From positions 2,412-41,351 of the forward strand of contig WTGW01000142.1 of NCBI GenBank assembly GCA_011523395.1: a stretch of 38,940 bases of DNA. The letters run 5' to 3'. Of the stretch, positions 1 to 38,940 are shown in pieces. The position numbers and the translations under genes are program-made. Within the stretch, counting starts at the first letter, position 1. Every line of letters starts with the position of its first letter. The notes beneath the pieces are model-generated. The model searched no databases. It was not told the DNA's origin and worked only from the letters and a program-made list of their open reading frames with translations. The stretch is from Acidimicrobiia bacterium. GTDB taxonomy: Bacteria > Actinomycetota > Acidimicrobiia > Spongiisociales > Spongiisociaceae.

Positions 1-55
1 GGCTGATGATCCCGATGATCACCCAGATCCGTTGGTTGGTGATCCGCAGGCTCAC
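1..55 (-). CDS. 5' end of a possible membrane protein, cut by the window edge
   Basis: Reading leftward from a GTG at 55-53 gives [18 protein letters not shown] before the window ends. This is a short polar start followed by a very hydrophobic run, as in an N-terminal membrane anchor or signal. An AGGA stretch lies about 8 bases upstream of the GTG. It would be divergent from the acyl-CoA synthetase at 182. Only 18 codons are visible, so no family can be named and the reading frame itself is uncertain. Confidence 0.35.
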
Positions 56-112
56 GTCGCAATCCTAAGAGCCTCGTCCGTTCCGGCCGCTCCCGGTCAC
101 CGCCGAGCATGC

Positions 113-131
113 GCACATGGACGCCATGTGC
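113..131. promoter_or_regulatory. Palindromic operator-like site upstream of the acyl-CoA synthetase
   Basis: GCACATGG and CCATGTGC form a perfect 8-bp inverted repeat around ACG, 50 bp upstream of the acyl-CoA synthetase start and between it and the divergent gene at the window edge. A TACAGT at 139-144 could serve as a -10 element, but no convincing -35 accompanies it. A dimeric repressor, for example of the TetR type common near fatty-acid genes, is a reasonable guess; no regulator gene is visible. Confidence 0.45.
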
Positions 132-181
132 AGGCTGATACAGTGAAACCGCGACGAATTCGTGTACTGCAAGGAGCCCGA

Positions 182-1825
182 ATGCCCGATCCGGCCTATG
201 CCAGCGGCGACCGGTCGACACCGCTGTTGCAGGAGACTATCGGCCAGAACCTGGAATCGACCGTTGCCCGGTTCCCCGACCGGGATGCGCTCATCTCGGT
301 GCACCAGGGCATCCGCCAGACCTACCGGGCCTTCAACGACTCGGTGGACCTACTTGCCATGGGGTTGCTCCGGCTCGGTCTCGAGACCGGCGACCGGGTC
401 GGTATCTGGAGTCCCAACTGCGCGGAGTGGGTTTGGCTCCAGTACGCCACCGCGAAGGCCGGGGTGATCCTCGTCAACATCAACCCCGCCTACCGGACCC
501 ACGAGCTCCGCTACGCAATGGCACAGTCCGGCTGCCGGGTGCTGGTCTCCGCGCAGACCCATCTGTCCTCGAATTACCGGGAGATGGTGGCCGAGGTGGA
601 GGACGAGTTGCCCGACCTGGAGCGGGTGATCTTCTTCGGCACGCCCGAATGGGACGACCTCATGGCCCCGTCGGAAGACGGTATGGACGGCGCCCTGGCC
701 GATCGGAAGGCCGGGCTGCATCATGACGACGCCATCAACATCCAGTACACGTCGGGCACCACCGGGTTCCCGAAGGGCGCCACCCTCAGCCACGCCAACA
801 TCCTCAACAACGGTTTCTTCGTGGGCCAGTCCTGCGCCTACACGGAAGAGGACCGGGTCTGCATCCCCGTCCCCCTCTATCACTGCTTCGGCATGGTGCT
901 CGGAACGCTGGCATGCACGACCCACGGCGCCGCCATCGTGCTGCCGGGCGCCGGTTTCGATCCGGACCAGGTCCTCACCGCGATCCAGCAGGAGCGCTGC
1001 ACCAGCGTCTACGGGGTACCGACGATGTTCATCGCAGAACTCGCCCATCCCGACCTGGAGACCTTCGACCTGTCCTCGCTCCGCACCGGGATCATGGCCG
1101 GGTCACCCTGCCCGGTGGAGGTGATGAAGCAGGTGATCTCCGACATGAACATGACCGACGTCACGATCGCCTACGGCATGACCGAGACCTCCCCGACGTC
1201 CACCCAGACGAAGACCACCGACTCGATAGAGAGACGGGTGTCCACCGTGGGCCGGGTGCATCCCCACGTAGAGATCAAGATCATCGACCCCGAGACCGGC
1301 GATACCGTGGAACGGGGACAGGACGGCGAGCTCTGTACCCGCGGTTACTCGATCATGTTGGGGTACTGGAACGACCCGCAGCGGACCGAGGAGTCCATCG
1401 ACGCCGACGGGTGGATGCACTCCGGTGACCTCGCCACGATGGACCCGGACGGTTACGTGAACATCGTGGGACGGATCAAGGACATGATCATCCGCGGTGG
1501 CGAGAACATCTACCCGAGGGAGATCGAGGAGTACCTGTACGGCCATCCGGCCATAGAGGACGTGCAGGTGATCGGCGTCCCGGACGAGAAGTACGGCGAG
1601 CAGGTCATGGCGTGGGTGAAGCTACGGGAGGGCGCCGAGGCGACCAGCGAGGACGTCAAGGGCTTCTGCCGGGGCCGGATCGCCCACTTCAAGGTCCCCC
1701 GATACGTGAAGTTCGTGGACGGCTTCCCGATGACGGTCACCGGCAAGATCCGCAAGGTCGAGATGCGCGAGGTGTCCATCGCCGAACTAGAGCTGGAGGG
1801 CGCGGCCCGGATCGAGTCCGCCTGA
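182..1825 (+). CDS. AMP-binding fatty-acyl-CoA synthetase
   Basis: A 547-residue member of the adenylate-forming ANL superfamily, expected to activate a fatty acid to its CoA ester with ATP in the cytoplasm. The phosphate-binding motif [11 protein letters not shown], the YGMTETSP motif, the hinge region ([16 protein letters not shown]) and the C-terminal catalytic lysine in TVTGKIRK are all present. Length matches medium/long-chain FadD-like enzymes. The ATG at 182 is chosen because AAGGAGC precedes it and the family alignment begins shortly after it; an in-frame extension upstream is arginine-rich and unlike the family. A palindrome lies upstream and a hairpin directly follows the stop, so the gene is probably transcribed alone. 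The exact chain length of the substrate cannot be inferred. Confidence 0.9.
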
Positions 1826-1827
1826 GC

Positions 1828-1843
1828 CACGGGTCATCCCGTG
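1828..1843 (+). terminator. Hairpin just after the acyl-CoA synthetase
   Basis: CACGGG and CCCGTG form a perfect 6-bp stem with a TCAT loop, three bases after the stop codon. There is no U-run, as is usual in high-GC actinobacteria, so termination is inferred from position. Confidence 0.4.
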
Positions 1844-1976
1844 CCGATCCGGCTGTAGACACAGACAGGTAGCCTGCGGGGTACGGCCCCGGCCTCGCCG
1901 CCGATCGCCGCTCCGGGGTCATCCGCCGTGGGCGACCCCTACGAAACCAAGCACACGGAACAGGATCGTTCGACCG

Positions 1977-2996
1977 GTGAACCCAACCACCAAGGGGATG
2001 TTGTGGGCTGTGTCCGCGGTCCTGACCGGCTCGTGGCTGCCGCTGTTCTACCTGTACACCCATGTCAGCAACGACCCGTTCGTGTGGCGCTCCTGGCTGC
2101 TGGTCTTCCAGGTCCTCATGTTGCTCCCGGTGTTCTTCCTGGTCCCGGCGCAGAACAAACGCTGGCTGGAGAACACCCGGCGGCTCCTGTTCTACTGGGG
2201 AGACGGCGGGGAGCCCGTCCGGGTACGGAACGCGCTGGACATACTTCGAACCCCGGTCCTGTGGATGGCGATCTGCTTCGCCCTCGACCTGGCCTTCTGG
2301 GTGTGGGCCGCCACGCTGATCGATCCGCTGGTGGTGACCATCATCTTCCAGCTGATGCTGATCGGGATGGTCTGGATGGCGGCCCGGCTGGGCAGGAAGA
2401 TCTCCGGCGGGCAGAGATCGTCCCCGCACGTCATCGGTGGCAAGCACTGGACGCTCATGTTCTTCTCGTTCCTGGGCGCCGCGCTGGTCATCTGGTCGGA
2501 GACGGCCGCGGTAAGCACCCTGAACTGGCTGGGTATAGCTGTGGCGTTCATGGGCACCGCGACCGCAGTCGGAAGCCTATGGGGAACCGTTTCGATCGGA
2601 CGCATGATGGGGTGGCCGACCCGCAATCCCCACGACCTGGTCTGGAACGCCACATTCGCGGCGGTGGCCGGACGGGCTCTCGCCCTACCACTGACCCTGG
2701 TGGGGAGCTTCCTGTTCTTCCCGCCGTCCGGCGACAGCTTCGACGTCACATGGAACATGGTGGGCCTCCTGACCGCGACCGGTGTGTTCAACGCGGCCGG
2801 TGCCCTCAGCCACCGGTACTCCCTTTACGTGACCTCGAGCCTGAGCGTCCAGAGGATCATGTTCTTCTCGCCCGTGTTCCAGATGCTCTGGTTGTGGCTG
2901 TTCGCCGATGTCTCCATAGCCAACCCCCAGGCCCTCCTGGTCGGGACCGGGATCGTGCTCCTCTCCAACCTGGGCTGGCAGCGAGAGCAACTGTGA
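1977..2996 (+). CDS. DMT-superfamily-like integral membrane protein
   Basis: A 339-residue polytopic protein beginning at a GTG (1977). The hydrophobic profile shows about ten membrane segments, starting with GMLWAVSAVLTGSWLPLFYLY, and a hydrophilic loop near residues 62-88 between the second and third. The overall layout resembles drug/metabolite transporter (EamA-like) permeases, but the classical EamA repeats are less clear than in the two EamA genes at 8334-10214. The substrate is unknown. It stands alone between a terminator-like hairpin and a convergent gene. A longer frame overlapping it in another phase is a GC-rich shadow and lacks membrane character. Confidence 0.7.
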   Translation: MNPTTKGMLWAVSAVLTGSWLPLFYLYTHVSNDPFVWRSWLLVFQVLMLLPVFFLVPAQNKRWLENTRRLLFYWGDGGEPVRVRNALDILRTPVLWMAICFALDLAFWVWAATLIDPLVVTIIFQLMLIGMVWMAARLGRKISGGQRSSPHVIGGKHWTLMFFSFLGAALVIWSETAAVSTLNWLGIAVAFMGTATAVGSLWGTVSIGRMMGWPTRNPHDLVWNATFAAVAGRALALPLTLVGSFLFFPPSGDSFDVTWNMVGLLTATGVFNAAGALSHRYSLYVTSSLSVQRIMFFSPVFQMLWLWLFADVSIANPQALLVGTGIVLLSNLGWQREQL

Positions 2997-3002
2997 TCCG
3001 GA

Positions 3003-3016
3003 CCGGATGAATCCGG
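3003..3016. terminator. Hairpin between convergent genes
   Basis: CCGGA and TCCGG pair around a TGAA loop in the 32-bp gap between convergent genes ending at 2996 and 3029. It may terminate both; no U-tract is present. Confidence 0.35.
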
Positions 3017-3028
3017 CCATCCCGCCGT

Positions 3029-3313
3029 TCAGTCGGCAGCAGACTCTGTCTCGGCTTCTTCAGGCTCATCATCCCGGAGCGTTCCGTCGGTAGCCGCTAC
3101 CGGGTCGGGCTCGGCCTCGGTCTCGCCGCGGCGGAAGAGAGAGCTGAGCATCGAGACTCCCACCAGCACCAGGGCCAAGGGCAGGAGCCACCGGGCAGTG
3201 GCGATACTGCTGAACTCATCGCTGAGGTCGTTGGGGACCACCAGCCCGACCGCGAGCAGGATCAGCACCATCCCGAACCCGAACGAGAAAACGTTGAAGG
3301 GGTGGCGTTTCAT
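3029..3313 (-). CDS. Small two-helix membrane protein of the Psp/Lia-like module
   Basis: A 94-residue protein with two predicted membrane helices (about residues 8-27 and 42-60) separated by a short loop, then an acidic tail rich in Glu and Asp. Its start overlaps the end of the upstream PspC-toastrack gene by four bases (ATGA), so the two are probably translationally coupled and made together. No enzymatic motif is seen. By position it is likely an accessory membrane component of the envelope-stress module; this is inference. Confidence 0.7.
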   Translation of the reverse strand: MKRHPFNVFSFGFGMVLILLAVGLVVPNDLSDEFSSIATARWLLPLALVLVGVSMLSSLFRRGETEAEPDPVAATDGTLRDDEPEEAETESAAD

Positions 3314-4551
3314 CGGCTGTCCCCCACGCTCACCGTTGTCGACGGCCTTGTCACTCCGGGAAGCGTCCGGACCTTGATCTCACCCAACCCCACGCTGGCA
3401 TCGAGGATGATCATTCCGTGGGCGCCATCCCAGACATAGTCGGACGTTATTCCGATCCCTTGCCTGGAGGTGCTGCCGCGATGGTCCCAGGTGCGTATCG
3501 ATCCGATCCCGACCCGTCCGGACACGTCGGCGGCGACGTCCTGGGGCAGGAGGACGGTCAGTTCACCGATGCCGACCTCGGCCTCGACCTGGACCATCCT
3601 GCCCGTGAAGTCGACCTGCCTCAGGTCGACCAGCAGGCTCCCCAAACCGAGACGGTAGGCATCAGGGATCTCGTCTACTCCGGCCGGACGGTGGTAGCCG
3701 TCTCCGGCGGACGTGCTGAACCCAGCCGAATCCGATGGGAACGACACCAGCACCACCGGTCCGTTATCGATCGTGCTGAACTCAACCTTGTCCGACACGA
3801 GCGACACCACCACCACCGGCACGAGCACGATGCCCAAGGCAACGAGACCGCCGATTCGGCCGAACCAGGCGCCTATCACCAGCCCGAGACCCACCACCGC
3901 TACCAGCAACGCCATGTAGTGGCGGAAGGTCGGATTGAACCCGGGCACCACTCCGTCCAGGAACCCGAGTATTCCCAACGAGATCAGGGCGGCTCCGACC
4001 GTCACGCGACCGAGGTGGGACTTATCCCGCGGCGGCGCCGGCGCGGGACCGGCGGGCAAGGAGGAGGAGGGAGGGCCGGCCCCAGGCTCTTCGACCTGGT
4101 CGGCAGGCGCCGCCTGCGGGACATTTTCGGCATCCGGACTCTGTCGTTCCGGCGAACTCAGGTCGCCGCGGTACAGCAACACTCCGATCCCCAGGAGGAC
4201 GAGGGCGAACACAAGCTCACCCCTCACCCACCTGGTCTCGGCGAGCAGCACGATCGCCGCGAGAGCGATGAGGATGACGCCCACCCACCGGCGCGCCGAG
4301 GGCCTGCCGGACCATCCCCGGACGATCGACTCCGTCTCGCCTTCATCCGGGATCAGGATCCAGCCTGCCGCGTAGAGGAAGATGCCGACACCACCGACGG
4401 TCACGAGGACGATGAAGGCCACCCGGACGATCCAAGCCTCGATGCCCAGGCGGTGAGCGATTCCGAGCGCCACCCCTGCAATCCAGCGACCCTCGCCGGG
4501 TCTGTGGAGCGATGCGTGTCTGCTGTTCGTCATACCCGTATCATCCATCAT
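3310..4551 (-). CDS. PspC-domain membrane protein with C-terminal LiaF-like toastrack domain
   Basis: A 413-residue membrane protein. Residues about 20-70 form a PspC domain (GRWIAGVALGIAHRLGIEAWIVRVAFIVL) with its characteristic membrane helix. It is followed by further helix pairs, a Pro-rich loop near 150-175, more helices, and a C-terminal beta-rich region (about residues 290-400) with repeated VGIGEL, VGIGSI and VGLGEI strands typical of the LiaF/DUF2154 'toastrack' fold. Such proteins sense envelope stress and restrain LiaS-type kinases. It is divergent from a kinase that itself begins with a PspC domain, giving a complete LiaFSR-like set. ATG 4551 is used; ATG 4533 is an alternative start. 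Confidence 0.85.
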   Translation of the reverse strand: MMDDTGMTNSRHASLHRPGEGRWIAGVALGIAHRLGIEAWIVRVAFIVLVTVGGVGIFLYAAGWILIPDEGETESIVRGWSGRPSARRWVGVILIALAAIVLLAETRWVRGELVFALVLLGIGVLLYRGDLSSPERQSPDAENVPQAAPADQVEEPGAGPPSSSLPAGPAPAPPRDKSHLGRVTVGAALISLGILGFLDGVVPGFNPTFRHYMALLVAVVGLGLVIGAWFGRIGGLVALGIVLVPVVVVSLVSDKVEFSTIDNGPVVLVSFPSDSAGFSTSAGDGYHRPAGVDEIPDAYRLGLGSLLVDLRQVDFTGRMVQVEAEVGIGELTVLLPQDVAADVSGRVGIGSIRTWDHRGSTSRQGIGITSDYVWDGAHGMIILDASVGLGEIKVRTLPGVTRPSTTVSVGDSR

Positions 4552-4669
4552 TCCGGACCCTGAGTCTGTGGGGTATCACCCTGAAACATCCCCCAGACCG
4601 GCCGCCGGCCGGGGGTATATCTCCGGTTCCGGGCCCGAACGGCAACCGGACGATGCCAACATAAGCCTC
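4552..4669. promoter_or_regulatory. Divergent promoter region of the Lia/Psp-like module
   Basis: This 118-bp gap carries the promoters of both the PspC-toastrack operon and the kinase-regulator operon. GGGGTAT occurs twice (about 4570-4576 and 4612-4618), the second time followed by an AT-rich GTATAT that could be a -10 for the kinase gene. Between them are C-rich and G-rich blocks able to pair (CCCCC and GGGGG around 4590-4615). These are plausible binding sites for the LuxR-type regulator, controlling both arms. Confidence 0.4.
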
Positions 4670-5851
4670 ATGCGAAGCCATACCGCACTGGAGGGCACGG
4701 CACTGCCGGCACGCCGGGAACGGAGCCGACTGGTGGCCGGCGTGGCCGGAGGGATCGCCGATCGACTCGGCATCCTCGACCTCTACGTCCGCGCCGCCTT
4801 CCTGGTTCTCGCGCTCGTATGGGGACTGGGGATACTCCTCTACCTGGTGCTCTGGGCGCTGACCCTGGACAAGACCGACCAACGGGACCCTGCACCCGCG
4901 GCGGACGGGGAGAGGCGGGCGGCATACGTCCTGATGTTCATCGGCTCGTTGCTGCTGCTGCGCAGCCTGGGAATCTGGAGCGGAGACGGTTGGGTCTGGC
5001 CGGGCCTGGCTCTGAGCTTCGGCATCGCCTTCCTGATGGACAGGGGTGACATCGATCCCCGCTCGGCCATCCTCGGACTGTTCGATCCGCAGAGCGGAAG
5101 GTTCCGGGCGCGCACGGTGATCGGGATCTTGCTGGCGCTGGCCGGGGTGTCGATCCTTGCCAATGTGGCCGCTCCCGCCGTCGGAACCGTACTGCTGGCG
5201 GTGCTGATCACCGGAGTCGGCATGGTCGTGCTCTTCGGACCGTGGGTATGGAAACTGGGGGCAGATCTGGGGGCGGAGCGCCGGAAGCGCATCCGCCAGG
5301 AGGAACGGGCCGACATGGCCGCCCACCTCCACGACTCGGTACTCCAGACGCTGGCCCTCATCCAGCGGACCGACGACTCGCGAAGGATGGTGACGCTGGC
5401 CCGGGTCCAGGAGAGGGAGCTACGACGCTGGCTCTACGACACGAGGCCTGCGGACGATCCGGAACTGCTCTCCGCCGCCCTGCAGGAGGAGGCCGACAGA
5501 GTCGAACACACCTTCGACGTCCGGGTCCAACTGGTCACGGTGGGTGACCGCACCGTGGATGACGACGTCAGGGCGATCATCGCGGCCACGGGTGAGTCGC
5601 TGAACAACGCCGCCCGGCACTCGGGCACCGATCGAATCTCCGTCTACTCCGAGGTGGGTAGGGATGCAACGGACGTCTGGATCTCCGACCACGGCGTCGG
5701 GTTCGACCCCACCGCGGTGGCCGGAGACCGGCACGGAATCGCCGCGTCCATTGTCGGCCGGATGGAGAGCAAGGGCGGCACCGCCACCATCTCGTCGACG
5801 CCGGGGGAAGGTACCGAAGTCCATCTGTATCTGGGAGGAGAGCCCCGATGA
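4670..5851 (+). CDS. PspC-domain sensor histidine kinase (LiaS-like)
   Basis: A 393-residue membrane kinase. Residues 15-70 form a PspC domain (SRLVAGVAGGIADRLGILDL plus its helix), followed by about four more helices up to residue 195. The HisKA_3-type phosphoacceptor is HDSVLQTLALIQ (His221), the N-box is ESLNNAARHSG (309-319), and the G-boxes are DHGVGFD (340-346) and GEGTEV (380-385). It should autophosphorylate in response to membrane or cell-wall stress and pass phosphate to the adjacent regulator. The start at ATG 4670 is chosen because it leads directly into the PspC domain; the longer in-frame extension runs through the intergenic promoter. It overlaps the regulator gene by four bases. 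PspC fused to the kinase means sensing may not need a separate partner. Confidence 0.88.
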   Translation: MRSHTALEGTALPARRERSRLVAGVAGGIADRLGILDLYVRAAFLVLALVWGLGILLYLVLWALTLDKTDQRDPAPAADGERRAAYVLMFIGSLLLLRSLGIWSGDGWVWPGLALSFGIAFLMDRGDIDPRSAILGLFDPQSGRFRARTVIGILLALAGVSILANVAAPAVGTVLLAVLITGVGMVVLFGPWVWKLGADLGAERRKRIRQEERADMAAHLHDSVLQTLALIQRTDDSRRMVTLARVQERELRRWLYDTRPADDPELLSAALQEEADRVEHTFDVRVQLVTVGDRTVDDDVRAIIAATGESLNNAARHSGTDRISVYSEVGRDATDVWISDHGVGFDPTAVAGDRHGIAASIVGRMESKGGTATISSTPGEGTEVHLYLGGEPR

Positions 5852-6486
5852 TCCGCGTCTTTCTGGTGGATGACCACCGGCTGTTCCTCTCCGGAGTCAG
5901 GACGGAACTGTCCGATCCGCACGACATAGAGCTCATCGGCTCCGCCGGCGATGTGGACGACGCCATCGACGCCCTGCGGCTCGATCCCCCCGACGTGGCC
6001 CTGGTGGACGTCCACATGCCGGGAGGCGGAGGCCTCGCGATCCTGGAGAACGTGCTCCAGACCCACCCCCAGGTGAAGTTCCTCGCCCTGTCCGTGTCGG
6101 ACGCTGCCGAGGACGTCATCGCCATGATCAGGGCCGGGGCCCGTGGATACGTCACCAAGTCGATACGCCCGGAGGCTCTGGTAGACGCGATCAGGCGGGT
6201 CCATGCCGGCGATGCGGTCTTCTCGCCGATGCTGGCCGGATTCGTGCTGGACACCTTCGCCGCCACCATCCCGGCCCCGGAGGACCCCGAACTGGACCAG
6301 CTGACCAGCCGCGAGCAGGAGGTACTGCGCCTGATCGCCCGCGGCTTCTCCTACAAGCAGGTGGCGCACCGGCTGTACATCAGCCACAAGACGGTCGAGT
6401 CTCACGTTTCGGCGGTGCTCAGGAAGCTCCAGCTGAGCAACCGCTACGAGCTCGCCAACTGGGCGAGCCGGAGGCGGATCGTCTAG
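5848..6486 (+). CDS. LuxR/NarL-family response regulator (LiaR-like)
   Basis: A 212-residue two-domain regulator. The receiver domain has the acidic pair D8/D9, phosphoacceptor D54 (in LVDVHMPG) and the conserved Lys in VTKS. The C-terminal LuxR-type helix-turn-helix reads LTSREQEVLRLIARGFSYKQVA, followed by YISHKTVESHVSAVLRKL. The ATG overlaps the kinase stop (ATGA, 5848-5851), so the pair is translationally coupled. The likely targets are its own operon and the divergent PspC-toastrack operon. Length and motifs are normal for the family. Confidence 0.93.
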   Translation: MIRVFLVDDHRLFLSGVRTELSDPHDIELIGSAGDVDDAIDALRLDPPDVALVDVHMPGGGGLAILENVLQTHPQVKFLALSVSDAAEDVIAMIRAGARGYVTKSIRPEALVDAIRRVHAGDAVFSPMLAGFVLDTFAATIPAPEDPELDQLTSREQEVLRLIARGFSYKQVAHRLYISHKTVESHVSAVLRKLQLSNRYELANWASRRRIV

Positions 6487-6603
6487 CCGGGGCCAGGTCC
6501 CATACCACGGTCCGTCATGGTGGGTGCCGCACCCCCGCCCATCGCGGTAACGTTGCGGTCTCGAATCCCCTGGATGTGACCGCGTACCGGGAGCCTTTGG
6601 CCG

Positions 6604-7551
6604 ATGACCGATATCCCTTCAGAAGCACCCGCCGAGGTACTGGCTTTCAACGAATGGGTAGCCGACCAGACCCGGCACGCGCCACCTGTATGGGAAGTGG
6701 GCGCCGCGGCGGGCCGCCAGGCCAGGGAGGAGGGCAGGTCGTTGATCGGTCCTCCCCGTCTCTCGCCGCGAGCCTCGGTGCGCACCATCGACGGGCCCGG
6801 CGGCCCCATCCGGCTGCGGGTAATCCGCCCGGAGGGAAGGGCGGCCCGGGGAGTTTTCCTGCATATCCACGGGGGAGGCTGGGTGTGGGGAGGACCCCAC
6901 CATCACGACCCTCAGATGACGGCTCTCGCGGACGCAACCGGTCTGATCTCCGTGTCCACCTCCTACCGCCTCGCGCCCGAGCACCCCTACCCGGCCGGTC
7001 CGGACGACTGCGAGGCCGCGGCCCTCTGGCTGCACCGGAACGCCCTTGACGCCTTCGGGCACAAACTGGTCGCGATCGGCGGGGAGTCGGCGGGCGGGCA
7101 CCTCACGGCCGTCACCTGCGTGCGGATGCGGGACCGCCACGGCCTGACCCCCTTCCGGGCGGCGCTTCTCACCTACGGGGCCTTCGACCTGCGCGGAACA
7201 CCGTCGATGAGAGCCTTCGGTGACCAGCCACTGATCCTGAACACGTCCTCCATCGACTGGTTCGTGGAGTTGTTCGCCGGAGACCGGGACCTCGCGGACC
7301 CCGACATCTCCCCCATCTGGGCCGATCTCGGTGGAATGCCGCCGGCGCTGTTCACCGTGGGAACCCTCGACCCGCTGCTGGACGACTCGCTGTTCATGGC
7401 CGCCCGCTGGAAGGCCGCCGGCAACCCCGCCCGGCTCGACCTCTGGCCCGGCGGCCTGCACGCCTTCGACCTGTACGACAACGCCTACGGGAACGCCGCC
7501 CGGGACAGGATGCACGAATACCTCAACGCGGTTCTCGATGAGGCTCCATAG
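6604..7551 (+). CDS. Alpha/beta hydrolase of the hormone-sensitive-lipase type
   Basis: A 315-residue alpha/beta hydrolase-3 protein. It has the oxyanion-hole motif HGGGW (89-93), the nucleophile elbow GGESAGGH with Ser162, a candidate acid in TVGTLDPLLDD and the catalytic His in GGLHAFDL. These are the hallmarks of HSL-family esterases acting on small acyl esters. The start at ATG 6604 overlaps no other gene; the SD-like GGGAGCC is a little far upstream. The 117-bp gap before it contains GGGTG-CCG-CACCC, which could form a hairpin after the regulator operon. Substrate unknown; no neighbour suggests a pathway. Confidence 0.85.
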   Translation: MTDIPSEAPAEVLAFNEWVADQTRHAPPVWEVGAAAGRQAREEGRSLIGPPRLSPRASVRTIDGPGGPIRLRVIRPEGRAARGVFLHIHGGGWVWGGPHHHDPQMTALADATGLISVSTSYRLAPEHPYPAGPDDCEAAALWLHRNALDAFGHKLVAIGGESAGGHLTAVTCVRMRDRHGLTPFRAALLTYGAFDLRGTPSMRAFGDQPLILNTSSIDWFVELFAGDRDLADPDISPIWADLGGMPPALFTVGTLDPLLDDSLFMAARWKAAGNPARLDLWPGGLHAFDLYDNAYGNAARDRMHEYLNAVLDEAP

Positions 7552-7584
7552 CCGCCTCTACGGATCTTCACCCGGCCACACTCC

Positions 7585-7632
7585 CAACCTAAGGCTCCCG
7601 GCGCGCTGGACCTCACTCTCAACCTAAGGTTG
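7585..7632 (+). promoter_or_regulatory. Tandem operator-like repeat upstream of the nitroreductase
   Basis: CAACCTAAGG occurs at 7585-7594 and again at 7620-7629, exactly 35 bp apart. The similarity extends upstream (CACTC then C or T). The second copy is a complete palindrome, CAACCT-A-AGGTTG (7620-7632); the first is a degenerate half-palindrome. The pair sits 40-90 bp upstream of the nitroreductase GTG, where a repressor or activator dimer could bind on one face of the helix. The regulator is unknown. Confidence 0.5.
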
Positions 7633-7671
7633 CGGGTGCTGGGGGCGTCGAGCGACCGAGAGGAGGAATAC

Positions 7672-8322
7672 GTGGACGTATTAGAGGCGATGCGGACGCA
7701 GCGCAGCGTCAAGCGCTTCAATCCGGACCCGGTGTCCGACGATGACATCCGCACCATCCTGACCGCGGCCACCTGGGCACCCAACGGCCACAACGCTCAG
7801 CCGTGGGAGTTCATCGTGGTCAAGGACCCGGAACTCAAGAAGCGACTCGCCGACCTCTACCGGGAGGGCCTGCAGTTCCTGCTGGACCACCCTCTCCGCC
7901 AGGGTCGTACGGAGGTCGATGAGCGCACCTTCGAGAAGACCATGATCAGGAAGTCGGTCTACCTGCGCGACCACCTTGAGGAGAGCCCGGTGCTCATCGT
8001 CGTGGCCATGAACCTCGACAAGCACAACCTGCCCCGATACGGCGTCCTCAAGGCCATCCGCACCGAGGCGGTCTACACATCCATCATGCCCTGCGTCCAG
8101 AACCTGATGCTGGCGGCCCGCGACCTCGGCCTCGGTACCTGCCTCACCACGGCCCTCAACATCCTCGAGGAGGACGCCAAGATCGCGCTCGGGATGCCGG
8201 AGGAGACCCAGATCATCGCCCTGATCCCGCTCGGGTATCCCGCCGACGACTTCAAGCCCGTCACCAGGATTCCTGCCGCGGAGTTCACGCACTGGGACGG
8301 CTGGCAAGGACGGGACGACTAG
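7672..8322 (+). CDS. FMN-dependent nitroreductase-family oxidoreductase
   Basis: A 216-residue nitroreductase-fold flavoprotein, expected to bind FMN and reduce substrates with NAD(P)H. The N-terminal signature RTQRSVKRFNPDPVSDDDI, the WAPNGHNAQPWEF motif and the C-terminal IALIPLGYPAD are typical. GTG 7672 is preferred because GAGGAGGA lies six bases upstream; an earlier in-frame start would place the ribosome site inside the coding region. The gene ends 11 bp from the convergent EamA gene. Tandem operator-like repeats upstream suggest specific control. Whether it reduces nitroaromatics, quinones or something else cannot be told. Confidence 0.88.
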   Translation: MDVLEAMRTQRSVKRFNPDPVSDDDIRTILTAATWAPNGHNAQPWEFIVVKDPELKKRLADLYREGLQFLLDHPLRQGRTEVDERTFEKTMIRKSVYLRDHLEESPVLIVVAMNLDKHNLPRYGVLKAIRTEAVYTSIMPCVQNLMLAARDLGLGTCLTTALNILEEDAKIALGMPEETQIIALIPLGYPADDFKPVTRIPAAEFTHWDGWQGRDD

Positions 8323-8333
8323 AAGGTCACTCC

Positions 8334-9260
8334 TCACGCCTCGCGGCGGCTGGCTAGCCAGGCGCCGAACAGCACCACCCCCGTACCGGCCCATTGGACC
8401 GGGAGCACCACCTCCGAGCGGAAGGCCACTCCCAGCACTATGGCGACGATCGGCAGGAAGTAGATCGCCACTCCCCCACGGGTAGGACCCACTCGTCCCA
8501 CGAACGAGGCCATGATCACGTACGCCGCACCGGTGTTGAGCACCCCCAGCACGATCACCGCGATCACCGGCCCCATGCTCCAGTGCGAGCCGGCCAGGCC
8601 GGCCACGCCGAAGGGCACGGTGGCGACCGCCCCCACTCCGATCGCCCTCATCATCACGGCGGGAGCCCCGTAGCGCTGCTGGAGCGGTACCGCCAGGTTG
8701 ATGGATATGCCGTACAGGAACGTGGCGAGAACCACCAGTAACACCCCCCACGCGCCTACGGTCGATCCACGGATAGCGGGGACGCTGATGACGATCGCCC
8801 CGGCGAAGCCGAGGATGATGCCGACCGCAATGCGGCGCCGGGGCAGGGACCGCATCAGCACGATGGCGGTACAGGTGCTGAAGATGGGCACGAGGGCGTT
8901 CAGCATGCCCGCCAGGGCCGAGTCGATGTGCTGCTGGGCGATCGGGAACAGCAGGAAGGGCACGGTGACCCAGGTGAACCCCAGTATCACCACGCGGGGA
9001 TAGTCGCTCCGGTCGACCCTCCTCCGGGCCACAGGAACGGCCACCAGCACCAGGAAGCCCAGCGTCACCCTCACCCAACCGATAGTCGGCGGCGCCAGCG
9101 ACTCCAGGCCGATCTCGATGAGAAGGTAGGAGGAACCCCATATGAGGGCCACCCCGGTGAGCAGGGCCCATTCGACCAGGCCGAAGGGTCCGAGTTGGGA
9201 TCCCTGGCTGGTGGACAGTACGGGTCTACGACCGGGACTACGGGAAGGCGGGGACGGCAT
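8334..9260 (-). CDS. EamA-family (DMT) permease, copy 1
   Basis: A 308-residue ten-helix permease with two EamA repeats. The first opens with ALLTGVALIWGSSYLLIEIGL, and the last helices read GPTRGGVAIYFLPIVAIVLG and VQWAGTGVVLFGAWLASR. EamA proteins export small metabolites or amino acids. It lies 30 bp downstream of, and in the same direction as, a close paralogue at 9291-10214; the two share long identical stretches, showing a tandem duplication. Its short polar N-terminal tail of about 28 residues is also shared with the paralogue. Confidence 0.87.
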   Translation of the reverse strand: MPSPPSRSPGRRPVLSTSQGSQLGPFGLVEWALLTGVALIWGSSYLLIEIGLESLAPPTIGWVRVTLGFLVLVAVPVARRRVDRSDYPRVVILGFTWVTVPFLLFPIAQQHIDSALAGMLNALVPIFSTCTAIVLMRSLPRRRIAVGIILGFAGAIVISVPAIRGSTVGAWGVLLVVLATFLYGISINLAVPLQQRYGAPAVMMRAIGVGAVATVPFGVAGLAGSHWSMGPVIAVIVLGVLNTGAAYVIMASFVGRVGPTRGGVAIYFLPIVAIVLGVAFRSEVVLPVQWAGTGVVLFGAWLASRREA

Positions 9261-9290
9261 GGGAGGGACGAGGGTACCGGGCGATCCCTG

Positions 9291-10214
9291 TCAGGACTCG
9301 CCGCGGCTGGTGAGCCAAGCGCCGAACAGCACCACCGCCGTTCCGATCCATTGGATCGGGAGCACGGTCTCGGAGCGGAAGACCGTGCCGAGCAGGATGG
9401 CGACGATCGGCAGGAAGTAGATCGCCACTCCCCCTCGAGTCGGGCCCACCCGCCCCGCGAACAGCACCATCAGCAGGAAGCCCACCCCGGTGTTCACGAG
9501 CCCGAGCATCGTGACCGCCACCACGGGTCCCGCCTGCCAGGTGGACTCCCCCAAGCCGGCCAGGGCAAAGGGCGCGATGACAGCCGACGATATCCCCATG
9601 GCCCGCGACATCACCGCCGCAGCCCCGTACCGCTGCTGCAGGGGCACCGCCTGGGTGAGTCCCAGCCCGTAGAAGGCCGCCGCCACCACGGCCAGGAAGA
9701 CCCCCCAGGCCGCCGCCGGCGATTCCGACGCGGCGGGAAGAGCGAGGCTGATCGCTCCCACCAGCCCGAGGAGGAGTCCCGACACCTGGCGGATGCCGGG
9801 CAGGGTACGCAGGAACACCATGGCGATCAATGCGGCGAAGATCGGTATGAGAGAGTTGATCATTCCCGCCAGGGCCGAGTCGATGTGTTGCTGCGAGATG
9901 GGGCTGAGTAGGAACGGGAAGCTGGTCCACACCAGCGCGAGCGCCGTGATCCGCGGCCAATCCGCCCGGTCTACGGGGCGACGAGCGGCCGGGAAGGCGG
10001 TCATCACCAGGAACCCGAGCGTGACCCTCACCCAGGTGACCACTGCCGGTTCGAGGGCGTCGAGCCCGATGTCGATGAGCAGGTATGACGAACCCCAGAT
10101 GAGGGCTACTCCGGCGAGCAGTGCCCACTCGACCGGTCCGAAGGCGCCGGGCTGCGATCCCCGGGCCGTGGAGAAGATGGGAGACCGGCCCGATCGGCCG
10201 GGAGAGGAGGGCAT
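9291..10214 (-). CDS. EamA-family (DMT) permease, copy 2
   Basis: A 307-residue ten-helix permease, paralogous to the next gene in the operon. Matching blocks include GVALIWGSSYLLI at residues about 36-48, RVTLGFLV, QQHIDSALAGM, PLQQRYGA and GPTRGGVAIYFLPIVAI. It is the promoter-proximal copy. Upstream, between it and the divergent exporter gene, lies a 169-bp IS630-like MITE that may separate or alter the two promoters. The two copies have diverged in the first repeat, so they may differ in substrate. Confidence 0.87.
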   Translation of the reverse strand: MPSSPGRSGRSPIFSTARGSQPGAFGPVEWALLAGVALIWGSSYLLIDIGLDALEPAVVTWVRVTLGFLVMTAFPAARRPVDRADWPRITALALVWTSFPFLLSPISQQHIDSALAGMINSLIPIFAALIAMVFLRTLPGIRQVSGLLLGLVGAISLALPAASESPAAAWGVFLAVVAAAFYGLGLTQAVPLQQRYGAAAVMSRAMGISSAVIAPFALAGLGESTWQAGPVVAVTMLGLVNTGVGFLLMVLFAGRVGPTRGGVAIYFLPIVAILLGTVFRSETVLPIQWIGTAVVLFGAWLTSRGES

Positions 10215-10248
10215 CGAAGAGCGAGGGTAGCCTTGCCTTCCGGCGCGG

Positions 10249-10417
10249 CTAGTGGTCTGTCTGTGTAATGGCGGTGTGGTATGGCGTCGGCAGCGGTGTT
10301 CCTCGCAAGGCCCGCTGACGAAGGCGTACCCGCAGCGGTACGTTGAGGAAGCGGAACGCAGCGACGGGACGCCGATGGCCGCCAGAGCACCCGGTTGTTT
10401 CGCAGACAGACCACTAG
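10249..10417. mobile_element. IS630-like MITE (169 bp) in a CTAG target
   Basis: The ends CTAGTGGTCTGTCTGTG (10249-10265) and CGCAGACAGACCACTAG (10401-10417) are inverted repeats matching at 16 of 17 positions. Read as C-TA-[GTGG...CCAC]-TA-G, this is a TA duplication inside a CTAG target, the known preference of IS630. The interior carries no credible gene and is imperfectly palindromic over most of its length, with a perfect inner hairpin CGTACC-cgcagc-GGTACG. It sits between two divergent transporter genes. A transposase supplied elsewhere in the genome would be needed to move it. Confidence 0.75.
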
Positions 10418-10451
10418 CTTCCGTGTGCGCTCAGTCGAGGAGGAGGGCCCG

Positions 10452-11729
10452 ATGACCGACTCCCGGGACGGCTCCGCCAGGTTCGCTACCGAGGACTGGG
10501 TCTCGGTCTGGCAGGGCTGCGCCCTCATACTCGTGGTCCTGGTGGGGATCAGGCCGGCCATCCCGGACTTCTCGTGGTCCGCCGGACAGCTAGTGGATGC
10601 CTTCTCGTGGTCCGCCGCGGCCGCCGCCGTGCTGACCGGACTCCTGCTGCTAGCGGTATCGGCTGCGGGGATCCGCCTGATGGGAGGGAGCACGCGGGAG
10701 TATCTGATCGGCTTCCCGGCCGTTTTCGCCGTTGCCTGGGCCGTCCGCCTCGTCGCCGGGAACGGTGCTCTGAGGGAATGGGGGATCAGCTACGTGATCG
10801 TGGCTCTGGCCGCCGGGCTGCTCATCTCCAACCTGGGATCCGTTCCTACCTGGATGCGGGAGGCGATCCGCACGGAGTACTACATCAAGACGGGGCTGGT
10901 GATCCTGGGCACCGGCATCGTCTTCGGTGAGATCCTCCAGGCCGGTCTGCTCGGCGTGGCCCAGGCCCTGCTCGTGGTCGTGGTGGTGTGGTACCTCTGT
11001 TACCGCATAGCGAGGCGGCTGCGGGTGGACGACGAGTTCGCGACCATGCTGGCGTCGGCGGTCTCGATCTGCGGGGTGTCCGCAGCCATCGCCACGTGCG
11101 GCGCCATCGCCGGAGACCGGAAGAAACTCTCCTACGTCACCTCGCTGGTGCTCATCGTGGCGGTGCCGATGACGGTTGTCATGCCGTGGGTCGTGGAGCT
11201 TCTGGGTATCCCCGCCATCGTGGGCGGGGCCTGGCTGGGCGGGACCATCGACACTTCGGGAGCGGTTGTCGCGGCGGGCGAGATTCTGGGGGACTCGGCT
11301 CTGAACGCAGCCGTGATCGTCAAGTTCTCCCAGAACGCCCTGCTCGGCTTGGCAGCCTTCGCCATCTCGCTCTGGTGGGCATTCCGGGGCAGTGAGGAGA
11401 GCGACACGAGACCGACGGCGCGGGTGATCTGGGATCGGTTCCCCAAGTTCGTGCTCGGGTTCATCGCTGCGTCGCTGCTGTTCTCGTTCGTCCTCGGCCC
11501 CGACCTGGTGGACTCGACCGGTGCTCTAATGAAGGAGTTGCGCACCTGGTGGTTCGCTCTCGCGTTCACCTGCATCGGCCTCGAGACCCGCTTCCGCGAC
11601 CTGGTGTCGATGGACCAGGGCCGCCCTGCCGCCGCATTCCTGCTCGGGCAGGGCGCCAACATCGTCTGGACGTTGCTGGTGGCCACCATCCTGTTCGGGG
11701 GAGCGATCTTCGCCGTTCCAGACCTGTGA
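10452..11729 (+). CDS. YeiH-family putative anion (sulfate) exporter
   Basis: A 425-residue membrane protein of the UPF0324/YeiH 'putative sulfate exporter' family, with about ten to eleven helices. Diagnostic stretches are the TEYYIKTGLVILGTGIVFGEIL region, SAVSICGVSAAIATCGAIAGDRKKLSY, and GGTIDTSGAVVAAGEILG followed by NAAVIVKFSQNALLG. The family is named by weak functional evidence; the true substrate is not established. ATG 10452 is chosen because GAGGAGGG lies just upstream; a longer frame reads into the MITE. The MITE ends 34 bp before the start, so it may supply or displace promoter sequence. Confidence 0.85.
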   Translation: MTDSRDGSARFATEDWVSVWQGCALILVVLVGIRPAIPDFSWSAGQLVDAFSWSAAAAAVLTGLLLLAVSAAGIRLMGGSTREYLIGFPAVFAVAWAVRLVAGNGALREWGISYVIVALAAGLLISNLGSVPTWMREAIRTEYYIKTGLVILGTGIVFGEILQAGLLGVAQALLVVVVVWYLCYRIARRLRVDDEFATMLASAVSICGVSAAIATCGAIAGDRKKLSYVTSLVLIVAVPMTVVMPWVVELLGIPAIVGGAWLGGTIDTSGAVVAAGEILGDSALNAAVIVKFSQNALLGLAAFAISLWWAFRGSEESDTRPTARVIWDRFPKFVLGFIAASLLFSFVLGPDLVDSTGALMKELRTWWFALAFTCIGLETRFRDLVSMDQGRPAAAFLLGQGANIVWTLLVATILFGGAIFAVPDL

Positions 11730-11859
11730 CCTTCACTCACAGTCGAGGAGTTGATTGCCTCTCGCCCTGGCTCCGCCGGCATGAACGGTTTGGCGGAGTT
11801 CCGCCACTTCCGTGCCTTCGTGGAGACGTCGTGCGATTCCCTACGCCATAGTTCGAGTA

Positions 11860-12225
11860 CTAGGCGATCCGTCGTACATCGCCGGAGATGTGGCCAAAGT
11901 CACGCGCCAGGGCACCCGGAGATGTATCGACTTCGATGAACTCCGCGATCGCGGACGACTCGAGAATGCTGTTCTCCGGCTGTTCATCGGACTCTTCGTG
12001 ACAGCGACGATAATCCTCGATGGCCTCACCTACTGACGTCATGGGTTGGGGAAGAGGCTCGCCGTGCTCCCGGATGAGATCCAAGTGAAGGGTCATCGCT
12101 TCGCGCATGTTCTGTCTGATCTTGTCAAGACTCCCGCCGGTAGCAACACATCCTGGCAGGTCAGGGGCGTATGCCGAGAGGTTGCGCGTGCCGGCCTCGT
12201 ACACCACCGCATACCGCAACTTCAT
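11860..12225 (-). CDS. hicB: HicB-family antitoxin
   Basis: A 121-residue antitoxin. The N-terminal partial RNase-H-like fold reads MKLRYAVVYEAGTRNLSAYAPDLPGCVATG, with the typical DLPGC turn and the following helix SLDKIRQNMREAMTLHLDLIREHGEPLP. This domain neutralises HicA by masking it. The C-terminal part (from residue 95, FIEVD...) runs about 20 residues past the usual end of such proteins and shows no clear DNA-binding domain. Its ATG overlaps the hicA stop by four bases, so toxin is translated first and antitoxin is coupled. It ends 130 bp from the convergent exporter gene; that gap shows no further gene. Confidence 0.88.
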   Translation of the reverse strand: MKLRYAVVYEAGTRNLSAYAPDLPGCVATGGSLDKIRQNMREAMTLHLDLIREHGEPLPQPMTSVGEAIEDYRRCHEESDEQPENSILESSAIAEFIEVDTSPGALARDFGHISGDVRRIA

Positions 12226-12431
12226 AGGGGCTCCTGTTCGAGTCCTGCCTGCTTGAGAATACTCTTCCATGTCTTCGGATGTAATTGATCGTTCATATGG
12301 CCGGGAATGGTGACGGTTCCTGGTTTCACGGGATGCCGGTACTGTCTGTGGCTGCCACGCGTCCGCGCCAGTACCCAGCCATCCCCCTCAACAATCCGAA
12401 GGGCTTGACGGACCCTAACCCGTCGAGGCAT
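12222..12431 (-). CDS. hicA: HicA-family mRNA interferase toxin
   Basis: A 69-residue dsRBD-like toxin. The catalytic histidine lies in the family motif GSHRQYRHP (His28), preceded by EGDGWVLARTR and followed by VTIPGH and the C-terminal SILKQAGL helix. HicA cleaves mRNA when freed from HicB. Gene order toxin-antitoxin with a four-base overlap is classical. No strong Shine-Dalgarno sequence precedes the ATG; the next 219 bp (12432-12650) up to the SDR gene carry no other gene and presumably hold the promoter. Confidence 0.9.
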   Translation of the reverse strand: MPRRVRVRQALRIVEGDGWVLARTRGSHRQYRHPVKPGTVTIPGHMNDQLHPKTWKSILKQAGLEQEPL

Positions 12432-12650
12432 GTCCGACTTCAGTCAAGGACTCGCTCATCTTGGTGCCCGTTGGTCCCGTGCCGTTCCGCTGTACATAAA
12501 AGAGCAGAGGCTTCGTCACCGCCTAATACGCCGAGCACCTCCGAGCCTCGTACTCATTGACAGGTATAACGGGCCTGAACCAGGCATTCCAGCCCCTTCC
12601 GCCCCAGGAGATCGGCACCGGGCTGGACCACGCACGAGGATGGGCCCGGG

Positions 12651-13409
12651 TCAAATGCCGCCCGTTACGTAGACGATCTGGCCGGTCATGTAGCTGCTGT
12701 CCGGGCTCGCCAGGAAGTCGACGACCGAGGCCACCTCCTCGGGTTGGCCGATCCGTCCCAGTGCCGATGCGGCCGCAGCAGGCCCAGCGAACTCCTCCCA
12801 GCTGAGGCCTCTGTGTCCGGCCCCGTCCCGGGTCATGCGGGTGTCGATGAAGCCGGGCGCCACTGCGTTGACCCGGATGCCCTCCGGCCCTAGCTCCCTG
12901 GCCAGGGAACGGGTGAGACCCATGATGCCCGCCTTGGCCGCTCCGTAGTTGGCATGTCCGACTATCCCGCGGGCGGCGACCGAGGAGACCAGCACCACGC
13001 TCGGGCTGGACGACCGTCGCAAGGCGGGAAGGGAGGCTCTGACCATGGCGAAGGATCCGGTCAGGTGGACATCCAGGACGGAGGACCAGACCGCCACGGA
13101 CATATCCGCCATCTCTGCGCCGACCTGGTTCCCGGCTGCCGCCACCACGGTGTCCAGACCCCCCATTGCGGTCACGAGGCTATCCACTGCTTCCTGGACG
13201 GCCGCCACGTCTGTGACGTCGACGGCCCGTACCTCGGCGACTCTCCCGGCGGCCCGCAGATCCGTGGCTACCCGCTCGGCCGGACCCCGGTCAAGGTCGA
13301 TCACTCCGATGGCCCGGAACCGGTCGGCGAGCCTCACGCAGACGGCGGCCCCGATCCCGCGGCCTCCCCCCGAGACGATGGCAACCCCGCTCAACGGAGC
13401 AACAACCAT
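12651..13409 (-). CDS. Short-chain dehydrogenase/reductase
   Basis: A 252-residue classical SDR using NAD(P). The nucleotide-binding motif is SGGGRGIG, the core NAAG-like motif reads AAAGN, the catalytic Ser is in VSSVA and the Tyr/Lys in YGAAKAG. A C-terminal LASPDSSYMTGQIVYVTGGI completes the fold. ATG 13409 gives the normal distance to the glycine motif, but it lacks an SD. The frame can be read up to a GTG at 13469, and a TTG at 13394 overlaps the stop of a short frame that does have a good SD, so the start is genuinely uncertain. Resembles FabG-type 3-oxoacyl reductases; exact substrate unknown. Confidence 0.85.
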   Translation of the reverse strand: MVVAPLSGVAIVSGGGRGIGAAVCVRLADRFRAIGVIDLDRGPAERVATDLRAAGRVAEVRAVDVTDVAAVQEAVDSLVTAMGGLDTVVAAAGNQVGAEMADMSVAVWSSVLDVHLTGSFAMVRASLPALRRSSSPSVVLVSSVAARGIVGHANYGAAKAGIMGLTRSLARELGPEGIRVNAVAPGFIDTRMTRDGAGHRGLSWEEFAGPAAAASALGRIGQPEEVASVVDFLASPDSSYMTGQIVYVTGGI

Positions 13410-13444
13410 TCTGCGACCAGGTGGTCGTTGAGATGTCCGGTCAT
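13391..13444 (-). CDS. Possible 17-codon upstream ORF coupled to the SDR gene
   Basis: GGGAGG followed six bases later by ATG (13444) starts MTGHLNDHLVAEWLLLR and ends in a TGA at 13393-13391. That TGA overlaps an in-frame TTG of the SDR gene (TTGA). It may be a leader that loads ribosomes onto the SDR, or the strong SD may simply be chance. No homology is recognised. Confidence 0.25.
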   Translation of the reverse strand: MTGHLNDHLVAEWLLLR

Positions 13445-13562
13445 CTGTCCTCCCTCTGCTGTTCGTCACGCGGGGTGGCAGGAGGGTACCGAACGATCAC
13501 GCTCCCACCGCACCCACAGCGAGGGGCAGGTGCCCTCCGCTCCACCAGCCGGTTACGGGTGC

Positions 13563-15890
13563 TTAGCCGAGGCCGAGAGATCGGGCGAGGAACGTTGCCA
13601 TCTCGGCTCGGGTGACCGCTTGGGCGGGGCAGTAGCGGAGGGGACTCGCCTGGCATCCGGTGGTGATTTCGGCCGCCCATAGGGCGTCGATGTCTGCCCG
13701 GTGGACGCTTCCACCGGTGTCACCGAATCCTGCCGGCGGGGCGGCTCCGAGGTCAAGGGCGCGCACCAGGAACGACGCCATCTCACCCCGTGTAACCGGG
13801 CGGTCAGGGCAGAAACGTCGTGGCGGCCCGACTTCGCATCCCCGGGTGATGCGGAGTTCCGCCATCCGCGCCACGTAGGGAAGCCACCACTCATCCGTGT
13901 CCACATCGGCGAACCTCGACGTGGAGACCGCGAGTGGCTCGCGGCCGTCGATCGCCCGCACCAGCCACACCGCCATGGCCCATCGCTCGATCGCGTCGTT
14001 GGGACAGATCCGGTCGTCAGCGCATTCGGTGCCGTCCAGGATCCCCCTCTCGGCCAGGGCTTCCAGCGCGGCCTCATGAGTGTTCCCCATCGCGTCTACG
14101 AACACTGCACAGGTCCCGACCCCGGTGCTCGGCAGGCTCTCGACCATGGACCGGGGCACGCACACTTCGTTGCCGGAGAGATCGAGGCGGACGAGTTCGC
14201 TCAGCCGGCCGACCTCCTCAGGTACCGACCCCGTTAAGCCGTTGCCGAACGGGCCGCTCAGGTCGATTCCGGTGACCCGTCCCTCGGAGTCCGTGGCCAC
14301 ACCGTGCCATCTGCTCGGGTGCGCGCCGGTCTTCCAGCCCCACGCGTTGAACCAGCCGTCCCCGCCCGTGCCGTTGAACAACGCTACGAGCGCGGCGCGA
14401 TCTGCCGCATGGACGGGAATGCCCGGCCCGGCGGGACCGTAGGTGTAGTTGGCGGCGGCGTTCAGGAGCGTCCTGCGGAGACGGTTGCAGGATCCGAGGA
14501 GGATGATGTCGGATCTGTTGGCGATCATCGAGAACGTGATCATCTCGCCGCCGGCCGCCACGGCCGTCCCGGCCAGGGCGATCACATGGTCCAGGCTGCC
14601 CGTCTTGGCCTTCACTGTGAGGAGTTGGTCCTCGTTTCCCCTGGACCGGACCGGGTGGCAGTTCCTCAGAGTTCCCGTCTCGCCCGCCACAGCCAGGCCC
14701 TCCACCAGCGGCGAGCCAGGACCCGCATCCACCAGCAATCCGGCGACAGCCTCGCACGTGAGGCGGTTGGAGTAGGACAGGCCCGAGCCATCGGCGATCA
14801 GCAACCTGTCCGCCGCCGAGCCGAGCTTGCCACGCAGGATGGCGTCAACGGTGGCCACGGCAGAGGCGCGGTCCGAGCCCCCGCCCCGACGGCCGATCTC
14901 CTTGAGCAGCATCTCGGCGATGGTGTTGTCGGAACGGGTCAGCATGCGAGCCACGATCTCGGAGAGGGGCGGAGAATCGACCGCCCCGAGCATGGTCCGC
15001 TCGCTCGGAACCGGCGCCACGCCCGCTACAGGCCGCCGCGTGATCACCATCCCCCGTGCCTCGAGGAAGTCGTCGAACACGGAAGCGGCGTGCTGGGCGG
15101 GCTGTGCCGCTCGCACGCTCTGGCGGCGGCCCGCGGAGAATACCGAGCTGGAATATCGCGAGAACCCGCTGTTGAGGAGCAGGGCCGACAGTGGTCCGGA
15201 GTGGTTGGCGGTCACGAAGGAGCGTTTCCACACCGGGTCCGCCTCGCCGGCCAGGACCTCCCCGGAGTAGTCGCGTTCCCTGTCGGGGTACCAGGACTCG
15301 TCCCCCACCAGCCGGCCCTCGATCCGCCTGATACCACGGGCGGAGAGGGCGTCCATCACCTGGTTGGCCAGGCCCGTTATGTCGGTGTGGGCCACCGGCA
15401 CCTCGTAGCGGTTGACGTAACGGGGCGTGGACAGCACGGGATCGCCCTGCCCGACCAGGTACACGTCGCCCGTCAGGACTCCGTCGGCGATCGACTCGAG
15501 GTCCTCGGTCCGGACGAACACTTCCGTGGTGAAGACCTCGTCCGGGCTCATCACCTCGAAAGCGGCCGCGGCAGTGGCCACCTTCATCAAGGACGCGGGG
15601 GTGAAAGCCGTCCCGGACCGCGACTCGAAGATCGGATCGCCATCCAGCATCACCGAGAGGCACATCGAGTCGGGAGCCTCTCGCAGGGAGAGCACGGCCG
15701 CGAACTCCCTCGCCAGCCGATCCCTCTCCGCCTGGGCCACCGGTGCTGACCCATCCGCCGGCGCGCCGTACGCGGCCCCAGGTGGTATGACCAGAGTGAC
15801 GGCCAGCACCAGCGCGACGGCGCCCAAGCCTCCGGCCCGTCGATCCCCCCACCGCCGGACGCCCCGAGCCGCAATAGTCCGCTTCATCAT
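13563..15890 (-). CDS. PBP4-type D-Ala-D-Ala carboxypeptidase fused to leucine-rich and SLH repeats
   Basis: A 775-residue exported protein. Residues 1-42 are a signal peptide (Arg-rich start, hydrophobic core, AYGA). Residues 45-485 are a peptidase S13/DacB domain with the three active-site motifs: SLMK (Ser100, Lys103), SDN (320-322) and KTG (429-431). It should trim or cleave peptidoglycan peptides outside the cell. Residues 496-590 form a short leucine-rich region (ALVALFNGTGGDGW, then VTGIDLSG, LTGSVPEE and LVRLDLSGNEV). Residues 597-775 contain three S-layer-homology-like repeats, two with the FCPDRPVTRGEMASFL or YCPAQAVTRAEMATFL pattern and a paired Cys. The SLH part likely anchors the enzyme to a wall polymer. 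This fusion is unusual for PBP4 proteins, which normally end after the KTG domain. Confidence 0.88.
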   Translation of the reverse strand: MMKRTIAARGVRRWGDRRAGGLGAVALVLAVTLVIPPGAAYGAPADGSAPVAQAERDRLAREFAAVLSLREAPDSMCLSVMLDGDPIFESRSGTAFTPASLMKVATAAAAFEVMSPDEVFTTEVFVRTEDLESIADGVLTGDVYLVGQGDPVLSTPRYVNRYEVPVAHTDITGLANQVMDALSARGIRRIEGRLVGDESWYPDRERDYSGEVLAGEADPVWKRSFVTANHSGPLSALLLNSGFSRYSSSVFSAGRRQSVRAAQPAQHAASVFDDFLEARGMVITRRPVAGVAPVPSERTMLGAVDSPPLSEIVARMLTRSDNTIAEMLLKEIGRRGGGSDRASAVATVDAILRGKLGSAADRLLIADGSGLSYSNRLTCEAVAGLLVDAGPGSPLVEGLAVAGETGTLRNCHPVRSRGNEDQLLTVKAKTGSLDHVIALAGTAVAAGGEMITFSMIANRSDIILLGSCNRLRRTLLNAAANYTYGPAGPGIPVHAADRAALVALFNGTGGDGWFNAWGWKTGAHPSRWHGVATDSEGRVTGIDLSGPFGNGLTGSVPEEVGRLSELVRLDLSGNEVCVPRSMVESLPSTGVGTCAVFVDAMGNTHEAALEALAERGILDGTECADDRICPNDAIERWAMAVWLVRAIDGREPLAVSTSRFADVDTDEWWLPYVARMAELRITRGCEVGPPRRFCPDRPVTRGEMASFLVRALDLGAAPPAGFGDTGGSVHRADIDALWAAEITTGCQASPLRYCPAQAVTRAEMATFLARSLGLG

Positions 15891-15921
15891 GAACGCGCCG
15901 CCTCGATGGGCGATCAGCGCC

Positions 15922-16029
15922 TCACTTCTTGCGCCGTTTCTGGATCATGGACCAGATACCGAACAACATGACCCCGATCAGAACAACTATCCATACCGCC
16001 AGCAGGATCCCCAGTATCCATCCGATCAT
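15922..16029 (-). CDS. 35-residue single-helix membrane peptide
   Basis: ATG 16029 opens a 35-codon frame: a hydrophobic stretch of about 28 residues (starting MIGWILGILLAVW) ending in a basic tail KRRKK. This is a typical one-helix small membrane protein with the basic end inside. It lies 31 bp upstream of the PBP4-SLH gene on the same strand, so it may be the first gene of that operon. Its ribosome site is weak, and no family is recognised. The GC-rich surroundings rarely produce such a clean hydrophobic frame by chance. Confidence 0.5.
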   Translation of the reverse strand: MIGWILGILLAVWIVVLIGVMLFGIWSMIQKRRKK

Positions 16030-16222
16030 GGGCAAGGCCCATCCGGTACCGACGCGGCACCACCTTGAGACAGCAGGGATGGCCGGTCACTTCGCCGGTG
16101 GTACAGAGCATCGAACACAGGGACGGACCCTACTCGGCTGTGCCTCGGCCCTGCGGTACCTGGTGCCAACACCCCAATGACTCCATCTCCCCGCCCCGCC
16201 AGGAGCCGAACGGAGATGAATG
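16030..16222. other. Gene-free spacer between the small membrane peptide and the iron-type transporter
   Basis: Part of a 316-bp stretch (16030-16345) with no recognisable gene other than the regulatory sites at its right end. This portion has ordinary GC content and no long open frame with coding character; the minus strand promoter for the small peptide and PBP4 genes should lie here, but no clear hexamers are visible. Confidence 0.4.
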
Positions 16223-16242
16223 ATATAAGGGTACCCTAATAT
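16223..16242. promoter_or_regulatory. 20-bp near-perfect palindrome upstream of the iron-type ABC transporter
   Basis: The site is ATAT-a-AGGGT/ACCCT-a-ATAT: 18 of 20 positions are symmetrical, with a perfect 10-bp core AGGGTACCCT. It is embedded in a local AT-rich patch that stands out from the GC-rich surroundings, about 105 bp before the transporter start. Position and shape fit a metal-responsive repressor, for example of the DtxR/IdeR type, whose boxes also carry AGG and CCT half-sites; the match to the known 19-bp IdeR consensus is only partial. Confidence 0.6.
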
Positions 16243-16249
16243 TCTAATT

Positions 16250-16277
16250 TTGGGAGCCTTGATATCTATCCTATAGT
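16250..16277 (+). promoter_or_regulatory. Sigma-70-type promoter for the iron-type transporter
   Basis: TTGGGA (16250-16255) and TATAGT (16272-16277) are separated by 16 bp; they match four and five of six consensus positions. The palindromic operator lies just upstream. Confidence 0.5.
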
Positions 16278-16345
16278 CTACCTACTCTCCCATGGGTTGG
16301 TCGATCGTATGCTCTCGACAGCCCCCGAAGACCGAAAGGACAGGA

Positions 16346-17350
16346 GTGAGACGATCTGCAGTTGCGGCAGTGGTGATGGTCCTTGGATTGGTGGGGGTCT
16401 CCTGTGGGGGTGGGGACGAGACGATCACGGTGTACTCGGGTCGGACCGAGAACCTGATCGGGCCGATCCTCGAGGACTTCACCGAAGCTACCGGCATCGA
16501 GGTCGCGGTCCGGTACGGAGAGTCGGCCGACCTGGCTCTGCTCATCAACCAGGAAGGGGATCGGAACCCGGCGGACGTGTTCATTTCCCAGAGCCCGGGC
16601 GCGGTGGGTTACCTGGCCGGGGAGGGCCGCCTCCGGCCCATCAACCAGCACGCTCTCCAGGCGGTCCCCGGGGAGTTCCGGAATGCCGGAGGTCTCTGGG
16701 TGGGGATGTCGGGCCGGGTCCGCGTCATCGTCTACAACCGCGATCTCGTGGATCCCGCCGAGCTTCCCGCCTCCGTCTTCGATTTGACCGACGAGCGGTT
16801 CCGCGGGCGAGTCGGGGTGGCGCCCGCCAACGGTTCGTTCCAGGACTTCGTGACCGCCATGCGGGAGGTCCACAGCGATGGAGTGGCTCTGGAGTGGCTC
16901 ACGGCGTTGGAGGCCAACGATGCCCGCGCCTACGCCAACAACACAGCCATCGTGCAGGCCGTGGGCCGGGGTGATGTCCCCATGGGCCTCGTCAACCACT
17001 ACTACAACCTTCGCGCCAAGGCCGAGGATCCGGGCGTAGCCTCGGAGAACTACTACTTCCCCGACCGCGACATCGGCTCCCTGCTGATCGTCACGGCGAT
17101 CGGGGTGCTCTCTACCACCGATGTCCCCGAACTGGCCGATCAACTCGTGGAGTTCATGCTCAGCGAGGAGGCCCAGCGTTTCCTCAGCGAGCAGGCTTTC
17201 GAGTACCCATTGGCGGCCGGTGTGGCACCATCCTCCGTACTGCCCCCTCTTTCGAGCTTGGGTGTCGCCACCTACGATTTCGATCGGCTCGGAGGCGGGC
17301 TGGAGCGGACCAAGGAACTGATCGATGAAAGCGGGCTCGAGTCCTTCTGA
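16346..17350 (+). CDS. Iron(III)-type ABC transporter substrate-binding lipoprotein
   Basis: A 334-residue periplasmic-binding-protein-like lipoprotein. A short basic start and hydrophobic run lead to the lipobox GVSC (Cys20). The mature protein resembles FbpA/FutA ferric-ion binders: it begins TITVYSGRTENLIGPI, and carries the adjacent tyrosines Tyr219-Tyr220 in NHYYN that in FbpA bind Fe(III). GTG 16346 is chosen because AAAGGA sits five bases upstream and the signal peptide begins cleanly there; the earlier ATG 16292 adds residues unlike a signal. It overlaps the permease start by 26 bases. A different metal or an organic ligand remains possible. Confidence 0.87.
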   Translation: MRRSAVAAVVMVLGLVGVSCGGGDETITVYSGRTENLIGPILEDFTEATGIEVAVRYGESADLALLINQEGDRNPADVFISQSPGAVGYLAGEGRLRPINQHALQAVPGEFRNAGGLWVGMSGRVRVIVYNRDLVDPAELPASVFDLTDERFRGRVGVAPANGSFQDFVTAMREVHSDGVALEWLTALEANDARAYANNTAIVQAVGRGDVPMGLVNHYYNLRAKAEDPGVASENYYFPDRDIGSLLIVTAIGVLSTTDVPELADQLVEFMLSEEAQRFLSEQAFEYPLAAGVAPSSVLPPLSSLGVATYDFDRLGGGLERTKELIDESGLESF

Positions 17351-18932
17351 CACCGCGGCTCCGGCCATAGCCCGGCGCCGGAACCAGCACCCCGGCCTCT
17401 TGGTGGCGGTGGCGTTATCGGGCCTTCTCTTCCTCTTCCCCATCGGCTATTTGGCGTGGGAAACGCTGCACCTCGGGGGGGACTTCTGGACGACCGTCCT
17501 CGGCGAGCGCACCCTGCGGCCACTTCGCAACTCGCTGCTGATCGCCTCGGCTACCGCCGTGTCCTGCATGATCCTCGGAACCACGCTTGCCTGGCTCGTA
17601 GCCCGCACGGACCTGGTGGCGCGGCGGTTCTGGCGGGTGGTGCTGCCGCTACCGCTGGTCATTCCCTCTTTCGTGGGCGCCACCGCCCTGCTGTCGGCCT
17701 TCGGTCGGGGAGGACTGGTGCCCTTCATCCCCAGGATCGAAGGGTTCTGGGGTGCGTTCATCGTCCTGACAGCGCTCAGCTATCCCTACGTCTACCTCCC
17801 CGTCCTGGCGCGTCTCTCCACCACGGTCGCCACGCAGGAGGAAGCGGCGCGGCTCCTGGGCAGCCGCCCCGGACGTACGTTGATCCGGGTGGTCCTGCCG
17901 AACATCCGCGACACGGTGGTGGCCGGAACCATGCTGGTGTTCCTCTACGGGCTGAGCGACTTCGGTGCGGTGGCGCTGATGCGCTACGACACCATCGCCA
18001 GGGCCATCTTCTCCTCCCGCCTGTTCGACCGAGCCACCTCCCTGACGTTCGGGCTGGTGCTGGCCGTCCTAGCGCTGATCGTGGCGCTGATCGAGCGGAG
18101 AGCCTCACCTGACCGACAACCCGGCACGGGAGTCGGGAGGGAGCAGGTGCGGTACCGGCTCCGCAGGTCGGCGGCCCCGGCCGCAGTGCTCGCCGGCGGG
18201 GTGGTCGGCGTGGCCCTGGTGGCCCCCGTCGCCGTGTTCACGCTCTGGGTGTTACGGGGCTCGACCACGATCGGGGTCGGCTATTCGGGCATCGGAGACG
18301 GGCTCGGCTTTCTCGTCCGGCCCATTCTCAACTCGGCTGTCGCCTCGGTTATCGCCGGGCTGTGCGCGGTGGCCGTCACGCTGCCAGTGGCCTACGCGGC
18401 CGCAAGGCGTAGAAACTGGGTGTCGAGTTCGGCCGCCGCGTCGGTGACCTCCGTCTTCGCCCTACCGGGACTGGTGGTCGCGCTGGCGATCGTCTTCTGG
18501 GCCATCCGGGCGCCCGGCCCGCTGGCGGCCCTGTACCAGACGTTCCCCTTGCTCGTGCTGGGCTACGTGCTGCATTTCGGCGCCCAGTCGATGAGAGCGA
18601 CCCAGGCGGCGATAAGAGACGTGCCCTTGCGCTACGAAGACGCCGCCCGCACCCTCGGGGTATCCGCCCGCCGCCGTTTCTTTTCCGTCGACCTACCGCT
18701 GGTGACGCCGGGTCTGGTTACAGGAGGAGGCCTGGTCCTGCTGTCCACCCTCAAGGAACTACCGGCCACACTGCTACTCGCCCCGATCGGATTCGAGACT
18801 CTGGCCACGAGGATATGGAGTGCCGCAGAGGACGGATTCTTCGCCGAGGTGGGCATTACCTCGTTGGTCCTCATCCTGCTGTCGGGCCTCCTGACATGGA
18901 TGTTCGTGCTCCGTCGCGAGTCGAAGGTGTGA
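17325..18932 (+). CDS. Two-domain iron-type ABC transporter permease (FbpB-like)
   Basis: A 535-residue permease with about twelve helices made of two fused BPD-transport domains. Each half carries an EAA-type cytoplasmic loop that would contact an ATPase: EEAARLLGSRPGRTLIRVVLPNI in the first and EDAARTLGVSARRRFFSVDLPLV in the second. This fused architecture is typical of FbpB/SfuB ferric permeases. AAGGA precedes the ATG inside the end of the binding-protein gene, so the two are coupled. No ATP-binding subunit gene follows: the next feature is a GC-rich hairpin (CGGGGC 18944-18949 with GCCCCG 18963-18968) and a riboswitch. The ATPase must be encoded elsewhere or shared. Confidence 0.9.
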   Translation: MKAGSSPSDTAAPAIARRRNQHPGLLVAVALSGLLFLFPIGYLAWETLHLGGDFWTTVLGERTLRPLRNSLLIASATAVSCMILGTTLAWLVARTDLVARRFWRVVLPLPLVIPSFVGATALLSAFGRGGLVPFIPRIEGFWGAFIVLTALSYPYVYLPVLARLSTTVATQEEAARLLGSRPGRTLIRVVLPNIRDTVVAGTMLVFLYGLSDFGAVALMRYDTIARAIFSSRLFDRATSLTFGLVLAVLALIVALIERRASPDRQPGTGVGREQVRYRLRRSAAPAAVLAGGVVGVALVAPVAVFTLWVLRGSTTIGVGYSGIGDGLGFLVRPILNSAVASVIAGLCAVAVTLPVAYAAARRRNWVSSSAAASVTSVFALPGLVVALAIVFWAIRAPGPLAALYQTFPLLVLGYVLHFGAQSMRATQAAIRDVPLRYEDAARTLGVSARRRFFSVDLPLVTPGLVTGGGLVLLSTLKELPATLLLAPIGFETLATRIWSAAEDGFFAEVGITSLVLILLSGLLTWMFVLRRESKV

Positions 18933-18970
18933 GGACCGGTCTCCGGGGCTGAGACAGATCCGGCCCCGCC

Positions 18971-18999
18971 TTGACACCAGCAGGGGTGGGTGCAAACAT
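18971..18999 (+). promoter_or_regulatory. Candidate promoter of the riboswitch-OsmC transcript
   Basis: A perfect TTGACA -35 (18971-18976) is followed after 17 bp by AAACAT (18994-18999), a weak -10 preceded by TGC. Transcription would start close to 19006, just before the SAM aptamer. Confidence 0.45.
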
Positions 19000-19014
19000 C
19001 CCGTCAACAACGCG

Positions 19015-19116
19015 CTTATCAAGAGCGGTGGAGGGACAGGCCCTGTGAAACCGCGGCAACCGATCCGTTCGGTGCCAATGCCTGATCGATGAGGCAGCCT
19101 GCGGCGGACTCCGCTG
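19015..19116 (+). ncRNA. SAM-clan riboswitch aptamer, SAM-I/IV-like
   Basis: The conserved S-box core is plain: CTTATCAAGAG, GGTGGAGGGA, CCCTGTGAAACC, GGCAACC and GGTGCCAA. P1 pairs 19015-19020 with 19088-19093. P2 pairs GCGG 19025-19028 with CCGC 19051-19054, with an inner AGGG/CCCT stem. P3 is ACCGA-TCCGT-TCGGT (19059-19073). The usual P4 of SAM-I is missing. Instead a hairpin GCGG-CGGACT-CCGC (19101-19114) follows P1, and its loop CGGA complements TCCG in the P3 loop. That extra loop-loop pseudoknot and the lack of P4 are features of SAM-IV and SAM-I/IV riboswitches. The predicted ligand is S-adenosylmethionine, and the downstream gene is OsmC-like. Confidence 0.88.
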
Positions 19117-19163
19117 TCGGCGCTCACTACGGAGCGCGTAACGACAAAGGAGAGCCGCTGACC

Positions 19164-19283
19164 ATGTCCCTTCACCGAACCCCCTTCGGCCCGATGCCGG
19201 CCCGCGCCTTCCCCGTCTGGGCCATGCGCGCCTGTCCGTGCTCTCGGGTGAGTAGCCCGGGACAGCCTGGCCTGTCCCGCTGA
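19164..19283 (+). CDS. 39-residue leader ORF with Cys codons between riboswitch and OsmC gene
   Basis: AAAGGAGAG (19146-19154) precedes ATG 19164. The encoded peptide begins MSLHRTPFGPMPARAF and contains two near-adjacent cysteines (ACPCSR) at codons 24 and 26. The second Cys codon overlaps the first base pairs of the long attenuator-like stem at 19240. The tail of the ORF runs through the inner hairpin. Such short ORFs with Cys codons before sulfur genes are known as Cys-responsive leader peptides in actinobacteria. The good SD supports translation; coding conservation cannot be tested here. Confidence 0.45.
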   Translation: MSLHRTPFGPMPARAFPVWAMRACPCSRVSSPGQPGLSR

Positions 19284-19301
19284 TCGCCACCACCCGAGAG
19301 C
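19240..19301 (+). promoter_or_regulatory. Attenuator-like nested hairpin in the OsmC leader
   Basis: GCTCTCGGGTG (19240-19250) and CACCCGAGAGC (19291-19301) form a perfect 11-bp outer stem. Inside it CGGGACAG (19258-19265) and CTGTCCCG (19272-19279) form a perfect 8-bp stem. Competing pairings exist: CTGTCC at 19232-19237, overlapping the first Cys codon, can pair with GGACAG 19260-19265, and GAGAGC 19150-19155, part of the leader SD, can pair with GCTCTC 19240-19245. Ribosome position on the Cys codons would therefore decide which fold forms. No U-tract follows, so the effect could be on Rho-dependent termination or on translation. Confidence 0.6.
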
Positions 19302-19380
19302 GAACACCGGCATCACGAACCAGCCCTTCCGGAGTGTCGACCCGCACCCGGACGGGGGCACGACAAACGAAAGGACATCG

Positions 19381-19902
19381 ATGACTACCACAACCGAACA
19401 GCAACTCAACGACGTAGATCTGCAGGCGGTCGGCGCCCTCGTCGCCGCCGTGGCGGAGGACCCGGAGCAGGGCCAGACGGAGTGGCAGGCCACCGTGAAC
19501 TGGACGGGCGCCTTCCGCTCCGAGGTCTCGATCCGGGACTTCGAGCCGATCCCGTCCGACGAGCCCGCCGGCCTCGGCGGCACCGACACCGCCCCCAATC
19601 CGGCGGAGCAGGTGCTCGGAGCGCTGGGCAACTGCCTGGCGGTCGGATACGCCGCCAACGCCTCGGCGGCCGGAGTCGAGATCAACGACCTCAAGATCGA
19701 AGTCAGCGGCGATCTGGACCTGCATACGTTCCTGGGCCTGAAGCCCGGCCACGCCGGCTACGGGGGCCTGTCGGTGAAGGTCCACCTGGACTCCGACGCC
19801 ACGGAGGAGCAACTTGCCGCCCTTCACGACAAGGTCGTCAACAGCTCCCCGGTCGGGCACACGCTCAGCAACCCGGTACCGCTGAACGTAGAACTGGCCT
19901 GA
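19381..19902 (+). CDS. OsmC-family protein with a single Cys
   Basis: A 173-residue OsmC/Ohr-superfamily protein. The fold signature includes the N-terminal beta stretch WQATVNWTGAFRSEVSIRD and the helix NPAEQVLGALGNCLAVGYAANAS with the peroxidatic-type Cys85. At the position of the second cysteine the usual CPV is SPV (Ser155-Ser156, in SSPVGHTLSNPV), so a normal intramolecular disulfide cannot form. AAAGGA lies five bases before the ATG. The gene follows a SAM-type riboswitch and a Cys-codon leader, implying a role in sulfur or thiol metabolism rather than generic peroxide defence. It might carry a sulfur group or reduce hydroperoxides with an external thiol; this is inference. Confidence 0.88.
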   Translation: MTTTTEQQLNDVDLQAVGALVAAVAEDPEQGQTEWQATVNWTGAFRSEVSIRDFEPIPSDEPAGLGGTDTAPNPAEQVLGALGNCLAVGYAANASAAGVEINDLKIEVSGDLDLHTFLGLKPGHAGYGGLSVKVHLDSDATEEQLAALHDKVVNSSPVGHTLSNPVPLNVELA

Positions 19903-20002
19903 TCGACCTATCGTCGCGGCGGACCCGCTCCGGCTTCCCTGACTTCCTGGCAGCATGGAACCTGCAGGATCCGGAAGCGGGTCCCCGCGCCGATCGACCC
20001 CG

Positions 20003-20023
20003 GGTCACCGGAGATCGGTGATC
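20003..20023 (+). terminator. Hairpin downstream of the OsmC gene
   Basis: GGTCACCG (20003-20010) and CGGTGATC (20016-20023) form an 8-bp stem with one G-U pair and a five-base loop, 100 bp after the OsmC stop. No U-run. The whole 339-bp gap 19903-20241 has no other credible gene. Confidence 0.35.
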
Positions 20024-20126
20024 CATCCGCAATCCTGGGAACACTTCGCGCCACCACGGACGGTGTCGTGTGAACTCCGATACCCGTGCCGGGATCCGGG
20101 GGAGGAAGGTCGGAAACCGGTCGCAG

Positions 20127-20144
20127 GCTGCACCCCTATGCAGC
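20127..20144. promoter_or_regulatory. Inverted repeat upstream of the alcohol dehydrogenase
   Basis: GCTGCA and TGCAGC form a perfect 6-bp inverted repeat around CCCCTA, about 98 bp before the alcohol dehydrogenase start and directly before the only AT-rich stretch (TAACTTAG) of this gap. It may be an operator next to the promoter; no known consensus is recognised. Confidence 0.35.
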
Positions 20145-20241
20145 TAACTTAGATGGCCGAGCCATGGCGCGATCGGCCTGGACGGTAGGTCCGTGGCGCG
20201 GTAGAGGACTCACGTCAGCAGCACGTACGGAGGTCAGCAGC

Positions 20242-21276
20242 ATGCCAACGATGAAGGCCGCGCAGGTTCACGAAGACCTGAGCCTGAACGTGAACGATGT
20301 GGAGAGACGATCTCCGGGATCCGGCGAGGCCCTGGTCCGGCTCCATGCGGCGGGGGTGTGCGCCACCGATCTGCATGTTCTCGAAGGGATGATCCAGCCC
20401 GACGAGTACCCCATGACCGTGGGGCATGAGGCGGCCGGAGTGGTGGTCGAGGTCGGGGACGGATCGACCGTGTCGGTCGGCGACCGGGTGGCTGTCTACA
20501 ACAAGATCTTCTGCGGCGCCTGCGAGCAGTGCCTGGTCGGACGCCAGAACATCTGCGACAACGAGCCCGGGCAGTTCGGCTTCAACCTCGACGGAGGGTA
20601 TGCGGAGTACATCAGCGCTCCCGCCCGCAACCTGGTGGCGCTTCCCGACAACGTGGACTTCGGAACCGCCTCCGTCCTGGCTTGCGCCGGTATGACCGCA
20701 GTCCATGCGGCCCGGCTCTCGAACATGAGCGTGGGCGACACGGCCGTGGTGAACGGCATAGGCGGGGTCGGCTCGATGATCCTCCAGGTCGCCGTACTGG
20801 CCGGCGCCCGGGTCCTCGCCGTCGCCGACACCGAGGACAAGCTGGAGATGGCGAAGTCGTACGGCGCCTCCGGAGGGGTCGTGGTGCCCGATGCCGCCGG
20901 TTATGACGACCTGCCCGACCGGATCCGTGAGTTGACGGAAGGCCGCGGTACCGACCTGTTCTTCGAGCTGGTCGGAACGACCAAGACCATGCTGGCCGGC
21001 CTCCGCTCCCTGGCCAAGCACGGCCGGTTCGTGTCCACCGGTTACACCGGCGAGTCGCTGGAGGTACATCCGATCGAGTTCATCCTGCCGGAGACGGTCT
21101 GGGTCTCCACGGTCGCCGCCACCGTTCGCGATCTGGCCGACGCCATCCGCCTGGCCGCGGGCGGGCACATCTCGGTGCCGGTGGCCGCCACTTACCCGCT
21201 CGACGGAGCGGCCGATGCACTGGAGAACCTGAGACAACGGCGGGTGCTCGGCCGCCAGATTCTCACCCTGGCCTAG
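20242..21276 (+). CDS. Zinc-dependent alcohol dehydrogenase (MDR family)
   Basis: A 344-residue medium-chain dehydrogenase. The catalytic-zinc Cys is in AGVCATDLHVLEG, followed by GHEAAGVVVEVGDG; the structural-zinc lobe has four cysteines in FCGACEQCLVGRQNIC; the Rossmann fold glycine motif is GIGGVGSM. It should oxidise an alcohol, or reduce an aldehyde, with NAD(P). GGAGG lies eight bases before ATG 20242. A longer in-frame start at 20086 would run through the inverted repeat and is unlikely. An aldehyde dehydrogenase follows in the same direction, suggesting alcohol to aldehyde to acid. A MITE-like element begins two bases after its stop. Confidence 0.9.
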   Translation: MPTMKAAQVHEDLSLNVNDVERRSPGSGEALVRLHAAGVCATDLHVLEGMIQPDEYPMTVGHEAAGVVVEVGDGSTVSVGDRVAVYNKIFCGACEQCLVGRQNICDNEPGQFGFNLDGGYAEYISAPARNLVALPDNVDFGTASVLACAGMTAVHAARLSNMSVGDTAVVNGIGGVGSMILQVAVLAGARVLAVADTEDKLEMAKSYGASGGVVVPDAAGYDDLPDRIRELTEGRGTDLFFELVGTTKTMLAGLRSLAKHGRFVSTGYTGESLEVHPIEFILPETVWVSTVAATVRDLADAIRLAAGGHISVPVAATYPLDGAADALENLRQRRVLGRQILTLA

Positions 21277-21278
21277 GA

Positions 21279-21373
21279 GGGTACTGAAAAATGTCCAGTT
21301 GGCCCGATATCCGGAAACGAAGCCCCAGGTCAAAACGTCACGGACCAACCCACCCTCGTCTTTTTCAGCACCC
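21279..21373. mobile_element. MITE-like element (95 bp) with imperfect 8-bp target duplication
   Basis: GGGTACTGAAAAA (21279-21291) and TTTTTCAGCACCC (21361-21373) are terminal inverted repeats matching at 12 of 13 positions. The flanks GCCTAGGA (21271-21278) and GCCTAAGA (21374-21381) are direct repeats with one difference, as expected for an old 8-bp target duplication. The left copy contains the stop codon of the alcohol dehydrogenase. The interior has no gene. It separates the dehydrogenase from the aldehyde dehydrogenase gene, and the right flank leads into the ribosome site GAGGGGAG of that gene. Confidence 0.65.
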
Positions 21374-21397
21374 GCCTAAGAGGGGAGCAACCGGAAC

Positions 21398-22915
21398 ATG
21401 ACCGTCATAGAACGCCCCAGCCTCGACTTCCTGACCCGACCCAAGCGTCTGTTCATCGGCGGCGAATGGGTGGACGGAGTCGATACATTCCAGACCACCG
21501 ACCCCGCCACCGGGGAGGTTCTCGCCGAGATACCGGTCGCCGGGCCTGACCAGGTGGACCAGGCCGTGGAGGCGGCGACACATGCCTTCGAGAACGGTTG
21601 GCGCGACATGGCGCCCACGGAGCGCCAGCGGCTCATCTGGGGTCTGGGCGACCTGCTGGACGAGCACAAGGACGAGTTCGCCGTTCTCGAAGTCCTCGAC
21701 AACGGAAAGCCCCTGTGGGAGGCGGAACTGGTCGACATCGCCCTGTCGATCGAGATACTCCGCTACTACGCGGGCTGGGCCACCAAGATCCATGGCGACC
21801 TACTCCCGAACAGCATTCCCGGGTTCGTCAGCATTCGTAAGCGGGAGCCGATCGGCGTCGTGGCGGCCATAGCACCATGGAACTTCCCGCTGCTGGAAAT
21901 CATCTACAAGCTCGGGCCGGCGCTGGCAGCCGGCTGCACCGTCGTGGGGAAGCCCGCCACCTGGACGCCGCTCACCACGCTCCGTTTCGCGGAGTTGGTG
22001 AACGAGGCCGGGATCCCGCCTGGGGTGATCAACATCGTGACCGGTCCCGGTCCCGAGGTCGGAGGGGCGCTCGTGTCCCATCCGGGGATCGACAAGGTGG
22101 CCTTCACCGGTCAGACCAGTACCGGCCAGGAGATCCTCAGGCAGGCCATTCCCTCCCTCAAACGTGTCTCGCTGGAGCTGGGAGGGAAGAGCCCCAACGT
22201 GGTCTTCGCGGACGCCCACCGGGAAGCCGCCATGGCGGGCGCGTTCGGAGGAGCCTTCTTCAACCAGGGGCAGGCGTGCGTGGCCGGATCCCGGCTGTTC
22301 GTGGAGGACTCGATCGCCGACGACTTCGCCGAGGAACTGACCGAGAAGGCAAAGGGCGTGCGCCTCGGCCAGGGCCTGAACCCCGACTCCCAGATGGGTC
22401 CCCTGGTGTCGGCGTCCCACCGGGAGACGGTGAGGGGTTTCGTAACCGTCGCCGGCGACGAGGGCGCCGACATCGTGGCCGGCGGTCGCTACGCCACCGT
22501 GGAGGGTCTCGAGAGCGGGTACTTCCTGGAGCCCACGGTGATCGACCGGGTGACCAACGACATGACCGTGGCCCAGGAGGAGATCTTCGGACCCGTGGTG
22601 TCGATCCTGCGGTTCTCCGATTGGGACGAACTCATCTCGCTGGCCAACGACGTCAGCTATGGCCTCGCCTCCGGGGTGTGGACATCCGACGTCAACAAAG
22701 CGCTGAAGTTCGCCGACGCGGTGCGAGCCGGCACGGTGTGGATCAACACCTACGGCATGTTCGACGTCGCCGTCCCGTTCGGCGGCCAGAAGATGTCGGG
22801 CTTCGGGGGCCGTGAGCTGGGCGAGGAGGCCCTGGACGCATACCTTCAGGCCAAGTCGATCTGGATAGACACCGAGGCCGTGATCCCCACCCAGGGACAG
22901 GGCATCTCGCGCTGA
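21398..22915 (+). CDS. Aldehyde dehydrogenase family protein
   Basis: A 505-residue NAD(P)-dependent aldehyde dehydrogenase. The N-terminal FIGGEWVDG, the Asn motif APWNFPLLE, the general-base Glu motif LELGGKSPN, and the catalytic Cys294 in NQGQACVAGSR are all present, as is the C-terminal PFGGQKMSGFGGRELGEEAL. It resembles betaine-aldehyde or phenylacetaldehyde-type dehydrogenases and should make an acid from an aldehyde. A strong ribosome site (GAGGGGAGC) precedes the ATG. Partner of the upstream alcohol dehydrogenase, though a MITE-like element has come between them. Substrate is not predictable. Confidence 0.92.
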   Translation: MTVIERPSLDFLTRPKRLFIGGEWVDGVDTFQTTDPATGEVLAEIPVAGPDQVDQAVEAATHAFENGWRDMAPTERQRLIWGLGDLLDEHKDEFAVLEVLDNGKPLWEAELVDIALSIEILRYYAGWATKIHGDLLPNSIPGFVSIRKREPIGVVAAIAPWNFPLLEIIYKLGPALAAGCTVVGKPATWTPLTTLRFAELVNEAGIPPGVINIVTGPGPEVGGALVSHPGIDKVAFTGQTSTGQEILRQAIPSLKRVSLELGGKSPNVVFADAHREAAMAGAFGGAFFNQGQACVAGSRLFVEDSIADDFAEELTEKAKGVRLGQGLNPDSQMGPLVSASHRETVRGFVTVAGDEGADIVAGGRYATVEGLESGYFLEPTVIDRVTNDMTVAQEEIFGPVVSILRFSDWDELISLANDVSYGLASGVWTSDVNKALKFADAVRAGTVWINTYGMFDVAVPFGGQKMSGFGGRELGEEALDAYLQAKSIWIDTEAVIPTQGQGISR

Positions 22916-23018
22916 CGCCGAGACCGCGCGACCGGTTGGTTCGACAGACTGAGGACGCGATACGCCTTAACGGGTGATCATCTATCGTTCCGGACGACCG
23001 CGGATAAGGAGGCTCGGG

Positions 23019-23879
23019 GTGGAGAAGCTCGTACAACCTGGCTGGCTCGAAGAGAACCTGGCGGCCCCCGATCTACGCATCCTCGATTGCTCGGTGGTCT
23101 TCGAGAGACCGGGCGGCGTGCTCAACATCGAGAGCGGCCGGGAGCGATGGGATCAGGAGCACATACCTGGAAGTGTCCATGTCGATCTCATGACCGAACT
23201 AGCCGACCAGACCGCGGAACTCCAGTTCATGATGCCGTCCACCGATCAGTTCGTGTCGGTCATGGAGTCTGTCGGGGTCGGCGAGGGCACCAGGGTCGTC
23301 CTCTACGACTTCGACATGAACATGTGGGCCGCCAGGGTGTGGTGGATGCTCCACTCCATGGGCTTCGACGAGGCCGGGGTTCTCGATGGCGGGCTGAGGC
23401 GCTGGAAGGCGGAAGGCCGGCGCGTGACCACTGACCCGGCACCGCGCCATCCGAAGGCCGCGTTCACCGTTCGACCCCGACCGGGTACCTTCGTCGGCAA
23501 AGAAGAGGTGCTCGCCGCGATCGAGGAGGAAGACACCGCCCTCGTCGACGCGCTGCCCGCGGCCCACTACGACGGAGCGTTGCAGTTCTACAGGCGTCGC
23601 GGCCACATCCCTACCGCCGTCAACGTGCCGGCAGGTTCCCTCGTGGATGGCGACACCCACGCCTATGCCGGCATCGATGAGTTGCGAAGCCGGGCTGCCC
23701 CCGCACTCGAGACCGGGTCCAGCCGGAAGATCGCCTACTGCGGAGGAGGCATCTCCGCCGCCAGCACGGCCTTCGCTCTCTCGCTCCTGGGTGTCGAGCA
23801 GGTTTCGATCTACGACGCCTCGATGGGCGAATGGGCGAATGACCCTTCACTGCCCCTCGAGGACCCATCGTCCGGATGA
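23019..23879 (+). CDS. Rhodanese-type sulfurtransferase (SseA-like)
   Basis: A 286-residue protein with two rhodanese domains. The N-terminal domain (about 1-135) begins LVQPGWLEENLAAPDLRILDCS and has the HIPGSVHVDL motif. The C-terminal domain has the active-site Cys241 in YCGGGISAAS, the family's persulfide-forming loop. It should move sulfane sulfur from thiosulfate or 3-mercaptopyruvate to a thiol acceptor. GTG 23019 is chosen because AAGGAGG lies six bases upstream; the longer frame would swallow that site. It is the first gene of the long plus-strand run; M20 hydrolase begins 34 bp later. The CGGG loop differs from classic rhodanese (CRKG) and mercaptopyruvate types (CGSG). Confidence 0.88.
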   Translation: MEKLVQPGWLEENLAAPDLRILDCSVVFERPGGVLNIESGRERWDQEHIPGSVHVDLMTELADQTAELQFMMPSTDQFVSVMESVGVGEGTRVVLYDFDMNMWAARVWWMLHSMGFDEAGVLDGGLRRWKAEGRRVTTDPAPRHPKAAFTVRPRPGTFVGKEEVLAAIEEEDTALVDALPAAHYDGALQFYRRRGHIPTAVNVPAGSLVDGDTHAYAGIDELRSRAAPALETGSSRKIAYCGGGISAASTAFALSLLGVEQVSIYDASMGEWANDPSLPLEDPSSG

Positions 23880-23913
23880 TCCAGAGCGGTCTCGCCGGCG
23901 GGAGAGGAGACGG

Positions 23914-25104
23914 ATGGGCACCGACGCGATAGCCCGGACGGCGATCGAATCGGTGGACCTCGATCTGGCCGTCGATCTCTGCCGGGAGGTGTCGCGCATC
24001 CCGAGCGTCCTGGGCGAGGAGGGACCCTTGGCGGAGTTCATCGCCGGCACGCTCCGGGATCTCGGGTTCGAGCAGGTAGAACTCCAGCCCGTCCTGGCCG
24101 ACCGCCCCAACGCGATCGGGGAGCTCTCGTTCGGTCCGGGCCGGAGGGTGGTGCTCACCGGCCACCTCGACACCAAGCCGGTTTCGCATGGCTGGACGGT
24201 CGCTGAACCGTACTCCGGCGATCTCGTCAACGACCGCGTCTACGGCCACGGCATCATGGACATGAAGGGTGCCCTGGCCTGCCAGATCGCGGCGCTGTCA
24301 GGGCTCACGGAGGCCGGCCTTCCGCTCTCCGGAACAGCCGCGTTCGCGGCGGTGTCGGACCACATGGGGGACCAGCGGGGGTCGATCGCATACTTCGAGG
24401 CCCACCCGGCCGACCTGTGCGTTCTGGGAGAGCTGAGCGAGAGCACCATCTGCCTGGGCCACCGCGGCCGGTACTACTTCGACATCCATGTCTACGGGCG
24501 CTCCGCCCACACCTGCCACAAGTACGACGCCGTGAACGCCAACTACCTGGCCGCGCTGGCGGTCATCGAGTTGGACGCCTCCCGGCTGGAGCCTCGGTTG
24601 GAGCCCTGGGTGGCGGAGATGTTCGGAAGCGAAACGTTCATGTCCCCCGGCCGGATCTACGGCGGGCTACCCCCGGGCGGCCCGTCGATGATCCCCGACG
24701 AGTGCGTGATCCGGGTCGACTGCCGGCCCCAGCCGGGTGTCAGCAAGGCGACGGTCCGGGCCGAGATCGACCGGGCCCTGGCCGCCGCGGTGGAAAGGGA
24801 TCCCCGGTTCAGAGCCGAGGTGGTGCTCGCCGACGAGAAGCCCGGCCATCTCGTGGATCGGCATTCGGAGGTGGTGACCCTGATTCGGGAGGCTGTCCGC
24901 GCCGCCCGGCCGGGGCAGGAGCCGTCGATGCGGGTCGAGGGCTGGCTGGGCGACACCTCCAGCTTCGGGCCTCTGGTCGAGACGGTGATCTTCGGTCCCG
25001 GAGGCGAACCTGTCTACGCGGCCGACGAGAACCTCTCCGTCGCCGACATACATGACGCCGCCAAGGTCTACGCCGCGTTCGCAGCATTGGCTCTCTCGGC
25101 ATGA
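23914..25104 (+). CDS. M20-family hydrolase with an altered metal/catalytic motif
   Basis: A 396-residue protein of the ArgE/DapE/M20 fold. The first metal motif is intact (GHLDTKP, His84 and Asp86), as is the bridging Asp region GHGIMDMKGALA (Asp116). The expected DEE motif, holding the general-base Glu and a metal-ligand Glu, reads SDHMGDQRG instead (148-156), so the pair of glutamates is replaced by His-Met. The dimerisation domain (GRYYFDIHVYGRSAHTCHK) is normal. It may be inactive, use a different ligand set, or have a different reaction. GAGAGGAG precedes ATG 23914; the stop overlaps the next gene by four bases. Hydrolysis of an amide in the cluster's substrate is the simplest role. Confidence 0.8.
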   Translation: MGTDAIARTAIESVDLDLAVDLCREVSRIPSVLGEEGPLAEFIAGTLRDLGFEQVELQPVLADRPNAIGELSFGPGRRVVLTGHLDTKPVSHGWTVAEPYSGDLVNDRVYGHGIMDMKGALACQIAALSGLTEAGLPLSGTAAFAAVSDHMGDQRGSIAYFEAHPADLCVLGELSESTICLGHRGRYYFDIHVYGRSAHTCHKYDAVNANYLAALAVIELDASRLEPRLEPWVAEMFGSETFMSPGRIYGGLPPGGPSMIPDECVIRVDCRPQPGVSKATVRAEIDRALAAAVERDPRFRAEVVLADEKPGHLVDRHSEVVTLIREAVRAARPGQEPSMRVEGWLGDTSSFGPLVETVIFGPGGEPVYAADENLSVADIHDAAKVYAAFAALALSA

Positions 25105-26063
25105 AGTACCCGGGTTTCGACACCGTGCTCGACTCGTGCCTCCGGGTACGGCCCGGTGAGGAGGTTTTGCTGCTGACCGACGAGGGCACGGACGCGCAGG
25201 TCGTGGCCGGGCTCGTGGATGGGGTGTCGTCCCGGAGGGCCGTTCCTGTCATTGCCGCCATGCCGATGCCCTTCATCCCGGGTGCCGAGCCACCCGCGGC
25301 GGTGGCTGCCGCCCTTCTGTCGGCCGGCGCCGCTATCGAGCTGACCAGCCTTTTCATCGGATCGAGCCGGGCCCGCCAACGTGCCTCGGCGGCCGGGGTC
25401 AGGTACCTGGCGATGCCCGGCGTCGAGCTGGGCACCTTCCGCTCGGGAGGCCCCATGACCGTCGACTTCGACTCCCAGCGAGCCGTCGCCGTCAAGGTCG
25501 GAAACGCCTGGGATCGCGGGTCCGGGTTCAGGCTCACCAGCTTCGCCGGGACCGACCTGCGAGGCTCGATCCAGAACAGGGCCGGACGCGTGCTGGACGG
25601 GATCGCCAGGGCCGACGGCCAGTACATGGCGCCACCCGACATAGAGGCCGGCACCGCGCCGGTCGAGGAGACCACGTCCGGAGTCGCCGTCATCGACGGT
25701 GACCTGCTCTTCATGGGAAAGGGACCCCTCCCCGAGCCGGTAGTGATGCACTTCGAGAACGGACGGATGGTGGGCGTGGAAGGCACCCACCGGAAGCGGC
25801 TCCTCGAGATGATCGCTCGATGCGACGACCACCGGATGAGCAACCTCGCCGAGGTGTCCATGGGCCTCAACCCGCTCGGAACCATCTGCGGGGTCCCCAT
25901 GGAGACCGAGTCGGCGCTGGGGACGGCCCACATAGCCCTCGGTAACTCCATCGCCTACGGGGGGACGGTCGACGCAACCGCCCATCTCGACTGCGTGATG
26001 GCGGCCGCCACCCTCGAGATCGACGGCGAGGTGGTGATCAGCGACGGGGAGTTAACGGAGTGA
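25101..26063 (+). CDS. M29-aminopeptidase/NicX-like metalloenzyme
   Basis: A 320-residue protein of the superfamily that includes M29 aminopeptidases and 2,5-dihydroxypyridine dioxygenase (NicX). The metal site signature is in the C-terminal third: LAEVSMGLNP (Glu251), Glu268/Glu270 in PMETESA, TAHIALGNS (His277) and HLD (His295, Asp297). It could be either a peptidase or an Fe(II) ring-opening dioxygenase; the residues visible do not settle this. Its ATG overlaps the M20 stop (ATGA) and its end overlaps the B12-binding gene (GTGA). Being next to amidohydrolases and an acyl-CoA mutase, a role in heterocycle or amide breakdown is plausible. Confidence 0.7.
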   Translation: MKYPGFDTVLDSCLRVRPGEEVLLLTDEGTDAQVVAGLVDGVSSRRAVPVIAAMPMPFIPGAEPPAAVAAALLSAGAAIELTSLFIGSSRARQRASAAGVRYLAMPGVELGTFRSGGPMTVDFDSQRAVAVKVGNAWDRGSGFRLTSFAGTDLRGSIQNRAGRVLDGIARADGQYMAPPDIEAGTAPVEETTSGVAVIDGDLLFMGKGPLPEPVVMHFENGRMVGVEGTHRKRLLEMIARCDDHRMSNLAEVSMGLNPLGTICGVPMETESALGTAHIALGNSIAYGGTVDATAHLDCVMAAATLEIDGEVVISDGELTE

Positions 26064-26464
26064 GGAGGCCCCGGATCCTCCTGGCCAAGCCCGGTCTCGA
26101 CGGCCATGACCGCGGCGTGAAGGTCATCGCGATGGCCCTCCGGGATGCCGGCGCCGAAGTGATCTTTCTCGGCCTCCGGCAATCACCGGAGCAGATCATC
26201 ACCGCGGCGATCGAGGAGAGCGCCGACGTGATCGGCATCTCGGTGCTGTCCGGCGCCCACCTCGCCCTGGGCCGCCAACTGGTGGAGGAACGAGGCAAGG
26301 CGGGAATCGCCGACGTTCCGATCGTCATCGGCGGAACAATTCCCGAGGCGGACGCCGACACGCTGCGCGGGATCGGGATCTCCCGAGTGTTCCCGGTCGG
26401 ATCCCCCCTGGATGAGGTGGTGGACGGGATGATCCGCGAGGCCTCCGCCGGCGTCGCCCCATGA
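26060..26464 (+). CDS. Cobalamin-binding small subunit of an acyl-CoA mutase
   Basis: A 134-residue stand-alone B12-binding domain of the methylmalonyl-CoA-mutase type. The cobalt-ligating motif is DGHDRG (Asp14, His16), preceded by AKPG with Lys10, matching the Lys-Asp-His set of the family; ISVLSGAH and VIGGTIP line the nucleotide tail pocket. It must assemble with the large subunit encoded immediately downstream. The GTG start overlaps the stop of the previous gene (GTGA), and its stop overlaps the mutase ATG (ATGA). Subunits split like this are found in isobutyryl-CoA and 2-hydroxyisobutyryl-CoA mutases and in archaeal methylmalonyl-CoA mutase. Small-before-large gene order is noteworthy. 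Confidence 0.93.
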   Translation: MRRPRILLAKPGLDGHDRGVKVIAMALRDAGAEVIFLGLRQSPEQIITAAIEESADVIGISVLSGAHLALGRQLVEERGKAGIADVPIVIGGTIPEADADTLRGIGISRVFPVGSPLDEVVDGMIREASAGVAP

Positions 26465-28053
26465 CCGGCGAGCGTCGTACCGACTCGGGCATCCCGGTCG
26501 CTCCCCTCTACACGCAGGACGATGTCGAGGGATTCCGGCCCGGTGAACATCTGGGCCTCCCCGGCCATCCGCCCTTCACCAGGGGTCCGTACGAGACGAT
26601 GTACCGCGGGCGCCTCTGGACGATGCGCCAGTTCGCCGGGTACGGCAGCGCCGAGGACGCCAACGATCGTTTCCGCTTCCTGCTGGAACAGGGCCAGACG
26701 GCGCTCTCGGTGGCCTTCGACCTGCCCACCCAACTCGGCTACGACTCCTCGCATCCCATGGCCCGGGCCGAAGTCGGCCGCGTGGGGGTGGCTGTCGATA
26801 CCGCCGACGACATGGCAGCGTTGTTCGACGGTCTGCCCCTCGACAAGCTCTCGGTGAACTTCACCATCAATGCCACGGCGCCGATCATCCTGGCCTTCTA
26901 TCTGGTGACCGCCGAGCGCCAGGGCGCCTCCTACGCGGACCTGTCTGGAACGCTCCAGAACGACCTGCTCAAGGAGTTCCTGGCCCGCAAGGCGTTCATC
27001 TTTCCTCCGGCCGCGTCCATGCGGCTCGTGGCGGACATCGTCGAGTGGTCGTCCGAACACCTGCCCCGATTCAACCCGATCTCCATAACCGGGTACCACG
27101 CCAGGGAGGCCGGTTGCAATGCGGTCCAGGAGCTCGGCCTGACCATGTCATCCGCCATCGCCTACGCGGAGGAACTGCTGGCCCGAGGACTCCCGTTCGA
27201 CTCCTTCGCGCCCCGGTTCTCCTTCCACTTCGCCACCACGATGAACCTGTTCGAGGAGGTCGCCAAGCTGAGGGCGGCCCGGAGACTCTGGCACGACACG
27301 GCCACCACCCGCTTCGGCGCCAAGGACCCCCGCTCCGCACGGCTTCGCTTCTTCTCCGGGAACTCGGGAACCACCCTCACCGCCGCGCAGCCTCTCAACA
27401 ACATCATCCGCTCGACCATCCAGTGCCTGGGCGCGGTGCTGGGCGGCGCGCAGTCCGTACACGTGATGGGCTATGACGAGGCCTACGAACTACCCACCGA
27501 GGAGGCCGTCACGCTCTCCCTGCGGACGCAGCAGATCGTGGCGCACGAGTCCGGGGTCGCCGACACGGTCGACGCCCTGGCGGGCTCCTACTACGTCGAG
27601 TGGCTCACCGGCGAGGTGGAGCGCCGGGCCCGCGAGGTCATGAAGGCCGTGGACGAGCTGGGAGGAGCGGTCAAGGCGCTCGAGTCGGGAACACCCCAGC
27701 GATGGATAGCGGCGGAGGCCTACCGCACTGAGAGGGAGATCGCCGATGGATCGAGGGTGCGGGTGGGCGTGAACCGCTACGTGGACGACGCGCAGGCACA
27801 GCATGAGCCCCGCCTGTTCACCCTGGATCCCGAGATCGGAGAACTCCAGATCACTCGCACGGAACGGAGAAAGGCCGCCCGGAACGAGCCGGCGGCCGAG
27901 ACGACGCTCGCGGACTTGCGGGATGCCTTGCGCACGGGAACCAACATCATGCCCCCGATCATGGACTGCGCGAGGGCCGGAGTGACGCTGGGCGAGATGA
28001 GCGACGTCATGAGGGACGAGTTCGGAGAGTTCCGGGAACCGAGTCCCTGGTGA
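26461..28053 (+). CDS. Large subunit of a B12-dependent acyl-CoA mutase with a hybrid active site
   Basis: A 530-residue TIM-barrel subunit of the methylmalonyl-CoA mutase family without a cobalamin domain. Family landmarks include TMYRGRLWTMRQFAGYG, FDLPTQLGYDSS and SITGYHAREAG. Counting against Propionibacterium MutB, His213 matches catalytic His244. Phe58 stands where methylmalonyl-CoA mutase has Tyr89, a feature of isobutyryl-CoA mutase. Arg176 matches Arg207, which binds the substrate carboxylate in methylmalonyl-CoA mutase and is Gln in isobutyryl-CoA mutase. This mixture suggests a carboxylated acyl-CoA other than, or in addition to, methylmalonyl-CoA. It is coupled to genes on both sides by four-base overlaps, with a CoA-transferase and an epimerase-like gene following. 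Confidence 0.9.
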   Translation: MTGERRTDSGIPVAPLYTQDDVEGFRPGEHLGLPGHPPFTRGPYETMYRGRLWTMRQFAGYGSAEDANDRFRFLLEQGQTALSVAFDLPTQLGYDSSHPMARAEVGRVGVAVDTADDMAALFDGLPLDKLSVNFTINATAPIILAFYLVTAERQGASYADLSGTLQNDLLKEFLARKAFIFPPAASMRLVADIVEWSSEHLPRFNPISITGYHAREAGCNAVQELGLTMSSAIAYAEELLARGLPFDSFAPRFSFHFATTMNLFEEVAKLRAARRLWHDTATTRFGAKDPRSARLRFFSGNSGTTLTAAQPLNNIIRSTIQCLGAVLGGAQSVHVMGYDEAYELPTEEAVTLSLRTQQIVAHESGVADTVDALAGSYYVEWLTGEVERRAREVMKAVDELGGAVKALESGTPQRWIAAEAYRTEREIADGSRVRVGVNRYVDDAQAQHEPRLFTLDPEIGELQITRTERRKAARNEPAAETTLADLRDALRTGTNIMPPIMDCARAGVTLGEMSDVMRDEFGEFREPSPW

Positions 28054-29258
28054 CCGGTCGCGGCATGCTGGACGGCATCCGGGTGGTCGATCTGACCAGG
28101 TTCGTATCGGGGGCGTACGCCTCCTTCATCCTGGCAACCCTGGGCGCGGAGGTTCTCAAGATCGAGGGCCCGGCCGGCGGGGACCCCTACCGGAACCAGG
28201 GCACCGCCCGCGTGGGGGATCAATCGGTGCTGTTCATGACCCTCAACAGCGCCAAGAAAAGCGTGGCTCTCGACTTCCGCGCGGAGGGTGCCCGCCCCGC
28301 GATGGACGGGCTCCTGGCCTCCGCGGATGTCCTGCTGGAGAACGGACGGCCCGGAAGCCTCGCCAAGTACGGGCTCGACTACCCCTCGGTCCACGCCCGT
28401 TTTCCCTCTCTGGTCTACGGGTCGGTCTCCGGCTTCGGGGACGTGGGCCCCGACGCCGGGAAGGGCGGGTTCGATCTCATCCTCCAAGCCTCGGGCGGCC
28501 TGATGAGCGTCACGGGCCATGAAGCGACCGGGCCCGCCAAGATCGGGGTCCCGGTCACCGACATCGGAGCCGGGCTCGCCTGCGTGGTCGGGGTCCTCGC
28601 CTCGCTGGCCGAGCGCGAACGAACCGGCCTCGGGCGACAGGTCTCCACCTCGCTGCTCGAGTTCTCGCTCGCCGCGCTGGCCACGGTTGCGACGCCTTAC
28701 CTCGTGAACGGCGAACTGCCCGGCCTGCTGGGCAGCCACTCCCCCACCTTCGCCCCCTACGGAGCATTCCGCGCCCGCGACGGGCACTTCGTGGCCGCCG
28801 GCGCCGGATCGGAGGCAATCTGGCGGCGTTTCTGCGAGACGCTCGGAGCATCCCACCTGGTAGAAGACCCGCGCTTCGCGGACAACGCCTCCCGGGTGGC
28901 GGCTCGCGACGAACTGACCGCCGAGATCGAGTCGATCACCACCCGGAAGGACGTCGCCGAGTGGCTGACCCTCTTCGCAGAGGCTCAGGTGCCCGCCGAC
29001 CGTATCAACGACATCGGCGGGGTACTGGACGGGTCCCAGGCGCGGGCGCTCGGCTCGGTACAGACGCTGCTACACGACACCGCGGGCGCCTACCCCGCCA
29101 TCGGGTTACCGCTCCGCATCGACCGTGAACCCTTGCCTATCCCCCGGCCTGCGCCCCTCCTGGGCCAGCACACGCGGGAGTCACTCCTCCAGGCCGGAGT
29201 GGAGCCGGCCTATATCGATGAACTCTTCGCAAGCGGGATGGCGGCCGAGCCGGGATGA
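28050..29258 (+). CDS. CaiB/BaiF family (class III) CoA-transferase
   Basis: A 402-residue family III CoA-transferase. It begins MLDGIRVVDLTRFVSGAYAS after a short lead, has the DFR and KYGLDY motifs, and the catalytic Asp142 in GGFDLILQASGG that forms the aspartyl-CoA anhydride. It should transfer CoA from one acyl group, often succinyl-CoA, to an acid, activating the pathway substrate. GTG 28050 overlaps the mutase stop (GTGA); ATG 28065 is an alternative start. Placed directly after the mutase, it may form the CoA ester that the mutase uses or recycle CoA from its product. Length is normal. Confidence 0.9.
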   Translation: MTGRGMLDGIRVVDLTRFVSGAYASFILATLGAEVLKIEGPAGGDPYRNQGTARVGDQSVLFMTLNSAKKSVALDFRAEGARPAMDGLLASADVLLENGRPGSLAKYGLDYPSVHARFPSLVYGSVSGFGDVGPDAGKGGFDLILQASGGLMSVTGHEATGPAKIGVPVTDIGAGLACVVGVLASLAERERTGLGRQVSTSLLEFSLAALATVATPYLVNGELPGLLGSHSPTFAPYGAFRARDGHFVAAGAGSEAIWRRFCETLGASHLVEDPRFADNASRVAARDELTAEIESITTRKDVAEWLTLFAEAQVPADRINDIGGVLDGSQARALGSVQTLLHDTAGAYPAIGLPLRIDREPLPIPRPAPLLGQHTRESLLQAGVEPAYIDELFASGMAAEPG

Positions 29259-30346
29259 CCGAAGATGCGGCCGCGGTCGTGCTCGCACGCACCGTCGAGT
29301 TGGCGGCAGTCCCGGGGCCGCCGCTTGACGAGTCCGACCGGGCGGCGGTCGTGGCCCGATGGTGGCAGGCCGACGGGCTACGGCCGCAGGTTGACCTGGT
29401 GGGCAACGTGGTCGCCCGACTCCGCACGGGAGAAGGTCCGGCAACCTTCGTAGCCGCCCACCTCGACACGGTCTTCGGCCGGGACATCCCCCACGGGACC
29501 GAGCAGCGGGACGGCCGGCTCTACGGAGTGGGGGTCGGCGACAACAGCGTTGCCGTCGCAGCCCTGGCCCTGCTCGACCGCCTCCTACCGCAGGACCTGT
29601 CGCGGCCGGTGTGGATAGCTGCCACCACCGCCGAGGAGGGCCTGGGCAACCTCGCCGGAGCGCTCCACCTCGTGGAGCATCCTCCCGCCGGGATGGGCGT
29701 TCTCATCGCCCTCGAGGGTAACTACCTCGGCAGGGTGGCGACGGTGGGTGTCGGGTCGATCCGATGGCTGGTCGAACTCGAGGGTCCGGGAGGGCACTCC
29801 TGGGAGGCCGCCGACGCCCCCAGCGCCATCCACGACCTGGCGAGGATCATCGTGGGTCTGGAAGGCCTACTCCCGGACGCCAGGGCCCGAGCGCGGTCTT
29901 CTCTCAACGTAGGGCAGATCGAGGGTGGCGAGTCGATCAACGCCCGCGCCCGCCGCGCCGCCCTTCGGGTCGACATCCGCTCCGCCGACCCGACGGTCCT
30001 GGTCGATCTCGACTCCGCGGCGCGCCGCGTGGTGGACTCTGAAACACAGCTGGCGACCACGTACGAGGAACTGGGCAGGCGACCGGCGGGATCGATCGCG
30101 GAGACGCATCCTCTGGTGGCGGCCGCCGACGCCGCCCTGACCGCCGTCGAGATCGATCCGGAACACGTCGCAGCCAGCACCGACGCCAACGCCGCCTACG
30201 CGGCCGGGATCCCGGCGGTCACCATCGGCATCACGTTCGGATCCGGCGAGCACACCCCCGGGGAATGGATCGAGACCGGGCCGATCGGAACCGGGCTCGC
30301 CGCCCTGGCCGATACCATCGTCCGGTACGACAGGAAGGCAGGATGA
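29255..30346 (+). CDS. M20-family metallopeptidase or amidase
   Basis: A 363-residue M20 enzyme with all expected metal-site motifs: AHLDTVF (His69, Asp71), GVGDNSVA (Asp96), TTAEEGLGN (Glu127 base and Glu128 ligand) and the C-terminal SGEHTPGEWIE with its His ligand. The dimerisation-domain signature GPGGHSW is present. Unlike the other M20 gene in this cluster, it should be fully active as a two-zinc hydrolase on a peptide or acyl-amide bond. ATG overlaps the CoA-transferase stop by four bases; the next gene begins four bases after it ends. Substrate probably a small amide made or used in the pathway. Confidence 0.87.
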   Translation: MTEDAAAVVLARTVELAAVPGPPLDESDRAAVVARWWQADGLRPQVDLVGNVVARLRTGEGPATFVAAHLDTVFGRDIPHGTEQRDGRLYGVGVGDNSVAVAALALLDRLLPQDLSRPVWIAATTAEEGLGNLAGALHLVEHPPAGMGVLIALEGNYLGRVATVGVGSIRWLVELEGPGGHSWEAADAPSAIHDLARIIVGLEGLLPDARARARSSLNVGQIEGGESINARARRAALRVDIRSADPTVLVDLDSAARRVVDSETQLATTYEELGRRPAGSIAETHPLVAAADAALTAVEIDPEHVAASTDANAAYAAGIPAVTIGITFGSGEHTPGEWIETGPIGTGLAALADTIVRYDRKAG

Positions 30347-30350
30347 TCGT

Positions 30351-31334
30351 ATGCAGACCGGTGTAGCCCTACAGGGTCGTTACCCTCCGCACGTATTCGA
30401 GGACATGGTCCGGGTGGTGGACCGGTGCGGGTACGACTACCTCTGGCTCACCGACTCCTCCCTCCACACCCGGAACCCCTACATGCACCTCACGCTGGCC
30501 GCCCGGTTGACAACCCGCATGGTGCTGGGCACCGCAGTGACCAACCCGCAGACCCGCCATCCCGGCATCGTCGCCGTCAATGCAGCCAGCCTCGAGGAAC
30601 TGGCGCCCGGAAGGACGGTCCTCGGTATCGGCGCCGGTGACCGCCCGCTCCGCTCGCTAGGCCTGCGGCCGGCCCGGCTCCTTGAGATGCGCCAGTCGAT
30701 CGAGGCGATCCGCCGACTCCTTGCCGGTGAACACGTCACCTACGAGGGCGCGGGTTTCACGATGGACGACGCCCACCTTCGCTTCGACGCCTCCTACCAG
30801 ATCCCGGTATTCATCTCGGCGAGCGGGCCCAAGACCCTCGAGTTGGCTGGCGAGATCGCCGACGGGGTCATCTTCCTGGGCGGCCTGTTCCGGGATGGGG
30901 TCGCCTACGGGTTGGAGCACATCGACCGGGGCGCCGAGCGAGCAGGGCGGTCCCGACCCCACGTGTCCGTCTTCGGCTACGGAGCGATAGACGACGACGA
31001 TCCCGCCGGGGCCCTCCAGGCGGCCCGCTCGATCGCCGCCTGGTTTCCCCAGACCGCGCCGGTCTACTGCGAGCTGGCCGGCCTGGACCCCGCCATCGCG
31101 GCCGAAGTCAAGGCTCGGTACGCAGGAGGCGAGTTCCAGGAAGCACTCGCCGCGGCTTCGATCATGCCCCGGGAGTTCGTCGAGAAGATGGCCTTCGCCG
31201 GCGACAGCGACCAGGCGCTGGCGCATCTCCGGACCCTGGCCGATCTGGGAGTGGATTCGGTGACGGTGTTCCCGCTCGGCTCCCGGCGCCGGGAAACGGT
31301 CGAGGCGTTCTCCAGAGTCTTCTCCCGTCTGTAA
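30351..31334 (+). CDS. LLM-class flavin oxidoreductase (F420-type)
   Basis: A 327-residue luciferase-like monooxygenase-fold protein. It begins TGVALQGRYPPHVFEDMVRVVDR and has YLWLTDS, the LGTAVTNPQTRHP strand, ISASGPKTLELAGEIADGVI and the C-terminal SVTVFPLG. Closest in pattern to the F420-dependent methylenetetrahydromethanopterin-reductase-like branch, which in actinobacteria binds F420 or FMN. It could oxidise or reduce a pathway intermediate. AGGAAGG precedes ATG 30351. The TAA stop overlaps the next start (TAATG). Cofactor type cannot be proven from sequence alone. Confidence 0.87.
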   Translation: MQTGVALQGRYPPHVFEDMVRVVDRCGYDYLWLTDSSLHTRNPYMHLTLAARLTTRMVLGTAVTNPQTRHPGIVAVNAASLEELAPGRTVLGIGAGDRPLRSLGLRPARLLEMRQSIEAIRRLLAGEHVTYEGAGFTMDDAHLRFDASYQIPVFISASGPKTLELAGEIADGVIFLGGLFRDGVAYGLEHIDRGAERAGRSRPHVSVFGYGAIDDDDPAGALQAARSIAAWFPQTAPVYCELAGLDPAIAAEVKARYAGGEFQEALAAASIMPREFVEKMAFAGDSDQALAHLRTLADLGVDSVTVFPLGSRRRETVEAFSRVFSRL

Positions 31335-31762
31335 TGGCCCGGGAACCGAGACCTTCCGCATGGCCACCCCCGCTCAGGATCCACCACGTCGCCTTCGCGC
31401 ACACCCCTACGTCCGCTCCACACGACCGGTTCGCTGAGCTGCTGGGCGTCCCGGTCTGCCACGAGGAAGACGGGCCGGGATTCACCGAGAGGATGCTCGC
31501 GGTCGGGGACGGCTTCGTCCAGACCCTCGAAGCGACCGGACCCGGCGTGGTCGGCAAGTTCGTGGACAAGCGCGGCTCGGCCCTACACCACATCGCATTC
31601 GAGGTGGAGGACATCGGGGAGTATCTCGGGTGGCTCCGCAGCCTGGGCGTTCAACTCATCGACGAGCAGCCCCGTCCCGGCGGGATGGACACGATGATCG
31701 CATTCGTCCATCCCCGCGAGTTCGACGGCCTACTGGTGGAATTGGTGGAAACCCGTCGCTAG
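31334..31762 (+). CDS. VOC-family protein resembling methylmalonyl-CoA epimerase
   Basis: A 142-residue vicinal-oxygen-chelate protein. The motifs IHHVAFA (His18), FVQTLEAT (Gln63), LHHIAFEVEDI (His85/86) and LLVELVE (Glu136) match the metal ligands of methylmalonyl-CoA epimerase, as do LIDEQPRPGGMDT and IAFVHPREFDG. It would interconvert the R and S forms of a 2-methylmalonyl-type CoA ester, feeding the mutase a few genes upstream. Its start overlaps the LLM gene by one base. It is the last gene of the plus-strand run. A different VOC reaction is possible, but the operon context supports epimerisation. Confidence 0.88.
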   Translation: MAREPRPSAWPPPLRIHHVAFAHTPTSAPHDRFAELLGVPVCHEEDGPGFTERMLAVGDGFVQTLEATGPGVVGKFVDKRGSALHHIAFEVEDIGEYLGWLRSLGVQLIDEQPRPGGMDTMIAFVHPREFDGLLVELVETRR

Positions 31763-31841
31763 ATGGCTAGTTCCAAGGGTTAGTGGCCAGTCGTCAGTGG
31801 TTGTCCAAGACAACTAGCAACGAGCAACCAATGAGCTAGCG
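31757..31841. terminator. Bidirectional terminator-like hairpin between convergent operons
   Basis: The 73-bp gap is nested with inverted repeats: CGCTAG and CTAGCG at the outer edges (each containing a stop codon of one convergent gene), GCTAGTT (31766-31772) with AACTAGC (31812-31818), and GTTGTC-CAA-GACAAC (31800-31814). It is richer in A and T than its flanks. It probably terminates both operons. Confidence 0.6.
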
Positions 31842-33185
31842 ATCGAGAAGCCCGGCGTATTCCTCGGGGACCTCCATCCGGTCGGTGCAGGTGAAGAAGC
31901 TCTCGGTCGCCTTGGCCAGCACTTCCTCCTCGTCGAAGGCCAGGAACTCGCGCCCTTCCATCACGACCGTGCCGTCCACGATGGTGGTGTCGACCGCGGC
32001 GCTCTCCGCGCTGTAGACCAGGTGTGACATGAGATGGATCTTGTTGCCCGGCACGAAAGGAGTGAAGTGGTGGTTCCGAAGGTTCACCAGGATCACGTCC
32101 GCCACCTTGCCGACGCTCAACTCGCCCATCTCGTGGCCGAGGGCACGCGCCCCGTTCCTGGTCGCCATCCGCAGGATGGTTGGTGCCTGCAGGATCGTGG
32201 CATCCTTGCGCTCGGCCCGATGGACCAGCGACGCCCACTTCATCACCTGGAACAGGTCGCAGCTGTTGGTGCCCTCCGCCGAGTCGTGGCCCAGGCCGAC
32301 GTTGATCCCCGCCTCCAGCATCTCGGGAAGCCGGGCGATACCGTTGCCGAGCTTGGCGTTGGAGGTGGGATTGTGGGAGATGTGGGTTCCTGTCTCGCTC
32401 ATCAGCCCGATCTCCCGGTCCGAAAGATGGACGCAGTGGGCGGCCACGCAATCAGGTCCCAGGATCCCGGTGTCGTACGCCACCTCGGTGGGCCGGCGCC
32501 CGCCGAAAGCCTGCTTGGAGATCTCGACCTCGCCGAGGGACTCGTTCAGGTGGATGTGGATACCGGTCCCCAGCTGGTCGGCCAGCGCCCGGCAGTCCAC
32601 GAGCAGTTGCTCGGAGGCGAGGGGTAGCCACTCGATACCCACGTAGACCTCCACCCGCCCGTCGCCCATCCCGTGGCACTCGTGGTAGGCCGATTCGTTG
32701 TCCTCGATCGTGTCGAGGTCGTGCTCCGGGTCGGCTATGTCGTTGGAGAGAACCACCCGGATCCCGCTGTCGACCGCCGCCCGCGCCAGGGCCGGGAGCT
32801 GGCGGAACATGTCGTTGGCGGTGGTGACGCCGGCCTTCAACGACTCGCTGTAGCTGGCCATGGCCGCCCAGTAGGCCTCTTCGGGATTGAGGGCCCGGAT
32901 CATCGGATACCAGAACGCCTGCAGGATCTCCCACAGATCCAGATGGTCGCAGTACCCCTTTCCTATGGCGGTGTGGTAGTGGAGGTCCACGAACCCCGGA
33001 AGGGCCGCCTTCCCGCCGGCGTCGATGACCTTCGCGCCGGCGCGGTCGTATCCGGACGCCGCCTCGGAACCCCCGACGGCGACGATCCGGTTGCCATCGA
33101 TGACCATCGACCCGTCGAAGATCACATCGTCCTCTTCGTTCATCGTCACGATGGCGGCGTTCTCGATGATGATCCGATCAGACAC
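31836..33185 (-). CDS. SsnA-like amidohydrolase, last gene of the ligase-carboxyltransferase operon
   Basis: A 449-residue amidohydrolase-superfamily metalloenzyme related to SsnA, chlorohydrolases and nucleobase-type deaminases. The HxH motif is DLHYHT (His69, His71), followed by IHIHLNES (His212, Glu215), AAHCVHLS (His250/His253) and LGHDSAEGTN (Asp301). These supply one divalent metal ion and an Asp base for hydrolysing an amide, amine or ring bond. GTG 33185 is chosen because GAGGAG precedes it; a longer frame is not conserved in character. It lies 88 bp after the carboxyltransferase gene and probably belongs to the same operon. Specific substrate unknown. Confidence 0.87.
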   Translation of the reverse strand: MSDRIIIENAAIVTMNEEDDVIFDGSMVIDGNRIVAVGGSEAASGYDRAGAKVIDAGGKAALPGFVDLHYHTAIGKGYCDHLDLWEILQAFWYPMIRALNPEEAYWAAMASYSESLKAGVTTANDMFRQLPALARAAVDSGIRVVLSNDIADPEHDLDTIEDNESAYHECHGMGDGRVEVYVGIEWLPLASEQLLVDCRALADQLGTGIHIHLNESLGEVEISKQAFGGRRPTEVAYDTGILGPDCVAAHCVHLSDREIGLMSETGTHISHNPTSNAKLGNGIARLPEMLEAGINVGLGHDSAEGTNSCDLFQVMKWASLVHRAERKDATILQAPTILRMATRNGARALGHEMGELSVGKVADVILVNLRNHHFTPFVPGNKIHLMSHLVYSAESAAVDTTIVDGTVVMEGREFLAFDEEEVLAKATESFFTCTDRMEVPEEYAGLLDR

Positions 33186-33273
33186 TTTCTCCTCGCTTTC
33201 GCAGTGGGCGTTTCCAGGTCTCGGGCAATCGGCGGGATGGCGCGGTCGGCGCCAGGGCATCTCCTCCTTCCGG

Positions 33274-34830
33274 CTACCTGCGCATGGTACGGGCTGTGGG
33301 CCCCAGTTGCTCGGGGAGCACGGCATAGGCGTCCTCGATCCACTGGCACAGGACGGGTCTGGTCCGGCGGGGATCGATTATCTCCGGAACCCCGAAAGCC
33401 TCCGCCGTCCGGAAGGGTGACGACAGCCCGTCGTATTGCTCCTCCAGCCGGGCAAGGCGCTCCGCCGCCTCGTCGGGCGGCAGGGCGTCGAGTTCCCGGC
33501 GGAAGGCCGCTCTCACCCCTCCCTGGATCGGGATTGAACCCCACCGGGCGGACGGCCATGCATAGTGAAGGTTCAGCCCCTGCAGCCGGCCGTAGCTGGT
33601 GCCCGCCAGACCGAAGAGCCGCCGCACGATCATGCCGCACCACGGAACCCGCGACTGCTCGATGGCGGAGATGAGGCGGATGGTCCCCCGCACCGCTCCT
33701 TCGCGCTCGGCTTCCAGCCCGATCACGGTGCCGGGCTGGTCGACGAAGTTCACGATGGGCACGTGGAAGGTGTCACACAGATCCACGAACGTCTCGACCT
33801 TCTCGGCGGCGGCGCGGGTCAGACCGCCCCCGAACCGGTAGGGATCGTTGGCGATCACCCCGACCGGGTAACCGTTGAGGCGGGCCAGCATCGTGATGGA
33901 TGAGGGACCGTAGGCCGGCGCGATCTCGAAAAGCGTGCCGCGGTCGAAGACCAGCGAGAGGAGCCTCCGCGAGTCGTAGACCCGGCGCTGGTTACGCGGG
34001 ATGATCGAAGCCAACTCCTCCTCGGCCCGGTCGGGCGCATCGTCGGACGGGCGGTGGGGAGGCAGTTCGAACACGCTCTGCGGGAGATAGGACAGGAACC
34101 GGCGCGCCTGGCAGATCGCCTCCTCCTCCGAGTCGGCGGCGTTGTCGATCACTCCGCTCTGCTCGGTGTGGATGTGGGCGCCTCCCAGTTCCTCCTTGTC
34201 GATGTCCCGGCCCAAGGCGACCCGCGCCACCGGAGGGCCGGCCGCGAACACCTGGCTGGTGCCGCGGACCATCACCGAGAAGTGGCTGCTGGCGGCCTTC
34301 ATGGGACCGAGACCTGCTGACGGGCCCAGCACCAGCGCCACCACGGGTACGTAGCCGAGCATCTCGGCGAGGGGCCACATGCGGTATCCGGGGATCTTGG
34401 TCCGCCCCATCTTCTCGAGCAGGCGGACACTCCCCCCGACATTCTCCACGAGACGGATCATCGGAATCCTCATCTCCAGGGCGTAACGGTTGACGAACTC
34501 CCACTTCTCCGAGATCTGCGCTTCCGTCGAGCCTCCCCTGATCGTGTAGTCGTCGGCTTCGACGGCTATCCGGCGGCCGCGGACCCGACCGGTTCCGATG
34601 ATGGTGTTGGCCGGCTTCACGCTGACGAGCCGGCCCTCCGCGTCGTAGGTGGCCGCACCGGTGTAGGTCCCGATCTCCTGCCAGGTGCCCTCGTCGAGCA
34701 GGAGAGCGATCCTCTCCCTGGCGGTGAGCCGGCCGGCGTCGTGCTGGCGGGCCACGGCCTCCTCCCCGCCCATCGACAGCGCGAACGCCTTCCGGCGCTC
34801 CATCTCCTCGAGTTCTGGGTCCCAGGTCAT
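33274..34830 (-). CDS. Acyl-CoA carboxylase/decarboxylase carboxyltransferase subunit
   Basis: A 518-residue protein of the AccD/PccB/MmdA carboxyltransferase family, with two crotonase-like halves. It carries the N-terminal RLTARERIALLLDEGT, the N-half oxyanion region GPSAGLGPMKAASSHFSVM and the C-half IANDPYRFGGGLT, FVDQPGTVIGLEAE and FGLAGTSYG. It would move CO2 between biotin on the nearby carrier protein and an acyl-CoA. No biotin carboxylase gene is present in the window, so it may act as decarboxylase or transcarboxylase, or use a carboxylase made elsewhere. Its ATG overlaps the SucD-like stop by four bases. Confidence 0.9.
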   Translation of the reverse strand: MTWDPELEEMERRKAFALSMGGEEAVARQHDAGRLTARERIALLLDEGTWQEIGTYTGAATYDAEGRLVSVKPANTIIGTGRVRGRRIAVEADDYTIRGGSTEAQISEKWEFVNRYALEMRIPMIRLVENVGGSVRLLEKMGRTKIPGYRMWPLAEMLGYVPVVALVLGPSAGLGPMKAASSHFSVMVRGTSQVFAAGPPVARVALGRDIDKEELGGAHIHTEQSGVIDNAADSEEEAICQARRFLSYLPQSVFELPPHRPSDDAPDRAEEELASIIPRNQRRVYDSRRLLSLVFDRGTLFEIAPAYGPSSITMLARLNGYPVGVIANDPYRFGGGLTRAAAEKVETFVDLCDTFHVPIVNFVDQPGTVIGLEAEREGAVRGTIRLISAIEQSRVPWCGMIVRRLFGLAGTSYGRLQGLNLHYAWPSARWGSIPIQGGVRAAFRRELDALPPDEAAERLARLEEQYDGLSSPFRTAEAFGVPEIIDPRRTRPVLCQWIEDAYAVLPEQLGPTARTMRR

Positions 34831-35723
34831 CCCGCATCCATCACGGTAATCAGATCGGGGATGTCCTCGACGCGCTCCGCTATCAGCGCTCCGGCGGCCG
34901 CCAGCATGTCCCGCTTCGCCGCCGCGCGGTCGGTCTCCAGCCGCACCATCGCCGACAGATGGCCGAACGAGGATCCGGCCGGGTAAGCATCCTGGAACTG
35001 GCCCACGATCATCGCCACGACCGGTTTGGTCACATCCCCGCGCTCCATGGCGGCGGCTAATCGGGCCTCATGCTCCGATCCCGGCTCGCCGAAGACCACG
35101 ATGCTGCGCGTGGCCTCGTCCGCCTCGAACCAGCGGGCGTACTCGGCCATGGTTCTTCCGGTGATCGACTCCCCTCCCATCGAGACACAGGTCGAGACGC
35201 CGCTGCCTGCGCTAGCCAGCGAGCGGGCGATCTCGGCGGACATTCCCCCCGACCGCGAGCAGACACCCACGGTTCCGGCGCGGAACAGGTCGTCGGGCCT
35301 CGGCCCGCCGATACCCCCCAGCTTCGTCCTTCCCGGTGAGATGATGCCGTTGGTATTGAACCCGATCAGGACCGAACCGGCGTTCCGGGCGGCGACGGCG
35401 GCCCGCCAGGCATCCTGCCGGGGCAGGTTCTCGGCAATGGCCACGATCGGCGACAGGCCGGAGGCGGCCGCCTCGACCACCGCGTCCGCTGCGTGGCGGG
35501 CCGGCACGTATTGAACGGCCGCGGTGGCCCCGGTCCGCTCGACTGCTTCGGCCACCGTATCGAAGACCGGCACCCCCGAGACCGATTCACCACCCCGTCC
35601 GGGCGTTACGCCGGCCACGATCCGGGATCCGTAGTCGAGGCAGAGCCGGGTATCCACCCGGCCCACGGAGCCGGTTATGCCCTGGACCAGGATCCGGGTC
35701 CGTTCGTCGACCAGGATGCTCAC
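34827..35723 (-). CDS. SucD-like acyl-CoA ligase alpha subunit
   Basis: A 298-residue homologue of succinyl-CoA synthetase alpha. The CoA-binding fold has VQGITGSVG and AGVTPGRGG; GFNTNGIISPG and SRSGGMSAEIARSL follow; the active-site phosphohistidine is His255 in SFGHLSAM. The power-helix region GEPGSEHEA is present. It should form a CoA thioester with ATP or GTP by way of phosphohistidine, as the partner of the SucC-like subunit encoded two genes upstream. The canonical GHAGA is changed to GHLSA, and the start GITGSVGRVDT departs from GFTGKQGT, so its acid substrate may not be succinate. It is coupled to both neighbours by four-base overlaps. Confidence 0.88.
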   Translation of the reverse strand: MSILVDERTRILVQGITGSVGRVDTRLCLDYGSRIVAGVTPGRGGESVSGVPVFDTVAEAVERTGATAAVQYVPARHAADAVVEAAASGLSPIVAIAENLPRQDAWRAAVAARNAGSVLIGFNTNGIISPGRTKLGGIGGPRPDDLFRAGTVGVCSRSGGMSAEIARSLASAGSGVSTCVSMGGESITGRTMAEYARWFEADEATRSIVVFGEPGSEHEARLAAAMERGDVTKPVVAMIVGQFQDAYPAGSSFGHLSAMVRLETDRAAAKRDMLAAAGALIAERVEDIPDLITVMDAG

Positions 35724-35938
35724 CGGCGGCGTTCGATCCGCACCAACGCGTCACCGGCCTCGATGACGTCGCCTTCCGCCACCGGGATGTCCGCCACTAT
35801 CCCGGCCACCGGAGCAAGGACGGGCATCTCCATCTTCATCGACTCGAGAATGAGGAGCTCCTGCCCGGCTCGCACCCGTTCGCCTTCGGCGACGGTGATC
35901 CGCCAGACGATCGACGCCATGTCGGCTCGGACGATCAC
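35720..35938 (-). CDS. Minimal biotin carboxyl carrier protein
   Basis: A 72-residue biotinyl domain almost without flanks. The biotinylation motif is ESMKMEMP (Lys35) and the second half-repeat ends GDVIEAGDALVRIE. The GTG start overlaps the SucC-like stop (GTGA), and its own stop overlaps the SucD-like start (GTGA), so it is tightly inserted between the two ligase subunits. Longer frames upstream are antisense-type GC-rich sequence. It should carry CO2 to or from the carboxyltransferase encoded two genes downstream. Being this short, it recalls the 1.3S transcarboxylase subunit and decarboxylase gamma-type carriers. Confidence 0.9.
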   Translation of the reverse strand: MIVRADMASIVWRITVAEGERVRAGQELLILESMKMEMPVLAPVAGIVADIPVAEGDVIEAGDALVRIERRR

Positions 35939-37083
35939 CGGCTGATCCTGACCAGGGTGTCCACGGCCTCTCCCAGGCTCGCTCCGGACGGAAGGTACCG
36001 CAAACCGGCACGTCCTGCCGCCAGCCTCCGGGCCCGATCGGCGTTGAGCCCCTCTAGCCGGACCACCACCGGGATCGGACCGTCTCGGTCTCCGAGCCGG
36101 TCCAGCCCCACCAGGAGTCTCTCCATGATGAGGTCGCAAGGGGCCAGCTGGAGGATGTTGAAGCTGACCAGCAGACGCGAGAGGTTGGGGTGGCCGAGCA
36201 CGGCCTCGATCAGCACGTCCAGCTTCTCGGCCGATACCCCGGCGCCCAGGTCGCTGTGGTTGGCCGGTCGCAAACCCGCTTGGACCAGCAGATCGTGCTG
36301 GTAGAGCCCGGCGCCGCCCCCGCCCACCAGCAGCCCCGTATCACCGTCGAGTTCCACGTAACGTACGGAGGCGCCCGGAAGCCGGCGATCGGCCTCTGCC
36401 ACGACGGCCTCCCGCTTGCTGAGTCCGTCGGGACGCCATCGGAGTTCCGGATGCCTGAAGAGGGCGTTGCCGTCCATCTCGATCAGCGCTCCGACTGCGA
36501 TGAACAACCCTTCGGCCGACCTGGCCAGCGGGTTCAGTTCCACCAGCAGCGCATCGTCGAAGAAGACGTCGGCTGCGGAGACGGTCAGGTCGACCAGCGC
36601 AGGTGGGACCCGGGCGTCGCCCAGCGCCCGCCGCCAGAGACGCTCCGCCCCGTCTCGGGGCAGGTCTGCCGACCCCTCGAGGTCAAGATGGACCAGCCCA
36701 TCGCCCGAACTCTCGATGTCCACACCTCCTGCGCCGGATGCGGTGACCCGGGGACCGCGAGGACCCCACGAGAAGGCGGCATAGAGCTCTCCGGCCACGG
36801 CAACAGCCTCCTCCACGTAGACCGACCGGCACCGATGGCCCAGGACCCGGGTGTCGAGCAACTCATGCGCCGCTCGCGCCACGGCGTCCGGCCCGATGGG
36901 GCCTATCACGCCGTTGTTCTTCGAGCGCCGGTTGGCCGGGACCAACGCCTTGACGAAGACCTCGCGGCCCAGAGCCGGTGCGACAGACCCGGCCTGTTCC
37001 GGTGTGGTGGCGACGGCCCCCCGTGGAACCCTCACCCCGTCCCTGGCCAGGCGGGCCTTGGATTCGTGCTCCAGCAACTTCAC
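35935..37083 (-). CDS. SucC-like acyl-CoA ligase beta subunit (ATP-grasp)
   Basis: A 382-residue homologue of succinyl-CoA synthetase beta. The N-terminal ATP-grasp starts LLEHESKARLARDGVRVPRGAV; FVKALVPANRRSKNNGV matches the nucleotide loop; VELNPLARS marks the metal site; LVGGGGAGLYQHDLL and RPANHSDLGAGVS match the C-terminal CoA-ligase domain. It begins at a GTG directly downstream of a possible -10 element. First gene of the operon with the biotin carrier, SucD-like, carboxyltransferase and amidohydrolase genes. The loop RRSKNNGV replaces the usual GGRGKAGGV, so substrate or nucleotide use may differ from true succinyl-CoA synthetase. Confidence 0.87.
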   Translation of the reverse strand: MKLLEHESKARLARDGVRVPRGAVATTPEQAGSVAPALGREVFVKALVPANRRSKNNGVIGPIGPDAVARAAHELLDTRVLGHRCRSVYVEEAVAVAGELYAAFSWGPRGPRVTASGAGGVDIESSGDGLVHLDLEGSADLPRDGAERLWRRALGDARVPPALVDLTVSAADVFFDDALLVELNPLARSAEGLFIAVGALIEMDGNALFRHPELRWRPDGLSKREAVVAEADRRLPGASVRYVELDGDTGLLVGGGGAGLYQHDLLVQAGLRPANHSDLGAGVSAEKLDVLIEAVLGHPNLSRLLVSFNILQLAPCDLIMERLLVGLDRLGDRDGPIPVVVRLEGLNADRARRLAAGRAGLRYLPSGASLGEAVDTLVRISR

Positions 37084-37092
37084 TCCGGTGGC

Positions 37093-37098
37093 ATTATG
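37093..37098 (-). promoter_or_regulatory. -10 element just before the SucC-like start (possible leaderless transcript)
   Basis: On the minus strand CATAAT (five of six -10 positions) ends only nine bases before the GTG of the SucC-like gene, and no strong SD is seen there. Transcription would then begin at or within a few bases of the start codon. No good -35 is visible. The 54-bp gap is shared with the divergent amidohydrolase. Confidence 0.45.
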
Positions 37099-37137
37099 GT
37101 CAGGTCACCCAAGGAGGACCAGGGCGGGAGGACCACG

Positions 37138-38712
37138 GTGAGCCGGACGCTGGTGATGGGGGATCCCCTCGTCGTCCTCGGCGATGCTTCCCCGGGGTAT
37201 ATCCGGGACGGCGCGCTCGTCGTCGAGGATCGGACCGTCGTACGGATCGGAAAGAGACGCGATCTGGAGGGCCTCGGTCCGTTCGACCGGCGGGTCGGAT
37301 CGCCCCGCCATGCCGTCCTTCCGGGCTTCATCAACGGGCACTACCACTCGGGTTCGGCCCTGAGCAGGGGCATGGCCCAGTACATCTTCGAGCGGGCCAA
37401 CGTCCACTTGCATGGCATGTGGACCCCTGTTACTGAGGAAGACCTCTACCACGCGGTGCTGGCCAACGTCATGAACGATGTGCGGGGAGGCCAGACCGGG
37501 TTCGTCGACCTCAACTACGGCCGGTCGGGTCTGCCCAACTTCGGGTACGACGCCATCCTGGCCGCCTACCGGGACCTCGGAGTGCGGGTGGCCCTCGGCG
37601 TGGTGACGAGGGACCGGAACACCCTGGTCCATGCCGACGACGAGTCGTTCCTCACCATGCTCCCGGAGGATCTGGCTGCTCGCGTGCGCGCATCGGCGAT
37701 GGGTTACGCATGGCCGATCGGAGAGGTGTTCGCCACCTACCGAGACCTGGTCTCACGGTGGGATCACCGGGACGGCCGCATCCGGATACTGCTCGCCCCG
37801 GACTGGACGCCGGCGTGCTCGGACGAACTCTACGTCCGGAACCGGCGCCTGGCCGATGAGTTCGGAACGGGGATCATGACGCACGTGCTCGAGACCCGCT
37901 CCGAGATGATGTACGCGCTGGAGAGCGACGGCAAGACCGCCATGCGCCGCCTGGCGGATCTCGGGGTGCTGGGACCCGACGTGTCGTGTTCCCACTTCGT
38001 CTGGGCGACCGACGAGGACATCTCGATACTCGCCGACACGGGAGCGGTGGCCGTCAACAATCCGGGCTCCAACCTCCGGCTCAGCACCGGGATAGCCCGA
38101 GTGAGAGACATCATGGACCGCGGCGGGCGGGTGTGCTTCGGCACCGACAACATCTCCTTCTCCGACTCCGGCGACTTCTTGCAGGAGCTGCGCCTCGCCG
38201 CCTACCTGCAGAGGACCCCTGGATTGCTCGAGGTCGGGCGCCTCGACTCGGAGGCCGTGCTGCGAGCCGCGGCGGAGAACGGCGCCCGGGCGATCCGCTT
38301 CGAGTCGGAACTCGGCTCGCTCGGCGTAGGTAAGGAAGCCGACCTGGTGGTGCTCAGTCGCGACCGCTTGTTCTGGCCGGAGGAGCGCTACGCGTCCACC
38401 CCGCCCCTTGACGTGATCCTCGACCGAGCCTCCGCCGGCGACGTGGCCTCGGTCATGGTCGCCGGGGACATCGTGTTCGACGATGGCGAGTTCACCCGTA
38501 TCTCGCACAGCCGGGTGCGGGACTACGTCACCGAGGCGGCTGTTCGCATCATGGGAAGCGACCCCGACCCCGAGTCGGTGCGCCTGGGATGGGAGGTGGA
38601 CCCCTACGTCCTCGACTTCTACCGCCCGTGGGCCCGGACACCGCTGGAGCCGGCGGCCGTGTACAACGCCAAGCATCCGCCCCTGACGGGGAACGGTTCG
38701 AGAGAGGAGTGA
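37138..38712 (+). CDS. SsnA-like amidohydrolase, second copy
   Basis: A 524-residue amidohydrolase-superfamily protein. It has the N-terminal beta sandwich (GYIRDGALVVEDRTVVRIG), the metal HxH motif FINGHYHSG (His68, His70), IMTHVLETRSEM, CSHFVWATDED and CFGTDNISFSDSGDF with the catalytic Asp. A C-terminal extension of about 60 residues follows the usual DVASVMVAGDIVFDDGEFTR. GTG 37138 is chosen because GGGAGG lies six bases upstream; the much longer frame to the left is antisense to the SucC-like gene. It is divergent from the ligase operon and shares its promoter gap. It is distantly related to the other SsnA-like gene and may act on another intermediate. Confidence 0.86.
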   Translation: MSRTLVMGDPLVVLGDASPGYIRDGALVVEDRTVVRIGKRRDLEGLGPFDRRVGSPRHAVLPGFINGHYHSGSALSRGMAQYIFERANVHLHGMWTPVTEEDLYHAVLANVMNDVRGGQTGFVDLNYGRSGLPNFGYDAILAAYRDLGVRVALGVVTRDRNTLVHADDESFLTMLPEDLAARVRASAMGYAWPIGEVFATYRDLVSRWDHRDGRIRILLAPDWTPACSDELYVRNRRLADEFGTGIMTHVLETRSEMMYALESDGKTAMRRLADLGVLGPDVSCSHFVWATDEDISILADTGAVAVNNPGSNLRLSTGIARVRDIMDRGGRVCFGTDNISFSDSGDFLQELRLAAYLQRTPGLLEVGRLDSEAVLRAAAENGARAIRFESELGSLGVGKEADLVVLSRDRLFWPEERYASTPPLDVILDRASAGDVASVMVAGDIVFDDGEFTRISHSRVRDYVTEAAVRIMGSDPDPESVRLGWEVDPYVLDFYRPWARTPLEPAAVYNAKHPPLTGNGSREE

Positions 38713-38714
38713 CC

Positions 38715-38940
38715 ATGCCCTTGGTGGTGGATTGCCACATGCACATCATGGAACCCGACTGGAACCCGATGAACGTGTCCTCGGGGATGGCCGAGTCCTG
38801 GGCGCGGCAGGTGCGCTGGTACGACCCGCCCAAGTCCGATCCCGAGTACTTCGCGGAGGCGTGGAAGGTCGCCGCCGACGGCAACGGTGATAAGGCGGTT
38901 GCTCGTATGGACGAAGCCGGCGTCGACGCGTCGGTGATGA
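38715..38940 (+). CDS. Amidohydrolase-2 (ACMSD-like) family protein, 5' part
   Basis: GAGAGGAG precedes ATG 38715, three bases after the previous stop. The visible 75 codons begin MPLVVDCHMHIMEPDWNPMN, with the HxH metal motif (DCHMH) at the very N-terminus as in the amidohydrolase-2 family of decarboxylases and hydrolases, and continue to AVARMDEAGVDASVM, typical of its first helix. The gene runs off the window. It is the third amidohydrolase-fold gene in the island and probably co-transcribed with the previous one. Confidence 0.8.
   Translation, partial: MPLVVDCHMHIMEPDWNPMNVSSGMAESWARQVRWYDPPKSDPEYFAEAWKVAADGNGDKAVARMDEAGVDASVM

Follow-up and report, generated by a model that had tools for sequence, protein, structure and literature searches.

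The window analysed here, a stretch of 38,940 nucleotides of contig WTGW01000142.1 from an Acidimicrobiia bacterium (assembly GCA_011523395.1), contains a gene coding for an OsmC-family protein. An earlier note, made from the sequence alone, had proposed that the leader of this gene carries a SAM-clan aptamer followed by a short ORF with two Cys codons and an attenuator-like structure. The features recognized in the leader are listed below, where uORF stands for the leader ORF, SD for Shine-Dalgarno sequence and A to E for the strands of the putative switch.

18971-18999, forward strand: candidate promoter, TTGACA (18971-18976), 17 nt, AAACAT (18994-18999)
19013-19095, forward strand: SAM-I (S-box) riboswitch aptamer (RF00162, 69.8 bits, E 1.8e-14)
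19115-19146, forward strand: expression-platform hairpin TGTCGGCGCTC / GAGCGCGTAACGACA, immediately 5' of the uORF SD
19146-19152, forward strand: SD of the uORF, AAAGGAG
19164-19283, forward strand: leader peptide ORF MSLHRTPFGPMPARAFPVWAMRACPCSRVSSPGQPGLSR, 39 codons, ATG at 19164, stop TGA at 19281-19283
19233-19235, forward strand: control codon -3 (UGU, Cys)
19239-19241, forward strand: second Cys codon, UGC (TGC)
19240-19250, forward strand: switch-stem strand A, GCTCTCGGGTG, encoding Ser-Arg-Val
19258-19265, forward strand: strand B, CGGGACAG, pairing with C and partly able to pair with A instead
19272-19279, forward strand: strand C, CTGTCCCG; many other loci, but not this one, have an anti-SD-like CTCCT here
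19281-19288, forward strand: strand C', beginning at the uORF stop codon, partner of E
19291-19301, forward strand: strand D, CACCCGAGAGC, complement of A
19309-19315, forward strand: strand E (GGCATCA), partner of C' with one bulge
19370-19375, forward strand: SD of osmC
19381-19902, forward strand: gene for the OsmC-family protein, the regulated gene (Pfam PF02566, E 6.1e-17)

The aptamer covers the full length of the RF00162 model and scores above its gathering score of 44.4; by this curated threshold it is a SAM-I member, for which SAM binding and repression are predicted. The covariance-model search of Rfam, which the earlier note had suggested as a check, has in this way borne out the aptamer, although its extent, put there at 19015-19116, had to be corrected to 19013-19095, the last 20 bases being expression platform. 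A consensus promoter scan did not call the box at 18971-18999 because its -10 element is weak. TTGAC(A) is found at a like distance 5' of the aptamer in nearly all of the SAM-bearing leaders inspected, and this conserved distance suggests that aptamer, uORF and osmC are probably carried on a single transcript. Taken as a whole, the window leader has a better folding energy than shuffled sequences (z = -4.3).

A DNA search of 99 relatives retrieved the full window leader, at 81-91% identity, from eight further genomes belonging to the genus and family; in a ninth relative the match covers the 5' three quarters of the leader, and elsewhere the matches are to the aptamer region. The stem is exactly kept in the aligned relatives and the peptide varies. 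Frame and length of the uORF are conserved in 9/9 close leaders, each having 40 codons when the stop is counted, and the SD and start codon are likewise placed in 24/24 platform-bearing tandem leaders, in agreement with the SD and the 39-codon ORF with two Cys codons (TGT at 19233, TGC at 19239) first read from the window. Two remoter relatives keep the Cys-rich end alone (SCCCSRV and CHGHMCMCMTSSRV), the second of them 5' of metY. The alignment across relatives, also suggested as a check, thus shows that the sulfur codon, the frame and the stem are kept, with compensatory changes. We also looked for leaders bearing the aptamer and lacking the ORF, the sulfur codon or the hairpins, and found that all are kept together in the aptamer-bearing relatives of the window leader. 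From the conservation of frame and codons we infer that the uORF is translated from 19164.

A wider search used the two arms of the stem as a pattern (CTCTCGGGTG N25-55 CACCCGAGAG) that contains no Cys codon. Within the class, 35 of 395 genomes matched it; in a collection spanning 84,980 species, 39 contigs did, most of them from MAGs of Acidimicrobiia. Matches in sense orientation have a Cys/Met-rich in-frame ORF directly 5' of the stem (MCMCM, CMCC, MMMM, CCCGCC etc.) and then a sulfur gene, and six matches without such an ORF (L078, L079, L086, L091, L098, L108) were left out as chance. A covariance model built from 32 non-redundant pattern-derived copies located the uORF-stem element in 62 of the 138 genomes of the order. 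Applied to a phylum sample of 396 genomes, it produced only weak additional matches, among which the two read out (L141, L142) do not obey the codon rule described below, and a spread of the element beyond the order was rejected on these grounds; both were left out together with four other weak or incomplete model matches (L179, L186, L189, L190). The retained copies are oriented in agreement with the gene 3' of them, with the aptamer and with the model score, which is strand-specific. None of the covariance models of Rfam 15 matched 19096-19400 up to E = 5, and the uORF-stem part was therefore rejected as a known RNA family. Judging from these sequence comparisons, it is an undescribed RNA control element placed before sulfur-metabolism genes in uncultured actinobacteria.

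The third codon before Ser-Arg-Val (codon -3) encodes Cys or Met without exception, with UGU in 71 and AUG in 22 of the 93 copies. The rule holds in 57/57 non-redundant copies (UGU 43, AUG 14), in 32/32 of the non-redundant copies found with the pattern, from which this codon was excluded (Cys 25, Met 7), and in 45/45 aptamer-bearing copies checked on the sequence; in the genes found at these loci, Cys and Met jointly account for 2.4% of codons. Since UGU and AUG have no base in common at any of the three positions, what is constrained is the amino acid rather than the RNA. Because Met replaces Cys at this position in other loci, the element would sense the charging of Cys and/or Met, and the idea of the earlier note that one leader reads two sulfur signals in series, SAM and Cys, is supported and has to be widened. 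Of the two Cys codons that had been proposed as the sensor, the first (19233) is the invariant Cys/Met codon, whereas the second (19239) is not conserved across the family. We rejected the possibility that leaders without the aptamer carry Met codons and those with it Cys codons only, as the two groups do not differ (Met p = 0.85, Cys p = 0.15, codon -3 p = 1.0).

Cys at codon -3 is encoded solely by UGU and never by UGC, whereas the genes of these loci use 31% UGU and 69% UGC among Cys codons (p about 2e-21); at codon -1, UGC alone occurs for Cys. A slowly read or rare codon is a plausible explanation for the exclusive use of UGU at -3, and we offer it as a guess. Codons -3 to -7 of the reading frame are enriched in Cys and Met, the other two frames having little of this, and a frame-0 stop is found 7-18 codons past the Ser in 56/57 copies, the stops of the other frames being scattered. 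A conserved peptide beyond the Cys/Met-SRV end was rejected, with no amino-acid conservation there. The variable sites are spread evenly over the codon positions (25/23/22), which suggests that the peptide as such is probably not the relevant product and that the ORF resembles a sensor ORF rather than one encoding a functional peptide.

In the window, the outer stem A:D, to which the earlier note had given 11 bp, consists of 11 perfect pairs (19240-19250 / 19291-19301) and encloses an inner hairpin B:C of 8 bp (19258-19265 / 19272-19279). The core pairs of A:D are present in 52-57 of the 57 copies, and their changes are compensatory: UA has become CG in nine copies, and GC has been replaced once by AU (Arg to Gln) and once by CG (Arg to Pro). 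Both sides have changed in 5/7 pairs of B:C and in 4/7 pairs of C':E, the latter helix being bulged in the window. The alternative pairing A:B is 89% paired and shows no changes on both sides. In 50/57 copies, the fold of lower energy is A:D enclosing B:C. When six bases of A were masked, to mimic a ribosome stalled at codon -3, B:C and C':E formed and D was left free in the folding of examples such as L103. It is also conceivable that A:D and C':E are present together, as an H-type pseudoknot.

The arms A and D form a nearly invariant inverted repeat of 10-11 bp, as would a DNA operator bound by a protein repressor, next to which the ORF would be incidental. Such an operator is hard to reconcile with an arm spacing that ranges from 25 to 55 nt, with a codon rule specific to strand and frame, and with compensatory changes in the arms, the commonest change in A keeping the Ser (UCU to UCC); we hold it to be extremely improbable.

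The question of how the switch would act on gene expression was addressed from the sequence 3' of the stem. In the 57 copies there is no T-run longer than four bases 3' of D, and no terminator-like site was found in the window leader. An intrinsic terminator after A:D was thus rejected for want of a U-tract, which makes an output at the level of translation more likely than intrinsic termination. The attenuator-like structure that had been proposed is retained as a set of mutually exclusive, covarying helices; as it has no intrinsic terminator, "attenuator" may here mean control at the translation or Rho level.

A purely translational variant is classical SD sequestration, in which C would act as an anti-SD, freed on read-through by A:B pairing and caught by B on stalling. 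The CTCCT seen in strand C at many loci fits this scheme, as do the extent of A:B pairing and, in sulfurtransferase (sseA)-like, ssuA and DUF4395 loci, a pairing of 6-12 bp between C and the gene SD that co-varies with the SD. Matched C:SD pairs were better than mismatched ones in a permutation control that does not correct for the relatedness of the loci (22 of 5000 permutations). However, in the osmC loci, that of the window included, matched pairs mostly show no advantage over mismatched ones, folding predicts no sequestration of the osmC SD in the window, and the A:D stem would be left without a role. A general anti-SD role of C was consequently rejected, as it holds in some gene classes only, and we view this purely translational variant as possible, though doubtful.

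Regarding the genes controlled, the first gene 3' of the element codes for OsmC (two subfamilies), rhodaneses of two-domain size, a small rhodanese, DUF4395, O-acetylhomoserine sulfhydrylase MetY (TIGR01326), O-succinylhomoserine sulfhydrylase MetZ (TIGR01325) or the sulfonate-binding protein SsuA (TIGR01728). An OsmC gene is indeed the downstream gene in the window, as had been noted, but the element is not specific to it, being found before metY/metZ, rhodaneses and ssuA; by gene annotation, it marks a sulfur regulon. The genome of the window possesses a second tandem leader with SAM-I aptamer and Cys/Met uORF (L021:853-1814, G000:C207; MCCPG-SRV), 5' of an OsmC gene of another subfamily. 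Elsewhere, a 173-aa protein without Pfam match is encoded directly 3' of a copy of the element (L089:61-579) and is a candidate unknown sulfur gene. The window also encodes, three genes after osmC, a rhodanese (22974-23879) whose nearest NCBIfam model, below cut-off, is 3-mercaptopyruvate sulfurtransferase and whose relatives bear the Cys/Met leader element elsewhere, as well as a D-Ala-D-Ala carboxypeptidase (S13) fused to S-layer homology repeats (13563-15890).

A same-strand SAM-I aptamer ends 55-152 nt 5' of the element in 48 of 96 copies. Conversely, 48 of the 150 SAM-I aptamers listed for the order have the element 3' of them and 102 are aptamer-only; those read belong to other leaders, with the aptamer directly 5' of the gene or of a terminator-like hairpin. 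The platform GGCGCTC...GAGCGC is common to nearly all platform-bearing tandem leaders and to several aptamer-only ones. The distance from P1 to the AUG of the uORF is 61-79 nt in the 24 platform-bearing tandem leaders, and that from P1 to the gene AUG is 53-63 nt in aptamer-only leaders sharing this platform. As the uORF starts where the regulated gene starts in aptamer-only leaders, SAM probably gates the translation of the uORF, a reading based on position.

Alternatively, the attenuator could be real and the SAM riboswitch independent of it, acting for example by premature termination at its own platform hairpin, so that the two signals add, as in the tandem attenuators of Salmonella mgtCBR. 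Folding with P1 formed or broken leaves the accessibility of the uORF SD unchanged (mean 0.37 both ways), and a SAM-dependent occlusion visible by folding was therefore rejected; moreover, a 5' extension of P1, ACGCGCTC, can pair with GAGCGCGT in competition with P1 as well as with the platform hairpin. In other families of the order, the SAM-I leaders of metY (L192-L195), which have no leader peptide, bear terminator-like hairpins, indicating that the riboswitch platform differs between families. These three observations suit an independent riboswitch. Against it stand the coincidence of the uORF start with the gene-start position of same-platform leaders, the platform hairpin of the tandem leaders, in which no U-tract was found, and one genus where the platform is absent and the uORF SD abuts P1. 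Weighing both sides, we consider independent action unlikely.

Other arrangements of the same parts were encountered. Four aptamer-only leaders (L031, L032, L034, L038; metY, metH-like) have other short SD-bearing ORFs right behind the platform, without the stem element, that of L038 reading MVHTVEPNRCTGECAR. At three head-to-head loci (L168, L036, L103; G040:C247, G020:C30, G097:C2), a SAM-I aptamer points one way and a Cys/Met element the other, 99-140 nt apart.

Another role for the uORF, devoid of sensing, would be to feed ribosomes to osmC by termination-reinitiation, as is reported for the B12-riboswitch uORF of ppe2 in M. tuberculosis (PMC11260477). In the window, the uORF stop lies about 98 nt 5' of the osmC start and osmC has its own SD, and reinitiation would leave the invariant Cys/Met codon and the helices unexplained, which makes this role very unlikely.

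The leader has several features of an attenuator. Its ORF is translatable, with frame, SD, start and stop all conserved; codons for the amino acid to be sensed hold a constant position immediately 5' of the switch stem; covariation supports mutually exclusive helices (A:D, B:C, C':E); and the downstream genes fit that amino acid (MetY, MetZ, SsuA, rhodanese, OsmC). The intrinsic terminator of the transcription type is lacking. We propose, as a likely reading, a two-stage sulfur sensor in which a SAM-I stage gates the uORF of a Cys/Met leader-peptide attenuator. Its observed parts are the aptamer, the ORF, the invariant Cys/Met codon, the conserved frame and stop, three covarying helices, the sulfur regulon and the position of the uORF start. 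In the first stage, the SAM-I platform ends at the uORF SD, and binding of SAM would lower uORF translation. In the second, scarcity of Cys-tRNA (Met-tRNA in other loci) would stall the ribosome at the control codon, three codons 5' of A, and mask A; D would then be free, B:C and C':E would form and osmC would be ON. With Cys/Met plentiful, or the uORF kept untranslated by SAM, A:D should form and osmC should be OFF.

In its full form, the proposal describes a ligand-gated attenuator: the SAM riboswitch would control the translation of the Cys/Met-sensing peptide, not the gene, and would constitute an AND-type gate, which turns ON only when both SAM and charged Cys/Met tRNA run low, coordinating the sulfur regulon across an Acidimicrobiia order, with elongator Met-tRNA among the sensed species. 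We lean towards this form, with due caution. If it is true, one RNA separates two questions, the sufficiency of SAM and that of Cys/Met.

A pathway is commonly viewed as regulated either by a leader peptide or by a riboswitch; here both stand in series in one leader, at narrow spacing, in many genera and before sulfur genes. The AUG codons at position -3 suggest a leader peptide reading methionine codons, for which we know of no well-described example. OsmC proteins, usually called peroxidases, gain a firm context in sulfur metabolism. The earlier note had presented the combination as lacking a well-described case for an OsmC gene, and a search of the open-access literature returned no published leader that places a SAM riboswitch and an amino-acid leader peptide in series.

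Compared with SAM-I (S-box) leaders (RF00162), the aptamer is alike, but the first ORF behind the platform is here a leader peptide and not the regulated gene. In Actinobacteria, Cys leader peptides with a short Cys-codon ORF 5' of sulfur genes and ribosome pausing as the sensor have been described (Seliverstov 2005, PMC1262725), as have polycysteine leaderless uORFs in mycobacteria (Canestrari 2020, as cited in PMC9031893). The present element shares with both the short Cys-codon ORF before sulfur genes and, as proposed, the pausing ribosome as sensor; it differs in the SD of its uORF, in Met codons that stand in place of Cys or beside it, and in a SAM riboswitch 5' of half of the copies. Its stem is strongly conserved, whereas no conserved hairpins were reported at mycobacterial cys leaders (PMC1262725). 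The LEU element of leuA also combines a leader ORF with a possible pseudoknot, for another amino acid, and mutation of its Leu codons was reported not to matter (PMC1262725). The uORFC-8-2 motif 5' of cysS in Rhodobacterales likewise has tandem Cys codons in a uORF overlapping the switch stem; unlike the present element, it has an intrinsic terminator with a U-run, UGC as the dominant codon, one gene, another bacterial class and no riboswitch (PMC8632094).

Closer to the SAM stage, the B12 riboswitch of M. tuberculosis ppe2 also acts first on a short uORF, but with another ligand and reinitiation coupling, and the accessible part of that study reports no amino-acid sensing by the uORF (PMC11260477). 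In Pelagibacter, osmC is likewise under a SAM riboswitch and induced by sulfur limitation, although the aptamer is of another class (SAM-V) and the accessible part of the source does not mention a leader peptide (PMC5069961). Salmonella mgtCBR, called a singular example, has tandem attenuators responding to two signals in one leader, one of them tRNA charging read through a leader peptide, as proposed here; it differs in having two leader ORFs (ATP, proline) and no riboswitch (PMC3641672). Set against these systems, the kinds of control are themselves already known, and it is the RNA element family and the in-series arrangement that we regard as new.
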